Shown here: positions 1 to 64,000 of the stretch, one piece after another
Layout of the letters: every line of letters begins with the position of its first letter
Numbering within the stretch: the stretch's first letter is position 1
Assembly (NCBI GenBank): GCA_030156535.1
Contig: JASGMJ010000006.1
Span: 1-64,000, forward strand
DNA: 64,000 nucleotides
DNA from: Candidatus Sumerlaeota bacterium
GTDB taxonomy: Bacteria; Sumerlaeota; Sumerlaeia; SLMS01; JAHLLQ01
Reading direction: 5' to 3'
Made by a program: the position numbers and the translations under genes
The notes under the pieces: generated by a model
What the model saw: only the letters and a program-made list of their open reading frames with translations
What the model was told of the DNA's origin: nothing
Database searches by the model: none

Positions 1-210
1 TTTCCGGACGAGCTTCGGACTTGGTCCGGAGAAAACAGAGAATCAGGGGCCAAACAGAGAAAGAAAGGCTGGAAGATGGGGAGAATCGATGGTGCGGAGG
101 GGTGCTTTGGAAAGATGTGAAATGGGCGCAAACCCTTTAGAAACAAGGGGAAAAAGAAAACCCGTCACCCCGGAGAATGACCCCAGAGAGACGGGTTTGT
201 CTTTTCTAAA

Positions 211-607
211 TGGTGGAGCCGGGGGGAGTTGAACCCCCGTCCGAAGGCACTTCTGGAAAAGCTCGTTCACGGGTGTAGCCGGTGATGGGCCCCATCGGCA
301 GGGTTTTCAGTCTTTCCCGAATGTCACCCCGTCTCTCCGGAGCGTCTCTTTTTCCGTCTTTCCGGAATGTCATCCGTCTGTCCGGCTGTCAACTCCCCAC
401 TTAACCCAGGTGGAGAACGGGAACGCTATTCTGTTGCCAGGTCAGCGCCCAACCCCGACGAGGTTAGGCTGCGAGAGCCACCTCACCGTTGATGTCAACC
501 ACGTTGGCGACATTTGTTGGTTGGCTGATATTTTAACGAGGCCAACAGCCATCCTCGACCCGAATCACCTTTCCTTCAGTCGACCCCCGTCGAAACCCGG
601 CGGCCCC
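211..607 (-). ncRNA. ssrA: tmRNA (transfer-messenger RNA)
   Basis: Minus strand begins GGGGCCGCCGGGTTTCGACGGGG and ends GGGGGTTCAACTCCCCCCGGCTCCACCA. The acceptor arms GGGGCCG/CGGCTCC pair over 7 bp (one G-U). An internal tag frame ends ...ANVVDINGEVALAA-stop, with the typical ALAA ending. Confidence 0.93.
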
Positions 608-766
608 ACAAAAGGAAAACCTCACGGACATACACGCCCGTGGGAAGAGTAGAAGTAGCAAGTACCCGGCCGATTGCAAGGGTGATTCGCGGCGGATGAC
701 GTTGTTCGTGACTTGTTGCTCGAGCGTGTGCCCCATCCCGCCATGGGCAGGTTCACAATGCCCGTT

Positions 767-2614
767 TCAAATCTTGTATTCCACGAGGGTGGCCTTCCAC
801 ACCAAGAGGCCCAAGTAGTCCGGCAAGTCCTCTGTGCCGTGCTCGGCACCGCGCCGCAGGCGCAGCCGCACCTGGTTGCCACCCACGAAGAGGTTCTTGC
901 GCGGCACGAGCAGGTAGCCCGTCTGGCGGCCAGGCTGGTCGAGCTTGTAACTCCCCAGGTACTCGTTGTTGACGCAGACATCGACGAAGCCGTCGGCGCG
1001 CGGAGTGGCGCATTCGTACTCCACGACGAGCAACCGGTGTGTCAGGTCGCGCACGGGGAGCGAGAAGTAGGCGTTGGGCAGCGTGACGCGGCGCTCTTTG
1101 CTGCCCGTGTTGTCCACCCAGCCATACGCGTCGAAGCCCTGCTGGAGTTCCTTGCTCTCGAAGAGGTTGTCGGTCCCGTCGAGTGCCAGCCACGGGATGC
1201 GCTCGCGCACGTCGAACAGCGGACGCAGCACGAAGAAGCCCACCAGCACGGTGCACGTCACGGCCACCGCAAGAATCCAGCGGCGGCGCATCGCGTGCGG
1301 CAGCGCGGCGGGGCAAACGCGGTCCGGCCCGAACGACGGCGCCGCCATCGCCAGGATGATCAGCGGGGCCACGAACGTATAGAAAAACGGAATGATTGTG
1401 AACCAGAGGAACAGGAACAGCGCCGCGGCCGAAGCCGTCAGCAGCGTCTGGGCATCGCGGATCCGGCGGCACACGGCCACGAAGAAGAACACCTCCAGCA
1501 GCAGTGCCACCCGCATCTTCCAGTCGAACACGTCGAGTTCCTGCAGCAACCCGGTGAAGCCAAAACCGTGCGTCGCCCACCGGTTCGACGACACGTGGTA
1601 GCTGAGCTGGATGTCGTAGCCGCTCAGCACACCACCCAGAAACGCCTTGGGATCGTGGACGAAAAAGGGAAACGCCACGACGAGGCCCGTGAGCACCATT
1701 CCCGCCCACGCGCGCACGACGTCGCTGCGGTTCTCGCGCCAATGCCTGAACGACCACGCCGCGTAGAACGGCACGAGCACCACCATGTACGGGCGCGAGA
1801 GGACGGCGAACGCGAACAGCACACCCGCCAGGAAATGCGACCCCGCCCGCAAGGCCAGACACCACAGCACCAGTGTCAGCCAGAAGCCACCCAGATGCAG
1901 GATCGACAGGAAGCCCCCGAACGTCTCGGTCCACAGCAGGAAGAACGGCACGGCCACGGGTGCCACGCAGGCCAGCGCCGTCGCCCAATGCCGCGACTGC
2001 GCGGCGCCGCCCGCTCCCCGCAGGAACAGCAGCAGCGATGCCGCCGCCAGCGTCCCCATGCACCACGTCCGGATATCAACACTCAGAAAGAACGGAATCG
2101 AGTACGGCAGCCACAACCCCGGCATGAATGTCAGCCACAGCCACCAGTGCCCCACTTCATGTGGGGCATACGGAGTGTGGTGCAGCACCCAGAACTGGCG
2201 CAGCGCGGACTCCACAAGGGGGACCATGTCGGCCTCGGCCACCGAAACGGGGTCGAGCCACACCTTGTCGCCATAGCGCAGCAGCGACGGCGTCAGAACG
2301 GCGAACAGGACAAGCACGGCCGCCGCCCCCACCCATCGGCGCCAGCGATTCGGGCGAGGCGGTGCGGCGGGCTCGGATGCGCTGCCAGCGAGAGGCCACA
2401 GGTTCTGCCAGACGACAACGCCCAACAGGAGGGCGTAGAGCCCCGTCAGCACCGTCCACAGGGGCCAGAGCAGCCCGACACCATCGGTGTAGCGGAGTTT
2501 CTCCTGCTGATTGAGCAGAAACCAAGGAGCGAGCGCCGCGGCGAGGTACAAACCGGCCACCGCTCCCGGCCGCCGGGCGGCCCCGGCCATGCGTCTGACG
2601 ATGTCGAATGTCAT
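767..2614 (-). CDS. multi-pass integral membrane protein, possibly glycosyltransferase-like, with soluble C-terminal domain
   Basis: Long ORF, start taken at MTFDIVRRMAG; repeated hydrophobic helices (LYLAAALAPWFLL, AAAVLVLFAVL, LILAMAAPSF); non-membrane C-terminus. Confidence 0.7.
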   Translation of the reverse strand: MTFDIVRRMAGAARRPGAVAGLYLAAALAPWFLLNQQEKLRYTDGVGLLWPLWTVLTGLYALLLGVVVWQNLWPLAGSASEPAAPPRPNRWRRWVGAAAVLVLFAVLTPSLLRYGDKVWLDPVSVAEADMVPLVESALRQFWVLHHTPYAPHEVGHWWLWLTFMPGLWLPYSIPFFLSVDIRTWCMGTLAAASLLLFLRGAGGAAQSRHWATALACVAPVAVPFFLLWTETFGGFLSILHLGGFWLTLVLWCLALRAGSHFLAGVLFAFAVLSRPYMVVLVPFYAAWSFRHWRENRSDVVRAWAGMVLTGLVVAFPFFVHDPKAFLGGVLSGYDIQLSYHVSSNRWATHGFGFTGLLQELDVFDWKMRVALLLEVFFFVAVCRRIRDAQTLLTASAAALFLFLWFTIIPFFYTFVAPLIILAMAAPSFGPDRVCPAALPHAMRRRWILAVAVTCTVLVGFFVLRPLFDVRERIPWLALDGTDNLFESKELQQGFDAYGWVDNTGSKERRVTLPNAYFSLPVRDLTHRLLVVEYECATPRADGFVDVCVNNEYLGSYKLDQPGRQTGYLLVPRKNLFVGGNQVRLRLRRGAEHGTEDLPDYLGLLVWKATLVEYKI

Positions 2615-2804
2615 GCCGAGCGATGTCCTGGCGGCCAGCGGCAAACCGGCTCGCAAGAGTCGGCTCACGTCACGCCGCCCCCTCCGATGTCGCAACGGGA
2701 AACGGGCCACGCGCCAGCAGACGCGGCGCGGTTCTTTTGCGCCGTTGCACAACTGGCGAGGTTTGTGCATCGTCCCGGTGCACCGGTTTACACGAGGCTT
2801 GTGA

Positions 2805-4277
2805 ATGAGCGTCGAAAAGCTCCAGCCCTCCTCTTTCGTCGAAACTCCGCTGTTCGAAGCGCTCGGGATGGGCTTTTGCGCGGTGGACGACGCCCTCGTG
2901 GTGCGGAAGTGGAACGGCGTGCTGGCCCAGTGGGGAATCGCGCCCGAGGAGTATCTGGGGCGGCGGCTGAAGGGCGTGTTGACGCGGATTTGCCCCGAGC
3001 GCACCGGGGCCGATCGGATCCTCGAGGCCACAGGCAGGGCGCTCGCGGGCGAGACCGTGGTGCTGGGCGGCGGGATCGTTCTGGAGTTTCCCTCGCCGGT
3101 CGCCGAACGCCTGCATCTGGTGGCCGCTCCCGTGGACCTCGGCGGCTTTCCGTATGTCGGCCTGTTCTTTCTCCCCAACGGCGATGCCGAGCAGGTGCGC
3201 GCCCGCTATGAACGCATTCTGGAGTCGGCCACCGACGGCATTATGGTGATCGATCCCGACCGCCGGGTGCGCATCTTCAATCGCGCCTGCGGCGAACTGC
3301 TCGGGCGCAGGCCCGAGGACGTCATCCGGACGAATTGCGTCTGCGGGGAAGTCGTCAACTGCCACATGGAGGACGGCACGTCGCTGGCCGCGCAGCTCTG
3401 TCCCGCCCGCGAATTGTTCAGCGGCAAAGGCGGAAACCAGGTGGAGGAAATGCTCGCCACGAACGCAGCGGGCGAGGAGCGCTGGATCGAAACGCACTAC
3501 AGCGCGATTCGCGACGACAACGGCAACGTGGAGTTCGTCGTGGGGATCATGCGCGACGTGCACGACCGCAAGCTGCTCGAACAGCGTCTGGCCCAGAGCG
3601 AGAAGCTGGCGGCCCTAGGCCAGCTTACTGCCGGCATCGCGCATGAAATCAAGAACCCGCTCGGCGTCATTCTCTCCTCCGTCGAAATCATCCTGGACGA
3701 GCAACGCCCCAAGGACATGCGCCGCGAGGCCGCACACTTCATCAAGGAAGAGGTCCAGCGGCTGGACCACCGCCTCCGCGCCTTCCTGACCTTCGCGCGC
3801 CCCAGCCCCGCGCACCCCGAACCCGTCGTACTCAACAGCGTGATTCGCCGCATTGTGAAGGGCTTCGAGACGACTTGGCCCGCGTTGACATTCGAGCTCG
3901 ACCTCGCCGCCGCCGAAAGCATCGTCCAGCTCGACGCCGATCACTTCGGCCGGATGCTGACCAACCTGCTCCTCAACGCCGTGCAGGCCCTGCCCGGCAG
4001 CGGCACGGTCCGCATCCGCACCCGGACCGACGACGGCGGCGTGCGCGTCGCCGTGGAGGACAACGGCCCCGGCGTTCCCGAGGCACTGCGCCGCCAGATT
4101 CTCGACCCCTTCTTCACGACAAAGGCAGACGGCACGGGCCTGGGCCTGGCCATCGTCTGCCAACTGGCCGCTTCCAATGGAGGAAGCCTGCGGGTCTGCG
4201 CGTCGGATCTCGGCGGGGCGCGCTTCGTCCTCACCTTCCCGCACCAATCCCGGAAACAGAGCGGAGCGGGTGGGTGA
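2805..4277 (+). CDS. PAS-domain sensor histidine kinase
   Basis: PAS-like region (ILESATDGIMVIDPDRRVRIFNRACGELLGR), H-box GIAHEIKNPLG, N-box LLLNAVQAL, G-boxes DNGPGVP and GTGLGLAIV. Confidence 0.92.
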   Translation: MSVEKLQPSSFVETPLFEALGMGFCAVDDALVVRKWNGVLAQWGIAPEEYLGRRLKGVLTRICPERTGADRILEATGRALAGETVVLGGGIVLEFPSPVAERLHLVAAPVDLGGFPYVGLFFLPNGDAEQVRARYERILESATDGIMVIDPDRRVRIFNRACGELLGRRPEDVIRTNCVCGEVVNCHMEDGTSLAAQLCPARELFSGKGGNQVEEMLATNAAGEERWIETHYSAIRDDNGNVEFVVGIMRDVHDRKLLEQRLAQSEKLAALGQLTAGIAHEIKNPLGVILSSVEIILDEQRPKDMRREAAHFIKEEVQRLDHRLRAFLTFARPSPAHPEPVVLNSVIRRIVKGFETTWPALTFELDLAAAESIVQLDADHFGRMLTNLLLNAVQALPGSGTVRIRTRTDDGGVRVAVEDNGPGVPEALRRQILDPFFTTKADGTGLGLAIVCQLAASNGGSLRVCASDLGGARFVLTFPHQSRKQSGAGG

Positions 4278-4469
4278 AGAGCGCCGACTGAAAACAGTGG
4301 CAGTTGCCATTCAGGGAATGGAGTCCCGAAGGGGACGATTGAACGATTCCTGCCAGGGAGCTTCCCTTCGGAAGCAGGCGCGACAAGCCTTTCGAGAGGG
4401 CCTAAAATGCCAACCGGCCACCGAAAGGAATCGGTGGCCGAGGATGGAAATAGGGGGGGAAAGAGGGGC

Positions 4470-4886
4470 TTATTCGAGCTCTTTCAGATGCTCTTTCACA
4501 CGAAAGGTTTCGCTGCTGTCGCCAACACTGCCGATGTAGACTTCCCAGGTCGAACGCGCCTGGGGGGTGTGGCCGGTCTTCTCGTAGCAAATCGCGAGGT
4601 TGTAGATCGCGTCGGTGAGTTCGGGGTCAAGTTCGACCGAGCGTTTGAAGTACAGGATCGCCTCGCTCCAGTTTTCTTCCTGGGCGAACTTGACGCCAAG
4701 GTTGTAGTAGTCAATCGGCTCGGTGATTTCGATCCCCCACTGCTTGAGCGCCAGAGCGCGGTCGGCGGGGTTGAGGGAGTTGATCAGCGTCATGCCGTAA
4801 CGCGTCAGAGCGTTTTGGGGCTCGTTGGCGATCTGGCCGCGATAGCGGTCGAGTTCGCGCTGGTAGAGATCGGCATCTTTGCTCAT
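4470..4886 (-). CDS. TPR-repeat protein
   Basis: MSKDADLYQRELDRYRGQ...; TPR-like helices YYNLGVKFAQEENWSEAILYFKRSVELDPELTDAIYNLAICYEKTG. Alternative start at 4892. Confidence 0.8.
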   Translation of the reverse strand: MSKDADLYQRELDRYRGQIANEPQNALTRYGMTLINSLNPADRALALKQWGIEITEPIDYYNLGVKFAQEENWSEAILYFKRSVELDPELTDAIYNLAICYEKTGHTPQARSTWEVYIGSVGDSSETFRVKEHLKELE

Positions 4887-5090
4887 AAACATCCGCCTGA
4901 AAGAGAGATGCGCGCCCCGGAGAGGGGCGGCGTCGAAGGGCCCAAGTGCGTAGAACCGCGCCCCGGGCGTTGTCCAGCGAAATCGGGGCCGGAAAGACAC
5001 GGAGGGAGCCCCCACCAGGAAGGTATGAAGGCAGAACGCCTTGATCCCGGGGACTTGCAGAACGCCCGGGAGGTCGCCCTGTCCCCTCCC

Positions 5091-6638
5091 CTACTGTGGC
5101 AGCACGGCCCACGCGGGGAGCGTCTCCAGCGAGAAACCGAACACAACCCGCCCCCAGTACACCGTGAGAAGCGTCACCAGCACGACTCCCACGACGTTCA
5201 GCACGATGCCCGTGCGCGCCATGTCGCCCGTCGAAATCCGCTCGGTGCCGAAGATGATCGCGTTCGGTGGCGTCGCCACCGGCAGCATGAAGGCGCACGA
5301 GCACGAAAGCGTCCCGGCAATCATCAGCACCCGGGGGTCCATCCCGATCTGGACGGACAACGCCGCCAGCACGGGGAGGAGAATCTGGGCCGACGCCGTG
5401 TTCGAGGTCATTTCGGTCAGGAAGGTGATGACCAGGCAGACGAGCGCGACGAGCAGCACCGGCGGCAGCCCCCCCGCCACGGCCAGCCGCGCACCCACCC
5501 ACTCGGAGAGCCCGGAGGCGCTGAAGCCCGAGGCGAGCGCGAATCCGCCCCCAAACAGCAGCACAATGCCCCACGGCAGCCGTGAAAAGACGCCGACTTC
5601 CAGAATGCGCCGTGTTCCGGGACGGCGCGACGGAATCAGAAAGAGCAGCACGGCGATCGCAATGGCGACGTTGCCGTCGGTGACGAACTTCGGGTTCTCA
5701 AGAAGGCGCGCCCAGCCCGGGATTTTCGTGACTCCCACGTCGAGATCGGACCGAAACATCCAGAGGCCCGCCAGCAACACGCACGCGGCAAGGACGACCA
5801 TCTCCTCGTAGCCCATCGGCCCAAGGGGCTTGTGGACGGGCGGCGCCTGAATGCCTTCCTTCTTCTCGCCGCGCAAAAAGCTGAAGTGCAGCCAGCCCCA
5901 GAGAAGCACGAGAAAGGCAAGCGCCAGGGGGAGCGCAAAGATGATCCACTGGCCGAAGCTCACGGGGTCGGCCTCGGGGAACGTGGAGCGGAGAATCCCC
6001 GCAAATGCCAGATTCGGCGGCGTGCCGACAAGCGTCGCCATGCCTCCAATCGAGGAACCGTAGGCAATGGCAAGCAGCGTGGCCGTGCCGATGCGGGCAC
6101 CGCGCTTCCAGCCGAGCGTTTGCTCAAGATCAAGGATCACGGCGAGTGCGATGGGCACCATCATCATGGCGGTGGCCGTGTTCGAGATGCCCATGGAAAG
6201 CAGCGCCGTCGCCGCCATGAATCCGGCGACAATACCGCCCGGGCGCGCCCCGAACAGGCGCAGGACGCGCATTGCTATCCGGCGGTGCAGGTCCCAGCGC
6301 TGCATCGCCAGCGCCATCAGAAAACCGCCAATGAAGAGAAATATCACGTTGTTGGCATAGTGACCGCACGCATCCTTGCCGGACTGGATGCCGAGCAGAG
6401 GGAAGAGCACGATGGGGAGCAGGGCGGTGACGGCCAGGGGAACGGCCTCGGTGATCCACCACGCGGCCATCAGGACGGCAATGGCCGCGGTGCGCGTGGC
6501 GGCGGGGTTGCCGGGATCGAGGTCGGTGAAAAGGAGCACGGCCGCAGCCGCAACGACTCCGATGAAGAGCCCAGCCAACCGCAGACGCCCCCCGGGGGGC
6601 AGTCCCTCGGGAACGGAGGGAGAAGTCGGTTCGGTCAT
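5091..6638 (-). CDS. SLC13/DASS family anion:sodium symporter
   Basis: Start MTEPTSPSVPEG; AAWWITEAVPLAVTALLPIVLFPLLGI and NVIFLFIGGFLMALAMQRW are typical of DASS transporters; TEMTSNTASAQILLPVLAAL near the C-terminus. Confidence 0.9.
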   Translation of the reverse strand: MTEPTSPSVPEGLPPGGRLRLAGLFIGVVAAAAVLLFTDLDPGNPAATRTAAIAVLMAAWWITEAVPLAVTALLPIVLFPLLGIQSGKDACGHYANNVIFLFIGGFLMALAMQRWDLHRRIAMRVLRLFGARPGGIVAGFMAATALLSMGISNTATAMMMVPIALAVILDLEQTLGWKRGARIGTATLLAIAYGSSIGGMATLVGTPPNLAFAGILRSTFPEADPVSFGQWIIFALPLALAFLVLLWGWLHFSFLRGEKKEGIQAPPVHKPLGPMGYEEMVVLAACVLLAGLWMFRSDLDVGVTKIPGWARLLENPKFVTDGNVAIAIAVLLFLIPSRRPGTRRILEVGVFSRLPWGIVLLFGGGFALASGFSASGLSEWVGARLAVAGGLPPVLLVALVCLVITFLTEMTSNTASAQILLPVLAALSVQIGMDPRVLMIAGTLSCSCAFMLPVATPPNAIIFGTERISTGDMARTGIVLNVVGVVLVTLLTVYWGRVVFGFSLETLPAWAVLPQ

Positions 6639-6826
6639 CCAATCCTCGGTATGGCGGTCGGTGCGATCTTCTTGGAGCAAAGAGAAGACAGCGCCCAGTG
6701 TCAAGTGGGGCCACACCTGCCGAAAACCGTTGCCGCCTTTGTGTGACTCCGATCACGAGAAACTGAACTCAAATCACGGGAGAGCCGCGCGGGAGTCCCC
6801 CGGCCTCCCGGCGGAGGAAACATCCG

Positions 6827-9280
6827 ATGAGCAAGCGTCTGAGCGGACGGGCCGCACTGGTCCTGGCAGCGGCCCTGGCAGCAACGGCCGGAGCGCACGC
6901 CCAAACACCGGCGCCCCAGGAATTCCGCGGCGCTTGGATTTCCACGGTCTACGGACTCGACTTCCCCGATGCCGCAGGCACCAGCAACATCGCCGCCCAG
7001 CGCGCCAAGCTGGTCGAACTGATCGACCGGACCCAGGCGGCGGGCTGCAATGCCGTCCTCTTCCAGGTGCGCTCGGAATGCGACGCGATGTACATCTCGA
7101 ACTACGAGCCGTGGTCGCGCTGGCTGACCGGTACGCAGGGCGGCGCCCCGGCCCGCCCGTGGGATCCCCTGCAATTCGTCATCGACGAATCGCGCCGCCG
7201 CGGCATGGAAGTCCATGCGTGGTTCAACCCCTACCGCGCGGGCGTGAGCCAGGCGGCTTCCTACCACTCGACACATCCGCTGAACGACACCAGCGCAATC
7301 GTCGAGGCGTTTTCGAGTTCGTCCTCCAACTACTACTGGATCAATCCGGGCCACGCCGACACGCCCACCTACACGCTCAACGTTATCATGGACCTCGTCA
7401 GCCGCTACGACATCGACGGCGTGCACTTTGACGACTACTTCTATCCCTACGGAATCGACGGCAGCCATCCGTTCCCCGACACCACAGAGTACAATGCGTA
7501 CACGGGCGGCGGCGGGGCACTCTCGCTCGCGGACTGGCGCCGCAAGAACATCGACGACTTCCTTGCCATGGTGCGCGGCGTGATCGCCTCCGAACCCGGA
7601 AAGGAGCACGTGCGCTTTGGCATCTCCCCCTTCGGCATCTGGGACAGCGGCACGCCCTCGGGCATCGCGGGACTGAGCGCCTACGACACCCTGTTCGCCG
7701 ACAGCCGCAAGTGGCTCCAGCAGGGCTGGGTGGACTACATGGCGCCGCAGCTCTACTGGGGACGCGCCGCGGACGGCTACTCGTCGGCACAGGATTTCGA
7801 CACGCTGATCAACTGGTGGAGCAACGGCACCCAGAACCCGCTCGGCCGTCACGTTTTCGCCGGCGTCTCGCCGTCGTGGATCACGCCCGCAAGCGAAGGC
7901 TACGACGCGACCGACATCGTTAGCCAGGTCACCTACACGCAATCCTCCGCGGCCGACGGCAACATCTTCTTCCGCACCGAGATGTTCACGGAGAACAGCG
8001 GCGCCGGGCGCGACGGACTCAACGCGCTGCTCCTCGCGGGCCCCTACACCAAGGAGGCAAGCCCGCCGGCTGCCACGTGGCTCGACAACACCCCGCCGGA
8101 CGAGCCTACCGTGGCGTTCGCCAACACGGGCTCGAGTTATACCGCCTACTGGACCCCCACCGGCAGCGAGTACCCACAGTGGTACGTCGTCTACTGGCAG
8201 GAGGGCTCGGTCTGGAATCACGCCGTGGTCCCCGACTGGCAACGCTCCTACACGGGCATTCCCTCGGGCGCGACGGACATTGCCGTGCAGGCCGTCGATC
8301 GGGTGGGCAACCGCAGCACCTCCACCGTCATATCACTCGCCGGGGCATCCAACCCGATTCCCGATCAGTTCACGACGACGGTCTTTGGCAGCTTTGAATC
8401 GACGGAGCTGTTTACCATCACCGCCGGGACGAACACGAACGTCTCGGCGAGTTCCCCCTCCCTCTCCACGGAAGAGGCCAACAACCGCCTCGACCCGCGC
8501 GTGGGAGCTGTGGGCAGCCAGTCCACCAAGACAACATGGACGTTCTCCTCGCCCGGCAACGGGTTCTATCGCCTGACCACGACGCCCGCCGACCCCATGA
8601 TCGACCTCTCGCAGGGCCTCGGCGTTTATGTGAAGCTGCTCTCGGGCACGATCGACGTCAGCGTCGTGATCCGCGAGACCGGCGGCTCCGGCCCCATCGG
8701 CGCCGACGGCGGCATCTCGGGCACGCTTGAACGCACGGCCTACCAGCGCGTCACGGCCTCGCCAAACTGGCAGTACCTGTACTTCGACATCCCCAACGAA
8801 AGCTACACGGCCTACTTCACCGGCGACGGTGTTCTGGACGGCTCGTGGGGCGTGTTCGATGCACTCGGCATTTCCTCCGTGGACGGCAACGCGAACTTCA
8901 CTCTCTACGTGGACGACATCCATCAGGGCGAGCCGCACACGGCGCTCGGCGAGCCTCTCAGCCCGAAGACAGCCAGCGCCACAACCGCCACGGGCAACTT
9001 TGGCGTGGACCTCACCTGGGCCGCCAGCCCCGCCGCCGACCTGAAGGGCTACCGCATCTATCGCAGCATCAGCCCTAACGTTGCCCTGACAACCGGCAAC
9101 CTCGTCGCAGAAACCGGCCCCGTGACCACCTATGCCGACACGGGCCTCACCCCGAACGCCATGTACTACTACGTTGTGACGGCCGTGGATCACTTCGGCT
9201 ACGAATCGGTGGCCTCGCCCGAGACCTCCGCTTCGGCGGCAACGCTGCCCGTGGAGATGGACGCCTTCATGGTACAGTAA
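6827..9280 (+). CDS. secreted glycoside hydrolase family 10-like (GHL10/YngK-type) protein with C-terminal Fn3-like domain
   Basis: Signal peptide; EFRGAWISTVYGLDFP, GCNAVLFQVRSECDAMY, VHAWFNPYRAG, DGVHFDDYFYPY are GHL10 family motifs. C-terminus resembles Fn3 (DLTWAASPAADLKGYRIYRS). Confidence 0.88.
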   Translation: MSKRLSGRAALVLAAALAATAGAHAQTPAPQEFRGAWISTVYGLDFPDAAGTSNIAAQRAKLVELIDRTQAAGCNAVLFQVRSECDAMYISNYEPWSRWLTGTQGGAPARPWDPLQFVIDESRRRGMEVHAWFNPYRAGVSQAASYHSTHPLNDTSAIVEAFSSSSSNYYWINPGHADTPTYTLNVIMDLVSRYDIDGVHFDDYFYPYGIDGSHPFPDTTEYNAYTGGGGALSLADWRRKNIDDFLAMVRGVIASEPGKEHVRFGISPFGIWDSGTPSGIAGLSAYDTLFADSRKWLQQGWVDYMAPQLYWGRAADGYSSAQDFDTLINWWSNGTQNPLGRHVFAGVSPSWITPASEGYDATDIVSQVTYTQSSAADGNIFFRTEMFTENSGAGRDGLNALLLAGPYTKEASPPAATWLDNTPPDEPTVAFANTGSSYTAYWTPTGSEYPQWYVVYWQEGSVWNHAVVPDWQRSYTGIPSGATDIAVQAVDRVGNRSTSTVISLAGASNPIPDQFTTTVFGSFESTELFTITAGTNTNVSASSPSLSTEEANNRLDPRVGAVGSQSTKTTWTFSSPGNGFYRLTTTPADPMIDLSQGLGVYVKLLSGTIDVSVVIRETGGSGPIGADGGISGTLERTAYQRVTASPNWQYLYFDIPNESYTAYFTGDGVLDGSWGVFDALGISSVDGNANFTLYVDDIHQGEPHTALGEPLSPKTASATTATGNFGVDLTWAASPAADLKGYRIYRSISPNVALTTGNLVAETGPVTTYADTGLTPNAMYYYVVTAVDHFGYESVASPETSASAATLPVEMDAFMVQ

Positions 9281-9324
9281 CGGCTTCGCCGTCGCTGAAA
9301 AACATCAGTGTGTAAAGGACCTCT

Positions 9325-9363
9325 CCCCCCCAGGACTGCACCGCGCGCCCGGCAGTCCGGGGG
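9325..9363 (+). terminator. strong hairpin downstream of the GHL10 gene (possible terminator)
   Basis: CCCCCC-A-GGACTGC / GCAGTCC-GGGGGG, 13 bp with one bulge. No strong T-tract follows. Confidence 0.45.
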
Positions 9364-9444
9364 GATTCTCCATTATGGTATTTCCGGAAAAGTTGTAGCC
9401 ATTATCCATGGAAAGCATCTCGCTTCGAGCAAGGATTCGTTTGG

Positions 9445-9559
9445 CCCGCAATGGCCCCAACGGGGCCGAATCCTCGAGCCCGGGGCAAGCGCCGCAGGCG
9501 CGCCGCCCTGGGTCCGGCCACAACCAATGACCGCGCCCTGAAAGCGGCGCGATCCCATG
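9445..9559 (+). repeat. REP-like palindromic repeat, copy 1 (115 bp)
   Basis: Near identical to 9898-10012; contains hairpins GGCCCCAACGGGGCC, GCGCCGCAGGCGC and CGCGCCctgaaagcGGCGCG. Confidence 0.88.
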
Positions 9560-9627
9560 GGTCGATTCAGGAAAGCCGTTGAGTATGGATCGCACCACCT
9601 TCGGGGTGCGGGATGAAACGCTGCGCC

Positions 9628-9669
9628 TACCCAGGGCGGCGCGCCTTGCGGCGCTTGCCCTGGGCTGTG
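9628..9669 (-). repeat. partial inverted copy of the same REP-like core
   Basis: CCCAGGGCGGCGCGCCTTGCGGCGCTTGCCCTGGGCT matches the reverse complement of the core of the 115-bp repeat. Confidence 0.8.
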
Positions 9670-9897
9670 TGATCTCGCCTCTTCGAGGCGTACCACGTTC
9701 CTTCGGCATGACCGCTTCCTCTTCGTTTCAACACCGGGTCTGTGTTAAGATGTGCTCGGCCACAATGCAACTTCTCATAAACGACAAGCACTGAAGCGCT
9801 GGGTTACGTTCAGCCGTCCCCGCTGGGCTCCCTCCCATTCTTGACTGCACGTTTCCAGCGCTGGGGTTCTGTCCTTCCGGAGCTGGCCACGTCACGC

Positions 9898-10012
9898 CCC
9901 GCAATGGCCCCAACGGGGCCGAATCCTCGAGCCCAGGGCAAGCGCCGCAGGCGCGCCGCCCCGGGTCCGGCCGCCACCAATGACCGCGCCCTGAAAGCGG
10001 CGCGATCCCATG
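9898..10012 (+). repeat. REP-like palindromic repeat, copy 2 (115 bp)
   Basis: Differs from copy 1 at only a few positions by eye. Confidence 0.88.
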
Positions 10013-10149
10013 CCCGACTGAATTCGGGGTCACCGTTCGTTCTGATCGCACCACGCACCACGCCCTCGTTTTCCGCCTTCGACTCTTGACCCTCTTGCCC
10101 ACGCGTGCGGCGAATGTCTCTCGTGCCGTCAGGGCACAGGAGTTTCACG

Positions 10150-11946
10150 ATGCAACTGAGTGCGATCGACTGGGTGGTGATCGGGGCGTACTTCGTCGTG
10201 GCGCTGGGAGTGGGTCTGTACTTCCGCAAGCGCGCGGGCAAGAACCTCGCCGAGTTTTTCATTTCCGGGCGTTCATTGCCGTGGTGGATTGCGGGAACGT
10301 CGATGGTCGCGACAACGTTCGCGGCGGACACACCGCTGGCCGTCGTGGGCCTGACGGCCGATCACGGCCTCGCTGGCAACTGGTTCTGGTGGTCGATGGC
10401 CATGGGTGGCATGGTCACGGTCTTTGTTTACTCGCGACTCTGGCGGCGCGCCGAAGTGATGACCGACCAGGAAGTCGTGGAGATGCGCTATGGTGGCAAG
10501 CCGGCGTCGTTCCTGCGCGGTTTCCGCGCCGTGTATTTCGCTCTGCCCATCAACTGCATCATTGTGGGCTGGGTGACGAGCGCACTGGTCACGGTGATGA
10601 ATGAGACGATTCTCTACAAGGGCCCGGGTACGGAACCGTCGATGACGATGAACTGGCTGATCATCGTCGGCTGCCTTGCGATTGTGGGTGTTTACAGCGT
10701 GCTGTCCGGCATGTGGGGCGTCGCGGTGACGGACGTGATCCAGTTCGTGCTGGCGATGGGCGGGTGCATTGCTCTCGCCGTTCTCGCCGTGAACGACGCG
10801 GGGGGCATGGCGCAGTTGCGGACCAACGTGGCGGCGGCGATGCCCGACGGCCAGGATGCGTTCCGATTCCTACCGGACTTCTCGACGGCCGATCCGCTGA
10901 TGCCGTTGCAGATGTTCCTCGTGTACCTGTTCATCCTGTGGTGGGCGAGCTGGTATCCCGGCGCGGAGCCGGGCGGCGGCGGCTACGTCGTGCAGCGCAT
11001 GGCGTCTTGCAAGGACGAGAAGCACTCGTTGCTGGCGACGTTGTGGTTCCAGGTCGCGCATTACTGCGTGCGGCCGTGGCCGTGGCTGCTGGTGGCTTTC
11101 GCCGCGATTGCCAAGTACCCCGACCTGCTGACACTGGAGAACAAGGGCGTGGGCTTTCCGCGCATCATGCGCGACCTGCTTCCCTCGGGACTGCGCGGCC
11201 TGCTCCTCGTGGCGTTCCTCGCGGCGTTCATGTCCACGCTCAGCACCCAGATCAACTGGGGCGCGTCTTATCTTGTCAGCGACGTGTACAAACGCTTCAT
11301 GCGTCCCGATGCGACCGACCGGCAACTGGCGGTGGCGTCGCGCTGGGCGTCGCTGCTCGTGTTGCTCGCGGGCGGCGCGAGTGCCTTCGTCATGGTCTAC
11401 AAGGATGTCTCGGTGGACACTGCGTGGAAGCTGCTCGCGGCACTGGGCGCCGGCACCGGTGCGGTCTACATGCTGCGGTGGTTCTGGTGGCGCATCAATG
11501 CCTGGGCAGAGCTTTCCGCCATGGCCGCTTCGCTGGTCTACTACGCGCTTTTTGCCTTCGTCATCGCAGAGGACATGCCGAACCAGTACCGTCTGGCAAT
11601 CGTTGCGGGGCTGACGATCGCCACGTGGGTCGTGGTGATGCTGGTGACGCCACACGAGAAGGAAGAGACGCTGGTACGCTTCTTCGAGAAAGTCCGGCCG
11701 GGCGGCCCGGGCTGGGGTCCGTTGGCCGCGAAGTGCCCGCACGTCGTGCGCGACAAGCAGTTGGGCCTCTCGCTCGTGTGCGCGGGGCTGGGTGCGACAC
11801 TGGTTTATCTCACGTTGCCGGGCGTCGGCTTGCTGCTGTTCGGCGAATGGCTGAAGGGGCTGGCGTGCCTGGGCGGCGCCGCGATCTGCGCCGGGGGCAT
11901 CGTCGTGCTGCTGAACCGCACGGGCTGGGAGAAACTGGTGCGGTAA
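10150..11946 (+). CDS. sodium:solute symporter (SSS) family transporter
   Basis: MQLSAIDWVVIGAYFVVALGVGLYFRKRAGKNLAEFFISGRSLPWWIAGTSMVATTFAADTPL; SSS family N-terminus and multiple TM helices. Confidence 0.92.
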   Translation: MQLSAIDWVVIGAYFVVALGVGLYFRKRAGKNLAEFFISGRSLPWWIAGTSMVATTFAADTPLAVVGLTADHGLAGNWFWWSMAMGGMVTVFVYSRLWRRAEVMTDQEVVEMRYGGKPASFLRGFRAVYFALPINCIIVGWVTSALVTVMNETILYKGPGTEPSMTMNWLIIVGCLAIVGVYSVLSGMWGVAVTDVIQFVLAMGGCIALAVLAVNDAGGMAQLRTNVAAAMPDGQDAFRFLPDFSTADPLMPLQMFLVYLFILWWASWYPGAEPGGGGYVVQRMASCKDEKHSLLATLWFQVAHYCVRPWPWLLVAFAAIAKYPDLLTLENKGVGFPRIMRDLLPSGLRGLLLVAFLAAFMSTLSTQINWGASYLVSDVYKRFMRPDATDRQLAVASRWASLLVLLAGGASAFVMVYKDVSVDTAWKLLAALGAGTGAVYMLRWFWWRINAWAELSAMAASLVYYALFAFVIAEDMPNQYRLAIVAGLTIATWVVVMLVTPHEKEETLVRFFEKVRPGGPGWGPLAAKCPHVVRDKQLGLSLVCAGLGATLVYLTLPGVGLLLFGEWLKGLACLGGAAICAGGIVVLLNRTGWEKLVR

Positions 11947-11957
11947 GCGTGCGGGGC

Positions 11958-12674
11958 TCAGTTCAACTCGCTGAGCCTCTCCGCGATCATCGTCGACTCG
12001 TGCGCGAAGTCCGGTGATCGGGGGTGGAGCGCGCGCAGCCGGAGAATGACATCGGCAAGATGGCGCCACTCCTCGCGGCGCATGTAAATCAACCTCAGGT
12101 TGTTCAGCATGCGCGTCAGCGTTGCCTGCGGGGAAGCGGGCGCGAAGTTCTCGTCGGTCAGCGTGACCATGGACCCGAGAATGCCGGAGATGAGCGCATC
12201 GCATTCGGCGCGGTCGAGCTGGCGCCCGCCTGAGAACGGATCGAGGTAGAGCTCCGGTGACTTCTTGTCGGCCAGGCGCTTGACCATGTAGTGCCCGGGC
12301 AGGCCAACGCCAACGAAGGGCCAGCCGAGTTGCTCGGCCACGTCAAGCCAGACAACCGAGAGCGTGATCGGAATGCCGCAACGGCGATCGAGCACGTCGT
12401 GCAGCAGACTGTTGCGCGGATCGTAGTAGTCAGAGGCGTTGCCGCGAAAGCCTTCGCGGTCGGCGAGCACGATGGCGAGCGCCTCGATTTCATCGGCGGG
12501 CGTGCGGGCGTTCTCGCGGTCGACGAGCACGGCAAGGCGTTCGAGTTCGCGCAGGTACTCCAGCGGCTTGATCGAGGGCGCGTGGTCGCGGCCAAAAAGC
12601 AGCGCGGCCTCGGCCACGCGGATCGCGTCCTCGGGTTGCGCGACGTACTTGTCGAAGGGATGCGCTGCGATCAT
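11958..12674 (-). CDS. SirB1-like / transglutaminase-like domain protein
   Basis: CGIPITLSVVWLDVAEQLGWPFVGVGLPGHYMVK...LYLDPFSGG matches the SirB1 family pattern; start overlaps the upstream symporter stop by 4 bp. Confidence 0.82.
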   Translation of the reverse strand: MIAAHPFDKYVAQPEDAIRVAEAALLFGRDHAPSIKPLEYLRELERLAVLVDRENARTPADEIEALAIVLADREGFRGNASDYYDPRNSLLHDVLDRRCGIPITLSVVWLDVAEQLGWPFVGVGLPGHYMVKRLADKKSPELYLDPFSGGRQLDRAECDALISGILGSMVTLTDENFAPASPQATLTRMLNNLRLIYMRREEWRHLADVILRLRALHPRSPDFAHESTMIAERLSELN

Positions 12675-14083
12675 GGCATCACCGTTGGAGTGTCTGGGGT
12701 CTTGGGGGCGCCGAGGAACAGATCAATCGCCAGCGGGACCGTGGGCAAGACGAACGCCAGCCAGGCCAGGCTCTTCACATCGGGCAGCATGAGCGAAAGA
12801 ATCGCCGTTGAACCGCCAAGCGCAATCGCTGCCAGCCCCGTCGCGTGACGAAACCGCCGCGCGGGAAACACCAGCAGGCCGAGAAACGGCACGAGCACGG
12901 CCGGCGAATAGATCTTGTAGCAGTTGTACAGCGCCCGCGCGATGTCCTGCGTCGCCAGCGCCAGCACCACGGCCAGCGCCCCCACGAACACGATGATCAG
13001 GCGCGCGCGCAAAATCGTGCGCGCTTCGCTGCGCGGACGCAGTCCGATCTCGTCGAGCAAATCGCGGCTGACGAGCGTCGAGATCGTCAGCAGGCACGTG
13101 TCCGCCGAACTCATGATCGCCGCAAGCAGCGCCGCGATCAACAGTCCGCACCAAACCGGCGAGGCCGTCGCCAGACCAAGCTGGAGCAGCACCGTCTCGC
13201 CGTCCGCGACTCCGTCCCCAAAAAGTGCACGGCCCAGAACGCCGCCCAGGACAATCAGGAACACGATGGGGATCATCAGCGCGGCGGCCGAAAGAATCGC
13301 ACGCCGTCCCGCGGCGGCATCGCGCCCCGAAAGAATCCGCGAGTAAAAATCCGGCCCCACCAGAAAAGGCACGCCAAACGTCAGCAGCAGAATCAGCCAG
13401 CGGGAGAACGGCATCGCGTCGTTGAAGGGGAAGGCGAGAAATTCTGGATCGAGACCGCGCAACGGCGCCGGATTGGCCAACAGCGCGCTCGCCACCAGCA
13501 TGACGAGGGCGGCGATGATTGCGCCCGCCTGGAAGAAGTCGGTGCGCAAAATCGAAAACTGACCGCCCACGGCGGTGTAGACGACAAATACGGTGCCCAC
13601 GCAGACGGTGAGAAAGTTGCGGGCGCCAGTGGCGCTCCACCATCCGCCATGTTCGCCAAGAAAGCCGAGAATCTTGCCCGCCGCGATGAGCTGCGCGGCA
13701 ATGATGCTGATCCAGGCGAAGGCAATCAACGCGGCAGAAACGATGCGCACGGCGCGGCCAAACCGGCGGCCGAGCACCTCGGGCAACGTGAACGCCCCCT
13801 CCATGTCGACCCGCCCCAGTGCCCACGCGCCCAGCACCACCAGCCCGATTGTCCCCACCCAGTGGTACCACCCTGCAACCAACCCCATCTTGTACGCGAG
13901 GCCGGACACCCCCATGACGCCGAACGAGCCGAACATCGTGGCGACCAGCGACCCCGTAAGCAGCAGGGCCGAGCCGCTGCGCCCGGCCAGGAAGAACGCT
14001 TCCTCGCTCTCGGCCGCCTTGCGGCGCGCCAGGCCAATGACGACCAGAACGGCAAAATACAGCAGCGGAAAAACGGCGATCAT
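12671..14083 (-). CDS. sodium:solute symporter (SSS) family transporter
   Basis: MIAVFPLLYFAVLVVIGLARRKAAESEEAFFLAGRSGSALLLTGSLVATMFGSFGVMG; SSS hallmark N-terminus. Confidence 0.9.
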   Translation of the reverse strand: MIAVFPLLYFAVLVVIGLARRKAAESEEAFFLAGRSGSALLLTGSLVATMFGSFGVMGVSGLAYKMGLVAGWYHWVGTIGLVVLGAWALGRVDMEGAFTLPEVLGRRFGRAVRIVSAALIAFAWISIIAAQLIAAGKILGFLGEHGGWWSATGARNFLTVCVGTVFVVYTAVGGQFSILRTDFFQAGAIIAALVMLVASALLANPAPLRGLDPEFLAFPFNDAMPFSRWLILLLTFGVPFLVGPDFYSRILSGRDAAAGRRAILSAAALMIPIVFLIVLGGVLGRALFGDGVADGETVLLQLGLATASPVWCGLLIAALLAAIMSSADTCLLTISTLVSRDLLDEIGLRPRSEARTILRARLIIVFVGALAVVLALATQDIARALYNCYKIYSPAVLVPFLGLLVFPARRFRHATGLAAIALGGSTAILSLMLPDVKSLAWLAFVLPTVPLAIDLFLGAPKTPDTPTVMP

Positions 14084-14176
14084 GGAGAACCCTGGGCGGC
14101 GGTGGCCGCGCGGGCAAAGAAGAACCGCCCGGCACCCGGGCGGCTCAAGGGAACTCTGGGATTGTTCGGGCCCGAG

Positions 14177-14267
14177 GATGTTCGCCCCCTGCCGGGGTCG
14201 TGGTTTCTCTTCGCCGTCCACCCCGGCATAAATGCCGGGGCTGGGGTTGTCGGGCCCCTACCGGGGC
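14177..14267 (+). repeat. 91-bp three-hairpin repeat (REP-like), copy A1
   Basis: Identical by eye to 15035-15125; hairpins CCCCtgCCGGGG, CCCCGGCATaaATGCCGGGG, GCCCCtaccGGGGC. Confidence 0.93.
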
Positions 14268-14446
14268 CAAATGCGGAACGTTTGCCCACAGAGGGAGGCG
14301 GTCTGCCCCCGCGATTCATCCGCGTGGCATTCATGAATCCTTCCCTGTCTCCGCGGAGTCAGAGGCAAGGCGCAACGCACGGAGTGCCAGGCGATCATTG
14401 GGAGAAGCGACCTTCGCGACTCATCGAATCGCTCTTCAGGGCACAG

Positions 14447-14543
14447 GCGTCCCGGCAGGGACGCGACATCAATAGCCCCGCGTTTCAACGCGGGGGACGA
14501 CGGACGACAAGAAGCCCCCGGGCCCCGGCAGGGGTCCAACATG
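14447..14543 (-). repeat. diverged, inverted copy of the same three-hairpin repeat (copy B)
   Basis: GCGTCCCggcaGGGACGC - CCCCGCGtttcaaCGCGGGG - CCCCggcaGGGG - tccAACATG follows the hairpin order and boundary sequence of the reverse complement of A1/A2. Confidence 0.75.
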
Positions 14544-14552
14544 TCCGAGCGC

Positions 14553-15005
14553 TCAATCGAGAAAGAAACGCTTGTCGAACTCCACACCGCTCTTCACCAG
14601 CATCTCTTCGTATTCTTCGGCAAATGTGCGGCGCCGATGATGGGCTTCCTGATTGGCGATGTAGTGGAGAACCGTCTCTTTCTGCGAGGGACTGACCGTA
14701 AAAGCGCCGTATCCTTCCTGCCAATGGAGAACCGGGGAAGCCTTGGCCTCTCGGTTGTACCAACTCGACGCCCCCCCCTTGATTGCTTGGACAATCGTGG
14801 CAATATCGGGTTGAGAGCGCAGTTGGCAAAGAATGTGAACATGGTCGGCAACACCGTTGATGAGAAGCGCCGAGCCTCCATGATTGGCGATGATGCCGGA
14901 CATATAGGGAAAGAGAAGTTCGCGCGCCTGCGGGGTCAGGCAGGGCAGCCTGGCCTTTGTGGAGAAGACAACATGGTAGAGGAGCACGGTGTGGGTATGC
15001 GCCAT
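14553..15005 (-). mobile_element. REP-associated tyrosine transposase (RAYT; IS200/IS605-type Y1 transposase), 150 aa
   Basis: MAHTHTVLLYHVVFSTKARLPCLT..., LLINGVADHVHILCQL (HUH motif HVH), WQEGYGAFTVSPSQKETVLHYIANQEAHHRRRTFAEEYEEML: typical Y1 transposase. Confidence 0.93.
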
Positions 15006-15034
15006 GATGGTGAGCTGAAGGGTGAAGAAGATGA

Positions 15035-15125
15035 GATGTTCGCCCCCTGCCGGGGTCGTGGTTTCTCTTCGCCGTCCACCCCGGCATAAATGCCGGGGCT
15101 GGGGTTGTCGGGCCCCTACCGGGGC
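15035..15125 (+). repeat. 91-bp three-hairpin repeat (REP-like), copy A2
   Basis: Identical to 14177-14267; lies about 30 bp upstream of the RAYT start codon. Confidence 0.93.
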
Positions 15126-15270
15126 AACCCATGGTGCACTCACAGTGCAGTGGCGTCGATACCCGCCGGGGGCCGACTCAAAGCAAACTCACAAAAGCCA
15201 ACCCACGTTCCGAATCCGAACGATCGTTTGCCGGGACCATTGAGGCTCTTCTCAACGACTCTCTCCCCGC

Positions 15271-17565
15271 CTACTCTCCCGTCAGCGTCCACGCATCCGA
15301 TTCATCACCGGTGACCTTCGGGCCGATGACAAACGACAGCGTCCCGGCGCCCTGGAGCGAATGGAAGTTCTCGTCGAACGCCAACGGCCGGCCCGGTGTC
15401 TGCACCGTCGACTCACCGGTCGTCAGATCGACGGACAAAATCACCGGCGAGGTCAGGAAGCTCACGAACGCCCGCGTGCCGTCGGGCGAAAGCGTGAAGT
15501 CGTAGGGCTGACGCAGCAAGGTTTCGGGCAACCCCGATCCCGTGGGCAGTGCGTAGGGAAGATCGACGACCGTTCCCGTCTCCTCGTCCCAGGTGCTGAT
15601 CAGGGGCGGATTGATCTGAAGAGCGTGGATGGTGCCGTCGGGAGCGAAGGCAAACCGGCGCGCCGTCGGTGCAGGCACCGGCAGCAGGAAGGGAGTAAAC
15701 TCCCACTGCGAGGTAGGGCGAAAGAGCGTCAGGGTCCAATCGCCCTCGGAATTAGCAACACTCAGACTGGGCTGAAACCAAACGATGCGGCGGTAGGACT
15801 GACCCCCGAGCATCAGATTCTGAACCGAGTCTTGATTGTACTCCAAGGAAACCGTGGAACCGTCAGGAAACGTCACTTCCTTGAAATCGAAGGAGACCCG
15901 GGAAATGGAAGCGGCGGGGAAGGAGACTCCAATCTTCATCCGCCGAGGTTGAACGGGGGACGTACTTCCGGGGTAAGACAAGGTTCCGGAGAGAGTTGTC
16001 CGAGATATTTGAGAGTCATACCCAATAACCATCGGCTCCCCCATAACCGCCAAATTGGGACGGCCGACGAAAGCGCCGTCTTCCAAACGCCCGATGGTGA
16101 TGGCATCCCCGGGATTCAGGAGAAAATACGGCGTACCATCGGGAGCGAGGCGGAAGTCAGCGAGAAGACTCGGAACGGTGCCCGTCGCCACGACTTCGAC
16201 GATCGGCGCCAGGGGATCGGCGGTGAGCGTCAGGCGGAAGATTGTCAAATTGTAGCCGAGATTGTCGGCGGAAGAATCGTAGGGCACCGGCGACCCCGGC
16301 GACGCGAACAGGAACGTGCCGTCAGCGGCACGAATCATATGCTCGGTCGAAAGTCCTGCACCAAAAACAGCAACCACCGCGCGATCACCCGTGCGCGGAT
16401 CGATCCGAACAAGGCGGTACGCCGAACCCACGTTGTCGAGCAGATACAAAATGCCCGAGGGCGCAACCACGAGGTCGGAGAAGGAGCCGAAACTCGTTCC
16501 CGTGCCGCGCTTGACTACAACCTCGGCGCCGACCTTGCCCGTCGTCGTGTTGACGTTCACGATGCTGCCCGAGCCGGGGTTGAACACCCGGAAGGTGTCG
16601 GCGGAAGTCTTGCGCACCACCGTGCTGCCGGACAGATCGCGCGCCGGATCGATTAAGCCTTCTGTCAAATAAGAGAACGCTTCGGAGAACGTAGGCGTTC
16701 CCGAAGAAGGATCCGTGCTCGTCCACAGGCCAGACTGTCCAACGATAGCCGTGCCGTGAGCAGCACCCTGCCAGTCGATCCCCGAGATGCGTTGCGCGAG
16801 CACGGGCGCAGCGTCCGGCGCGATGGCATTGAGTTGCACGCCCGTGCCATCGAACACGCGCAACGGCTCGTTCGCCGCCAGGGGCGTTGTCTTTGCCGGC
16901 CAGGTGAGGAAGCGCCCGTCCCCCGATGACGCAAGGTGCAGATGGTGCGAGGTTTCGACGTCCGAAACCGCAACGGGCGGATCGACGGAAATGTCATAGT
17001 AGCTCAAATGCCTGCCGAGACTGTACTGATCCGTGCTGATGACGATCGTCTCTTCGTCTACGAAGGTGACGTTTTTTCTGATTTGGTTGATGTCCTCCAG
17101 CGCCGAGTCGGGAAACGCGCCGTAGGTGAAAGTTGTCCAGTCGCCCGTGCCGGAATCGCGGTGCGCGAGAACCAACTCGGGTTCTGTCTGGTTGTCCGTG
17201 TCATCCAGTACCATCGTAACAGTGCCCGAGCCGGAGTCGTGCATCAGCGCCGTGACCTGCAACGAGGGATCGAAGAGGTTGAGGTCCTCGATGACGCCAC
17301 TGGCCGTGTTGACCAGATAGAGACGCTCGCCTCCGGTGATGCGGTCGGGAATGGTGGCGAGCATCTCGTCGTCGTTCAGAAAAACCACCTCGTTGGCGAT
17401 GTAGAGGCCTTCGCCGCTGACGAGAGTGGGCGGCTGCCCCGGGCTGGCGAGGTCCGAGGCGTAGATGCAACCCGTATACGGGTCGGCGATGTAGAGCGTT
17501 TTTTCCTGGGCCGAAGCGGACACTCCAAGACATGCCAGGATTGCGACACACACTGCGTTCTTCAT
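15271..17565 (-). CDS. secreted beta-propeller-like protein of unknown function (paralog of downstream-numbered neighbour)
   Basis: Signal peptide MKNAVCVAILACLGVSASAQ; repeated blades (LYIADPYTGCIYASDL, LYLLDNVGSAYRLVRIDPRTGDRAVV). Confidence 0.72.
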   Translation of the reverse strand: MKNAVCVAILACLGVSASAQEKTLYIADPYTGCIYASDLASPGQPPTLVSGEGLYIANEVVFLNDDEMLATIPDRITGGERLYLVNTASGVIEDLNLFDPSLQVTALMHDSGSGTVTMVLDDTDNQTEPELVLAHRDSGTGDWTTFTYGAFPDSALEDINQIRKNVTFVDEETIVISTDQYSLGRHLSYYDISVDPPVAVSDVETSHHLHLASSGDGRFLTWPAKTTPLAANEPLRVFDGTGVQLNAIAPDAAPVLAQRISGIDWQGAAHGTAIVGQSGLWTSTDPSSGTPTFSEAFSYLTEGLIDPARDLSGSTVVRKTSADTFRVFNPGSGSIVNVNTTTGKVGAEVVVKRGTGTSFGSFSDLVVAPSGILYLLDNVGSAYRLVRIDPRTGDRAVVAVFGAGLSTEHMIRAADGTFLFASPGSPVPYDSSADNLGYNLTIFRLTLTADPLAPIVEVVATGTVPSLLADFRLAPDGTPYFLLNPGDAITIGRLEDGAFVGRPNLAVMGEPMVIGYDSQISRTTLSGTLSYPGSTSPVQPRRMKIGVSFPAASISRVSFDFKEVTFPDGSTVSLEYNQDSVQNLMLGGQSYRRIVWFQPSLSVANSEGDWTLTLFRPTSQWEFTPFLLPVPAPTARRFAFAPDGTIHALQINPPLISTWDEETGTVVDLPYALPTGSGLPETLLRQPYDFTLSPDGTRAFVSFLTSPVILSVDLTTGESTVQTPGRPLAFDENFHSLQGAGTLSFVIGPKVTGDESDAWTLTGE

Positions 17566-17595
17566 TTCAATCTTCCCCCATAACAAGTTCCCGTG

Positions 17596-19794
17596 CTATT
17601 TCCCAATAAACCGCCAGGCGGCAGTACGCACCGTCGGTTGAAAGTCTCCAGCCGCGAGACGCAGGTGGCTGGTTTGGCCAAAATCGAGCATTGCTTCGTC
17701 GAGCGCTTCGGGGCGACCGGGCATCAGCACGCTTGCCATCCCGGTTGCCAGGTCGGCCTGGACGACAACGGGCGCATCAAAGAGGGCGATCCATGCCGTG
17801 CCGGAAGCGGCATCGACGAGGAAGTGCGAAGGACGGTTGAGATCGTCGAGAGACAAGCCCGCGTCCTCGACGTGCATCGGGATGCGCTCGACGGAGCCGC
17901 TTGCTTCATCCCAGCGCAAGAGCGCCGGCGGCTGGGTTTCGTAGAGCCACAGCGAGCCGTCGCTGGCCGCGTCGAAGAACCGGGCGTGGGGCGCGGGCTC
18001 GCTGATGATGTTGAGCGTCAGATTCACGCGCGGATCGCGAATGCCGCGTGCCTCGATGTTCCACATGCCCGAAACCGAGAGAGCCGCCGGCAGATCCAAC
18101 GTTGCCGTCTCGCGCCAGTAGCCAACGCCCTCCCAAACGTAGGAATCGTGAAAGGCGTCCTGAACGGGAATCTCGAAACTCGTTTGCCCACCGGGTGCCG
18201 TGACGAACAGCGCGTCCAGTGTACTGATGCCCGGGCCAAGGCGGTCGCTCGAGAGGGAAACCCGCAGGCGCTTGGGATTTGCCGGAGCACCCAATGGATA
18301 TGTAACGCCTCCGCGATAACCGCTCGTGGACGCGTCGCCGTCCTCATCCTCAAAGAACTCCATCGGCTCGCTGGCGGAGTACTGCACGCTCGGGGTGGGC
18401 CAGCAGGTGCCGTCGCGCAGGATGCCAACGCGCAGGCCCTCGGCGGCATCGACGAAGACGCGCACCTCGCCGTTTGCGTCGAGGTCGAGATCGGCAAGAC
18501 GGGAGATCTTCTGGAAGTCCCAGGCCGGAGCGATTTCGGGGTGCGCGGGGTCGCCCGTCAGCCGGAGGGCATCGACGACCTGGTACTCGACAACGCGCGT
18601 CATGGGAGTACCTGCGGCGGCGATGGCTTCGGGGCGCTGCTCGACGCGCGGCAACAGGAAGCTGCCGTCGAGCGCCGCGCAAACGCGGTCGTAGGTATAC
18701 TCGGGTGGGAGCAGGGCCGCGACGCGGCGGTCGCCCGTCGCGGGATCGACGCGCACAAGGCGCAGCGGATTAAGCAGGCCGTCGAGCACGTAGAGCGCGC
18801 CGTCAGAGCCAGTGGCGATGTCGCGGATCATCTCGAAGGCAGGGCCGCCACCGGCATCGAGGACGAACTCGCGGGTGAGCGAGTGCCCGTCGGGATCGAG
18901 CCAGAAGACTCCGCCCTGAACCGGGTGAAACAGCCGCCAGCGCAAATCGCCCTCTCCGGGAACGGGCACAAAGGAGAACGCCATGCCGTATTCGGGCGCG
19001 CCTTCGGCGGGCGCAAACTCCGCCGCCGCCCGCAGTTCCGCCCAGCCCATTTCGGCATCGGCATCGGCCAACGGAATTTCGCGCTGCCCCCGTCCCTCGG
19101 CGTCGAACAACGTGGTGGCAGGATAACCCGATCCGATGCCGGGCCAGGCGATCCAGCCGCCCTCGGGGTGGCGCATCAGCGTGACGCGCACGTCGATGTC
19201 TTCGCGGATCGTGATGAACGCCGAAGGATCGGCCAGCGGGAAGACGAGAAGCTCGTGCCCGGGCGAGTCATCCACGCACAGCACAATCCGGTCGCCATCG
19301 AGCCGCAACACATCGGCGCCATGGGGAGCCCCACCGCCGGGGTCGCGCCGCACCGGAGCTGCGATATCCTTCAGCGTCCAGGGGCCTTTCGCCTTCCGGG
19401 AGCCAATGCGAAGCATCAGGTGCCCGTCCGCAAAACCGTAGAGCGCCGTGAACTGATCGGGAGAGGGGCCCGCATCGAGCGCCAACAGCGCTGAGCCCTC
19501 GGGCGGGGAAGCCACTTCCTCAAAGGCCAGCGAATCAAGATCGCAGGCAAACAGAACGTCGTTGCTCTCGATGGAGAAGAGCAGTTCCCGCGACGAAAGA
19601 AACGCGGCACGGTCCGCCAGCAGGGGGATTCGCCCGCTGACGAGAACCGGGGAGGCAGCCGGGTCGGCAGGGTCAAGACGGTAAAGGGCATCCGCAGCCG
19701 GATCGGCAACGAACAGGGCGGGCTCCCCGGCCACCGGCAGAACGCCTGACAGGACCGCCGCGCCCAGAAGAAGGCGGCGGCAGGCACGGCGCAT
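17596..19794 (-). CDS. secreted beta-propeller-like protein of unknown function (paralog of 15271-17565)
   Basis: MRRACRRLLLGAAVLSGVLPVAG signal; ALFVADPAADALYRLDPADPAASPVLVSG aligns with TLYIADPYTGCIYASDLASPGQPPTLVSG of the neighbour; LYVLDGLLNPLRLVRVDPATGDRRVA. Confidence 0.72.
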   Translation of the reverse strand: MRRACRRLLLGAAVLSGVLPVAGEPALFVADPAADALYRLDPADPAASPVLVSGRIPLLADRAAFLSSRELLFSIESNDVLFACDLDSLAFEEVASPPEGSALLALDAGPSPDQFTALYGFADGHLMLRIGSRKAKGPWTLKDIAAPVRRDPGGGAPHGADVLRLDGDRIVLCVDDSPGHELLVFPLADPSAFITIREDIDVRVTLMRHPEGGWIAWPGIGSGYPATTLFDAEGRGQREIPLADADAEMGWAELRAAAEFAPAEGAPEYGMAFSFVPVPGEGDLRWRLFHPVQGGVFWLDPDGHSLTREFVLDAGGGPAFEMIRDIATGSDGALYVLDGLLNPLRLVRVDPATGDRRVAALLPPEYTYDRVCAALDGSFLLPRVEQRPEAIAAAGTPMTRVVEYQVVDALRLTGDPAHPEIAPAWDFQKISRLADLDLDANGEVRVFVDAAEGLRVGILRDGTCWPTPSVQYSASEPMEFFEDEDGDASTSGYRGGVTYPLGAPANPKRLRVSLSSDRLGPGISTLDALFVTAPGGQTSFEIPVQDAFHDSYVWEGVGYWRETATLDLPAALSVSGMWNIEARGIRDPRVNLTLNIISEPAPHARFFDAASDGSLWLYETQPPALLRWDEASGSVERIPMHVEDAGLSLDDLNRPSHFLVDAASGTAWIALFDAPVVVQADLATGMASVLMPGRPEALDEAMLDFGQTSHLRLAAGDFQPTVRTAAWRFIGK

Positions 19795-19922
19795 CGTGGG
19801 CAGGAGGCCCGAGACACCGTGATTGTTTGGCACTTTGTGTGCAGGATTCCGCATTGTTCCCCAGGCCCGTTCGCCTCCGGCGAGGTAGCTCGTCAAGAGT
19901 GTCGGACGGCAATTGGGCGCCG

Positions 19923-22900
19923 TCAACTTGGCGCGCCGGGCGGATGCGGATTTTGCCCGATGCAAGCCGCCCGCAGCCAATCGCGCCAATTGCCGCCGGA
20001 ATCGGAATCGGACGGGGCGATCGGGACGGAGCCACTGAGGAAGTAGAGCCAAGCCTCGTCAACGGAACGGTCGAGGGCACGCTCGATCCCGATCCGGTAA
20101 AGCGCAATCTGCGGGGAGTACGCCGCCTCCAGACGTTCGAGCCCCGACGTGGTGCCGTCCCAGCGGTCGGTCTTGAAGTCCACGAGCACCAGGCGTGCGG
20201 GGGCGCCCGGAGCATCGCGTTCCTCAAAGAGCAGATCGACGATTCCCTGGAAGATCAGGAACTCTTCGGAATCGGCATGGTCCGGGTCGATTTCCGCGCG
20301 GGCAATGCGGGCGGTGAAGGGCACTTCCCGGCGGGCGGTGGCGCGGGCGTCGAGAAGGCGCGGGCCGAGGCCGGGCTGCACGAAGAACTTCTGGATGTCC
20401 GCCGTGGGGATCGTGGCGGCCTCCTCGGGGGTGAAGAAACCTTCGGTCGTCAAACGGTCCAGTTCGTCGGCGACCGTTTTCCCCTTGGCGAGTTCATCGA
20501 GATCGGCGAGCGCGCAGAGGCGATGGGCCAGCGTTCCCCGGCGGCGTCCGGAGGAAGACGCGGCCGGAGCGGAAAGCAGCATCGGCCACCACTCTGGATC
20601 ATCGGAGGAAGCCGCACGAGAACGCCGCACCAAGATGGCCGGAGGATTGTCGGGCGAAAACAGCGAATCGTAGGCGCGCTTCGCTTCCGTCGCAGAAACC
20701 TTCGCGCGCAGCGGAACCGCAGGGGGCTCCGCGGACTGGCGGACAACGCGCCCAATCATCGCATCGACTTTGCCACGCGCCCGCTCCAACTGCTCCAGAG
20801 CGTTGGGGGCTTCCGTGATCGCGGGCGGCGGAGGCGGCGGAAGACTTTCCACCAGCCGAATGTCCAGCAGATGCGACTGCGCGGTGACTTCGTTGATGGC
20901 GGCGAATTCCGGCCGGTCGCAAAGACCAAGGCAAACGAAGTCGAGAAACGACTGGGCGCGCGCGGTGTGCGCGGCAAGCTCGCCGGGACTCAGGTGGGCG
21001 GCCTGGGCCCACTGCTCGATCTTCTCGGCGGCCTTCTTCGCCGTCGCCGTCAGGAGCAAGCGCTCCTTCGCGCGCGTCATCGCAACGTAGAGCAGACGCA
21101 ACTCCTCGGAGCGCAACCGGTTCTCGATCACGGGAACCAGCAGCCCGCGCGTGATCGCGTACCCGCCCTCCTGGTAGCCGCGTCCGGGATGGAAACCCAC
21201 CGCGAAGCCCTCGCGCGCATCCCAGAGAACCGGCGCGCGTGCGTCCGCCAGGTTGAACTTCTTGGCCAGAAAGGGAAGCACCACCACGGGGAACTGGAGC
21301 CCCTTGCTCTTGTGCATCGTCATGATGCGCACCACGTCGGCATCGGCGGAAATGGCGGCGGGCGTACCAAGGTCCTCGCCGCGATCGATCAAGTCGTCGA
21401 GGAAGGCGAGAAACTGCGAGAGCCCCTTGCGGCGGAACGAATCGTACTGCACCGCGCGCGCGTGCAGGTACTCCAGGTTGCGCACGCGTTGGGCGCCGTT
21501 GGGAAGCGTCGCCAGGCGGTCGCGCAGAAGAAGCTCCTCGTACAGGCGGCCAAAGAAGACCCCCATGCTCTCGCGGCGAACCATTTCGCGCCAACGCCCG
21601 AGGCGTTCGAGAAAGGCGGCGGCCCGCGCCGCAAGCGCCTCGTCCGCCTCGCCCGCCGCCGCGCGCTTGAGGTTGTCGAACAGCCGCCCGTGCCGGTCGA
21701 TCAGGCGCAGGCGCGCAAGATCGTTCTCGTTCCATTCCGCAGCGGGACCGCGCAGGCAACCGACCAACGCCACGTCGCGGTAGGGATTGTCGATGGTGCG
21801 CAGCAGCGAGAGCGTATCGGTGACTTCCTGCTGCGAGAGGAACCCGATCGACTCCTGTGTGTGGTACGGAATGCCGGCCTGCTGGAACGCCTCGACGAGT
21901 TTCGTTGCGTACCCGCGTCCCGAGCGCAGCAGCACGGCCACGTCGCCGGGCGCGACGTCCAGCTCGCCAATCAGGCGCGCCACAAACGCGGCCTCGCGTT
22001 CGTCCGATTCCAGATGCTCGTCGTTTCCCGCATCGTCCTGCTCGCCGTCGTCGCCGGGCTGATCGTCCTCTGCCGCCAACAGATGAAAGGAAAGCACGGG
22101 CCCTTTGGGCGGTGTATCCGTGCGGCCGGGACGGAAGGCGTGGCGCTCGTCGTAGGCAACCTGCCCGATGCGCGGATCGAACAGGCGCTTGAAGAAGGCA
22201 TTGAGCACGTCAAGCAGCGGCGGGGTGCTGCGGAAGTTTTCGGGAAGATCAAGGCGCGCGCCGGGCACGGCCTGAGCCGCGGGATCGTAGTCGCCATAGG
22301 AATTGTAGAGACGCTGGAACTCGCGCGGGTCGGCCTGGCGAAAACCATAGATCGACTGCTTCACGTCGCCTACAACGAACAGATTCGCGGGGGGCGCGCC
22401 TTCTTCCCCGGCCGGACGCGCGACGGCGCGCAGCAACCGCGATTGCAGCGCATTCACGTCCTGGAATTCATCGACGAGAACGTGCTCGTAGTCCTCGCGC
22501 AGCCGCAGCGCGACCTCCGTTGGCCCACAATCGGAGGCGGTGAGCGTTCGCAGCGCGAGACGCTGGACCTGCGCAAACGTCAGACGCCGCATCGCCAGAT
22601 GGCGGTCGAGCAGCACATCCAACAACTCCGTCCCCAATTTCACGAACAGCAGGCGCGCGGCGGGAAGCGTGGACGCCGCCTCGGCCCGCAGGTCGTCCAG
22701 CGACTTCCCCGAGAACTCGGCGGCGTCGTCGCGGAGGTCCTTCAACGCTCCGCCCAACACACCGGCTTCCGCGTGAACAACGATGTCCGCCTCCGTGCAA
22801 TTCTTCGTGACGCCCGAGCGCCTCGGCAGCTTCAGCAATTCCGTGCAATCGGGGAGTGGCTCTCCGGCCTTCAAAGGCAGCAGGGCCTTCAACGCCTTGC

Positions 22901-23705
22901 GATTTGCCGCGGCAGCCTCGACGATTTTCTTCGACCATTTCATCGCCAGCGCATCCGGCGTAACCTTCGCGAGAAACGCCTCGTATGCCTCAAGCGCTGC
23001 TTCAAGCGGCACCGCCACGTGCGCACGAATCCGCTTCCCCAACGCCGTCTGCTCAAACGGCATCGCCGCGTCGGCCGCCTCTTCGAGTTCGTCCAGCGCC
23101 TCCGTCACAAAAGCGCGGGGATCGTCGAGCGAATCGAGAAACAGGTGAATCTTGCGCACGATGCCCGCCAGCATCCCGCTCCCCGCCGCTGGAGACATCT
23201 GTGCGAGAATCGAAAGGACAACGGGGCGCGTCGCGTCCTCCTCGTCGAGCGCCTTCTCGATGGCGTCGTCGATGACGTTCTGGCGCACCAGCTCCGCCTC
23301 TTCCTCGTCCATGAGATCGAAGTCGGGCGGCAGGCCGATCACGTCGGAGTACTCGCGCAACAAGGCGAGGCAGAAACTGTCGAGCGTCGAGATCGGCGCG
23401 CGCGGCAGCAGCGTGAGCTGCCCCTGCAGCAGACGGATGCGTTCGCCGTCCGCGTCGCTGGCAAGCGCCTCGGCCAGGGCCTCGCGCAACTTCTCCGACA
23501 AGCGGTGCCGCATCTCCCCCGCCGCCGCGCGCGTGAACGTCACGATCAGCATGTTTTCGAGCGAGACGGGATGCTCTGCATCCGTCATGATGCGGTAGAC
23601 GCGCTCGACGAGCGCCGCCGTCTTCCCCGCTCCCGCGCCCGCGTTCACCAGCAGATTCTGGCCGCGTGCCGTGATCGCGTGCTGTTGCGCGGTGGTCCAA
23701 TTCAT
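19923..23705 (-). CDS. addA: UvrD/AddA-type ATP-dependent helicase-nuclease
   Basis: MNWTTAQQHAITARGQNLLVNAGAGAGKTAALVERV (Walker A), VDEFQDVNALQ, VVGDVKQSIYGFRQAD, and C-terminal nuclease motif RLVLVDFKTDRWDG. Confidence 0.9.
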   Translation of the reverse strand: MNWTTAQQHAITARGQNLLVNAGAGAGKTAALVERVYRIMTDAEHPVSLENMLIVTFTRAAAGEMRHRLSEKLREALAEALASDADGERIRLLQGQLTLLPRAPISTLDSFCLALLREYSDVIGLPPDFDLMDEEEAELVRQNVIDDAIEKALDEEDATRPVVLSILAQMSPAAGSGMLAGIVRKIHLFLDSLDDPRAFVTEALDELEEAADAAMPFEQTALGKRIRAHVAVPLEAALEAYEAFLAKVTPDALAMKWSKKIVEAAAANRKALKALLPLKAGEPLPDCTELLKLPRRSGVTKNCTEADIVVHAEAGVLGGALKDLRDDAAEFSGKSLDDLRAEAASTLPAARLLFVKLGTELLDVLLDRHLAMRRLTFAQVQRLALRTLTASDCGPTEVALRLREDYEHVLVDEFQDVNALQSRLLRAVARPAGEEGAPPANLFVVGDVKQSIYGFRQADPREFQRLYNSYGDYDPAAQAVPGARLDLPENFRSTPPLLDVLNAFFKRLFDPRIGQVAYDERHAFRPGRTDTPPKGPVLSFHLLAAEDDQPGDDGEQDDAGNDEHLESDEREAAFVARLIGELDVAPGDVAVLLRSGRGYATKLVEAFQQAGIPYHTQESIGFLSQQEVTDTLSLLRTIDNPYRDVALVGCLRGPAAEWNENDLARLRLIDRHGRLFDNLKRAAAGEADEALAARAAAFLERLGRWREMVRRESMGVFFGRLYEELLLRDRLATLPNGAQRVRNLEYLHARAVQYDSFRRKGLSQFLAFLDDLIDRGEDLGTPAAISADADVVRIMTMHKSKGLQFPVVVLPFLAKKFNLADARAPVLWDAREGFAVGFHPGRGYQEGGYAITRGLLVPVIENRLRSEELRLLYVAMTRAKERLLLTATAKKAAEKIEQWAQAAHLSPGELAAHTARAQSFLDFVCLGLCDRPEFAAINEVTAQSHLLDIRLVESLPPPPPPAITEAPNALEQLERARGKVDAMIGRVVRQSAEPPAVPLRAKVSATEAKRAYDSLFSPDNPPAILVRRSRAASSDDPEWWPMLLSAPAASSSGRRRGTLAHRLCALADLDELAKGKTVADELDRLTTEGFFTPEEAATIPTADIQKFFVQPGLGPRLLDARATARREVPFTARIARAEIDPDHADSEEFLIFQGIVDLLFEERDAPGAPARLVLVDFKTDRWDGTTSGLERLEAAYSPQIALYRIGIERALDRSVDEAWLYFLSGSVPIAPSDSDSGGNWRDWLRAACIGQNPHPPGAPS

Positions 23706-25117
23706 GGTTCTTCTTCGCCGCCGCCGCCCTCGTGCTTCGACTTCTGGCGGCGGGTTTCCTTCCAGTCGATGCGCTTGCGGCCGCGCTCTGCCTTCAGGCG
23801 CTGCTTCTCCCAGGGAGCGAGTTCGTCGCCCTTCTGTTCGAGCCATGCCTGGGGGGGCGGCGCGAAGGGAAGGCTCCCCTGATCGACCACCGGGGGCGCG
23901 GCCGGTTTCTTCGGTTTCTTGCGCGGAGTGGACTCGGCGTTGCGCTTCTCGGCTTCGCGGCGCAGCGGCGCGCGAAACGTTTCCTCCTCGCCCGTCCACC
24001 GGCGCTCATCGGCCAGCCAGGCCTCCTCCGCGGCGGTCGAAGGCGCCAGCGCCAGCGTGCGTGCAATCGCCGCCGCGCGACAGCCTTCGGTCCACTCCTC
24101 GGGCAAATGGTCGGCCCCGTAACGCGCTCCCATCAGGGCGCCGATCAGGCCGGCGGCCAGCGACGTTTCGCCGCCACGATTGACGGCGTCCTCGATGGCC
24201 GGCGCCGGAGCCAGCGTGCCGAGTGCGCGATACAAGACCCACGGCACAAGCACCGGCGCAAAACCGTGCTGCACGTGCGTCACGCCGGTCGTGGGGACGA
24301 ACTCGCGCACCTGATGAAGCAGCGTCTTCTCGGCAAGAGCGTCGTCGGCCGTGCGCAGCAGACTGGCAACGGGCGAGAGGCATTCGCTGAACCGCACGAC
24401 GGGAAAGCCCCACGCGAGTTCCTTCCAGCGCGCCGCCACGGGGCCTTCACGCAGCGCATCCTCGGCCTCGCGGCAAGCGCCGATGACGTGGTCGAGCACG
24501 GCGCTCGCATCGATTTTCTTCGGGTTCTCCTCGTCGAGAAGCAGGCGCGCCGTTTCCGCCAGCGCAACGGCTGCGGAGAGAGGTGCTTCACGCAGATGCG
24601 TCAGGCGCGCGGCGTCGATGGCGCTCGTGTCGGGAAGCAGCGCTGCGGCCAGCGCGCGTGCGGCGGGCGTGGCACCCTCGGCGCTTTCATCGGGGGCGAA
24701 ATGATCGGCGAGTTCCCACGGGTACTCCGCGCGCCAGCGTTGAACGCCGCGGCGGAGCGGCCTGCCAGGTTGACGAAGCGCCCCCAGCGTGGACGGCCCT
24801 TCCGCGCCCTCTCCCGCAAGGTCGGCGAGCAGCGCGCCCGCGCGCGCCAATGGCGGGCGGCCTGTGCCGTCGTCCGCCGCACCCGCCAAAACGGCGAGCA
24901 ACTCCTGCCCCAGAATCGTGTGCAGGCCGGGCAGGTAATTCTTCTCGGGCCGCTCGGGGAAGAGCACGGGATCGGCCAGGTAGCCGTCCACGCGATCCCC
25001 CACAAGTTGGTAAATGTGCCCGCCCTTGACCGCCCGGAAAGGGGCTCCGAGTGAATCACCGATCAGAAAGCCGAGTACAATTCCGATGCGTTTGTTGGAA
25101 ATGGGGGACGGAGTCAT
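23702..25117 (-). CDS. ADP-ribosylglycohydrolase-like protein (possibly metal-site degenerate)
   Basis: IGIVLGFLIGDSLGAPF and GGETSLAAGLIGALMGARYGADHLPEEW correspond to the family N- and C-terminal motifs; 4-bp overlaps with both neighbours. Confidence 0.75.
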   Translation of the reverse strand: MTPSPISNKRIGIVLGFLIGDSLGAPFRAVKGGHIYQLVGDRVDGYLADPVLFPERPEKNYLPGLHTILGQELLAVLAGAADDGTGRPPLARAGALLADLAGEGAEGPSTLGALRQPGRPLRRGVQRWRAEYPWELADHFAPDESAEGATPAARALAAALLPDTSAIDAARLTHLREAPLSAAVALAETARLLLDEENPKKIDASAVLDHVIGACREAEDALREGPVAARWKELAWGFPVVRFSECLSPVASLLRTADDALAEKTLLHQVREFVPTTGVTHVQHGFAPVLVPWVLYRALGTLAPAPAIEDAVNRGGETSLAAGLIGALMGARYGADHLPEEWTEGCRAAAIARTLALAPSTAAEEAWLADERRWTGEEETFRAPLRREAEKRNAESTPRKKPKKPAAPPVVDQGSLPFAPPPQAWLEQKGDELAPWEKQRLKAERGRKRIDWKETRRQKSKHEGGGGEEEP

Positions 25118-26610
25118 TTCAGTGCATTCTCAAGGCGGTCGATCACGGTGCGTAATGCCTGGAGGCGAGCGTGACGCTTGTCGTTTCCGGCGATGATCGT
25201 CCACGGAGCGTGGGGGGTGGATGTGCGCTGGAGCATTTCGACGGCGGCGGGCTCGTACAGGTTCCACTTCTCGCGGTTGCGCCAGTCTTCCGCCGTGATC
25301 TTCCAACGCTTGTGCGGCGTCGCCTCACGTGCCTTGAAGCGGCGTTCCTGCTCATCGCGGTCGATATGCACCCAGAACTTGACGATGACGGTGCCGTGCG
25401 CGGCGAGCTGGTCCTCGAACTCGTTGATCTCCTGGAACGCCCTCTTCCATTCACCTTCCGAGCAGAATCCCTCGACGCGCTCGACGAGCAGGCGTCCGTA
25501 CCAGGAGCGGTCGAAGATCGTCATGCGCCCGTCGGGGGGAATCTGCTTCCAGAAGCGCCAAAGGTAGTGATGCACGAGTTCGTCGCCCGTGGGCTTGGCG
25601 ATCGAGATGACGTCATACCCCCGGGGATCAAGCCGCGCCACAAGCCGCTTGATGTTCCCGCCCTTCCCGGCCGCGTCCCATCCTTCGTAGACAATGATCC
25701 CCGGCATGCCCTTCTTGTTCATCCGCAGGTTGAGTTCGCGCAGCCGCGTCTGGAGTGGCGCCAGTTCCTCTTCATACTTCTTCTTGGAGACGGATTGCGT
25801 GAGGTCAACGCGATCGAGCACCGAGGGAATGCCGGAAGCGGTCGGAGGCGCTGCGGGAGCCTCGGGATTCGTCTGCGACGGCTTGGGCGGAAGGGCGCGC
25901 ACCTGCTCGACGGCCTCGCGCATTCGGTCGCGCAGCGTGGTGAGCACCTGGATGCGGGCAAAGCGTTGGCATTCGGCCGGCATGAGCACCCACGGTGCGC
26001 AGTGCGCGTCCGTGCGAAAGAGCATCTCCTCGGTCACGTCGAGGAACTCGCTGTATTTTTTGTGGTGCTCCCAGTCTTCCTTGCGGACGCGCCACTTCTC
26101 CACGGGGTCGGCTTCGAACGCCTCGAAGCGCTGCTTCTGTTCCTTCTTCGAAATGTGGAGGAAAAACTTGATGATGTGCGTGCCACTGTCGGCGAGCTGG
26201 CGCTCGAAGCAGGTGATCTGCTCGTAGCCGCGCCGCCACTGGCGTCTCTTCACGAGCCCATCGACGCGCTCGGTCAGCACGCGCTGATACCACGAGCGGT
26301 CGAACAGCGCGAGCTCGCCGTTCGCCGGCGTCTGCGTCCAGAAGCGCCAGAGGAAGGGGCGGCGCGCTTCCTCCTGGGTCGGCTCGAACGTCACGTGGAC
26401 TTTGAACCCGCGCGGATCGAGGATCTCGGCGAGGCTGGAGATCGCCTCACCCTTGCCCGCGCAGTCCCACCCTTCGAACACGACGATCATCGGAATGCCG
26501 AGTTGCCGCTGCTCGACCTGCAGCATCCGAAGCTGCGGCGTCAGCTCTTCCAGACGCTCCTTGTATTCGGATTTCGAGAGGGTTTCAGAGAGATCGAGTT
26601 GTTCGAGCAC
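25114..26610 (-). CDS. tandem PPK2-domain protein (polyphosphate:AMP phosphotransferase type)
   Basis: Two PPK2 domains with Walker A GWDCAGKG and GWDAAGKG, each followed by FDRSWY. Confidence 0.92.
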   Translation of the reverse strand: MLEQLDLSETLSKSEYKERLEELTPQLRMLQVEQRQLGIPMIVVFEGWDCAGKGEAISSLAEILDPRGFKVHVTFEPTQEEARRPFLWRFWTQTPANGELALFDRSWYQRVLTERVDGLVKRRQWRRGYEQITCFERQLADSGTHIIKFFLHISKKEQKQRFEAFEADPVEKWRVRKEDWEHHKKYSEFLDVTEEMLFRTDAHCAPWVLMPAECQRFARIQVLTTLRDRMREAVEQVRALPPKPSQTNPEAPAAPPTASGIPSVLDRVDLTQSVSKKKYEEELAPLQTRLRELNLRMNKKGMPGIIVYEGWDAAGKGGNIKRLVARLDPRGYDVISIAKPTGDELVHHYLWRFWKQIPPDGRMTIFDRSWYGRLLVERVEGFCSEGEWKRAFQEINEFEDQLAAHGTVIVKFWVHIDRDEQERRFKAREATPHKRWKITAEDWRNREKWNLYEPAAVEMLQRTSTPHAPWTIIAGNDKRHARLQALRTVIDRLENALK

Positions 26611-26707
26611 AAGGCCCTCCCGGGGCGGACGGGGATGAGAGAACCGTGGGCGAATGGGGCGAGATGGAGCAAGTGGGGTTTGGACGGGACGTTCTCAAAG
26701 TCCCGGC

Positions 26708-27460
26708 CTACTTCCTGGCCGCCTGCCGCACGCGGTAGAGGAACTCGATGTTCCCCAGCAGATACCGCCGCGCCAGACGCCGCGGTTCCAGGGCAAGGCG
26801 GAACGCCCATTCCAGTCCGGCCTCGCGCATCCAGACGGGCGCGCGGCGGCGATAGCCGTAGTACTCGAACAGCGCCCCGACGCACCACGTGACGGGGATC
26901 GTGACGCCATGGCCGGGCAGAGAGAGCGCCCACGCCTCCTGGCGGGGGCTCCCCATACCGGCCAGCAGAATGTCGGGGCGTGCGGCGCGCAGCTCCTCCA
27001 GCAGCCGCGCCTCCTCCGGCGAGCCGATCCCGAAATGCCCGTCGCGCACGAGCACGAACCGGAGCCCATCGACACGTTTCTCCATCGCGGCGGCGCAGGA
27101 AGTCACGGCGCGCGGACGCGATCCGACCAGCGCCACACGCCGCCCACGGGTCGCCGCCGTCCACAGAAACCGCGTCAGGAAGTCCCCCGCGTTCACGCGC
27201 TCGGGCAGGCCGGGCGGCGCCAGCCGCCGGGTGGCCCGCACCACCGCCATGCCGTCGGCGTACACCAGGTCCATCCGTTCCAGATTCGCCCGATGGGCGG
27301 GGTCGCGGTGGAGAAGGTTGGCCGTGTGGGCGTTCAGGTACCCGGCAACGCGCGGACGGTCGGCTTCGCCGGACCACGCGATCAGGCGGGCGATGAACTC
27401 GTCGGCCGTCACGGCGGCGAGCGGCAGGCCAAACAGCGGAATTGTCGGGAAGTCGCTCAT
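26708..27460 (-). CDS. WecG/TagA/CpsF family glycosyltransferase
   Basis: YLNAHTANLLHRDPAHRANLERMDLVYADGMAVV, RVALVGSRPRAV, DILLAGMGSPRQEAWA are family motifs. Confidence 0.92.
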   Translation of the reverse strand: MSDFPTIPLFGLPLAAVTADEFIARLIAWSGEADRPRVAGYLNAHTANLLHRDPAHRANLERMDLVYADGMAVVRATRRLAPPGLPERVNAGDFLTRFLWTAATRGRRVALVGSRPRAVTSCAAAMEKRVDGLRFVLVRDGHFGIGSPEEARLLEELRAARPDILLAGMGSPRQEAWALSLPGHGVTIPVTWCVGALFEYYGYRRRAPVWMREAGLEWAFRLALEPRRLARRYLLGNIEFLYRVRQAARK

Positions 27461-28167
27461 CGCCGCTGCTTCCTTTTGCGGCGTCCCTGCATGTGGTGCT
27501 TGGCGCGGCGGTAGACGCGGTCGCGCAGCCACCGCCCCAGCTTCAGGTGCAGCGGCTTGCGGGCGTACTCCGCGCGCTCGGCGTCGCTGAGAACATCGTA
27601 GCCCAGGTACCACTTCTTGATTTTGAGGAACTTGAGACGATCGACGTGATGGGCGCGGCGCAGGATGACGCGGGCAAAGAGCGAGTGGGGAGAGCTGGCC
27701 TTCATGCTCTGGGCAAAGTCGATCAGGCACGGCTCGCCCGTGGCGCGCAGGCGCAGCACGTTCAGGCGGCGCACGTCGCCGTGGTTGAGCCCGCGGCGGT
27801 GGATTTCCGCGAGCATGGCTTCGAGTTGCTCGAAGAATCCCGGAGCGAGACCGTGATCGAGCTTCTGATCGGGAACGGGGACGGCGTCGAGGTAGCTCAT
27901 CTCGATTGTCCACGGCTCGGGCATCCCGAGCAGGCGGGGAACGCGCGCCATCCCCTGGAGCGCCCGCAGGTTGCGCGCCTCGCGCCCGGCCAGATACCGC
28001 CCGACCGTGTGGCGCGCCAGCCAGGGGGTTTCGCGGAATGTCTTCCAGACGCGGGGCTCACCCGCCGGATCGAGCAGCCAGACGTCGGGCTGGGTGAAGG
28101 ACGCGGACGCCTTGAGGAGGCGGGCGCCGGGCTTGGGCGGGGAAGGCTGGGGAACGGAGGATTTCAT
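27457..28167 (-). CDS. small protein-kinase-like / lipopolysaccharide-kinase-like protein
   Basis: RGLNHGDVRRLNVLRLRATGEPCLIDFAQ resembles a kinase catalytic loop (HGD...N) plus DFG-like IDF; 4-bp overlap with the glycosyltransferase start. Confidence 0.75.
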   Translation of the reverse strand: MKSSVPQPSPPKPGARLLKASASFTQPDVWLLDPAGEPRVWKTFRETPWLARHTVGRYLAGREARNLRALQGMARVPRLLGMPEPWTIEMSYLDAVPVPDQKLDHGLAPGFFEQLEAMLAEIHRRGLNHGDVRRLNVLRLRATGEPCLIDFAQSMKASSPHSLFARVILRRAHHVDRLKFLKIKKWYLGYDVLSDAERAEYARKPLHLKLGRWLRDRVYRRAKHHMQGRRKRKQRR

Positions 28168-28230
28168 GGGACTTCCGATGTTTTCAACCGACTGACGCAT
28201 TCCACCAACTGCCAATTCTGTTCGCTCGCC

Positions 28231-28300
28231 CGTCCACCCCGCAGGGGGTGGCAGCTGAATAGCCCGGCATCGTCCCGAAGGGCGATCCAGGGAAACAGGC
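28231..28300. repeat. intergenic hairpin cluster (REP-like candidate)
   Basis: CCACCCCgcaGGGGGTGG followed by CAGCTGAATAGCC and TCGTCCCgaaGGGCGA. Confidence 0.5.
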
Positions 28301-28380
28301 ACCATTTCATTGGCGCCCCGAAGGGCCGCCACCACCATCGTTTCCAGGCCCGCGCTCGCTGAATCACCGAGCCGCACGTG

Positions 28381-28455
28381 GGCGGAATCGCCTGATGGCT
28401 GGGCCTACTCCTTGACTGACGGGGGGAGCGGTCAAGGAGTAGGTGGAATTCCGCC
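28381..28455. repeat. nested perfect inverted repeat
   Basis: Outer arms GGCGGAAT (28381-28388)/ATTCCGCC (28448-28455); inner arms CCTACTCCTTGAC (28404-28416)/GTCAAGGAGTAGG (28431-28443). Confidence 0.88.
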
Positions 28456-28760
28456 TCAAATGCCCCCCCCAAAAGGACCAACAGGGGAGGCATGGCGGAG
28501 CGACGGTGACCCGACCGAGTGCCGCCGCGCAACGAAGCAGGGTGAAAAACGGAACCGTTCCGCGAAATGTTCGAGTGTACTCTTGCAGTCGTGCGCCACT
28601 GGCACCTAACTGGCTTTGGTAAGGTGACGCGGGTTGTAATCCAGTCGCCCGGGGGGTCGCTTGACCCAGCGGCTCATCGAGCTTGACGCGATTCTGCCCG
28701 CGTTGAAGATGACGCGATGAAGGCATTGGGTTCCGTGCAGTTCTCCGAGGGTGTGACGCC

Positions 28761-29339
28761 ATGAAGTGCGAACGATGCGGCCAAGCGGACGCGGTGGTAA
28801 AGATCACGCGAATCGAGCCGGGCGGCCATGCACACCAAGTCCTGCTTTGTCAGGAATGCGCGGCCGAAACGAGCCCGTATCAGAAGAAGCTGAAGGAGAA
28901 GCAGGCGAGCTTCGAAATGCTTTTCAAGGAGCTGTTGAAGGCGCAGAAGGTGGAGATCGCCGAGGACGAGGAGGCGCAGAAGCCCGAGGTGCCTCCCTGC
29001 CCGGCGTGCGGACTGGAATTTGCCCGCTACCGGGCCACCTACATGCTGGGCTGCCCGGATTGCTACGAGGCGTTCGGCGAGGCGCTGGAAGCTGATCTCG
29101 AACGGATCCACCGCGCCACGCGCCATATCAGCACCGCGGCACCCGTGCGCTCGAAGGCGGCGGAGTTGCAGGAGCGCTTGCAGGCCATGCGCAGCGAACT
29201 GACATCCGCGGTGGAGTACGAGGATTACGAGCGCGCGGCGTTCCTGCGCGACGAAATCGCCCGCACCGAGAAGGCCATGCGGGAATCCGTCGAAGACGGC
29301 GGGCAGGAAAATCCAGCGAAGGGAGGGAAAGCGACGTGA
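28761..29339 (+). CDS. mcsA: McsA-like zinc-finger/UVR protein, activator of protein arginine kinase
   Basis: MKCERCGQADAVVKITRI...LLCQECA, CPACGLEFARYRATYMLGCPDCYEAF, UVR motif AVEYEDYERAAFLRDEI. Confidence 0.93.
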   Translation: MKCERCGQADAVVKITRIEPGGHAHQVLLCQECAAETSPYQKKLKEKQASFEMLFKELLKAQKVEIAEDEEAQKPEVPPCPACGLEFARYRATYMLGCPDCYEAFGEALEADLERIHRATRHISTAAPVRSKAAELQERLQAMRSELTSAVEYEDYERAAFLRDEIARTEKAMRESVEDGGQENPAKGGKAT

Positions 29340-30400
29340 CGAACTCAGTCTTTGAACGCTCGGACAAGTGGCTGCACGACGCGAACCCGCTGGGGCACAC
29401 GGCGGTCTCGACGCGCGCGCGCTTCGCCCGCAACCTCGCAGGCTTTCCGTTCGCCCCGCACGCGAAGGCCGACGTGCTGGAACGGATCGACAAGTTCCTC
29501 GCCAACGCGATCGCCAAGGCCCCGGAACTCAAGGAATTCGAGCGCCTCGAACTCGCCTCCCTGTCTTCCGTCGAGCGCGGCTACCTGAAGGAAAGCCGCC
29601 TCATCAGCAAGGAGATGGAAAAAGGGAGCGGGCATGGCGCCGCCGTCTACGTTTCGCAGGACGCGATGGCGTCGATCCTGGTGAACGAGGAGGACCACGT
29701 GCGCCTGCAGGTTCTCTGCGGCGGGCTGAACGTGGACGCGGCCGTCAAACGCCTCGTGGCGATGGACAAGGCGCTGGGCAATGTCGTGGGCTACGCGTGG
29801 TCGGACAAGTACGGCTACCTCACGGCCTGCCCCACGAACGTGGGCACGGGCTTTCGCGCCTCGGTGATGCTGCACCTTCCGGGGCTGACACTGCTGAAGG
29901 ACGTGGAAACGTCGCTCCAGGGAATTGCCCAGCACGGCTTGACGGTGCGCGGCTTCTACGGCGAGAATAGCGACTATTCCGGCGATTTCTACCAGGTCTC
30001 GAACGAAGTGACCCTGGGGATATCGGTGGAGGATATCGTGGAAGTGCTCAAGGACGTGCTCCGGCGTGTCATCGAGCGGGAGGAGGAGTCGCGCATCGAA
30101 CTCTTCCGCCACCACGCCCTGGCAACGAAGGACGCCATCTGGCGGAGTTACGCCTTGCTGGCGCACGCCGTGAAAATGGATTCCGGCGAGGCCATGCGGC
30201 TGCTCAGCCGCCTGCGCCTGGGAATCGACCAGGGATTCTTCCGGGACATGGACCATCAGGCGCTCAACCGTCTGGTGGTCGAGATTCAGCCGGCGCATCT
30301 GGAACGGCGCCGGCTGGCGGAGCGGGAAGGACTGACCAGGGACGAGTTGCGTGCAGCGTACCTGCGCGAACGCGTCCAGAAGAGCGTAAGCAGCAATTGA
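29336..30400 (+). CDS. mcsB: protein arginine kinase McsB
   Basis: GTG start overlapping mcsA stop; STRARFARNLAGFPF, ILVNEEDHVRLQVLCGGL, CPTNVGTGFRASVMLHLPGL are phosphagen-kinase/McsB motifs; C-terminal RDELRA. Confidence 0.95.
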   Translation: MTNSVFERSDKWLHDANPLGHTAVSTRARFARNLAGFPFAPHAKADVLERIDKFLANAIAKAPELKEFERLELASLSSVERGYLKESRLISKEMEKGSGHGAAVYVSQDAMASILVNEEDHVRLQVLCGGLNVDAAVKRLVAMDKALGNVVGYAWSDKYGYLTACPTNVGTGFRASVMLHLPGLTLLKDVETSLQGIAQHGLTVRGFYGENSDYSGDFYQVSNEVTLGISVEDIVEVLKDVLRRVIEREEESRIELFRHHALATKDAIWRSYALLAHAVKMDSGEAMRLLSRLRLGIDQGFFRDMDHQALNRLVVEIQPAHLERRRLAEREGLTRDELRAAYLRERVQKSVSSN

Positions 30401-30553
30401 ACTGAGCCCGGGACACTGTCTGGAGAATGCACGACGGTTTGACGGATAAGGGCCTGGTGTCCATACTGATGACCATAGGATCAAAAGCACGCCAACCATT
30501 GTCCAAGAGAGATGATAGCGGCGACATAGCGCCGCACAGGAGGCCCTGAAAAC

Positions 30554-33073
<2,520 letters not shown>

Positions 33074-33101
33074 TCGAAACCGCCAACAACCGATCATTCT
33101 G

Positions 33102-33128
33102 CCGGGCCGTGAAAGCGGCCCGGTTTTT
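33102..33128 (+). terminator. intrinsic terminator after clpC
   Basis: CCGGGCCGtgaaagCGGCCCGGTTTTT. Confidence 0.85.
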
Positions 33129-33198
33129 CATTGCCGGGGTGCTGGCCGCGCCCGGAGGCTCGCCCTCCCATCCCATGTGCGAGTCCTCTCCAATCCCC

Positions 33199-34665
33199 AT
33201 GCCTTTCCGCTTTTTTCGTCTGCTTCGCTCTTCCGATCCCGCACCATCGACCACTCTCGCCTGCGCCCTGTTTCTGCTCATTGCGGCCCTCTCCCCCGCC
33301 GCCCCACTCGATCGTGAAGTCGAGCAAATCATCGCCGGCGGCGCGTCCGGTCGCGCGTTGTGGGGCGTATACGCCGCCGATGTGAAGTCCGGCGAGGTCA
33401 TCGCCGACCTCAACGAGGACAAGCTGTTCGTCCCCGCGTCGAACCGCAAGCTGGTGGCGACGGCGATGGCATTGAAGTACATCGGCGCTTCCAAAGTACT
33501 GGAGACGACCGTCGAGGCGGCAACGAAACCGTCGGGCGGGCGCATTGCGGGCGACCTCGTGGTGCGCGCGGTCGGCGATCCTTCCTGGACAGCCAGCCTG
33601 CAGAACGGGCGCACGGGAGCGTCGGTGCTCCGTTCGGTGGCGCGCTCGCTCAAGGAACAGGGCATCACCTCAATCAGTGGTGACGTCGTCGTGGACGCAT
33701 CGCGCTACCGCGAACCCACTCCCATGCCCGAGGGTTGGGAGTGGAGCGACTTCCAGACGAGCGACGGCGCGCTGCCATCGGTCTTCGGAATCGACCGCAA
33801 TCTCGCCTCCGTCCTGATCGAGCCGGGTTCGCCGGGCGAAGCAGTGAAAATCGCCTTCGACAGCCGCACCGAAGCATTCACCATCATCAACAACGCCGTA
33901 ACGGGACGGCGCGATTCCGCGCCGACGTTTCAAATCGCCCGCGGACTCGACGGCACCCGCCTGGTCGCCACGGGCTCGCTCGCATCCAACACACCCGTGG
34001 GGCGGCGCGCCATGCCGCTGGGCCGCCCGGCAGAGTTCGCCGCGCGCGAGTTCGCGGCGATCCTGCAGGCCGAAGGCATCTCCGTGAGTGGCGAAGCCCG
34101 CGTGACGACAAGTTCCGTTCCCAAGGGCGACGTGCTGGCCACGATCCGTTCCGCCACGATTGCGGAGATTGCAACAAGGGCAAACGAGGACAGCGACAAC
34201 TTTCTGGCCGAGAGCCTTTACCTGTTGGCGGGCGCGGAACTCTACGGACGCGGATCGTACACCGCCTCGCTGGAAGCGGAGCGCCGCTTCTGGAGAGACG
34301 CGGGCGTAGAGACCACAGCGTGGGTCGGAGCCGACGGCAGCGGACTCTCGCGCCGCAACCTGGTGTCGCCCAAGGCCTTTGCCGCCCTCCTCACCACCAT
34401 GCACGACAACGAAGCCTTCCGCGAAAGCCTCGCCGTCTCGGGACGCTCGGGCACGCTGCACTACCGCCTGAGCGGCAACGGCATGGCGGGCCGCGTGCGC
34501 GCCAAGACGGGCACGCTGACCGGCGTCGCCGCCCTCTCGGGCTACGTCACCACCAACTCCGGCAAGACCATCGTGTTCAGCATTCTCGTGAACAACTTCT
34601 CCTCGTCTCCGTCCCCAATTCGCGCGGACATCGACCGCATTGTCGAGGCGCTGGCGAGAAGATGA
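33199..34665 (+). CDS. D-alanyl-D-alanine carboxypeptidase/endopeptidase (PBP4/DacB family)
   Basis: LFVPASNRKLVATAMAL (SxxK), EDSDNFLAESL (SxN-like), MAGRVRAKTGTLTGVAALSGYVTTNSGK (KTG). Alternative ATG at 33175. Confidence 0.92.
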   Translation: MPFRFFRLLRSSDPAPSTTLACALFLLIAALSPAAPLDREVEQIIAGGASGRALWGVYAADVKSGEVIADLNEDKLFVPASNRKLVATAMALKYIGASKVLETTVEAATKPSGGRIAGDLVVRAVGDPSWTASLQNGRTGASVLRSVARSLKEQGITSISGDVVVDASRYREPTPMPEGWEWSDFQTSDGALPSVFGIDRNLASVLIEPGSPGEAVKIAFDSRTEAFTIINNAVTGRRDSAPTFQIARGLDGTRLVATGSLASNTPVGRRAMPLGRPAEFAAREFAAILQAEGISVSGEARVTTSSVPKGDVLATIRSATIAEIATRANEDSDNFLAESLYLLAGAELYGRGSYTASLEAERRFWRDAGVETTAWVGADGSGLSRRNLVSPKAFAALLTTMHDNEAFRESLAVSGRSGTLHYRLSGNGMAGRVRAKTGTLTGVAALSGYVTTNSGKTIVFSILVNNFSSSPSPIRADIDRIVEALARR

Positions 34666-34693
34666 GGCCGGAGCAACCGCTTCCGCGCGTCTC

Positions 34694-36433
34694 CTACAGC
34701 GCTTCGAGGAGAAGCTGGATTTCCTTGTCGAGTTCCTCGGACGCGCGAATCACGTTGTGCGAAACGGCGGTTTCGTAGTCCGGGATTTTGCGTCGGCGCC
34801 CTTCGAGAAGCTGCACCTCGAACTCGCGCAGCACATCGGGGAGCAACCCTCCCGCGCGTTCGCCCGCAGCGGTGTCGCCGTACTCGCGCAGCAGCAGGTC
34901 AATGAGGTTCCACGCCTCGTCGATGTCGCCGAGAAAATACGCGCGCTCGGCCTGCTGGAAGAATGCCTCAGCCTGATACGGACGGCGACGGACGTCGCTG
35001 GCAACTTCGCGGCGTGCCACTTCCGCCAGGTTGCGCGCGTCCTCCGCGACTTGCGATTCGTGCCCCGGAGATTGGAGAAGCTCGTTGCACAGTTCGAGCG
35101 CCTGCTGCGGAAGCCCGCTGTCGTAGGCGTTCAGCGCCCTCTGCAAGAGACGGATGTCGCGTTCCTTGCGCACGAGCAAGATCTGCTCGTCGGCCATGGG
35201 CTTCAGGACAGGATTCCCACGCAGGAGATCGAACGTTGCGAGCGCCTCGGTATGCAGGTCGTTTTGCGCCGCCCACAAACCGAGGTCGAACAGTTGCCGG
35301 GGATCATTGATGTTCAGCTCGTTGCGGCGTGCCTCAAAGCGCGCCTTGTTCCCCAGGGCAACGAGTGCGTCGGTGCGCTCCTCGGCGGGAATTTGCTCGA
35401 TGATTCCGACGGCGAGGCCCGGCTCGCCCTGCCTGAGATGACGGGCTGCCTGGGTGGCAAAGAGGCGTTGGCGCGCGGCGGCCGCTTCAAGGGGCGCGAG
35501 TGACTGGAAGTAGCGTTGAAGGATCGCACGCGCCTCCATTTCCCGCGCGTTGGCTTCGGCCCAATCCGTCATGACGCGCAATGTGACGACCGCGCGATTG
35601 CGCGCGATCTGGGGCGTCAGCGGAGCGAGGTCCTCGGCGAGTATGCGCGCGGCTTCCTCGAAGTGCTCTTCCTGACGCGCACGCGCGGAGGACGTGAGAA
35701 ACAACAAGGGAAGCTGCGTGGCGGCTTCTCCCTCGTCGAGCAGGCGCAGGCGCTCGATCTGCTCGACGGCGTCCTGGTAGCGTCCCTGCACGGCAAGCTG
35801 GCGGATGAGCTCGCGCAAAAATCCCCGCGCCCACACCGCGTTGGCCGGGTCGCCGCGAAGCTCGTCGAGCCCCGCCACGTGCAGGCAGTCGCTCGCCTCG
35901 ATGGGCGAGCCGATCGCCAGGTAGGCCTGCGCGAAGAGCAGCAGCGTGCGATTATCGGGAAAGCCGCGCTCGCGCAAACGGCCCAGCTGGTGGCGCGCCT
36001 CCAGGCGGTCGCTGTCGCCAAAGCGCTCGAGCGGCCGGAGCAACGCCGAGCGATTCTTCTCCAACATCGCGTTGAGCGGCGCCGGATCGGCGCCCCCTTC
36101 GAGCGCATCGTGCAAAGCACGCAACGCACCGACGACGTTGCCTGTGCGCAGGGCGGACTCGACGCGCAGCACGTCGTTGGCCTCGGGGGCGTCGCGATCG
36201 ATGGAGACGATCAGCTCGCGTGCAAGCGTCAGTTCCGTGCCGGAGAGGCGGATGACGACGCGCTCGGGTGTCTCGACCACAATGACGCCCTCGAACTTCT
36301 GGCCATTGCGGTGATGGATGACATCGGCCGGGGCCACGAGCGGCAACAGCAGCAGCAGGCAGGCGCCCATGGGCTTCCGCCATCGGGAGGGCGGCAGGAC
36401 ATGAGCGAGAAAGTGGCGGGCGGACGCGATCAT
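34694..36433 (-). CDS. secreted TPR-rich protein of unknown function
   Basis: Signal peptide; helical repeats (LAIGSPIEASDCLHVAGLDEL, LLRGNPVLKPMADEQILLV, ALNAYDSGLPQQALELCNELLQ). Confidence 0.75.
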   Translation of the reverse strand: MIASARHFLAHVLPPSRWRKPMGACLLLLLPLVAPADVIHHRNGQKFEGVIVVETPERVVIRLSGTELTLARELIVSIDRDAPEANDVLRVESALRTGNVVGALRALHDALEGGADPAPLNAMLEKNRSALLRPLERFGDSDRLEARHQLGRLRERGFPDNRTLLLFAQAYLAIGSPIEASDCLHVAGLDELRGDPANAVWARGFLRELIRQLAVQGRYQDAVEQIERLRLLDEGEAATQLPLLFLTSSARARQEEHFEEAARILAEDLAPLTPQIARNRAVVTLRVMTDWAEANAREMEARAILQRYFQSLAPLEAAAARQRLFATQAARHLRQGEPGLAVGIIEQIPAEERTDALVALGNKARFEARRNELNINDPRQLFDLGLWAAQNDLHTEALATFDLLRGNPVLKPMADEQILLVRKERDIRLLQRALNAYDSGLPQQALELCNELLQSPGHESQVAEDARNLAEVARREVASDVRRRPYQAEAFFQQAERAYFLGDIDEAWNLIDLLLREYGDTAAGERAGGLLPDVLREFEVQLLEGRRRKIPDYETAVSHNVIRASEELDKEIQLLLEAL

Positions 36434-36491
36434 GCCCACAAGTCTGAAACCCGCGCGCCCCGTCGGCAAGGCCAGACGGCGTCTGGAGGCA

Positions 36492-37979
36492 TTACTCCAC
36501 AATCCACACCTGCCCCTCCTGGAGGGTGGTGCGGAAGGACAGCGGTGCGGACGTCGTCGTGCCATGGGCAAGATTCGTGGAAACGGCGCGGGCCGTGTAC
36601 AAACGCCCCGGCACGAGCCCGGTGAGCCGCAGGCTGTGCGATGTGGCGCGCAACTTGTCGGCGCCGATCGTCACTGGCGTGGAACCGGCCGGCGTCAGCA
36701 GTACCTCGCGCGTCGCCGGATCGTCGGTGTTCCAGAACAGATCGACCGTCGAATCGTTGATCCGTGTATGGCGGAAATTCGTGATGACAGGCGGCGTGGG
36801 ATCGGTGGCATGCGCGAGCGTCCATTCGAGGTAGACGAAGCACCCCTCCAACTGCTCCTCGAACGCGGGCTGGATGAAAGTACCCGGAGGCTCGAAGCCC
36901 CCTTCGCCGATGGTGCGCGGGCGCACTTCGCTCGTAATCATCGGAATGCCGTATGTCGCGTGGAAGGTGTCGTCGGTGACGCCGCCACCGGTGTAGCCGA
37001 GCGCCACTCCCCACGAGCCCGCCGAATAGGTCTGGTTGTGCACGGCGTGCATCGCGGTGGCCATGTTGGTGACGAGCGGCGTCATGAGTTCGGCGCCCGG
37101 CGCCGTGGCCGTGGTCCACGCCCAACTGTGCATGACGAGATTGCCGTAGGCGTGATAGTTGAGGCATCCGGCGACGCGGCCATTGCGGCTGAGTATCCAG
37201 TCGTTGAGCGCGGCGTTCTCCGGTTCGCTGAGAGGAGAGGGCCCGCGATAGAGATTCGAACCCGTGGAGCCCGAGGCCGTGTCCCACTTGTACGGCCAGT
37301 TGCGGTTCAGATCGACGCCAAAGGTGCCGTTGCCGTTGTTGCGGCGGTTCTTGCGCCAAAGGCGCTCGGTCGTGTGCGTGTAGACGTACCCGTCGGGATT
37401 GGAAACGAGCAGCACGTAAATCTGGAATCCGTTCACGACGGCATCGACGCGCGGCTCTGTGCCGTACTGCGTGATCAGGTGGTTGGTGATGCCATGCAGC
37501 GTCGTGCCGGCGAGCCACTCGCGCGCGTGCTGGAGGCCGATGAAGAGGAACTCCGGCTCGTCCGGCTCGTCCGTGGCAACGTTGTCGCTGATCTTCAGCA
37601 GCCAGAGATCGCGCCCCTCATGTGAGTTGCCAATGCTGCTCAGTTGCACGATGGCCGGATACTGCGCCGCCCACTCCTGCATGATCGCCTCGTATTCGGC
37701 GAAGGTGTAAAAGCCATCGACGGCCTTGGCGTGGGGATCGGGCTCATCGATGAGGGTAAGGACGAAACCGTTCGCTTCCAGCCGCGCCGCTTCATCGGGA
37801 GTGACAAGCAGCGTCGCAACGCCGTCGCGCACTTCCCACACGTCGAACCCGCCGTCGGCCAGAAACTCCAGGCGACCCGGCTCCATCACCGGCGTCTCCA
37901 CAATCCGGTAGCCCGCCGGTGAGGCAAAAGCAAGCAGCGGCAGAAGCAAAAAGAGGAAGAGATGAATGCGAAACGTCAT
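36492..37979 (-). CDS. secreted M14 family zinc carboxypeptidase
   Basis: LFIGLQHAREWLAGTT (HxxE), NPDGYVYTHTTERLWRKNRRNN, GVDLNRNWPYKW, YHAYGNLVMHSW. Confidence 0.94.
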   Translation of the reverse strand: MTFRIHLFLFLLLPLLAFASPAGYRIVETPVMEPGRLEFLADGGFDVWEVRDGVATLLVTPDEAARLEANGFVLTLIDEPDPHAKAVDGFYTFAEYEAIMQEWAAQYPAIVQLSSIGNSHEGRDLWLLKISDNVATDEPDEPEFLFIGLQHAREWLAGTTLHGITNHLITQYGTEPRVDAVVNGFQIYVLLVSNPDGYVYTHTTERLWRKNRRNNGNGTFGVDLNRNWPYKWDTASGSTGSNLYRGPSPLSEPENAALNDWILSRNGRVAGCLNYHAYGNLVMHSWAWTTATAPGAELMTPLVTNMATAMHAVHNQTYSAGSWGVALGYTGGGVTDDTFHATYGIPMITSEVRPRTIGEGGFEPPGTFIQPAFEEQLEGCFVYLEWTLAHATDPTPPVITNFRHTRINDSTVDLFWNTDDPATREVLLTPAGSTPVTIGADKLRATSHSLRLTGLVPGRLYTARAVSTNLAHGTTTSAPLSFRTTLQEGQVWIVE

Positions 37980-38178
37980 GCGGCCCTCCATCGCTACTAC
38001 GGTGAACGGGCTTGCATGTCGCAAGGGGAAGGTAGGTGGCGAGGGCTTGTCGGTTGTCGGTTTTCAGTTCTGTCCGGAGTCCGGCGCAATGACCTGTCCG
38101 AACGGCGAAACGGAAAGCCGCAGGGTGAGAGGAAGGGAGATGGGGAAAAACCGAGAACGGAAAACCGGTAACTCAAAC

Positions 38179-38949
38179 CTACTTCTTCGCGTTCATCTTC
38201 CAGATCAGGTGGATGCCCTTCAGCGTCAGGTCGTCATCGACGGTGGCGGGGCGTTTCATCTCTGGAATGAGCACCTTCGCGAGCCCCCCCGTTGCCACCA
38301 GTTGCATGGGGTAGCCCAACTCTTCCTCGATGCGCCGGGCCAGGCCCTCGACGGCGTCGATCGAGCCGAGAAAGATGCCCGACTGCATGGCGTGCACCGT
38401 CGTGCGGCCGATGGCGCGGCTGGGGCGCTCGATGGTGATCTGCGGCAGCTTGGACGTGCGCATGTAGAGCGCGTCGGCGGTGGCTTCGAGTCCGGGGAGA
38501 ATCACGCCGCCGAGGTACTCGCCCTCGCGCGAAACGATGTCGAGCGTCGTCGCCGTGCCGTAATCAACAACGATGAGCGGCGCGCCGTACAGCTCGACGC
38601 CACCGACGGCGTTCGCCAAACGGTCCATCCCCACTTCGAGCGGATTCTCGTAGGTGTTGCGCACGCCGAACTCCATCAGCGGATGCAGCACCATCGGCTC
38701 GATCCCCGTGACGCGCTGGAGAGCCGTGGCCATCGCGCGGTTGACCGCGGGGGCGACCGAGCAGATCGCCGCGCCCTCCCACTCGTCGCGCCCAATATTC
38801 TCGATGCCGTCCATGAAACGCAGCATCACGTGCAGTTCGTCCGCCGTGCTGTTGCGATTCGTGGAGAGACGCCGATGCGTCAGGATGCGCCCGTCCTCGA
38901 AGAGACCAAGCGTGGTGTGCGTGTTTCCAATGTCTACCGCGAGGAACAT
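38179..38949 (-). CDS. coaX: type III pantothenate kinase
   Basis: MFLAVDIGNTHTTLGLFEDG; VDYGTATTLDIVSREGEYLGGVILPGL; TGGLAKVLIPEM. Confidence 0.95.
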   Translation of the reverse strand: MFLAVDIGNTHTTLGLFEDGRILTHRRLSTNRNSTADELHVMLRFMDGIENIGRDEWEGAAICSVAPAVNRAMATALQRVTGIEPMVLHPLMEFGVRNTYENPLEVGMDRLANAVGGVELYGAPLIVVDYGTATTLDIVSREGEYLGGVILPGLEATADALYMRTSKLPQITIERPSRAIGRTTVHAMQSGIFLGSIDAVEGLARRIEEELGYPMQLVATGGLAKVLIPEMKRPATVDDDLTLKGIHLIWKMNAKK

Positions 38950-38966
38950 GGGTGGGCTCCGAAAGG

Positions 38967-40970
38967 TCAGTTGGCCAGAATCCAGGTACCGCGCGGGGCA
39001 ATCTCGCGGGCGGCGTTCTCCGCATCCACAACGATGCGCCCATTGAGCACCGTCATGCGCGGCGCGGCGATGGTGCCCTGATCGACGGTGGCCGCGGGAA
39101 GCAGCACGACGTCGGCGAGGCTGCGCGGGCGCAACGTGCCCCGAAGCGGGAGGCGAAGCGCGTGGGCCGCCGCAAACGTCAGCGTGCCCAGCAGTTCGCC
39201 GGCGTGCTCAACCTCGCCCAGTGCGCCCACGCGCCGCGACAACCACTCCGAGGCCGGAGGCGCGTCGGCGGCAAACAGCACCGGCAATGCCACCGCACCG
39301 AAATCAGGGACGGAGTCACCGCCGCCCGGACAGACCAGCGCGATCTGCGAATCGTCCTGGAGGAACGCGTTCGCCAGGGCGTTCAGATCCGCCGCCGTCG
39401 TCATGCGCCCTTCGCCCGGATCACCGGTCAGCGCCAGCACCATGCGCGTGCGGCTCGGCGAGGAAGCCGAGACGAAATACACGGCGAGTCCCAGCGCGGC
39501 ATTCCTCACGTCGCCGCCCTCTTCCTCGCCCAGGAACGCGAGCAGGTCGCCCGCGCCAATGCGCAGGCCATCGGCCAGGAATCCGTGCAACTCGCTCATG
39601 CCATGGCGCGCGATGATCTCGCCGATGGACGCGACGCGCTCGAAAGCCGCGAGGTGTATGGGCGGCGGCGCGGCAAGCGCACGTTCGATGAAGGCATCAA
39701 CGGCGGCGCTGCCATCGAAGGGGCCGAAGCCCGCGGCAATCGTGGTGAACCCGGCGGCAAGCCACGGACGCACCTGTTCGGCCGTCGGGATGGCGTCCCC
39801 CTCAACGAGGTTCGGAACGAGCGCCGTCAGCCCCGGCACCAGCACGTCGCCGTCAAAGCGCAACTGCACGCGGCCGTTCTCTTCCGACACGTCGCCGATG
39901 TTCTTCACCACGCTCTGGTACTGGCGCTGCTCGTCCGTGCGGAAATCCTGCAACTCGGTCTGATAGCCCAGATCGGAACGGAAGAGCTTGCCCGTGGGCC
40001 CATCGACGAGACGGGTGCCGCGGATCAGGCCGTCGAACTCGTGCGTCGCAATATCGTGTGGAATCGCGTCGTAGGCCTTGCCGTCGAAGGGCTCGTCCAT
40101 CCCCACGGCAACGTAGTACAACCCGGCAAGAAGCGCCGCCGCGTGCACGCGGATCACATAGTCCTCGCCCCCCTGCTCGTCGTACCAGCTCCCCGACTCG
40201 ATCAACACGCACGGCACGCCCCAGCGCACCATGTTGTCGCCGAAGGCCCGCGACATGTAGTAGGCCTTGTAGACGCAGATGGCGTCCTTCGGCGTCACCT
40301 TCTGCATGTCCTCGTACAGGCGCGCGATCACCGTCTTGGCGCGCAGCCGCACGTCATTGTCGGCGTTCGTTTCATCGTAGGGCCCGGCCTGGAAGGCGAT
40401 GCTGACGAGTCCGGCGTCCTCGCGCGACTCGCGCGCCTTGCGCGGCCCCATGTCGTGCAGGTTGAAGGAGAACTGCGGCTCGAACTCGTCCTTCAGGCGC
40501 ACGAGCGCCGTCGCTTCCGGCATCGCCAGATGCGAGGCCTCGCGGTTGAGATCCACGCCGACGGCATTCTGGCGCGTGCAGCGCTCCATGCCGTCGGGGT
40601 TCACCGCCGGAAAGACCAGAATGTCGAGCGCATCGAGAATCGTGCGCGCCACTTCCCCGTCGGCGTTGTGGGCCAGATAGTCGAGCACGACACACAGCGC
40701 GGCGGTGCACTCCGGCTCGTCGCCGTGCTGGCGCGCCCAGATCAGCGTGCGGCGCCGTCCCCTGCCGAAGCGGTGCGTTTCCAGCGCGCGCCCCTCCACG
40801 GAACGGCCGATCTTCTGGCGCACCACGGGATACGGCGCCGTCTGGCCAAACCGCGTCAGGAAATCCTGCATGTCCTCGAACCGGAAATCGTACCAGTCCC
40901 CGGGCCAGTGGCCCGCCGGATCAAGCGCCGGAAAGATCGTCTCGATGGGAAAACGCGGAGAAGAAGCCAT
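38967..40970 (-). CDS. M14-like zinc carboxypeptidase family protein
   Basis: IWARQHGDEPECTAAL (HxxE), VFPAVNPDGMERCTRQNAVGVDLNREAS, FSFNLHDMG. Confidence 0.85.
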   Translation of the reverse strand: MASSPRFPIETIFPALDPAGHWPGDWYDFRFEDMQDFLTRFGQTAPYPVVRQKIGRSVEGRALETHRFGRGRRRTLIWARQHGDEPECTAALCVVLDYLAHNADGEVARTILDALDILVFPAVNPDGMERCTRQNAVGVDLNREASHLAMPEATALVRLKDEFEPQFSFNLHDMGPRKARESREDAGLVSIAFQAGPYDETNADNDVRLRAKTVIARLYEDMQKVTPKDAICVYKAYYMSRAFGDNMVRWGVPCVLIESGSWYDEQGGEDYVIRVHAAALLAGLYYVAVGMDEPFDGKAYDAIPHDIATHEFDGLIRGTRLVDGPTGKLFRSDLGYQTELQDFRTDEQRQYQSVVKNIGDVSEENGRVQLRFDGDVLVPGLTALVPNLVEGDAIPTAEQVRPWLAAGFTTIAAGFGPFDGSAAVDAFIERALAAPPPIHLAAFERVASIGEIIARHGMSELHGFLADGLRIGAGDLLAFLGEEEGGDVRNAALGLAVYFVSASSPSRTRMVLALTGDPGEGRMTTAADLNALANAFLQDDSQIALVCPGGGDSVPDFGAVALPVLFAADAPPASEWLSRRVGALGEVEHAGELLGTLTFAAAHALRLPLRGTLRPRSLADVVLLPAATVDQGTIAAPRMTVLNGRIVVDAENAAREIAPRGTWILAN

Positions 40971-41108
40971 AGTTCTGAACGCATTCGGAGGAAATGGCGG
41001 CGCCTGTGCGCCGGAGCGCGTGTGTCTCAAAGCCGGTGCCGGGGATGCAAGGGGGGAAGAGCGGGAGCCGTAGGGCGAGCCCAGCGAGTCCCACGGTTGG
41101 CGGCGCGT

Positions 41109-41140
41109 TTATTTTCGCGCCCTTGCGGGGCGCAAAAATA
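41109..41140. repeat. long hairpin in divergent intergenic region
   Basis: TATTTTcGCGCCC-ttgc-GGGGCGCAAAAATA, 13-bp arms with about one mismatch. Confidence 0.65.
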
Positions 41141-41223
41141 TGGCATTGTTGTGGCGCACCCTTCGCCCTCCCCTCCCTTCTCGCCGTTGACGCCTTCCGC
41201 CCCCGGCGGCAAGAGTCCGCCCC

Positions 41224-43473
41224 ATGCCGCCACCCTTTCGACGCCACCAGCAGCCCGCCGTCCCGCCAAACGCACCCCTTCGGCGGGAAAGGGAACTCCG
41301 TGGCATCGTCGAGCGCATCGTCTACACATCCGACGATGGCACGTTTCAGGTCGTGCGCTTCAAGGTTGAAGGCGAAAAAGCGCTGCTGACGTTGGCGGGC
41401 AACCTGCCGGGCGTGGCGGCGGGCGAACCGCTCCACGCCAAGGGCGAATGGAAGCACCATCGCCAGCACGGCCCCACGTTCGAGGTGGAGTCCTATCTGC
41501 CGATCCTGCCCGACGACCCCGAGATGATCGCCGCCTACCTGGGCAGCGGGTTGGTGAAGGGGGTCGGGCCGTCGTACGCCAAGCGCGTGGTGTCGCATTT
41601 CGGCGAGGAGACGCTCGACGTGCTCGACGCCGCGCCCGAGCGCCTGGCCGAAGTCAAGGGTCTGGGCCGCAAGCGCGCCGAGGCCATCACGCAGGCCTGG
41701 CTGGAGCACCGCCAGACCCACGAGGTCATGATGGTGCTGGCGCGCTACGGGTTGTCGCCGGCATTGGCGCGGCGCCTGTTCCGCCACTATGGCGCCGACG
41801 CAGCCGGGGTGTTGAAGTCCAACCCCTATCGCGCGGGCACCGAGGTCCACGGCATCGGCTTCGCGACGGCCGACCGCATCGCGGCGGGGCTGGGCATCGA
41901 GAAGGACTCGCCCGATCGCATCGGCGCGGCGCTCGCGCATCTGCTCGTGCAGGCATCCGACGACGGCAACACGTGGGTCGCGCGCGAGACGCTGATCGAG
42001 AAGGCGGTGGAGTTGCTCGGCCTGGAGGCGCAGGCCGTGGAGGACGTTTATCGCGCGGAAGTGGCGCGGGCGCGTCAGTACCGCGAAGTGGCGCTGCCCG
42101 AGGGCCAGCAGGCTGTGTTCCTGAACGGGTTGTATCTGTCGGAGTCGGGGACGGCGCGCCTGATCGCGGGGTTGCTGGCGGAAGCGCGCGCGCTCGTCCC
42201 GGCCGGTGTGGACAAGAAGATCGACGCCTTCGAGAAGAAGTACCGCTTCACGCTCGCGCCGCAGCAGCGCGACGCGATCCGCACGGCATTGCGCGGCGGC
42301 GTCACCGTGATCACCGGCGGACCGGGCACGGGCAAGACGACCCTCGTGCGCGCGCTGCTCCACGTCGTGGAGGATGCGAAGATCCGCGTGGGCCTGTGCT
42401 CGCCAACGGGGCGCGCGGCGCAACGCCTCTCGGAAACGACGCACCACCCGGCATCCACGATTCACCGCCTGTTGAAGTACAACGCGCAGCTCCGCAAGTT
42501 CACACACGGCCCCGAAAGCCCGCTCCCCCTGGACCTGCTGATCGTCGATGAATCGTCGATGCTCGACATCCCGCTCTCCTACCATCTGATCGGCGCGATC
42601 AAGGCCGGGACCGCCGTCGTCTTTGTCGGCGACGCCGACCAGTTGCCGAGCGTCGGACCGGGCAATTTCCTGCGCGACCTCATCGCCAGCGGCCGCCCCC
42701 CCACCGTGCGCCTCAACGTGATCTTCCGCCAAGCCAGCCGCAGCCTGATCATCGTGAACTCGCACCGCGTCAACGAAGGCCGGATGCCGACGATCGACAA
42801 GCAGGACGACGGCAGCGAACCCGACTTCTTCTTCGTCGAACGCAAGACCCCCGAGGAAGCACGCGAGGCCCTCGTCGAAGTCGTTTCCAAGCGCATCCCG
42901 CGCAAGTTCGGGCTCGACCCCGTCACCGACGTCCAGGTGCTGGCGCCGATGCGGCGGGGCGATCTGGGCACCGGCGAGCTGAACCGAATGCTGCAGATGA
43001 CGCTCAACGGCGAGCGCGGCGGCATCGTCGGCGGAACGCCCTTCGCCGTCGGCGACAAGGTGATCCAGAACTCGAACAACTACGAAATCGAAGTCTTCAA
43101 CGGCGACGTGGGGAAAATCGTCTCGGTCTCGCGCGAGGCCGCCACGTTCCGCGTCCTGTTCGGCAAACGCCCCGTGGAGTACCGATGGGACGAGGCCGAC
43201 CAGTTGTCGCTCGCCTATGCCGTGACGATCCACAAGTCGCAGGGAAGCGAGTACCCGGCGGTTGTCATCCTGCTGCACACCCAGCACTTCGTCATGCTCA
43301 AGCGCAACCTGCTGTACACGGCGATCACGCGCGGCAAGAAGCTGGTGGTGCTGATCGGCAACCGGCGGGCGTTGCGCCTGGCCGTGGAGCAGGACGCGGG
43401 CGACGAGCGCTGCTCGGCGCTGCGCTACTGGCTGGCCCGCCCGCCCGACGAGGGCCGCCTGCCAGGAATGTGA
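41224..43473 (+). CDS. recD2: RecD2-like 5'-3' DNA helicase
   Basis: N-terminal RecD2 region (ELRGIVERIVYTSDDGTFQVVRF), helix-hairpin-helix LAEVKGLGRKRAEAI, ITGGPGTGKTTLVRALL, VDESSMLDIPL, VGDADQLPSVGPG, C-terminal VTIHKSQGSEYPAVVI. Confidence 0.95.
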   Translation: MPPPFRRHQQPAVPPNAPLRRERELRGIVERIVYTSDDGTFQVVRFKVEGEKALLTLAGNLPGVAAGEPLHAKGEWKHHRQHGPTFEVESYLPILPDDPEMIAAYLGSGLVKGVGPSYAKRVVSHFGEETLDVLDAAPERLAEVKGLGRKRAEAITQAWLEHRQTHEVMMVLARYGLSPALARRLFRHYGADAAGVLKSNPYRAGTEVHGIGFATADRIAAGLGIEKDSPDRIGAALAHLLVQASDDGNTWVARETLIEKAVELLGLEAQAVEDVYRAEVARARQYREVALPEGQQAVFLNGLYLSESGTARLIAGLLAEARALVPAGVDKKIDAFEKKYRFTLAPQQRDAIRTALRGGVTVITGGPGTGKTTLVRALLHVVEDAKIRVGLCSPTGRAAQRLSETTHHPASTIHRLLKYNAQLRKFTHGPESPLPLDLLIVDESSMLDIPLSYHLIGAIKAGTAVVFVGDADQLPSVGPGNFLRDLIASGRPPTVRLNVIFRQASRSLIIVNSHRVNEGRMPTIDKQDDGSEPDFFFVERKTPEEAREALVEVVSKRIPRKFGLDPVTDVQVLAPMRRGDLGTGELNRMLQMTLNGERGGIVGGTPFAVGDKVIQNSNNYEIEVFNGDVGKIVSVSREAATFRVLFGKRPVEYRWDEADQLSLAYAVTIHKSQGSEYPAVVILLHTQHFVMLKRNLLYTAITRGKKLVVLIGNRRALRLAVEQDAGDERCSALRYWLARPPDEGRLPGM

Positions 43474-43702
43474 AAAAGCGAGGTCCTTTTTTCCGGGTTC
43501 GAGGGGTGGTTCCCATCCCCGCGGAATGCAGGGGAGGGACGGAAACGAAACGGGAAAGATGCGGCGGGATACGGCAGAAACCGAAAACCGAGATATGAAG
43601 ACACCCTCCACGTCCGCTTCACCGCTTTTCCCGTTGGCCCCGCTTCCGTGCCCGGCAAACTCGGAAAGCATCAAGACGCCGACAGGGAAGGACGGCCACC
43701 CC

Positions 43703-45217
43703 ATGAACACTGCGCACAACCAGCATCCGCAAGCAGGCAGGCGCTACGCCGTCTGTCTGCTCGCCCTTCTTCTGATTCCCCTTCTGATCGGAGCGATGGA
43801 ACCCATGCTCGAACGCGGCGACCACGCCCTCACTTTCACCAGCACCTACGACGGTACGGAGCAGCCCTACCGGCTTTTCCTTCCGGGCGCAGGCGCGGCA
43901 CAGCCCGCTGAAAATCCCAGGCCCCTCGTCGTCGTCCTTCACGGACACGGCGTGGACCAAAACGCATGGTTCGACTACACACCGGTCAAGGAATACGCAG
44001 AGAAGTTCGGCTTCATCGCCGCCGCGCCATACGGACGGGGCAACTACTGGTACCGCGGCCCCGGCGAGCAGGACGTGCTCGACATCATCGAGGAAGTCTG
44101 CCGCCTGGAAAACGTTGATCGCAACCGCATCGCCCTCATCGGGCACTCGATGGGCGGATGGGGAACGGCGTGGATCGGCCTGCGCCATTCCGATCTCTTC
44201 TGCACGATTGCCCCCATGTCGGGATGGGCCCCGGCCGACCTGCTGCCCAATGCCCTCCACCTCGATCCGTTTTTGATCCACGACGGCACCGATCCAATCG
44301 TGCCCGTCCTCAACACGCGCACAACCGCCCAGCACCTCGCTGGACTTGGCGTCTCCCACCGCTACCGCGAGGAACACGGCTACGGACACGCCAGTTCGAT
44401 GATCGGCGACAATCTTGAGAACGTCTTCCGCTGGATCGAGCTGCACCCGCGCGCCGAACATCCGCGCCGCCTGACTCTGGCCGCCCGCACCCCGCGCGCA
44501 GGCAGCGCATGGTGGCTGCGCCTGCACGAAACCGAAGTCTTCCCCGCCACGGCATTGATCGAGGCCGCCATCAACGACGCCGGCACGATCACGATCACCA
44601 CTTCAAACGTCGCGCGCTTTCTCGTGCATCTCGATGCACTGCCGCCCATCGAGAGTGACGGGCGCTCCTTCATCGTCGACGGCAATGCACTGGCCACCGA
44701 TCGCGTCGAGGGCTGGGTGCTGTTCACGAAATCAGAGACCTGGTCTCTTGATCACGTTGGCGGCACGCCACCCGCCTACGAGAGTCCGGCGATCGAACTC
44801 CCGTGGGCGCTCCCCGAAGCCTCGGACATACAGGCGTGGGGCACTGCCTGGGTCCGGGTGCTGATGGACGAATGCGGCGGTGAAGTGGGTTTCTTCGGCT
44901 ATAGTCCGTTCCGCGATCCTGGCACGCCCTGGACGCTGGACAGGCTGATCGACGCCTACGTCTACCCCGAGGAACAGCTCGCCCGCGCAAGGGTCAGCGG
45001 CGCGCGCCTGACGGAAGTCATCACGTCCAACACGGTTTACTTCCTCGTCGGCGCGCAGGTCGACACATTGGACGAAACCCGCATCTACGATGTACTCGCG
45101 CCGCACAATCTCGCGCTGCGCCTGACCGATGACGTCGAGCAACTCATTCCCGGCCGCGTGGACGAGATTCTCGTGAAGGCAGCGAAGAAGAGAGCGGAGC
45201 AGAAGTCAGACGAATAG
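43703..45217 (+). CDS. secreted alpha/beta-hydrolase (esterase family) protein
   Basis: N-terminal hydrophobic segment; RPLVVVLHGHGVDQNAWF and nucleophile elbow IALIGHSMGGWGT. Confidence 0.85.
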   Translation: MNTAHNQHPQAGRRYAVCLLALLLIPLLIGAMEPMLERGDHALTFTSTYDGTEQPYRLFLPGAGAAQPAENPRPLVVVLHGHGVDQNAWFDYTPVKEYAEKFGFIAAAPYGRGNYWYRGPGEQDVLDIIEEVCRLENVDRNRIALIGHSMGGWGTAWIGLRHSDLFCTIAPMSGWAPADLLPNALHLDPFLIHDGTDPIVPVLNTRTTAQHLAGLGVSHRYREEHGYGHASSMIGDNLENVFRWIELHPRAEHPRRLTLAARTPRAGSAWWLRLHETEVFPATALIEAAINDAGTITITTSNVARFLVHLDALPPIESDGRSFIVDGNALATDRVEGWVLFTKSETWSLDHVGGTPPAYESPAIELPWALPEASDIQAWGTAWVRVLMDECGGEVGFFGYSPFRDPGTPWTLDRLIDAYVYPEEQLARARVSGARLTEVITSNTVYFLVGAQVDTLDETRIYDVLAPHNLALRLTDDVEQLIPGRVDEILVKAAKKRAEQKSDE

Positions 45218-45315
45218 GCGCGAAGCAAGCTGCCAGCCGATCCCCGCAAAATGAGGGACGGAGTACCCAACGCGCGATCGAGCGGCTGAATCGCACGCAT
45301 CGCCGCCGGGCACGT

Positions 45316-46752
45316 TCACAGCACGGGAGCAAACAGGCGGCAGAAGTTTTCGTGCAGGCGCCGGTACCATTTGCGTTGGACGAATTCCTCGCCGAGTTCA
45401 CGCGACTGGGTGAATGCACTGCGAAACAGGGCTTCGACTTCGCCGATCTCGTGCTGTGAATACAGCACCATGTTGAGTTCAAAGTTCAGCGCCAGGCTGC
45501 GCACATCGAGATTCGCCGATCCAACGGTGGCGAAGTCGTCGTCGGCCAGCACCATCTTGGCGTGCATCATCCCGCGCTGGTAGCGGTAGACGCGCACGCC
45601 TGCCTCGATGAGCGGAGCGGCGAAGTAATTGGCCGCCAGCCACGGAATCCATTGGTCGGGATGATCGCCCTGCATCAGGATGCGAACGTCCACGCCCGCA
45701 TAGGCGGCATTCAGAAGCGCGGCGTTCATGGCCTCGTCGGGAACGAGATACGGCGAGGCAATCCACAGGCGGCGGCGCGCTGACGTGATGACCTCGAACA
45801 TCATGCTGTGCATGCGGTTGATGGGCTGATCGGGGCCGGAGGAGACCGTCTGGACGGCGCCGCGCTGTGCGGGGTCGGCTGAGATGGCACCGCATGGCTC
45901 GCGCAGCCAGGCGGGTTCCGCGTCGAATGGCGAGCGACTTGTCTCGCTGGCGAAGACCCAGTCGGCCGCGAATTCATCGAGCAGCTGGGGAACGGCGGGA
46001 CCGGCCACGCGAAGCTGGGCGTCGAACCATGGTCCGATTTGCGGATCCTCGCCGGCGTACTCGCGTCCCACGTTCACCCCGCCCGTGTAGGCCACCTGAC
46101 GATCGATGATCACCAGCTTGCGGTGATTGCGGAAGTTGATCTGGAAACGCCGCCTCAATGGGAGAAACGGCAGGAAGGGATGGCAATGAACGCCGGACTT
46201 GCGCAGGCGGCGCAGAAAGGAATCGGGGAGCTTCTTGGAACCGATGGCGTCGTAGAGGAAATACACGTCCACGCCGCGCCGGGCCTGCGCACACAGGATG
46301 CGGGCAAAACGGCGGCCATACTTGTCGTCGCGGAAGATGTAGAACTGAAAGCAGATTTCGTGGCGGGCGGCGCGCAGGTCATCCTCCAGACGGCGGAAGA
46401 AGACCCCGGCGTCGGTGAAGAAATCGACGCGGTTGCCCGTCGTCGTGGGGGTCTCGTGCAGGCGGCGCAGAATCCGCTGGAGACGAGGCGAGCCGATTTC
46501 CTGCCGGGCGTACGGCGACATCACGCGGTGCAGGGGCGGGCCATGAATCACGCGGCGGATCGAACGGCGCAGCGACGGATCGCCAATCGACCAGAATGCC
46601 ATCGTGCCGACAACCGGCGTCAGGAAGACGAACAGCAGCCAGGCAATGGCGACGCTGGCATTGCGTTTGATGCGCAGAATTCTCGGCACCGTGGCGAGCA
46701 GAAGGACCACGTGGAGGATGACGCCGAGGGAGATGTTTTGAAGGGTCTGCAT
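45316..46752 (-). CDS. cardiolipin synthase / phospholipase D family
   Basis: N-terminal TM helices; two HKD motifs, HRKLVIIDRQVAYTGGVNVG and HAKMVLADDDFATVGSANLD. Confidence 0.94.
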   Translation of the reverse strand: MQTLQNISLGVILHVVLLLATVPRILRIKRNASVAIAWLLFVFLTPVVGTMAFWSIGDPSLRRSIRRVIHGPPLHRVMSPYARQEIGSPRLQRILRRLHETPTTTGNRVDFFTDAGVFFRRLEDDLRAARHEICFQFYIFRDDKYGRRFARILCAQARRGVDVYFLYDAIGSKKLPDSFLRRLRKSGVHCHPFLPFLPLRRRFQINFRNHRKLVIIDRQVAYTGGVNVGREYAGEDPQIGPWFDAQLRVAGPAVPQLLDEFAADWVFASETSRSPFDAEPAWLREPCGAISADPAQRGAVQTVSSGPDQPINRMHSMMFEVITSARRRLWIASPYLVPDEAMNAALLNAAYAGVDVRILMQGDHPDQWIPWLAANYFAAPLIEAGVRVYRYQRGMMHAKMVLADDDFATVGSANLDVRSLALNFELNMVLYSQHEIGEVEALFRSAFTQSRELGEEFVQRKWYRRLHENFCRLFAPVL

Positions 46753-46998
46753 GGGCGTGTTCACCGTCTCTCCCAGCATTGGGAGACGGGTGGAGAATGC
46801 CAAGGGGAGAAGGGCGAAAGGCGCCTGGAAAATCCCTGGGAATGATTTCAGAAAGTTCTTGATGCGGTGCGCGTCGCGCCCCTAGCAGGTCAGGGGACAG
46901 GCGATTCCGGGCAAGGCTCCGGCGGGGGCCGTGAAGTCCGCGGCACCCGAAACCCGTTCCCGATCCGCTCTGCAAGTTCCCGTGGAGGTTCTCCGACG

Positions 46999-47676
46999 AT
47001 GATCCGCTCCCGCATCCTGACCGTAAGTGCCATCGCCGCCACGCTGTTCGCAGCAGGCTGCAACAAGAAACCGAAAGTTGAAGGTGAGGTTCGCGTTCCC
47101 GGCGGAAACTTTGCCGTCTCCGACGCCGTGGACACCACCAATGAGAAATTGGGCGGCCCCGCCGCCGGCTGGTCTCCCACCGATGGGCCACCTCCCCTCG
47201 ATGGCAATGGCGGCGTGGCTTCCACACCTGCCGCTTCTCCCTTCACGGCCGACAGCGGTACCGGTGGCATTGTGCAGGACGCCGATCTGAGCGGCGTCGA
47301 AGCAGCCAGCCAGATCGCCGATCTCGACATGGTGCACTTTGATTACGACCAGGCCGGCATTCGCCCCGAGTGGGAAACCGTTCTGACCAATCACGCCGAG
47401 TGGATGAAGGCGCACCCCTCCCTGCACGTGCAGATCGAAGGGCACTGCGACGAACGCGGCACCGAGGAATACAACGTCACGCTCGGCCAGCGCCGCGCCG
47501 ACTCCGTCCGCGAGTTCCTTGTCAACAAGGGCGTCGAAGGCTACCGGCTTTCCACGATCAGCTACGGCAAGCTGCGTCCGCTGACGTTTGATCAGTCTGA
47601 AGAAGCGCACTCGCTCAACCGCCGCGCCATGTTCCTGGTCTACACACCGGGCACGGAAACCGCCTCGGCATATTGA
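46999..47676 (+). CDS. OmpA-domain, Pal-like lipoprotein
   Basis: Lipobox LFAAGC; MVHFDYDQAGIRPEW...HLQ-type core IEGHCDERGTEEYNVTLGQRRADSVREFLVNKGV. Confidence 0.92.
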   Translation: MIRSRILTVSAIAATLFAAGCNKKPKVEGEVRVPGGNFAVSDAVDTTNEKLGGPAAGWSPTDGPPPLDGNGGVASTPAASPFTADSGTGGIVQDADLSGVEAASQIADLDMVHFDYDQAGIRPEWETVLTNHAEWMKAHPSLHVQIEGHCDERGTEEYNVTLGQRRADSVREFLVNKGVEGYRLSTISYGKLRPLTFDQSEEAHSLNRRAMFLVYTPGTETASAY

Positions 47677-47699
47677 AGCGACACCCGGAAAGCAGGATC

Positions 47700-48338
47700 A
47701 TGAGTCTCTCAATGAACCGGACACTTCACGCCCTCCTCGCGGGGGGCGTTCTCGTTTTCTCTGCAGGATGCAAGAAGCCCATCCGTATCTTCTGGCCATC
47801 TGGACCACCGCGCTCGGCCGAACAGCAGACGGATGAAGCCGTGCAGGCCGCCACCACGGAAATCCGCGTTCCCACCACCACCCCGGAGATAGAGCCGGAG
47901 CCACGGTGGGAGCCCTTCGTGCCCGTGAAGGACGAAGGAACCCAGAGCTTCATCGAGGTCGGCTCGGGCAAGGAAACCTCACCGGCGGGTCTGCCGAGCG
48001 CCGAGCTGCCCAACGTGGAGTTCGCGTTCGACTCCGCCGAACTCCCCCCCGCTGCCAAGGCGGAACTCGACAAGGCCGCCACCTTCCTGGCGGCGAACCC
48101 CGCCGTGAAGGTGGTATTGCGCGGGCATACGGATTCCCAGGGAACAGATGAGTACAACCTTGCCCTGGGAAGCCGCCGCGCGCAATCGGTGCGCAACTAC
48201 CTGATCGGCAAGGGAATCCGCCCCGACCGGCTGGAGACTGTCAGCTTCGGCGAATTGATTCCACCACCGGGAGTGAGCGGGCCGGAGGCCATGGCACGCA
48301 GCCGGCGCGTGGAGTTCTTCCTGTATACGGAAGAATAG
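47700..48338 (+). CDS. second OmpA-domain lipoprotein
   Basis: Lipobox LVFSAGC; VEFAFDSAELPPAAKAEL...VVLRGHTDSQGTDEYNLALGSRRAQSVRNYLIGKGI. Confidence 0.92.
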   Translation: MSLSMNRTLHALLAGGVLVFSAGCKKPIRIFWPSGPPRSAEQQTDEAVQAATTEIRVPTTTPEIEPEPRWEPFVPVKDEGTQSFIEVGSGKETSPAGLPSAELPNVEFAFDSAELPPAAKAELDKAATFLAANPAVKVVLRGHTDSQGTDEYNLALGSRRAQSVRNYLIGKGIRPDRLETVSFGELIPPPGVSGPEAMARSRRVEFFLYTEE

Positions 48339-48449
48339 GCGGGAAGGAGGGCATTTCCCTCTTGCCTCCCGCGGGCTGGTTGTTTGTAGATACCCGCCCT
48401 TGCCGAGGCAGGTCGCAGGACGAGACCACGCCACGGCCCCGGAGTCCCC

Positions 48450-48525
48450 GGGCAGGTAGCTCAGTCGGTAGAGCAGCGGCCTGAAAAGCCGCGTGTCGGC
48501 GGTTCGATTCCGCCCCTGCCCACCA
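48450..48525 (+). tRNA. tRNA-Phe (anticodon GAA), CCA encoded
   Basis: GGGCAGG...CCTGCCC acceptor; anticodon arm GCGGC-CTGAAAA-GCCGC; TTCGATTC T-loop. Confidence 0.96.
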
Positions 48526-48555
48526 TCAAATTTCCCGTTGAAAACACGGAAATCG

Positions 48556-48586
48556 AATGGCCCGCCCCGCAACAGGGCGGGCCATT
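48556..48586 (+). terminator. hairpin downstream of tRNA-Phe
   Basis: ATGGCCCGCCC-cgcaaca-GGGCGGGCCATTT. Confidence 0.6.
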
Positions 48587-48692
48587 TGCATCATCCCCAA
48601 AAGGCTTGACACATCCCGGGGGTCCGTCTTGCCTTGGGGGGCACTAGATGTTTTGGACCCAAAATACGAAGTGAACTATGGAGGAAAGCCGC

Positions 48693-49229
48693 GTGAAGCT
48701 CACCGCCCGTCTCCTTTTCTGCCTCTCTCTGATCGGGATGTTCGTCCTCGCTGGCTGCGGGGATGAGCAGGTTCTGGAGCAGGTCCAGAAAGACCGCGAG
48801 AACATGACCGCGATGGTCGACCAGGCCGCCGGGGATCTCAACTCCTCGCTCGAGAAGCTGAAGTCGGAGAACAACAACCTTCGCATCGCCATCGAGGTTC
48901 AGAGCCGCCAGATCGAGGACCTCTCGTTCCAGATCCGCAAGCTGCAGGAAGCCGCTGGCGTCGCCAAGCAGCAGATCGAACGCGAGAAGGCGGAAGCCGA
49001 AGCCGGCAAGGGCTTCAAGTTCTGGCAGTACCTGGTCATCATCATCGTCGTTATCATCGTGATCGTGATCCTGTGGCGCCTGCTGCGCCCGCGCCCCTTC
49101 GAGGAAGACGAGGACGAGGATTTCTCCTCCTTTGACGACGACTTCGGCTTCGACGACGAAGACGAGCTTCTCGACGACGAAGACGACAAGGCCGCCGACG
49201 ACGAAGACGACGGCGAAAAGAAGAGCTAA
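48693..49229 (+). CDS. lipoprotein with coiled coil, transmembrane helix and acidic C-terminal tail
   Basis: GTG start after GGAGGAA; lipobox MFVLAGC; SSLEKLKSENNNLRIAIEVQSRQIEDLSFQIRKLQ coiled coil; FWQYLVIIIVVIIVIVILWRLL TM; Asp/Glu-rich tail. Alternative ATG at 48678. Confidence 0.82.
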   Translation: MKLTARLLFCLSLIGMFVLAGCGDEQVLEQVQKDRENMTAMVDQAAGDLNSSLEKLKSENNNLRIAIEVQSRQIEDLSFQIRKLQEAAGVAKQQIEREKAEAEAGKGFKFWQYLVIIIVVIIVIVILWRLLRPRPFEEDEDEDFSSFDDDFGFDDEDELLDDEDDKAADDEDDGEKKS

Positions 49230-49285
49230 TCGGCGTGCGGCACGCGACCTTCGGTTGCGCCGGACACCCTAAAAGGTAAACCCAT

Positions 49286-49320
49286 CGCCCCGGAGCCCTG
49301 TTCTCCGGGGCGATTTTCTT
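49286..49320 (+). terminator. intrinsic terminator upstream of purA
   Basis: CGCCCCGGAGccctgttCTCCGGGGCGATTTTCTT. Confidence 0.8.
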
Positions 49321-49357
49321 GCCGGCGGGCCAACGCGCCCTGCGGAAAGCGAGCTAG

Positions 49358-50638
<1,281 letters not shown>

Positions 50639-50651
50639 GGAACGCCACGCA

Positions 50652-51470
50652 ATGACAACCGCCGCCCAGGCCGGAATGCCCATGACGCTGCGCGATTTCC
50701 TTCGCGCGGGCCCCGTGATGTGGCTGCTTGTGCGGCGGGAATTCCGCGCACGCTATGCGGGCTCGACGCTCGGCGTCGTCTGGAACGCCATCCATCCCCT
50801 CGTCATGATTGGCATCTACGTGCTCGTGTTCTCGAGCATCATGAAGGACCGTGCGGGCGATGCGACGCGGCTGGACTATGCGATCCACCTGACGGCGGGG
50901 ATGATCCCGTGGTTTTTCTTCTCGGAGGTCGTCTCGCGCTGCACGAGCGTGCTGGTGGACAACGCGAACTTCCTGAAGAAACTGGCGATGCCGGCGGAAG
51001 TCCTCCACGTCAGCGTGCTCATCAATTCATTCATCATCCACGCCTTCAGCCTGTGCGGCCTCGTCGTGTTCCTGCTGCTGGCGGGAGCGCCCGTTTCGCC
51101 GAGTGTGGTCTTCGCGATTCCGATCATGATCGCGCTGGGCGGCGTGGCGCTGGGGCTCGGCCTGCTGCTCAGCGTCCTGCATCTCGTTTTGCGCGACATC
51201 GGGCAGTTCGTCTCCATCGGCCTGCAGTTCCTGTTCTGGCTGACGCCGATCGTGTACTACCTGACGATCCTGCCACCCAAGGTGGCGTGGCTGATTCGCT
51301 TCAACCCGATCCTGGGCTATGTGGCGGCGATCCAGCGGCTGTTCGGCTCCGAGCAGTCCGGCTTCACGAAGGAACACTACCACGTGATGTGGTTTCTGCC
51401 GTTCGTGCTGGTGCTGATGGGGCTGGCGTTTCTGCGGCGCCACCGTGCCGAGATCCTGGACCAGTTGTAG
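50652..51470 (+). CDS. ABC-2 type (polysaccharide export, Wzm-like) permease
   Basis: REFRARYAGSTLGVVWNAIHPLVMIGIYVLVFSSIM, GMIPWFFFSEVVSRCTSVLVDNANFLKK; six hydrophobic segments. Confidence 0.9.
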   Translation: MTTAAQAGMPMTLRDFLRAGPVMWLLVRREFRARYAGSTLGVVWNAIHPLVMIGIYVLVFSSIMKDRAGDATRLDYAIHLTAGMIPWFFFSEVVSRCTSVLVDNANFLKKLAMPAEVLHVSVLINSFIIHAFSLCGLVVFLLLAGAPVSPSVVFAIPIMIALGGVALGLGLLLSVLHLVLRDIGQFVSIGLQFLFWLTPIVYYLTILPPKVAWLIRFNPILGYVAAIQRLFGSEQSGFTKEHYHVMWFLPFVLVLMGLAFLRRHRAEILDQL

Positions 51471-51476
51471 GCTTCC

Positions 51477-52232
51477 ATGTTGAAGAAGATTCGCGAACTG
51501 ATCGGCCAGGCGCCGGGCCGCATTGCCCGGGACGCGGGAGAATACTGGTCCGCGAGCCGTGACGACGCGGGAAAGCGCAGTCTGTCGCATTGGCGCGGCG
51601 AAGGCGCGTGGACGGACGAGCAGCGCTGGCTGGGAATTGGGCGCGCCAATCGCGCGAGCTTCGAGTGCCTGCGCCATTTCGCAGGCGAGGAGGGGCCGTT
51701 CGCCACCATGGCGGAGTGGGGCCCCGGAGGCGGCTCGAACGCGCTGGCCTTCCTGCCCGAATTCTCGACCTGCCACGGGATCGACATCTCGGCGGCGAAC
51801 CTTGAGGAGTGCGCCCGCCAGCTCGCCCGGGAGGGACGCCAGGGGTTTCAGGCACATCTGTTCCCCGCAGAAACGCCGGAAGTCATCCGCGACCGGATCG
51901 CCGAGCCTCTCGACTTCTTCCTCAGCACCGCAGTCTTCCAGCATTTCCCGGGAAAGGAGTACGGTGCCACTGTAACCCGCCTGGCGTTCGACCTGCTGCG
52001 GCCGGGCGGGTTGGCGCTGATCCAGACGCGATTCGACGATGGAAACGAGCGCTTTCGCCCGAGGCGGGCGAACTATCGCGAGAACGCCGTGACATTCACC
52101 TCCTACGCTCTGGAAGAGTTCTGGGACGTTGCCGAGCAGGCAGGCTTTGAGCCGCTGTACGTGACACTGGTGCGAAAGACGAACTATGCCTCCTATGCGC
52201 TGCGGCGTCCCCGCTGCCAGGATATGCTTTGA
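51477..52232 (+). CDS. class I SAM-dependent methyltransferase
   Basis: MAEWGPGGGSNALAFLPEFSTCHGIDIS (motif I), FDLLRPGGLALIQTRFD. Confidence 0.85.
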   Translation: MLKKIRELIGQAPGRIARDAGEYWSASRDDAGKRSLSHWRGEGAWTDEQRWLGIGRANRASFECLRHFAGEEGPFATMAEWGPGGGSNALAFLPEFSTCHGIDISAANLEECARQLAREGRQGFQAHLFPAETPEVIRDRIAEPLDFFLSTAVFQHFPGKEYGATVTRLAFDLLRPGGLALIQTRFDDGNERFRPRRANYRENAVTFTSYALEEFWDVAEQAGFEPLYVTLVRKTNYASYALRRPRCQDML

Positions 52233-52271
52233 GAACACGCAGAGAATCTCGCGGCGGGAGCGCCTTCGCTC

Positions 52272-52299
52272 TTGACTTGGGCCCGGCCGTTCGTACTCT
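52272..52299 (+). promoter_or_regulatory. candidate sigma70-type promoter for tRNA-Glu
   Basis: TTGACT - 16 bp - TACTCT, about 38 bp upstream of the mature tRNA 5' end. Confidence 0.35.
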
Positions 52300-52337
52300 C
52301 GGGCTCCCTTGCGGGGCGTGTGCGACCGCAACTGAGT

Positions 52338-52415
52338 GACCCCTTCGTCTAGGCTGGTCTAGGACGGCGCCCTTTCACGGCGTAAACACGGGTTCAAATC
52401 CCGTAGGGGTCACCA
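52338..52415 (+). tRNA. tRNA-Glu (anticodon UUC), CCA encoded
   Basis: Acceptor GACCCCT/AGGGGTC; anticodon arm CGCC-CTTTCAC-GGCG; GGTTCAAATCC T-arm. Confidence 0.94.
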
Positions 52416-52423
52416 CCAAATTT

Positions 52424-52455
52424 CGCCGCCCGGATACCCTCCGGGCGGCGTTTTT
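52424..52455 (+). terminator. intrinsic terminator after tRNA-Glu
   Basis: CGCCGCCCGGataccctCCGGGCGGCGTTTTT. Confidence 0.88.
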
Positions 52456-52460
52456 CATTT

Positions 52461-53816
52461 TCAGGGCTGGCTGGAAGAAGCGGACGTGGACTCGGGCGAG
52501 CGCTCCCATCGTGGCGGCAAGGCGTTTTGGGTGGCATCGCCAAAATCAGGGGGCATGGGAGGAGGATTGCGGTAGATCTCGCTTCTCATCTCGATGTGTT
52601 TCTCCGTGAGCACCGCCGTCAGGATGGAAAGCCGCTCGAGTTCCGCGTACAAATCAGCCTGGGTGACACCGTACTTTTCGAGATGCGGGAAGAGAACAAC
52701 GAGGCATCCCTCTGCCGTCAGCGCATGGCGCAGCGGATTGGGGTGCCAGTCGTAGGGTGGGTAGAGGGCCATATCGTTGCTCGTCAGGCCATGATCGAGG
52801 ACATAGGTGCGCACGCGCTGGAACGGATCGATGAGGGGAATGTCGAACTCCTTGCAGAAGCCCCGAATCTGCTCGTAGCGGATGTCCTTCTCCCACGTTT
52901 TCTCCTTCTCCCAGAGCATCTCCGGGGGCAGAAGGCAATAGAGCGGGATGCCCTTCTCGCGGCAGGCGGCGGCAAGGCGGCCATAGGCGCCCCGGGTTGC
53001 CTCGGGGCCGACGTGATGGCGGTAGCGGTCAGGAATGGTGTCAGGGTCTTGGATCAGTGGCTCTTCAGGGTGAAAGTCAAACTTGATACGCATGCTGTTG
53101 AGGTCCAGTTCCGACTGAAACCCTGACATGACGTAGGAGAGGGACTCGGGATCGAAAAGGAAGAGCTTGTCGAACCGTGTGCCGTAGTTGTTTTCCTGAA
53201 GGAAATCGGGCAGAATGTTGTCATTCATGCTGTACTGGATGATGACAATGTCGGGGTCGTACTTCACGCCGTACTCGAAGAACGTCGCGACTTCCATGAC
53301 CGCGTTGTACCCGGGAACGCCGGTGTTGATCACCTCGACGTGGGCCTTGTCCTCAACGATGCGTTGCATGGCACCTTCGAGGACCTGAACATAGCCCTCT
53401 TCGAGAAGCACGCCCCAGTTGAATGAGTTGGAATCGCCCAGGACAAGGACGCGGAATCCATCCGAAGGCTTCTCCTCCTGGAACTCGTTGTCGTGATAGC
53501 CCAGCGAATTGATCCGCACCGGCGCGCCACGAAAGACGCCACGCGCATTGGGCTTCAGCCGATAGACGATGTCGTCGTTGGGAACGGGATAGACGAGGTC
53601 GCCGAGTTTGACTTCCTTGCGCGGATCAGCCGGAAGATCGCGCGAAAGCTGCTCGATTCTGCCCCGGAACATGTAGGCCAGATACGCCCTCATCCCGATC
53701 TCGGCAACGAGCAGTGCCCCCACAAGGCCCAGCAGCAGCGCCAGTATGCGGAAGAGCCGCTGGCGCGAGGGGCTGAGGGATCGGCGGACGGGCTGCTTCT
53801 CGGGAGGTTCAGGCAC
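52461..53816 (-). CDS. membrane-anchored SGNH/GDSL hydrolase-like protein
   Basis: N-terminal TM; RVLVLGDSNSFNWGV (GDS), INTGVPGYNAVME, PDIVIIQYSMNDN. Confidence 0.82.
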   Translation of the reverse strand: MPEPPEKQPVRRSLSPSRQRLFRILALLLGLVGALLVAEIGMRAYLAYMFRGRIEQLSRDLPADPRKEVKLGDLVYPVPNDDIVYRLKPNARGVFRGAPVRINSLGYHDNEFQEEKPSDGFRVLVLGDSNSFNWGVLLEEGYVQVLEGAMQRIVEDKAHVEVINTGVPGYNAVMEVATFFEYGVKYDPDIVIIQYSMNDNILPDFLQENNYGTRFDKLFLFDPESLSYVMSGFQSELDLNSMRIKFDFHPEEPLIQDPDTIPDRYRHHVGPEATRGAYGRLAAACREKGIPLYCLLPPEMLWEKEKTWEKDIRYEQIRGFCKEFDIPLIDPFQRVRTYVLDHGLTSNDMALYPPYDWHPNPLRHALTAEGCLVVLFPHLEKYGVTQADLYAELERLSILTAVLTEKHIEMRSEIYRNPPPMPPDFGDATQNALPPRWERSPESTSASSSQP

Positions 53817-53818
53817 GG

Positions 53819-55141
53819 TTACGCTTTAGAGGCGGTCTGCAAGCGCAGCGACGCGCGCAAATAGAGTTCGCCGATGAAGATGAGAATGAGCAACAGAAAC
53901 AGGCCACCGCCGGCACCCAGCGAGAGCAACGAGCGGCGCGGCCAGATCTTCTCCTGCGGCACCACGGGCTTGGAGAGCAGACGCAGCGTCCCGTAGCGGC
54001 GGATACTGTCAGAGAGGGGATCGCCCTCCCCCGCCTCTTCGTCCACGGCGCGCAGCAGAGCCTCGGCCGGCGCGCCCACCGTGGAGTTGAGCCGCACGGC
54101 GTACTGCAGGCGGTTGAGCTCCACGCCCAGCGACGCGATTTGCGAGGCAAGTGCGGCGGCGGTGGCACTGCCGGTGCGCACCTGCTGCTCGATTTCGGGA
54201 ATGCGCGTCTCTACTTCGGCGATTTCGGCTTCGAGCTGGGCGAGTTCCTCGTTCAGTGCCCCGTCGGAATTGCGCGCCTCGAGACGGGTCTTTTCCAGAA
54301 GCAACTGCGTCTGGAGCTCGTAGAGCCCCATGGGGCCCTCGATCTTGTTCTGCTCGATGGTCAGCGAGGATTCACGCGGGCCCGAGTACATGTTGAAGCC
54401 GATGATTTCGTTGTCGACCGGGGCTTCCTGCTTTCTGCGCGGCGCCCAGGTAAGTTGGCGCAGGTTGCTGTCGATCCGCGCCTCAATCAACTCGCGCTCC
54501 GCCTGGAGTTCGGTCTGCTGCGCGACGATGGTACCGAGTTCCTGCTTCAGGTCCTCGGTGCGCCTGCGCGTGGAATCGATCAGGAAGCGCGCTTCTTCGT
54601 TCAGCAGGTTGCCGTACTTTTCCAGCAGGTGCGACGTCCACAGATTCATCAGGGCAAGAGCCTGGCCCTGGGAATTGCCACGCACCTGAAGCTCGATGAC
54701 CGGAGAATACTCGGTGATGATCGTCGTGTCCACGGTCGCGGAAGAGGCCGTGCGAAAACGGGGGCGGAGCTTTTCAAGCGGCGTCTCGATGACGGCGTGC
54801 TGGCCTTCGGGTTCGCCGTCAAAGAACCCGTCCTCGACCATCGTGTTGTACTGGCGGCGAACGTACTCAATCACCTCGTCCGAGGTGAACATGCCCCGGA
54901 ACGACGGCGGGTCGATGCCCGGCTTGTCGTTCTCCATGTTGTTCATGCGGGGCTGCTCGCGCACGAGGATCAGCGCCCGCGTCTCGAACACGTTGGGGTG
55001 AAAGAGCCACAGCCCAACATAGGTGCCCACGAGAGCGAGGAGCGAGAGGCCGACAATCCAGAAACGGCGCTTCCAGAGATGAACGACGTAGTCCGTGGCC
55101 TGGAGGCCGGTGGGCGAATCGTCGAAGGGCTGTTGGACCAT
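53819..55141 (-). CDS. Wzz-like polysaccharide chain-length/co-polymerase protein without kinase domain
   Basis: DYVVHLWKRRFWIVGLSLLALVGTYVGLWLF N-terminal TM, long coiled-coil periplasmic segment, C-terminal TM LSLGAGGGLFLLLILIFIGELYL. Confidence 0.82.
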   Translation of the reverse strand: MVQQPFDDSPTGLQATDYVVHLWKRRFWIVGLSLLALVGTYVGLWLFHPNVFETRALILVREQPRMNNMENDKPGIDPPSFRGMFTSDEVIEYVRRQYNTMVEDGFFDGEPEGQHAVIETPLEKLRPRFRTASSATVDTTIITEYSPVIELQVRGNSQGQALALMNLWTSHLLEKYGNLLNEEARFLIDSTRRRTEDLKQELGTIVAQQTELQAERELIEARIDSNLRQLTWAPRRKQEAPVDNEIIGFNMYSGPRESSLTIEQNKIEGPMGLYELQTQLLLEKTRLEARNSDGALNEELAQLEAEIAEVETRIPEIEQQVRTGSATAAALASQIASLGVELNRLQYAVRLNSTVGAPAEALLRAVDEEAGEGDPLSDSIRRYGTLRLLSKPVVPQEKIWPRRSLLSLGAGGGLFLLLILIFIGELYLRASLRLQTASKA

Positions 55142-55188
55142 ATGGCCGGTTTGCTCCGGGAGTAAGTATGCGGGGCGTCAGAGGGGCG

Positions 55189-55596
55189 TCAGGGTTCGTC
55201 GAGAGCCGCTGCGCCCTCCTCGTTCACCAGGCGTCTTCCGTCTTCAATGGCTTTCAGCTTGGCGGACTGGCGGGAAACACCCAGGACGTTGATGTTCATC
55301 GCGGCGGCCTCATCCGTCAGATACACGGGCTTCACCGAGTCCGTGGCGTCGGAGCTGCCTTCGGCGGGCGCGGGCGGCTCGTCGACGAATCTCACCTCGA
55401 CGTCCTCCATCCTCGCACCTTCCTTCAGAGCCTGGTTGGCCATGCGCTCCAGACCGCTGCGCCCGCTCTTCACCATTGCATCGATCTCGGAAGTCAGGGC
55501 GTCCACGTCCTTCCTCGGCACCGTGAAGTACCGGAACCCGGCAAAGGCAAAGAGGAGAAGATCGGCGATCAGGACTACAAGACAAACCCACTTCAT
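55189..55596 (-). CDS. small single-TM protein of unknown function
   Basis: MKWVCLVVLIADLLLFAFAGFRYF then a soluble charged region. Confidence 0.6.
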   Translation of the reverse strand: MKWVCLVVLIADLLLFAFAGFRYFTVPRKDVDALTSEIDAMVKSGRSGLERMANQALKEGARMEDVEVRFVDEPPAPAEGSSDATDSVKPVYLTDEAAAMNINVLGVSRQSAKLKAIEDGRRLVNEEGAAALDEP

Positions 55597-55617
55597 GGCG
55601 GAACCTCCGGAGACGCC

Positions 55618-56688
55618 TCAGAACTGGGTGAGGAATCTGAGATCGTTCTCGTATAGCAGGCGGATATTGTTAATGCCGTACTTGAGCATGGTGAAGCGGT
55701 CGAGGCCAACGCCAAAGGCGAAGCCCGACCAGTTTTCCGGATCGATCCCACAGTTGCGCAACACCGTCGGGTGGATCATACCGCACCCGAGAACTTCGAG
55801 CCAACCCGTCTGCGAGCACACGCGGCAGCCCGAACCCTTGCAGAAAATGCATTCCACGTCCACTTCGGCGCTCGGCTCGGTGAAGGGGAAGAACGACGGC
55901 CGGAACCGCGTGCCGACGTTCGCGCCGAAGAACGACTGCAGGAAGGCGTTCAGAACACCCTTCAGATGGCCCATCGAGATGTTCTTGTCCACCAGGTAGC
56001 CTTCAGTCTGGTAGAACATCGGCGAGTGAGTGACATCGGAATCGCAGCGATAGACCTTGCCCGTGCTGATGATCGCCAGCGGCGGCTCAAGTTCGGTCAT
56101 CGTGCGGATCTGATTGCCCGAGGTGTGCGTGCGCAGAACGCGGCCGCGCTCGGTGAAGAACGTGTCCTGCATGTCGCGCGCGGGGTGATCGGCGGCGATG
56201 TTGAGCGCCTCGAAGTTGATCCACTCCGTTTCGATTTCCGGGCTCTCCATCACGCGGAAGCCCATGGAGCGGAAGATGGCTTCCATCTCGCGGCGGGTGC
56301 GTTCGAGCGGATGAAGGTGACCGGAGGCAATCGCGGCACCGGGGAGCGTGACGTCGATCGCCTCGGCTTCGAGACGGCGGCGGATTTCCGCGGCTTCGAG
56401 TTGCTCGCGGCGCTCCTTCTCGATGCGGACAATCTCGGCCTTGCGATTATTGAGCTGGCGCCCGGCAAGAGGCTTCTCCTCGGCGGAGAGCTGACCGAAC
56501 TTCTGGTTCAGCCCTGCGAGGCGTCCCTTCTTGCCAAGATAGTTGATGCGGAGTTCATCCAGGCGCGGGAGCGAGTCCGCCGTCGTGATGGCGTTCTCGG
56601 CATCGGCGAGGGCGGAATCAATCTCTGCCAGAAGCGCCCGGAGCGCTTCGGAGGTGGTGTCTTCGTTGAGGGCGGGGCCGTCGGTCAT
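55618..56688 (-). CDS. pheS: phenylalanine--tRNA ligase alpha subunit
   Basis: NYLGKKGRLAGLNQKFGQL, HPLERTRREMEAIFRSMGF, LRTHTSGNQIRTM, FFPFTEPSAEVDV, FAFGVGLDRFTMLKYGINNIR. Confidence 0.96.
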   Translation of the reverse strand: MTDGPALNEDTTSEALRALLAEIDSALADAENAITTADSLPRLDELRINYLGKKGRLAGLNQKFGQLSAEEKPLAGRQLNNRKAEIVRIEKERREQLEAAEIRRRLEAEAIDVTLPGAAIASGHLHPLERTRREMEAIFRSMGFRVMESPEIETEWINFEALNIAADHPARDMQDTFFTERGRVLRTHTSGNQIRTMTELEPPLAIISTGKVYRCDSDVTHSPMFYQTEGYLVDKNISMGHLKGVLNAFLQSFFGANVGTRFRPSFFPFTEPSAEVDVECIFCKGSGCRVCSQTGWLEVLGCGMIHPTVLRNCGIDPENWSGFAFGVGLDRFTMLKYGINNIRLLYENDLRFLTQF

Positions 56689-56807
56689 GAGAGGCAAAGG
56701 GTACTGGATATGAAGGATTTGCGCGGCACGGGGCGAGCCCGGCAGCGAGATCGGATGGTTTTGGTGGGCGGTGCGGTACGTCAACCGAAGATCGGAGACT
56801 CCCGCGC

Positions 56808-58997
56808 TCAGAACAGCACCCAGGTGTCCACCAGCGGGTCGGGTTCTGTCTGCAGCGGCGTCTTGCTGAACACGAGCAGCGCCCGGGCGGGCAGCGCGAT
56901 GTCCAGCGTCGCGGGGAGGCCGTCGCGAGTCTGGGCGGTGGCCGAGACGCTGCCGTTTTCCGTGCCATTGCCGCCGTAGCTCGCCGCCTGCGAGTTGGCC
57001 AGTTCGTACCAGACACCCGACGTGGGCACGCCCACCAGGTAGGAAGTGAAGTCCGTGTCGCCGAAGTTCGCCACAACAAAGGTCACGTCGCCGCTGGTGT
57101 TGTAACGCTGGAAGGCGACGACGTCGGCGCTGTCGTTCGCGTGGGTAATCTGAATCCCCTCGCCGGCGCGCAGGCTGCCGCGGCTCGTGCGCAACTGGCC
57201 CATCGTCGCGAAGAAATCGCGGATTGGCGCACGCGCGGGGAGCAGCGACCAGCGCGGGCGGCTGTCACTCGTGTCGCCGAACTGGCGGCTTTCGGCGAGT
57301 TCCTGCCCCTGGAGCAGCATCGGGATCCCGGGGCTAAGCAGCGTCAGCCCGCCCGCCACTTTCGCCAGGTCCAGCGCCCGCGTGCTTGACGGATCGGCCG
57401 AATCGATCAGCTCGGTCAGCCGCACGTCGTTGCCCGCCTCGTCATGACTTTCGACGTACTTCACCGCTTCGGTGTTCGAACGGCCAAAGTTGTTCCCCGA
57501 GATCGCAGTGGCCAGCGCGCTGATGTTGATGTCTGACCCCGCCAGTTGCGCGCGGAACGTGTCGGTGAACTGGTCGTCCCACTGCGCGTCGTAGCCCGCG
57601 CCTCCCTGGCTGCGCGGCGTCGTAACGATCGCGTTGTTGGGCAACTCCTCCGCAATGACAATGGCGCCCGGGTTTTCGGCTTTGACGGCTTCGACGATGT
57701 CACCCATCAGCAGCCACCCTTCACCCGCCTCGTTGCAGTACCCGCGCATGTTGGCCGTTGAATCCACGCGCAGACCGTCGAACCGGAACTCGCGAATCCA
57801 ATAGGCCGCGTTCTCCGTGATGAGGTCGCGCACCTGCTGCTCGGTGTAGCGCGGGCGCGTGCTTCCCCAAGGCGTTTCCCCCTGGCAGGTGTCGCCAAAG
57901 AAGTAGATGTTCTCCGGCCCGTCGAAATCCCAAAGATTATTGTCACTCGTCGATGTATGATTATAAACGACATCAAGCAGGACGCCGATGCCGTTGGCGT
58001 GCAGCGTGTCGATCATGTAGCGCAGGTCGTCGGGTGTGCCGTAGGAGCTCTCCGGCGCAAAGAAGTGCACGGGGTTGTAGCCCCAGGAGACGAACGGGAA
58101 CTCGTGGACCGGGAGCAGGTGGACCATGTTCACGCCGAGGGCCTTGAGATCGTCGAGATGCGCATCGACGACATCGCGGTAGGTGGCCGGATAGCGGGGC
58201 ACGCCGTCGCCTTCGCCGGAGAAGGTGCCAACGTGGACCTGGTAGATCAGGAGGTCCTCGTGGTCCGGAGTCTGCCAGTCTGTTGCCTGCCACGGGTAAT
58301 CCGAGCCGTCGGAGGCAACAATGCCGTTGCCGGTGCTTTCCGTCGTGTCGCGGGCATAAGGGTCGATGCGCCAGAGCTCGCCGACGCCGGGTGACTGGAA
58401 GACGAACTTGTACTCGTCGCCATTCCCCGCGCCCGGCACAAAGGCCGACCAGATGCCGCTGGCGGCGTCGAATTCCATGGCGTTCGCCGAGGCTGACCAT
58501 CCGTTGAACGTGCCGGCAACGGCGGCCGACGTGGCATTGGGCGCCCAGACGCGAAAGACCGTTCCCGCCGGCAATTCCGAACCGGAAGGATTGGCACCCA
58601 GCGGGTAGCCGGAGAGATCAAGGTCCGCCTCGACGGCGAAATGCCAGTCCGCGTTGCCGTTGTTGTCCCACGTTCCCGCGCCGTTGTTGAAGACACAGTC
58701 GAGCTGCAGGGCGTCGCCCGGCACCGTGGCCGTATACGTCCAGACCTGCGCCCCCCCCGCCGTCATAGCCGGGCCGGGAGAAACCACGCTCGTCCAGCCA
58801 TTCCATCCGAGGTGGAGATAGACCTGGCTGGCCGCGGCAAGCGGGCCGTCCGTGGCATCGTAGGTGATCGTGACGGCTTCACCGGGTTGCGGAGGGTTGG
58901 GATCGACTGTGACGCTCGAAGCAGCCGCAAGAAACGGCAACGCTGCAAGCAGCGAAAGAAGGAACGCGGGGCGCCGCACACGGCTGCCGGATGTCAT
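56808..58997 (-). CDS. secreted GH13 alpha-amylase-family protein with N-terminal starch-binding (CBM25-like, CBM48-like) modules
   Basis: ASSVTVDPNPPQPGEAVTITYD...HLGWNGW; FRVWAPNATSAAVAGTFNGW (CBM48-like); VVYNHT, FDGLRVDSTANM, IVIAEELP, YVESHDEAGND GH13 regions. Confidence 0.9.
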   Translation of the reverse strand: MTSGSRVRRPAFLLSLLAALPFLAAASSVTVDPNPPQPGEAVTITYDATDGPLAAASQVYLHLGWNGWTSVVSPGPAMTAGGAQVWTYTATVPGDALQLDCVFNNGAGTWDNNGNADWHFAVEADLDLSGYPLGANPSGSELPAGTVFRVWAPNATSAAVAGTFNGWSASANAMEFDAASGIWSAFVPGAGNGDEYKFVFQSPGVGELWRIDPYARDTTESTGNGIVASDGSDYPWQATDWQTPDHEDLLIYQVHVGTFSGEGDGVPRYPATYRDVVDAHLDDLKALGVNMVHLLPVHEFPFVSWGYNPVHFFAPESSYGTPDDLRYMIDTLHANGIGVLLDVVYNHTSTSDNNLWDFDGPENIYFFGDTCQGETPWGSTRPRYTEQQVRDLITENAAYWIREFRFDGLRVDSTANMRGYCNEAGEGWLLMGDIVEAVKAENPGAIVIAEELPNNAIVTTPRSQGGAGYDAQWDDQFTDTFRAQLAGSDINISALATAISGNNFGRSNTEAVKYVESHDEAGNDVRLTELIDSADPSSTRALDLAKVAGGLTLLSPGIPMLLQGQELAESRQFGDTSDSRPRWSLLPARAPIRDFFATMGQLRTSRGSLRAGEGIQITHANDSADVVAFQRYNTSGDVTFVVANFGDTDFTSYLVGVPTSGVWYELANSQAASYGGNGTENGSVSATAQTRDGLPATLDIALPARALLVFSKTPLQTEPDPLVDTWVLF

Positions 58998-59155
58998 GCT
59001 CATGCCTGGCCTCATGGAAACTGATGAGCGATGCCCCAATGCCGGGGGGCACCACGGTCAGAACCGTACGAGGCGCGAAGGCGGCCACGCCACCCGAGAC
59101 TGGAAGGCGCAGCTGTATATAAAACCCAAAAGAGTAAAACTTTATCCGGCGGCGG

Positions 59156-59833
59156 TCATTCGACGACTCGCAGCACAAAGACGAACTCCACCTGCTTGCC
59201 ATCCAACTGGCGCACGAAACGGCCGACCTGCGCGCCTTCGCCCTCGTGGAGCAGCGTCTCGCCCTTCCACGACAAACGCACGCGCCCGATCAGGGTCTGG
59301 CCATCGCGATCTACGGTGAAGGCACGGTCCAGATCCACCTCGTACTTGAAGCTAATGTCGCCGTCTTCCTCGACATCCGGCGTGAACTGGGCGTTCAGGC
59401 CCGAGGAAACGGTACTTTGGCTCGTGCTGCGTGTGGCCCCGTCGGACGAGAGGTACGTTGTCAGCAACGGTTCCTCCTCGCCGATGTAGAAGGTGAAGGG
59501 TGTCTCGGTCGCGCCGGTTGATTCGCCGCGGTAGAGCAGCGAAACCTCGCCACTGCGTTGGAGCATCCGGGCGATCTTCTGCGTGCTCCCATCTTCCGAA
59601 GCGAGACCGGTGATCTCATCTGTTTCGACGATCGATCCGAAGGCGCTGGATTCATTCAACTCCACCTGGAAGGCACTGAACTCCAGCTTCAGGCGTTCGG
59701 GTGGCGCGGCGGTTTCCTCGCCCGTAATCGCTGGGCGCATGTCGTCGTTGGCGGCGGGCACCCCCACTCCCGATGCCATCAGCACAATCGCGGTCAGCGG
59801 ACCGCAAACCCACGGTGAAAAACGACCCATCAT
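59156..59833 (-). CDS. secreted protein of unknown function
   Basis: MMGRFSPWVCGPLTAIVLMASGVGVPA signal; beta-rich remainder. Confidence 0.62.
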   Translation of the reverse strand: MMGRFSPWVCGPLTAIVLMASGVGVPAANDDMRPAITGEETAAPPERLKLEFSAFQVELNESSAFGSIVETDEITGLASEDGSTQKIARMLQRSGEVSLLYRGESTGATETPFTFYIGEEEPLLTTYLSSDGATRSTSQSTVSSGLNAQFTPDVEEDGDISFKYEVDLDRAFTVDRDGQTLIGRVRLSWKGETLLHEGEGAQVGRFVRQLDGKQVEFVFVLRVVE

Positions 59834-60045
59834 CACGAACCTCCTCGGAAAGTCGGTGAAGCAATGACAGTTCACGCCTCGCCATGCAACGACATATCAT
59901 GGATCATGCCGAGAGAAGTTTTCGGTTTTCGGTTCTCGGTTTTCAGTTTTAATACATCATCCGTTGGGAATTCCCAAAGATCACAGCGACCAGACCCACA
60001 CCGCCAGAAGCAGCCATAGCCTGGAACCGGTCTTCCTCCTTCACG

Positions 60046-60076
60046 CAAAAATGCCGCTCCCGTTTCGGGGAGCGGC
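60046..60076 (-). terminator. intrinsic terminator after mdh
   Basis: Minus strand CGCCGCTCCCCgaaacGGGAGCGGCATTTTTG. Confidence 0.82.
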
Positions 60077-60106
60077 GCGGTTGCAGACGAACATGTTGAA
60101 TGTTGC

Positions 60107-61045
60107 TTACTTGAGCTTGGCCATCGAATCGACGAGTTCCTGCACGGCGGCAGCGGACTTGGCCAGTGCGGTCTTCTCGTCGGCGGACAGCGGCACCTCG
60201 ATGATCTTCTCGATGCCGTTCTTGCCGAGCAGCACGGGGACGCCACAGTACAGCCCCTTGATGCCGAACTCGCCTTCGCAGAGCGCGGCGCACGGCAGGA
60301 TGCGGCGCTGGTCCTTGAGGATCGACTCGGCCATCTGCACAGCCGCAGCCGACGGCGCGTAGAACGCCGAACCCGTCTTGAGCAACGCGACGATTTCGCC
60401 GCCGCCCTTGCGGGTGCGCTCGACGATCGCGTCCAGCTTGTCCTTGGGGATCAACTGTGTGATCGGAATGCCGCTGATGTTCGTCGAGGAAATGAGCGGC
60501 ACCATCGTGTCGCCGTGCCCGCCGAGCACGAGCGCCTGGATGTCCTTGACGGACATGTTGAGCGCCTCGGCCAGGAACGCACGATAGCGCGCCGTGTCCA
60601 GAATGCCGGCCATGCCGACGACGCGTTCCTTCGGGAAACCCGACTTCTCGAGCGCAACGTGGCACATCGCGTCCAGCGGGTTGGAGACGATGATGAGGAT
60701 GGCGTTGGGAGAGGTCTTGGCGACGCCCTCAGCACAAGCACCGACGATCTTCATGTTGGCGGCGACCAGGTCGTCGCGGCTCATCCCGGGCTTGCGGGCA
60801 AGTCCGGCGGTGATGATGACAACGTCCGAATCCGCCGTGTCCGCGTAGTCGTTCGTGCCCTTGATGCGGGCGTCAAAGCCCTCGACCGGGCTCGCCTCGA
60901 ACAGGTCGAGGCCCTTGCCCTGGGGCATTCCTTCCGCGATGTCCAGCAACACGACGTCGCCAAGTTCCTTGGATGCGGCCCAGTGAGCTGCCGTTGCGCC
61001 GACGTTTCCGGCGCCGATAACTGAGATCTTGTTCCGACGAGGCAT
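60107..61045 (-). CDS. mdh: malate dehydrogenase
   Basis: [61 protein letters not shown]. Confidence 0.96.
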
Positions 61046-61293
61046 GGGGTCTGTTTCCTTCTCCAGAGTAGCGCGCGCGGTCCGCCCCGCGAACGCGCCC
61101 AGAGGGAACCCGCCCGGCCCCGTCCGGGTCAATCGGAAGCGGGCGGGAAGACGTTTCTCGTGGTTAGTAGCTCGTTGTTCGAGTGGGGGGCGGAAAATGG
61201 CAGCGACCTGAACTTTTTGCAGGGAGCGGCATCCTCCCCACTTGATCCCGCCGGGACGGAAAGGCAGACTTTCCTCCGCGAAAGGAACTCCCC

Positions 61294-61521
61294 ATGCGCA
61301 AGCTCCGCCGCCTTCTGCTCAGCGACAACGCCCGCGCCGCCATCTATCTCGCGGCGGGTGCGGTGCTGCTCTTTGCCGTCTTCGCCGGGTTTGGTGCTGC
61401 CTGGGAGGACGCCCGCAACGCCGGCACACGCGATCCCCTTGCCGCCTTCCGCGAACCCACGCCCACGCCGCTCCCCGAACGCATGGTCCCCCCGGCGGAA
61501 ATCACGTACCCGTTCTTCTGA
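61294..61521 (+). CDS. small single-TM protein of unknown function
   Basis: [34 protein letters not shown]; follows GGAA-type RBS sequence. Confidence 0.5.
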
Positions 61522-61663
61522 CGGAACGCCCCCCAAGAGACATCAGAAACGACAAGAGGAACGGTGGGAACATTCCCTTCCGCCGCGCTCCCGCCACGTT
61601 TTCCCCTTTTCACCGCCTCGCAACAGAGTCAGAAGGTTCCTATTCGCCCCAAGGGGACCGCCC

Positions 61664-62545
61664 ATGCTCCGCCGCCTGTTCTTCCTGCTGCTTCTCGTGA
61701 CTAGCTGCACCGCCTGCGAGACGGTGACGCCGATGCTCCAAACCTTCTGGGCCAACACGGACAAGCCCGGCGCCAAGGTCCGAGGCGCCGAATTCGCCGG
61801 CATGACGACCCGCTCGCTGACTCTGAATCTCGACGTGGAAGTCTCCAATCCCTACGCCGTCGCGCTTCCCATGACGGACCTCACCTACGGCATGGAAATG
61901 CCCGGCAAGAGCGACGAACCCATCTTCTCGGGCAAGCTCGCCGATCCCGGCACCGTGCCCGCCAAGTCCTCCTCGCGCATCACCGTTCCCGTCACCATTG
62001 ATTTCCCCGGCCTTCTCGCTGCCCTCGGCGGCGTCAAGCCGGGCTCCATCGTGCCGTACAAGCTCACCGGCCAACTCGACGTCAAGAACCCGCTCTCGGC
62101 CGATCCGCTCTCGCTTCCCTTCTCCCACGAAGGGGAACTCCCCGTCCCCGCCCCACCCGACATTCAGGTCGGCGGTATCGAATGGCAGAGCATCTCGCTT
62201 TCCGAAGTCAGCGGCGCGCTCAAGCTCGACCTCGCGAATCCGAACGATTTCGCCGTCACGCTCAGCGAACTCGACTATGGCCTGAAGCTCAACGACACGG
62301 ACATTTCGAGCGGCGACGTGCGCGATCAGGCGCCCGACGGCATCGCGTTCCAGCCCGGCGCCAAGCAAAGCCTGGAGATTCCGCTAAACCTCAAGCCCAG
62401 CCAGATCGGCCTCGCGGCCCTCGGAATGCTCAAGAGCCGCAACGCCAACTATGAGTTGCAGGGGCACTATCGTATCGAGACGCCCTTCGGCCCCATCACC
62501 GACGCCTACGAGAAGAAGGGCAGCACGGGGATGGGCACGAAGTAG
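61664..62545 (+). CDS. LEA type 2 / LEA14-like lipoprotein
   Basis: Signal with Cys (LLLVTSCTACE); two repeats SLTLNLDVEVSNPYAVALPMTDLTYGMEM and ALKLDLANPNDFAVTLSELDYGLKL, typical LEA14/WHy pattern. Confidence 0.85.
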   Translation: MLRRLFFLLLLVTSCTACETVTPMLQTFWANTDKPGAKVRGAEFAGMTTRSLTLNLDVEVSNPYAVALPMTDLTYGMEMPGKSDEPIFSGKLADPGTVPAKSSSRITVPVTIDFPGLLAALGGVKPGSIVPYKLTGQLDVKNPLSADPLSLPFSHEGELPVPAPPDIQVGGIEWQSISLSEVSGALKLDLANPNDFAVTLSELDYGLKLNDTDISSGDVRDQAPDGIAFQPGAKQSLEIPLNLKPSQIGLAALGMLKSRNANYELQGHYRIETPFGPITDAYEKKGSTGMGTK

Positions 62546-62611
62546 CGCAGAACGATTCCGTCCTGAGCATTGGCGAGAAGGGAATCTCCTGCCAAGTAGT
62601 GCCCTCCCGCC

Positions 62612-63913
62612 TCACTCCAGTTCGATTCCGCAGCGCCGGAAGATCGCCTTCACCTGGCCCAGATAGGGCTGCACGTCGAACGCCTTCTCCAGGTCCTCGC
62701 GTGTCAGGCGTTCGGCGACGGCGGCTTCCTTCAGCAACTCGCCCGCGAAGTCCTCGCCGCCGTGCCACGTGCGCATCGCCGCGCCCTGCACCGCCGCGTA
62801 GGCATCCTCGCGCGTCAGCCCCTGGTCCACCAAATAGAGCAGCATCTTCTGCGAGAAGATCAGCCCGCGCGTCACGTTCAGATTCGCGCGCATCCGCTCC
62901 TCGTTCACCGTCAGGCGCTCGAGAATGCCCGCGATCTTGTGCAGCATGTAGTCCGCGAGGATGCACGAATCGGCCAGCACGACGCGCTCGGTGCTCGAAT
63001 GCGAGATGTCGCGCTCGCTCCACAGCGCCACGTTCTCCATCGCCGGAATGGCGTTGCCGCGCAGCACACGCGCCAGCCCGGTCAACTGCTCGCACTGCAC
63101 GGGGTTGCGCTTGTGCGGCATGGCCGAGGAGCCCTTCTGGCCCTTGCGGAACGGCTCTTCGAGTTCGCGGACTTCGGGGCGCTGGAGGTTGCGGATTTCC
63201 GTCGCGATTTTCTCGATCGACGCGCCGATCAGCGCCAGCGTCGTCATGAAGTGCGCATGGCGGTCGCGCTGGAGCACCTGCGTCGAGACCGGCGCGGCCT
63301 TCAGCCCGAGTTCCGCCATCACGGCTTCCTCCAGCTCGATCCCCGTGTGCGCGCACGTGCCCACCGCGCCGCTGATCTTGCCGACGTTCATTTCCTCGAT
63401 GGCCTCGCGCATCCGGTGCAGGTGGCGGCCGAACTCCTCGCGCCAAACGAGCGCCTTCAGGCCCATCGTCGTCGGCTCCGCGTGCATTCCGTGCGTGCGC
63501 CCCATCATCACCGTGTACGCGTGCTTCACCGCCAGGTTGGAAAGCACCGCGTGGACCCGCTCCAGCCCGTTGAGGATCAACGCCCCCGCGCGTTTGACGC
63601 GCAGCGCCAGCGCCGTGTCCACCACGTCGCTGCTCGTCAGTCCCATGTGCACGAAGCGCGAGGACGGGCCGATCTTCTCGGCGAGTTGCGTCGTGAACGC
63701 GATTACGTCGTGGCGCACTTCCTCCTCGATGGCCTCGATGCGGGGCACGTCGATTTTCGCGCGCTGGTGGATCGTTTCGAGATCCTCCGCCGGAATGCGG
63801 CCGACGGAAGCCCAGTAGTCACAAACTGCCAGCTCCACTTCCAGCCAACTGTCGAACTTGGCCTCCTCGCTCCAAAGGTCCTTCATTGGCGACAACGCAT
63901 AGCGTTCGATCAT
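62612..63913 (-). CDS. purB: adenylosuccinate lyase
   Basis: MIERYALSPMKDLWSEEAKFDSWLEVELAV, VHMGLTSSDVVDTAL, MGRTHGMHAEPTTMG, signature GSSAMPHKRNPV. Confidence 0.96.
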   Translation of the reverse strand: MIERYALSPMKDLWSEEAKFDSWLEVELAVCDYWASVGRIPAEDLETIHQRAKIDVPRIEAIEEEVRHDVIAFTTQLAEKIGPSSRFVHMGLTSSDVVDTALALRVKRAGALILNGLERVHAVLSNLAVKHAYTVMMGRTHGMHAEPTTMGLKALVWREEFGRHLHRMREAIEEMNVGKISGAVGTCAHTGIELEEAVMAELGLKAAPVSTQVLQRDRHAHFMTTLALIGASIEKIATEIRNLQRPEVRELEEPFRKGQKGSSAMPHKRNPVQCEQLTGLARVLRGNAIPAMENVALWSERDISHSSTERVVLADSCILADYMLHKIAGILERLTVNEERMRANLNVTRGLIFSQKMLLYLVDQGLTREDAYAAVQGAAMRTWHGGEDFAGELLKEAAVAERLTREDLEKAFDVQPYLGQVKAIFRRCGIELE

Positions 63914-64000
63914 TCCTGTACTCTCCCGGGGTCCGGTTTGGCCTGCCTGCTGCACGCTGCCCTCCCCTTTCATCCGCGCCCGCCGGGGGGAAGGGGAAAA

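Follow-up and report, generated by a model that had tools for sequence, protein, structure and literature searches.

A small transposase gene set among identical hairpin repeats raises two questions, namely which class of enzyme it encodes and what the repeats are to that enzyme. Such a locus lies in the window analysed here, the whole stretch of 64,000 nucleotides from a Candidatus Sumerlaeota genome. The initial annotation took the gene for a RAYT, and regarded two direct repeats as a bracket through which the whole unit could move or be lost.

Class of the transposase

The reading frame of the transposase gene is intact as annotated, and its 150-aa product matched the Pfam family Y1_Tnp with an E value of 2e-21. 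When the protein was aligned with 22 relatives, the HUH residues H55 and H57 as well as Tyr115 showed no variation, which confirmed the catalytic tyrosine that the initial reading depended on, and the motifs DHVH, WQ and YIANQEAHH (Y---Q--HH) were recognized. The protein passed the curated IS200 model NF033573 (60.5, cut-off 55) and failed the curated RAYT model NF047646 (22.9 bits, cut-off 80). A structure search with its AlphaFold model (pLDDT 90) gave TnpA of ISDra2 and IS608 as the closest solved structures (E about 1e-9 to 1e-8), while E. coli RAYT 4er8 was a weaker match (E 3e-5). RAYTs proper make up class 2, with a Y---NP motif and GTAG-tagged REPs.

TnpA-Y1 subclass 1.2 is defined by the signature DH[IV]H, WQ and Y---Q--HH, a C-terminal domain of ~30 aa and a size of ~148 aa (Table 1 of Quentin et al. 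2018, PMC6006769). Its members were described as kin of the IS200 transposases, with few copies per genome and no REP sequences, and as occurring mostly in Cyanobacteria and Bacteroidetes (PMC6006769). The window protein shares with the published subclass its size, HUH, WQ and Y---Q--HH motifs, C-terminal extension and low intragenomic copy number and identity, as the genome holds only two subclass-1.2 copies, 48-49% identical to each other. Judged by its sequence, the enzyme is a TnpA-Y1 subclass 1.2 member, i.e. an IS200/IS605 relative, and does not qualify as a RAYT as that class is defined. Class 3 of TnpA-Y1 (Planctomycetes, Acidobacteria), with NHVH, W[TA], YV[VI]xEQ and 178 aa, was also considered and rejected, the window protein having DHVH, WQ, YIANQ and 150 aa. 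It should be further pointed out that three loci (L261, L270, L262) carry a shorter Y1 group related to subclass 1.2 (KGASS...WQRGYG, no C-terminal extension), mostly without adjacent elements, which is possibly another undescribed subclass.

Three-hairpin repeats in the window

The features of the locus are collected in Table 1. The two direct repeats annotated initially are identical at 91/91 positions and start 858 bp apart. In folding, the 91-bp repeat surpassed 197-199 of 200 dinucleotide shuffles (z about -2.6), and its central palindrome was found at two places only within the window, where 0.05 matches were expected. The diverged inverted copy that had been noticed next to the stop codon was recovered as well, with 73% identity to the direct repeats over 14451-14542. 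Recent movement or conversion is a plausible source of the identity of the outer copies. In the copy at 15035 the hairpins are, in order, CCCC-TGCC-GGGG (left, L), CCCCGGCATAAATGCCGGGG (central, C) and GCCCC-TAC-CGGGGC (right, R). The window's repeats lack GTAG, no GT[AG]G foot was found on flanking repeats, and the hairpins have no T-runs; among the elements examined, the commonest foot was TC ahead of a GCCCC or GTCCC stem.

Table 1. Positions of the transposase gene and its three-hairpin repeats in the window
Feature	Position	Strand	Remarks
Transposase gene, HUH type, assigned to TnpA-Y1 subclass 1.2	14553..15005	minus	150 aa; HUH = H55-V-H57; catalytic Y115; C-terminal extension
B element (L-C-R three-hairpin repeat)	15035..15125	+	Canonical 5' flank, directed away from gene; position agrees with the geometry seen across phyla
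Hairpins of the B element at 15035-15125	L 15044-15055, C 15079-15098, R 15112-15125	+	Order L-C-R
B' element, diverged L-C-R repeat	14447..14545	minus	Canonical 3' flank; sub-threshold RF01687 match
Extra B element	14177..14267	+	Identical to 15035-15125; B(+)/B'(-) pair with 14447-14545
B'-gene-B unit	14449..15125	.	End-to-end alignment with nearest homologous unit of congener G001

A permissive Rfam search with the inverted copy returned RF01687, the Acido-Lenti-1 RNA (26.8 bits, E 0.0012). Because this score lies below the curated cut-off of 37, membership of the window copies in RF01687 rests on their architecture and their relatives. The published model comprises 46 nt and spans the C and R hairpins of L-C-R, with which it agrees in sequence and structure. 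Weinberg et al. 2010 reported the family in Acidobacteria and Lentisphaerae, classing it as non-coding RNA and considering it 'probably' an RNA (PMC2864571). In the literature that was searched, neither the name Acido-Lenti-1 nor the accession was connected with transposases. A truncated copy of the RF01687 type (family A, below), consisting of the C-R half with 84% identity, also lies in the window at 9787-9830, ~4 kb from the transposase locus.

Two enzyme/repeat families in one genome

A whole-genome search gave 19 dispersed RF01687 matches above the cut-off. At the purQ-purL site, the second subclass-1.2 gene, C2:88408 (+), is ringed by RF01687 at C2:87908(+), C2:88299(-) and C2:88911(+), in the order repeat (+), repeat (-), gene, repeat (+). 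Since RF01687 matches surround this second gene, the genome contains two enzyme/repeat families. Family A is the canonical RF01687 with about 20 dispersed copies; family B/B', the window type, has eight full copies plus fragments. The window-type element recurs on C3 and C11 with the same boundaries, and the wider occurrence that the initial annotation called for was thereby established.

Gene-less B(+)/B'(-) pairs were located at C3:112672-112939 and C11:59200-59506. Their spacers are unrelated, and a search for a spacer conserved at the centre of B/B' pairs found none; movement of the pairs is hence not favoured. The element at 14177-14267 is extra and pairs with B' in the same B(+)/B'(-) manner as these gene-less copies. 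Across species the repeats at the two gene ends are inverted and directed outward; here this canonical bracket consists of B' and B. As with BIMEs, the direct-repeat bracket is a by-product of B/B' alternation.

In terms of function this organization is analogous to that of REPtrons and BIMEs, with a gene between inverted repeats and dispersed copies that often form inverted pairs. As in TnpA-REP/RAYT REPtrons (E. coli rayT), inverted palindromic repeats stand on both sides of a low-copy HUH-Y1 gene and are scattered over the genome, and two repeat types alternate, B/B' here and Y/Z in E. coli. These features, including the BIME-like B/B' pairs, would agree with a classical RAYT/REP system (TnpA-REP, class 2), and the fold is the same as that of 4er8. 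However, we regard that system as very improbable here, since the protein fails the curated RAYT model and has Y---Q--HH instead of Y---NP, and since its repeats lack the GTAG foot and consist of three hairpins in ~95 nt, compared with the one hairpin of 20-50 nt in E. coli REPtrons. The initial annotation was therefore right in assuming an IS200/IS605 relative with cognate repeats elsewhere in the genome, but the RAYT class has to be replaced by subclass 1.2.

Survey of subclass-1.2 loci

By protein-alignment query alone we fetched 80 named loci, which represent about a dozen phyla, and then scanned them with Rfam. RF01687 exceeded the Rfam cut-off in 38 loci, and either RF01687 or the L-C-R design was present in 62. 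Five of the seven Bacteroidota loci in this set had L-C-R, none of which had been reported earlier for Bacteroidota. Typically, the gene is preceded by one opposite-strand copy, ~50 bp from the start codon, and followed by a second copy on its own strand, ~55 bp past the stop. Among RF01687 copies within 100 bp upstream of the start codon, 19 were minus and one plus (most at 45-58 bp), and within 100 bp downstream of the stop 26 were plus and three minus (mostly at 45-74 bp).

Without recourse to Rfam, the flanks were also scanned with a structural descriptor that requires the three hairpins in order, with 19-28 nt between L and C and 9-14 nt between C and R (threshold 17). Because the elements are near-palindromic, its first version often matched the reverse strand too, and the final counts come from a stricter version. 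With the latter, 91 of 126 non-redundant subclass-1.2 genes had L-C-R within 200 bp (53 of them at both ends), compared with 5/828 shuffled flanks; no adjacent element was detected at about 28% of the 126 genes. The structural descriptor found no L-C-R at the sampled class-2-like Y1 loci or at E. coli rayT; an IS200-like gene scored 14, and another Y1 gene of the window's genome (L264) scored exactly the threshold of 17. Whereas subclass 1.2 was published as lacking REPs and as mostly cyanobacterial and Bacteroidetes, most members in our sample, which had no cyanobacterial ones, carry cognate repeats, and members were found in many further phyla. The L-C-R flanks of 91/126 members thus correct the 'no REPs' statement, which is a description of the subclass and not a sequence criterion.

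Repeats and enzymes also vary together. Flanks of the same locus were far more alike than flanks of different loci (46 of 78 exceeded the 99th percentile of a null taken across loci), and protein distance tracked element distance (Mantel rho 0.27, p <= 0.0005). In a sample of 41 genomes, consisting of the window's genome and 40 relatives, RF01687 and a subclass-1.2 gene occurred together in 20 and were both missing from 15 (Fisher p 7.5e-6, with kinship ignored). Three genomes had RF01687 without the gene and three the gene without RF01687, most of these six being incomplete drafts. RF01687 was absent from G034 (ten Y1 genes, mostly ~330-aa) and G023 (two), which have only longer Y1 genes of other classes, and no L-C-R was found at the loci sampled from them. 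The hairpins could instead shield a selfish gene as transcription terminators or insulators and have spread by chance, as they are GC-rich and sit tight at both gene ends, and REPs are known to affect transcripts. We give this explanation almost no credence, in view of the missing T-runs, the complex three-hairpin design, the dispersal away from the gene and the cognate co-variation with the protein.

Tandem element arrays with periods of about 72-129 bp surround the transposase gene in L123, L120, L124 and L179. G028 (19 RF01687 matches) and G014 have RF01687 with no subclass-1.2 gene detected, representing orphan repeats or incomplete assemblies. About 109 RF01687 copies were counted in G012 (L233-L247), several with an inverted terminal hairpin 15-25 nt upstream, which brings the unit to four hairpins, and one group is embedded in a longer repeat. 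Element ends could not be fixed in this copy-rich genome, where many copies lie within longer shared repeats and the terminal hairpin precedes several of them. A subclass-1.2 locus with L-C-R elements was also found in L165, a record titled Klebsiella pneumoniae MAG whose taxonomic label looks wrong. Over the part compared, the protein of a Sumerlaeota record (L158) is identical to that of G017, which belongs to the same class as the window's genome; this fits the origin of the window from Candidatus Sumerlaeota.

Structure and covariation of the element

The L-C-R element measures ~90-100 nt and consists of the left hairpin, 20-28 nt, the central hairpin followed by CTA/CTG/CTT, ~12 nt and the right hairpin. 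The consensus fold predicted from 37 diverse elements contained exactly three hairpins. Compensatory double changes occurred in 14 of 16 pairs, with 116 double-changed cells against 28 expected in shuffles, although this covariation is partly built in because the descriptor that picked the elements demands Watson-Crick stems; how much the stems differ between loci does not follow from that requirement. The covariation signal collapsed when pairing partners were slid by one column. G-T pairs filled 3 cells of the 37-element table and A-C mismatches 13, although the descriptor penalises both alike. Since pairing in RNA would favour G-T, this weakly suggests selection as DNA.

The loop of both hairpins, L and R, is mostly a TNC-type triloop that reads in the same direction; its reverse complement was found in 2 and 1 of 145, and the two hairpins are identical in just 9/145 elements. 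CT directly follows 81 of about 145 L stems and 60 R stems. With their loops in direct orientation, L and R are arranged like the ends of an IS200/IS605 element and not like an inverted repeat.

It has to be asked whether the repeats are mainly structured non-coding RNA, with the transposase as just a carrier or neighbour. The strong covariation and the published opinion cited above would agree with that proposal. Nevertheless we judge it unlikely, because the repeats are placed in a fixed, inverted and outward manner at one transposase subclass in many phyla and are absent from other Y1 genes, the conserved structure reaches beyond the 46-nt model, tandem arrays occur, and wobble pairs are not favoured, contrary to selection at the RNA level. 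Because the same repeats flank a dedicated transposase gene, RF01687 is best read as a mobile DNA repeat of the subclass-1.2 transposase family and not as an RNA family.

Presence and absence of units between congeners

Congener G001 has one close homologue (67% identity) at a different genomic site, where the unit spans G001:C13:37398-38059. The alignment covers B'-gene-B and not the direct-repeat bracket (Table 1). At the window's site, G001 has 525 bp in place of the 1548 in the window's genome, and the unit is missing. The purQ-purL site of the A unit likewise measures about 100 bp in G001 and 1546 in the window's genome. Reciprocally, the site where G001 has 1429 bp, its own unit included, has 129 bp in the window's genome (G000). 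With three filled/empty sites in both directions, the presence or absence of a unit at each of these loci is independent of the other two; the sites are resolved to loci and not to nucleotides because the congeners are 70-80% identical. The same pattern would also be expected from horizontal gain or loss. The empty sites that the initial annotation suggested looking for do exist at locus level, and its idea of whole-unit mobility agrees with the presence and absence of the locus between congeners, while the direct-repeat pair did not hold as the bracket, the conserved unit being B'-gene-B. The position of the gene unit varies between congeners here; mobility of tnpA-REP is not reported (PMC8266576). 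The purQ-purL site of G004 (L231, G004:C197:8000-13500) holds a subclass-1.2 gene too; this gene and its counterpart in the window's genome are only 51% identical, although their flanks have 74-79% DNA identity. This site may be an insertion hotspot.

The changing location of the unit also speaks for another proposal, namely that the locus is an insertion sequence of the ordinary IS200/IS605 kind whose ends are unusual, as do the passed IS200 model and the nearest solved structures. IS608, ISDra2 and their gene-less derivatives share with our system the fold, the catalytic residues and two hairpins (L, R) in direct orientation per element. Even so, an ordinary insertion sequence is quite improbable. 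The two subclass-1.2 copies of the genome are divergent, no tnpB adjoins the window's gene, the ends form an inverted outward pair around the gene, each element has an extra central hairpin, and gene-less copies are dispersed in large number. Moreover, high-copy, near-identical units with fixed TTAC-like targets were not seen.

Proposed mechanism

From the observed enzyme identity, geometry, covariation, co-occurrence, enzyme-repeat co-variation and unit presence or absence between congeners, we consider it probable that the locus is a REPtron-like system based on subclass 1.2, whose HUH enzyme would process its cognate hairpin repeats as single-stranded DNA; binding, cleavage, transposition and strand choice are inferred steps. 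Both IS200/IS605 TnpA and TnpA-REP bind hairpins in single-stranded DNA, a 5' guide sequence sets the cleavage site and a single tyrosine makes the cut, which TnpA-REP places at CT (PMC8266576). When a strand becomes single, as lagging-strand template or in repair, a dimeric subclass-1.2 enzyme would bind the L and R hairpins on it, whose TNC triloops point the same way, much like the two ends of an IS200/IS605 element. Tyr115 would then cut near the stem foot, perhaps between C and T, and the enzyme would join the ends. Such joining would spread single L-C-R elements, and the whole B'-gene-B unit would move more rarely.

More tentatively, and with less than even confidence, each L-C-R could be a complete minimal single-strand transposon with L and R as ends in direct orientation, moved in trans by the subclass-1.2 enzyme, the central hairpin being cargo or regulator. 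If so, subclass 1.2 would stand, as a functioning intermediate, between IS200/IS605 transposons and domesticated REP systems, and the RNA family as published would comprise its non-autonomous descendants. By association, an uncharacterised transposase subclass gains a cognate DNA substrate, and its range is widened to many phyla. Reassignment of the Rfam family to mobile DNA repeats would affect the annotation of many genomes. Because cognate enzyme/substrate pairs can be read directly from the loci, the transition from IS200/IS605 to a REP-maintaining enzyme becomes directly testable. Finally, the CGTC-tagged REPs (Di Nocera et al. 2013, PMC3733652), compared by description only, differ in being single hairpins reported without a dedicated transposase; they resemble our repeats in being palindromic and dispersed, and some of the phyla are the same; in addition, the hairpins of family A are preceded by ..AGTCGTC.
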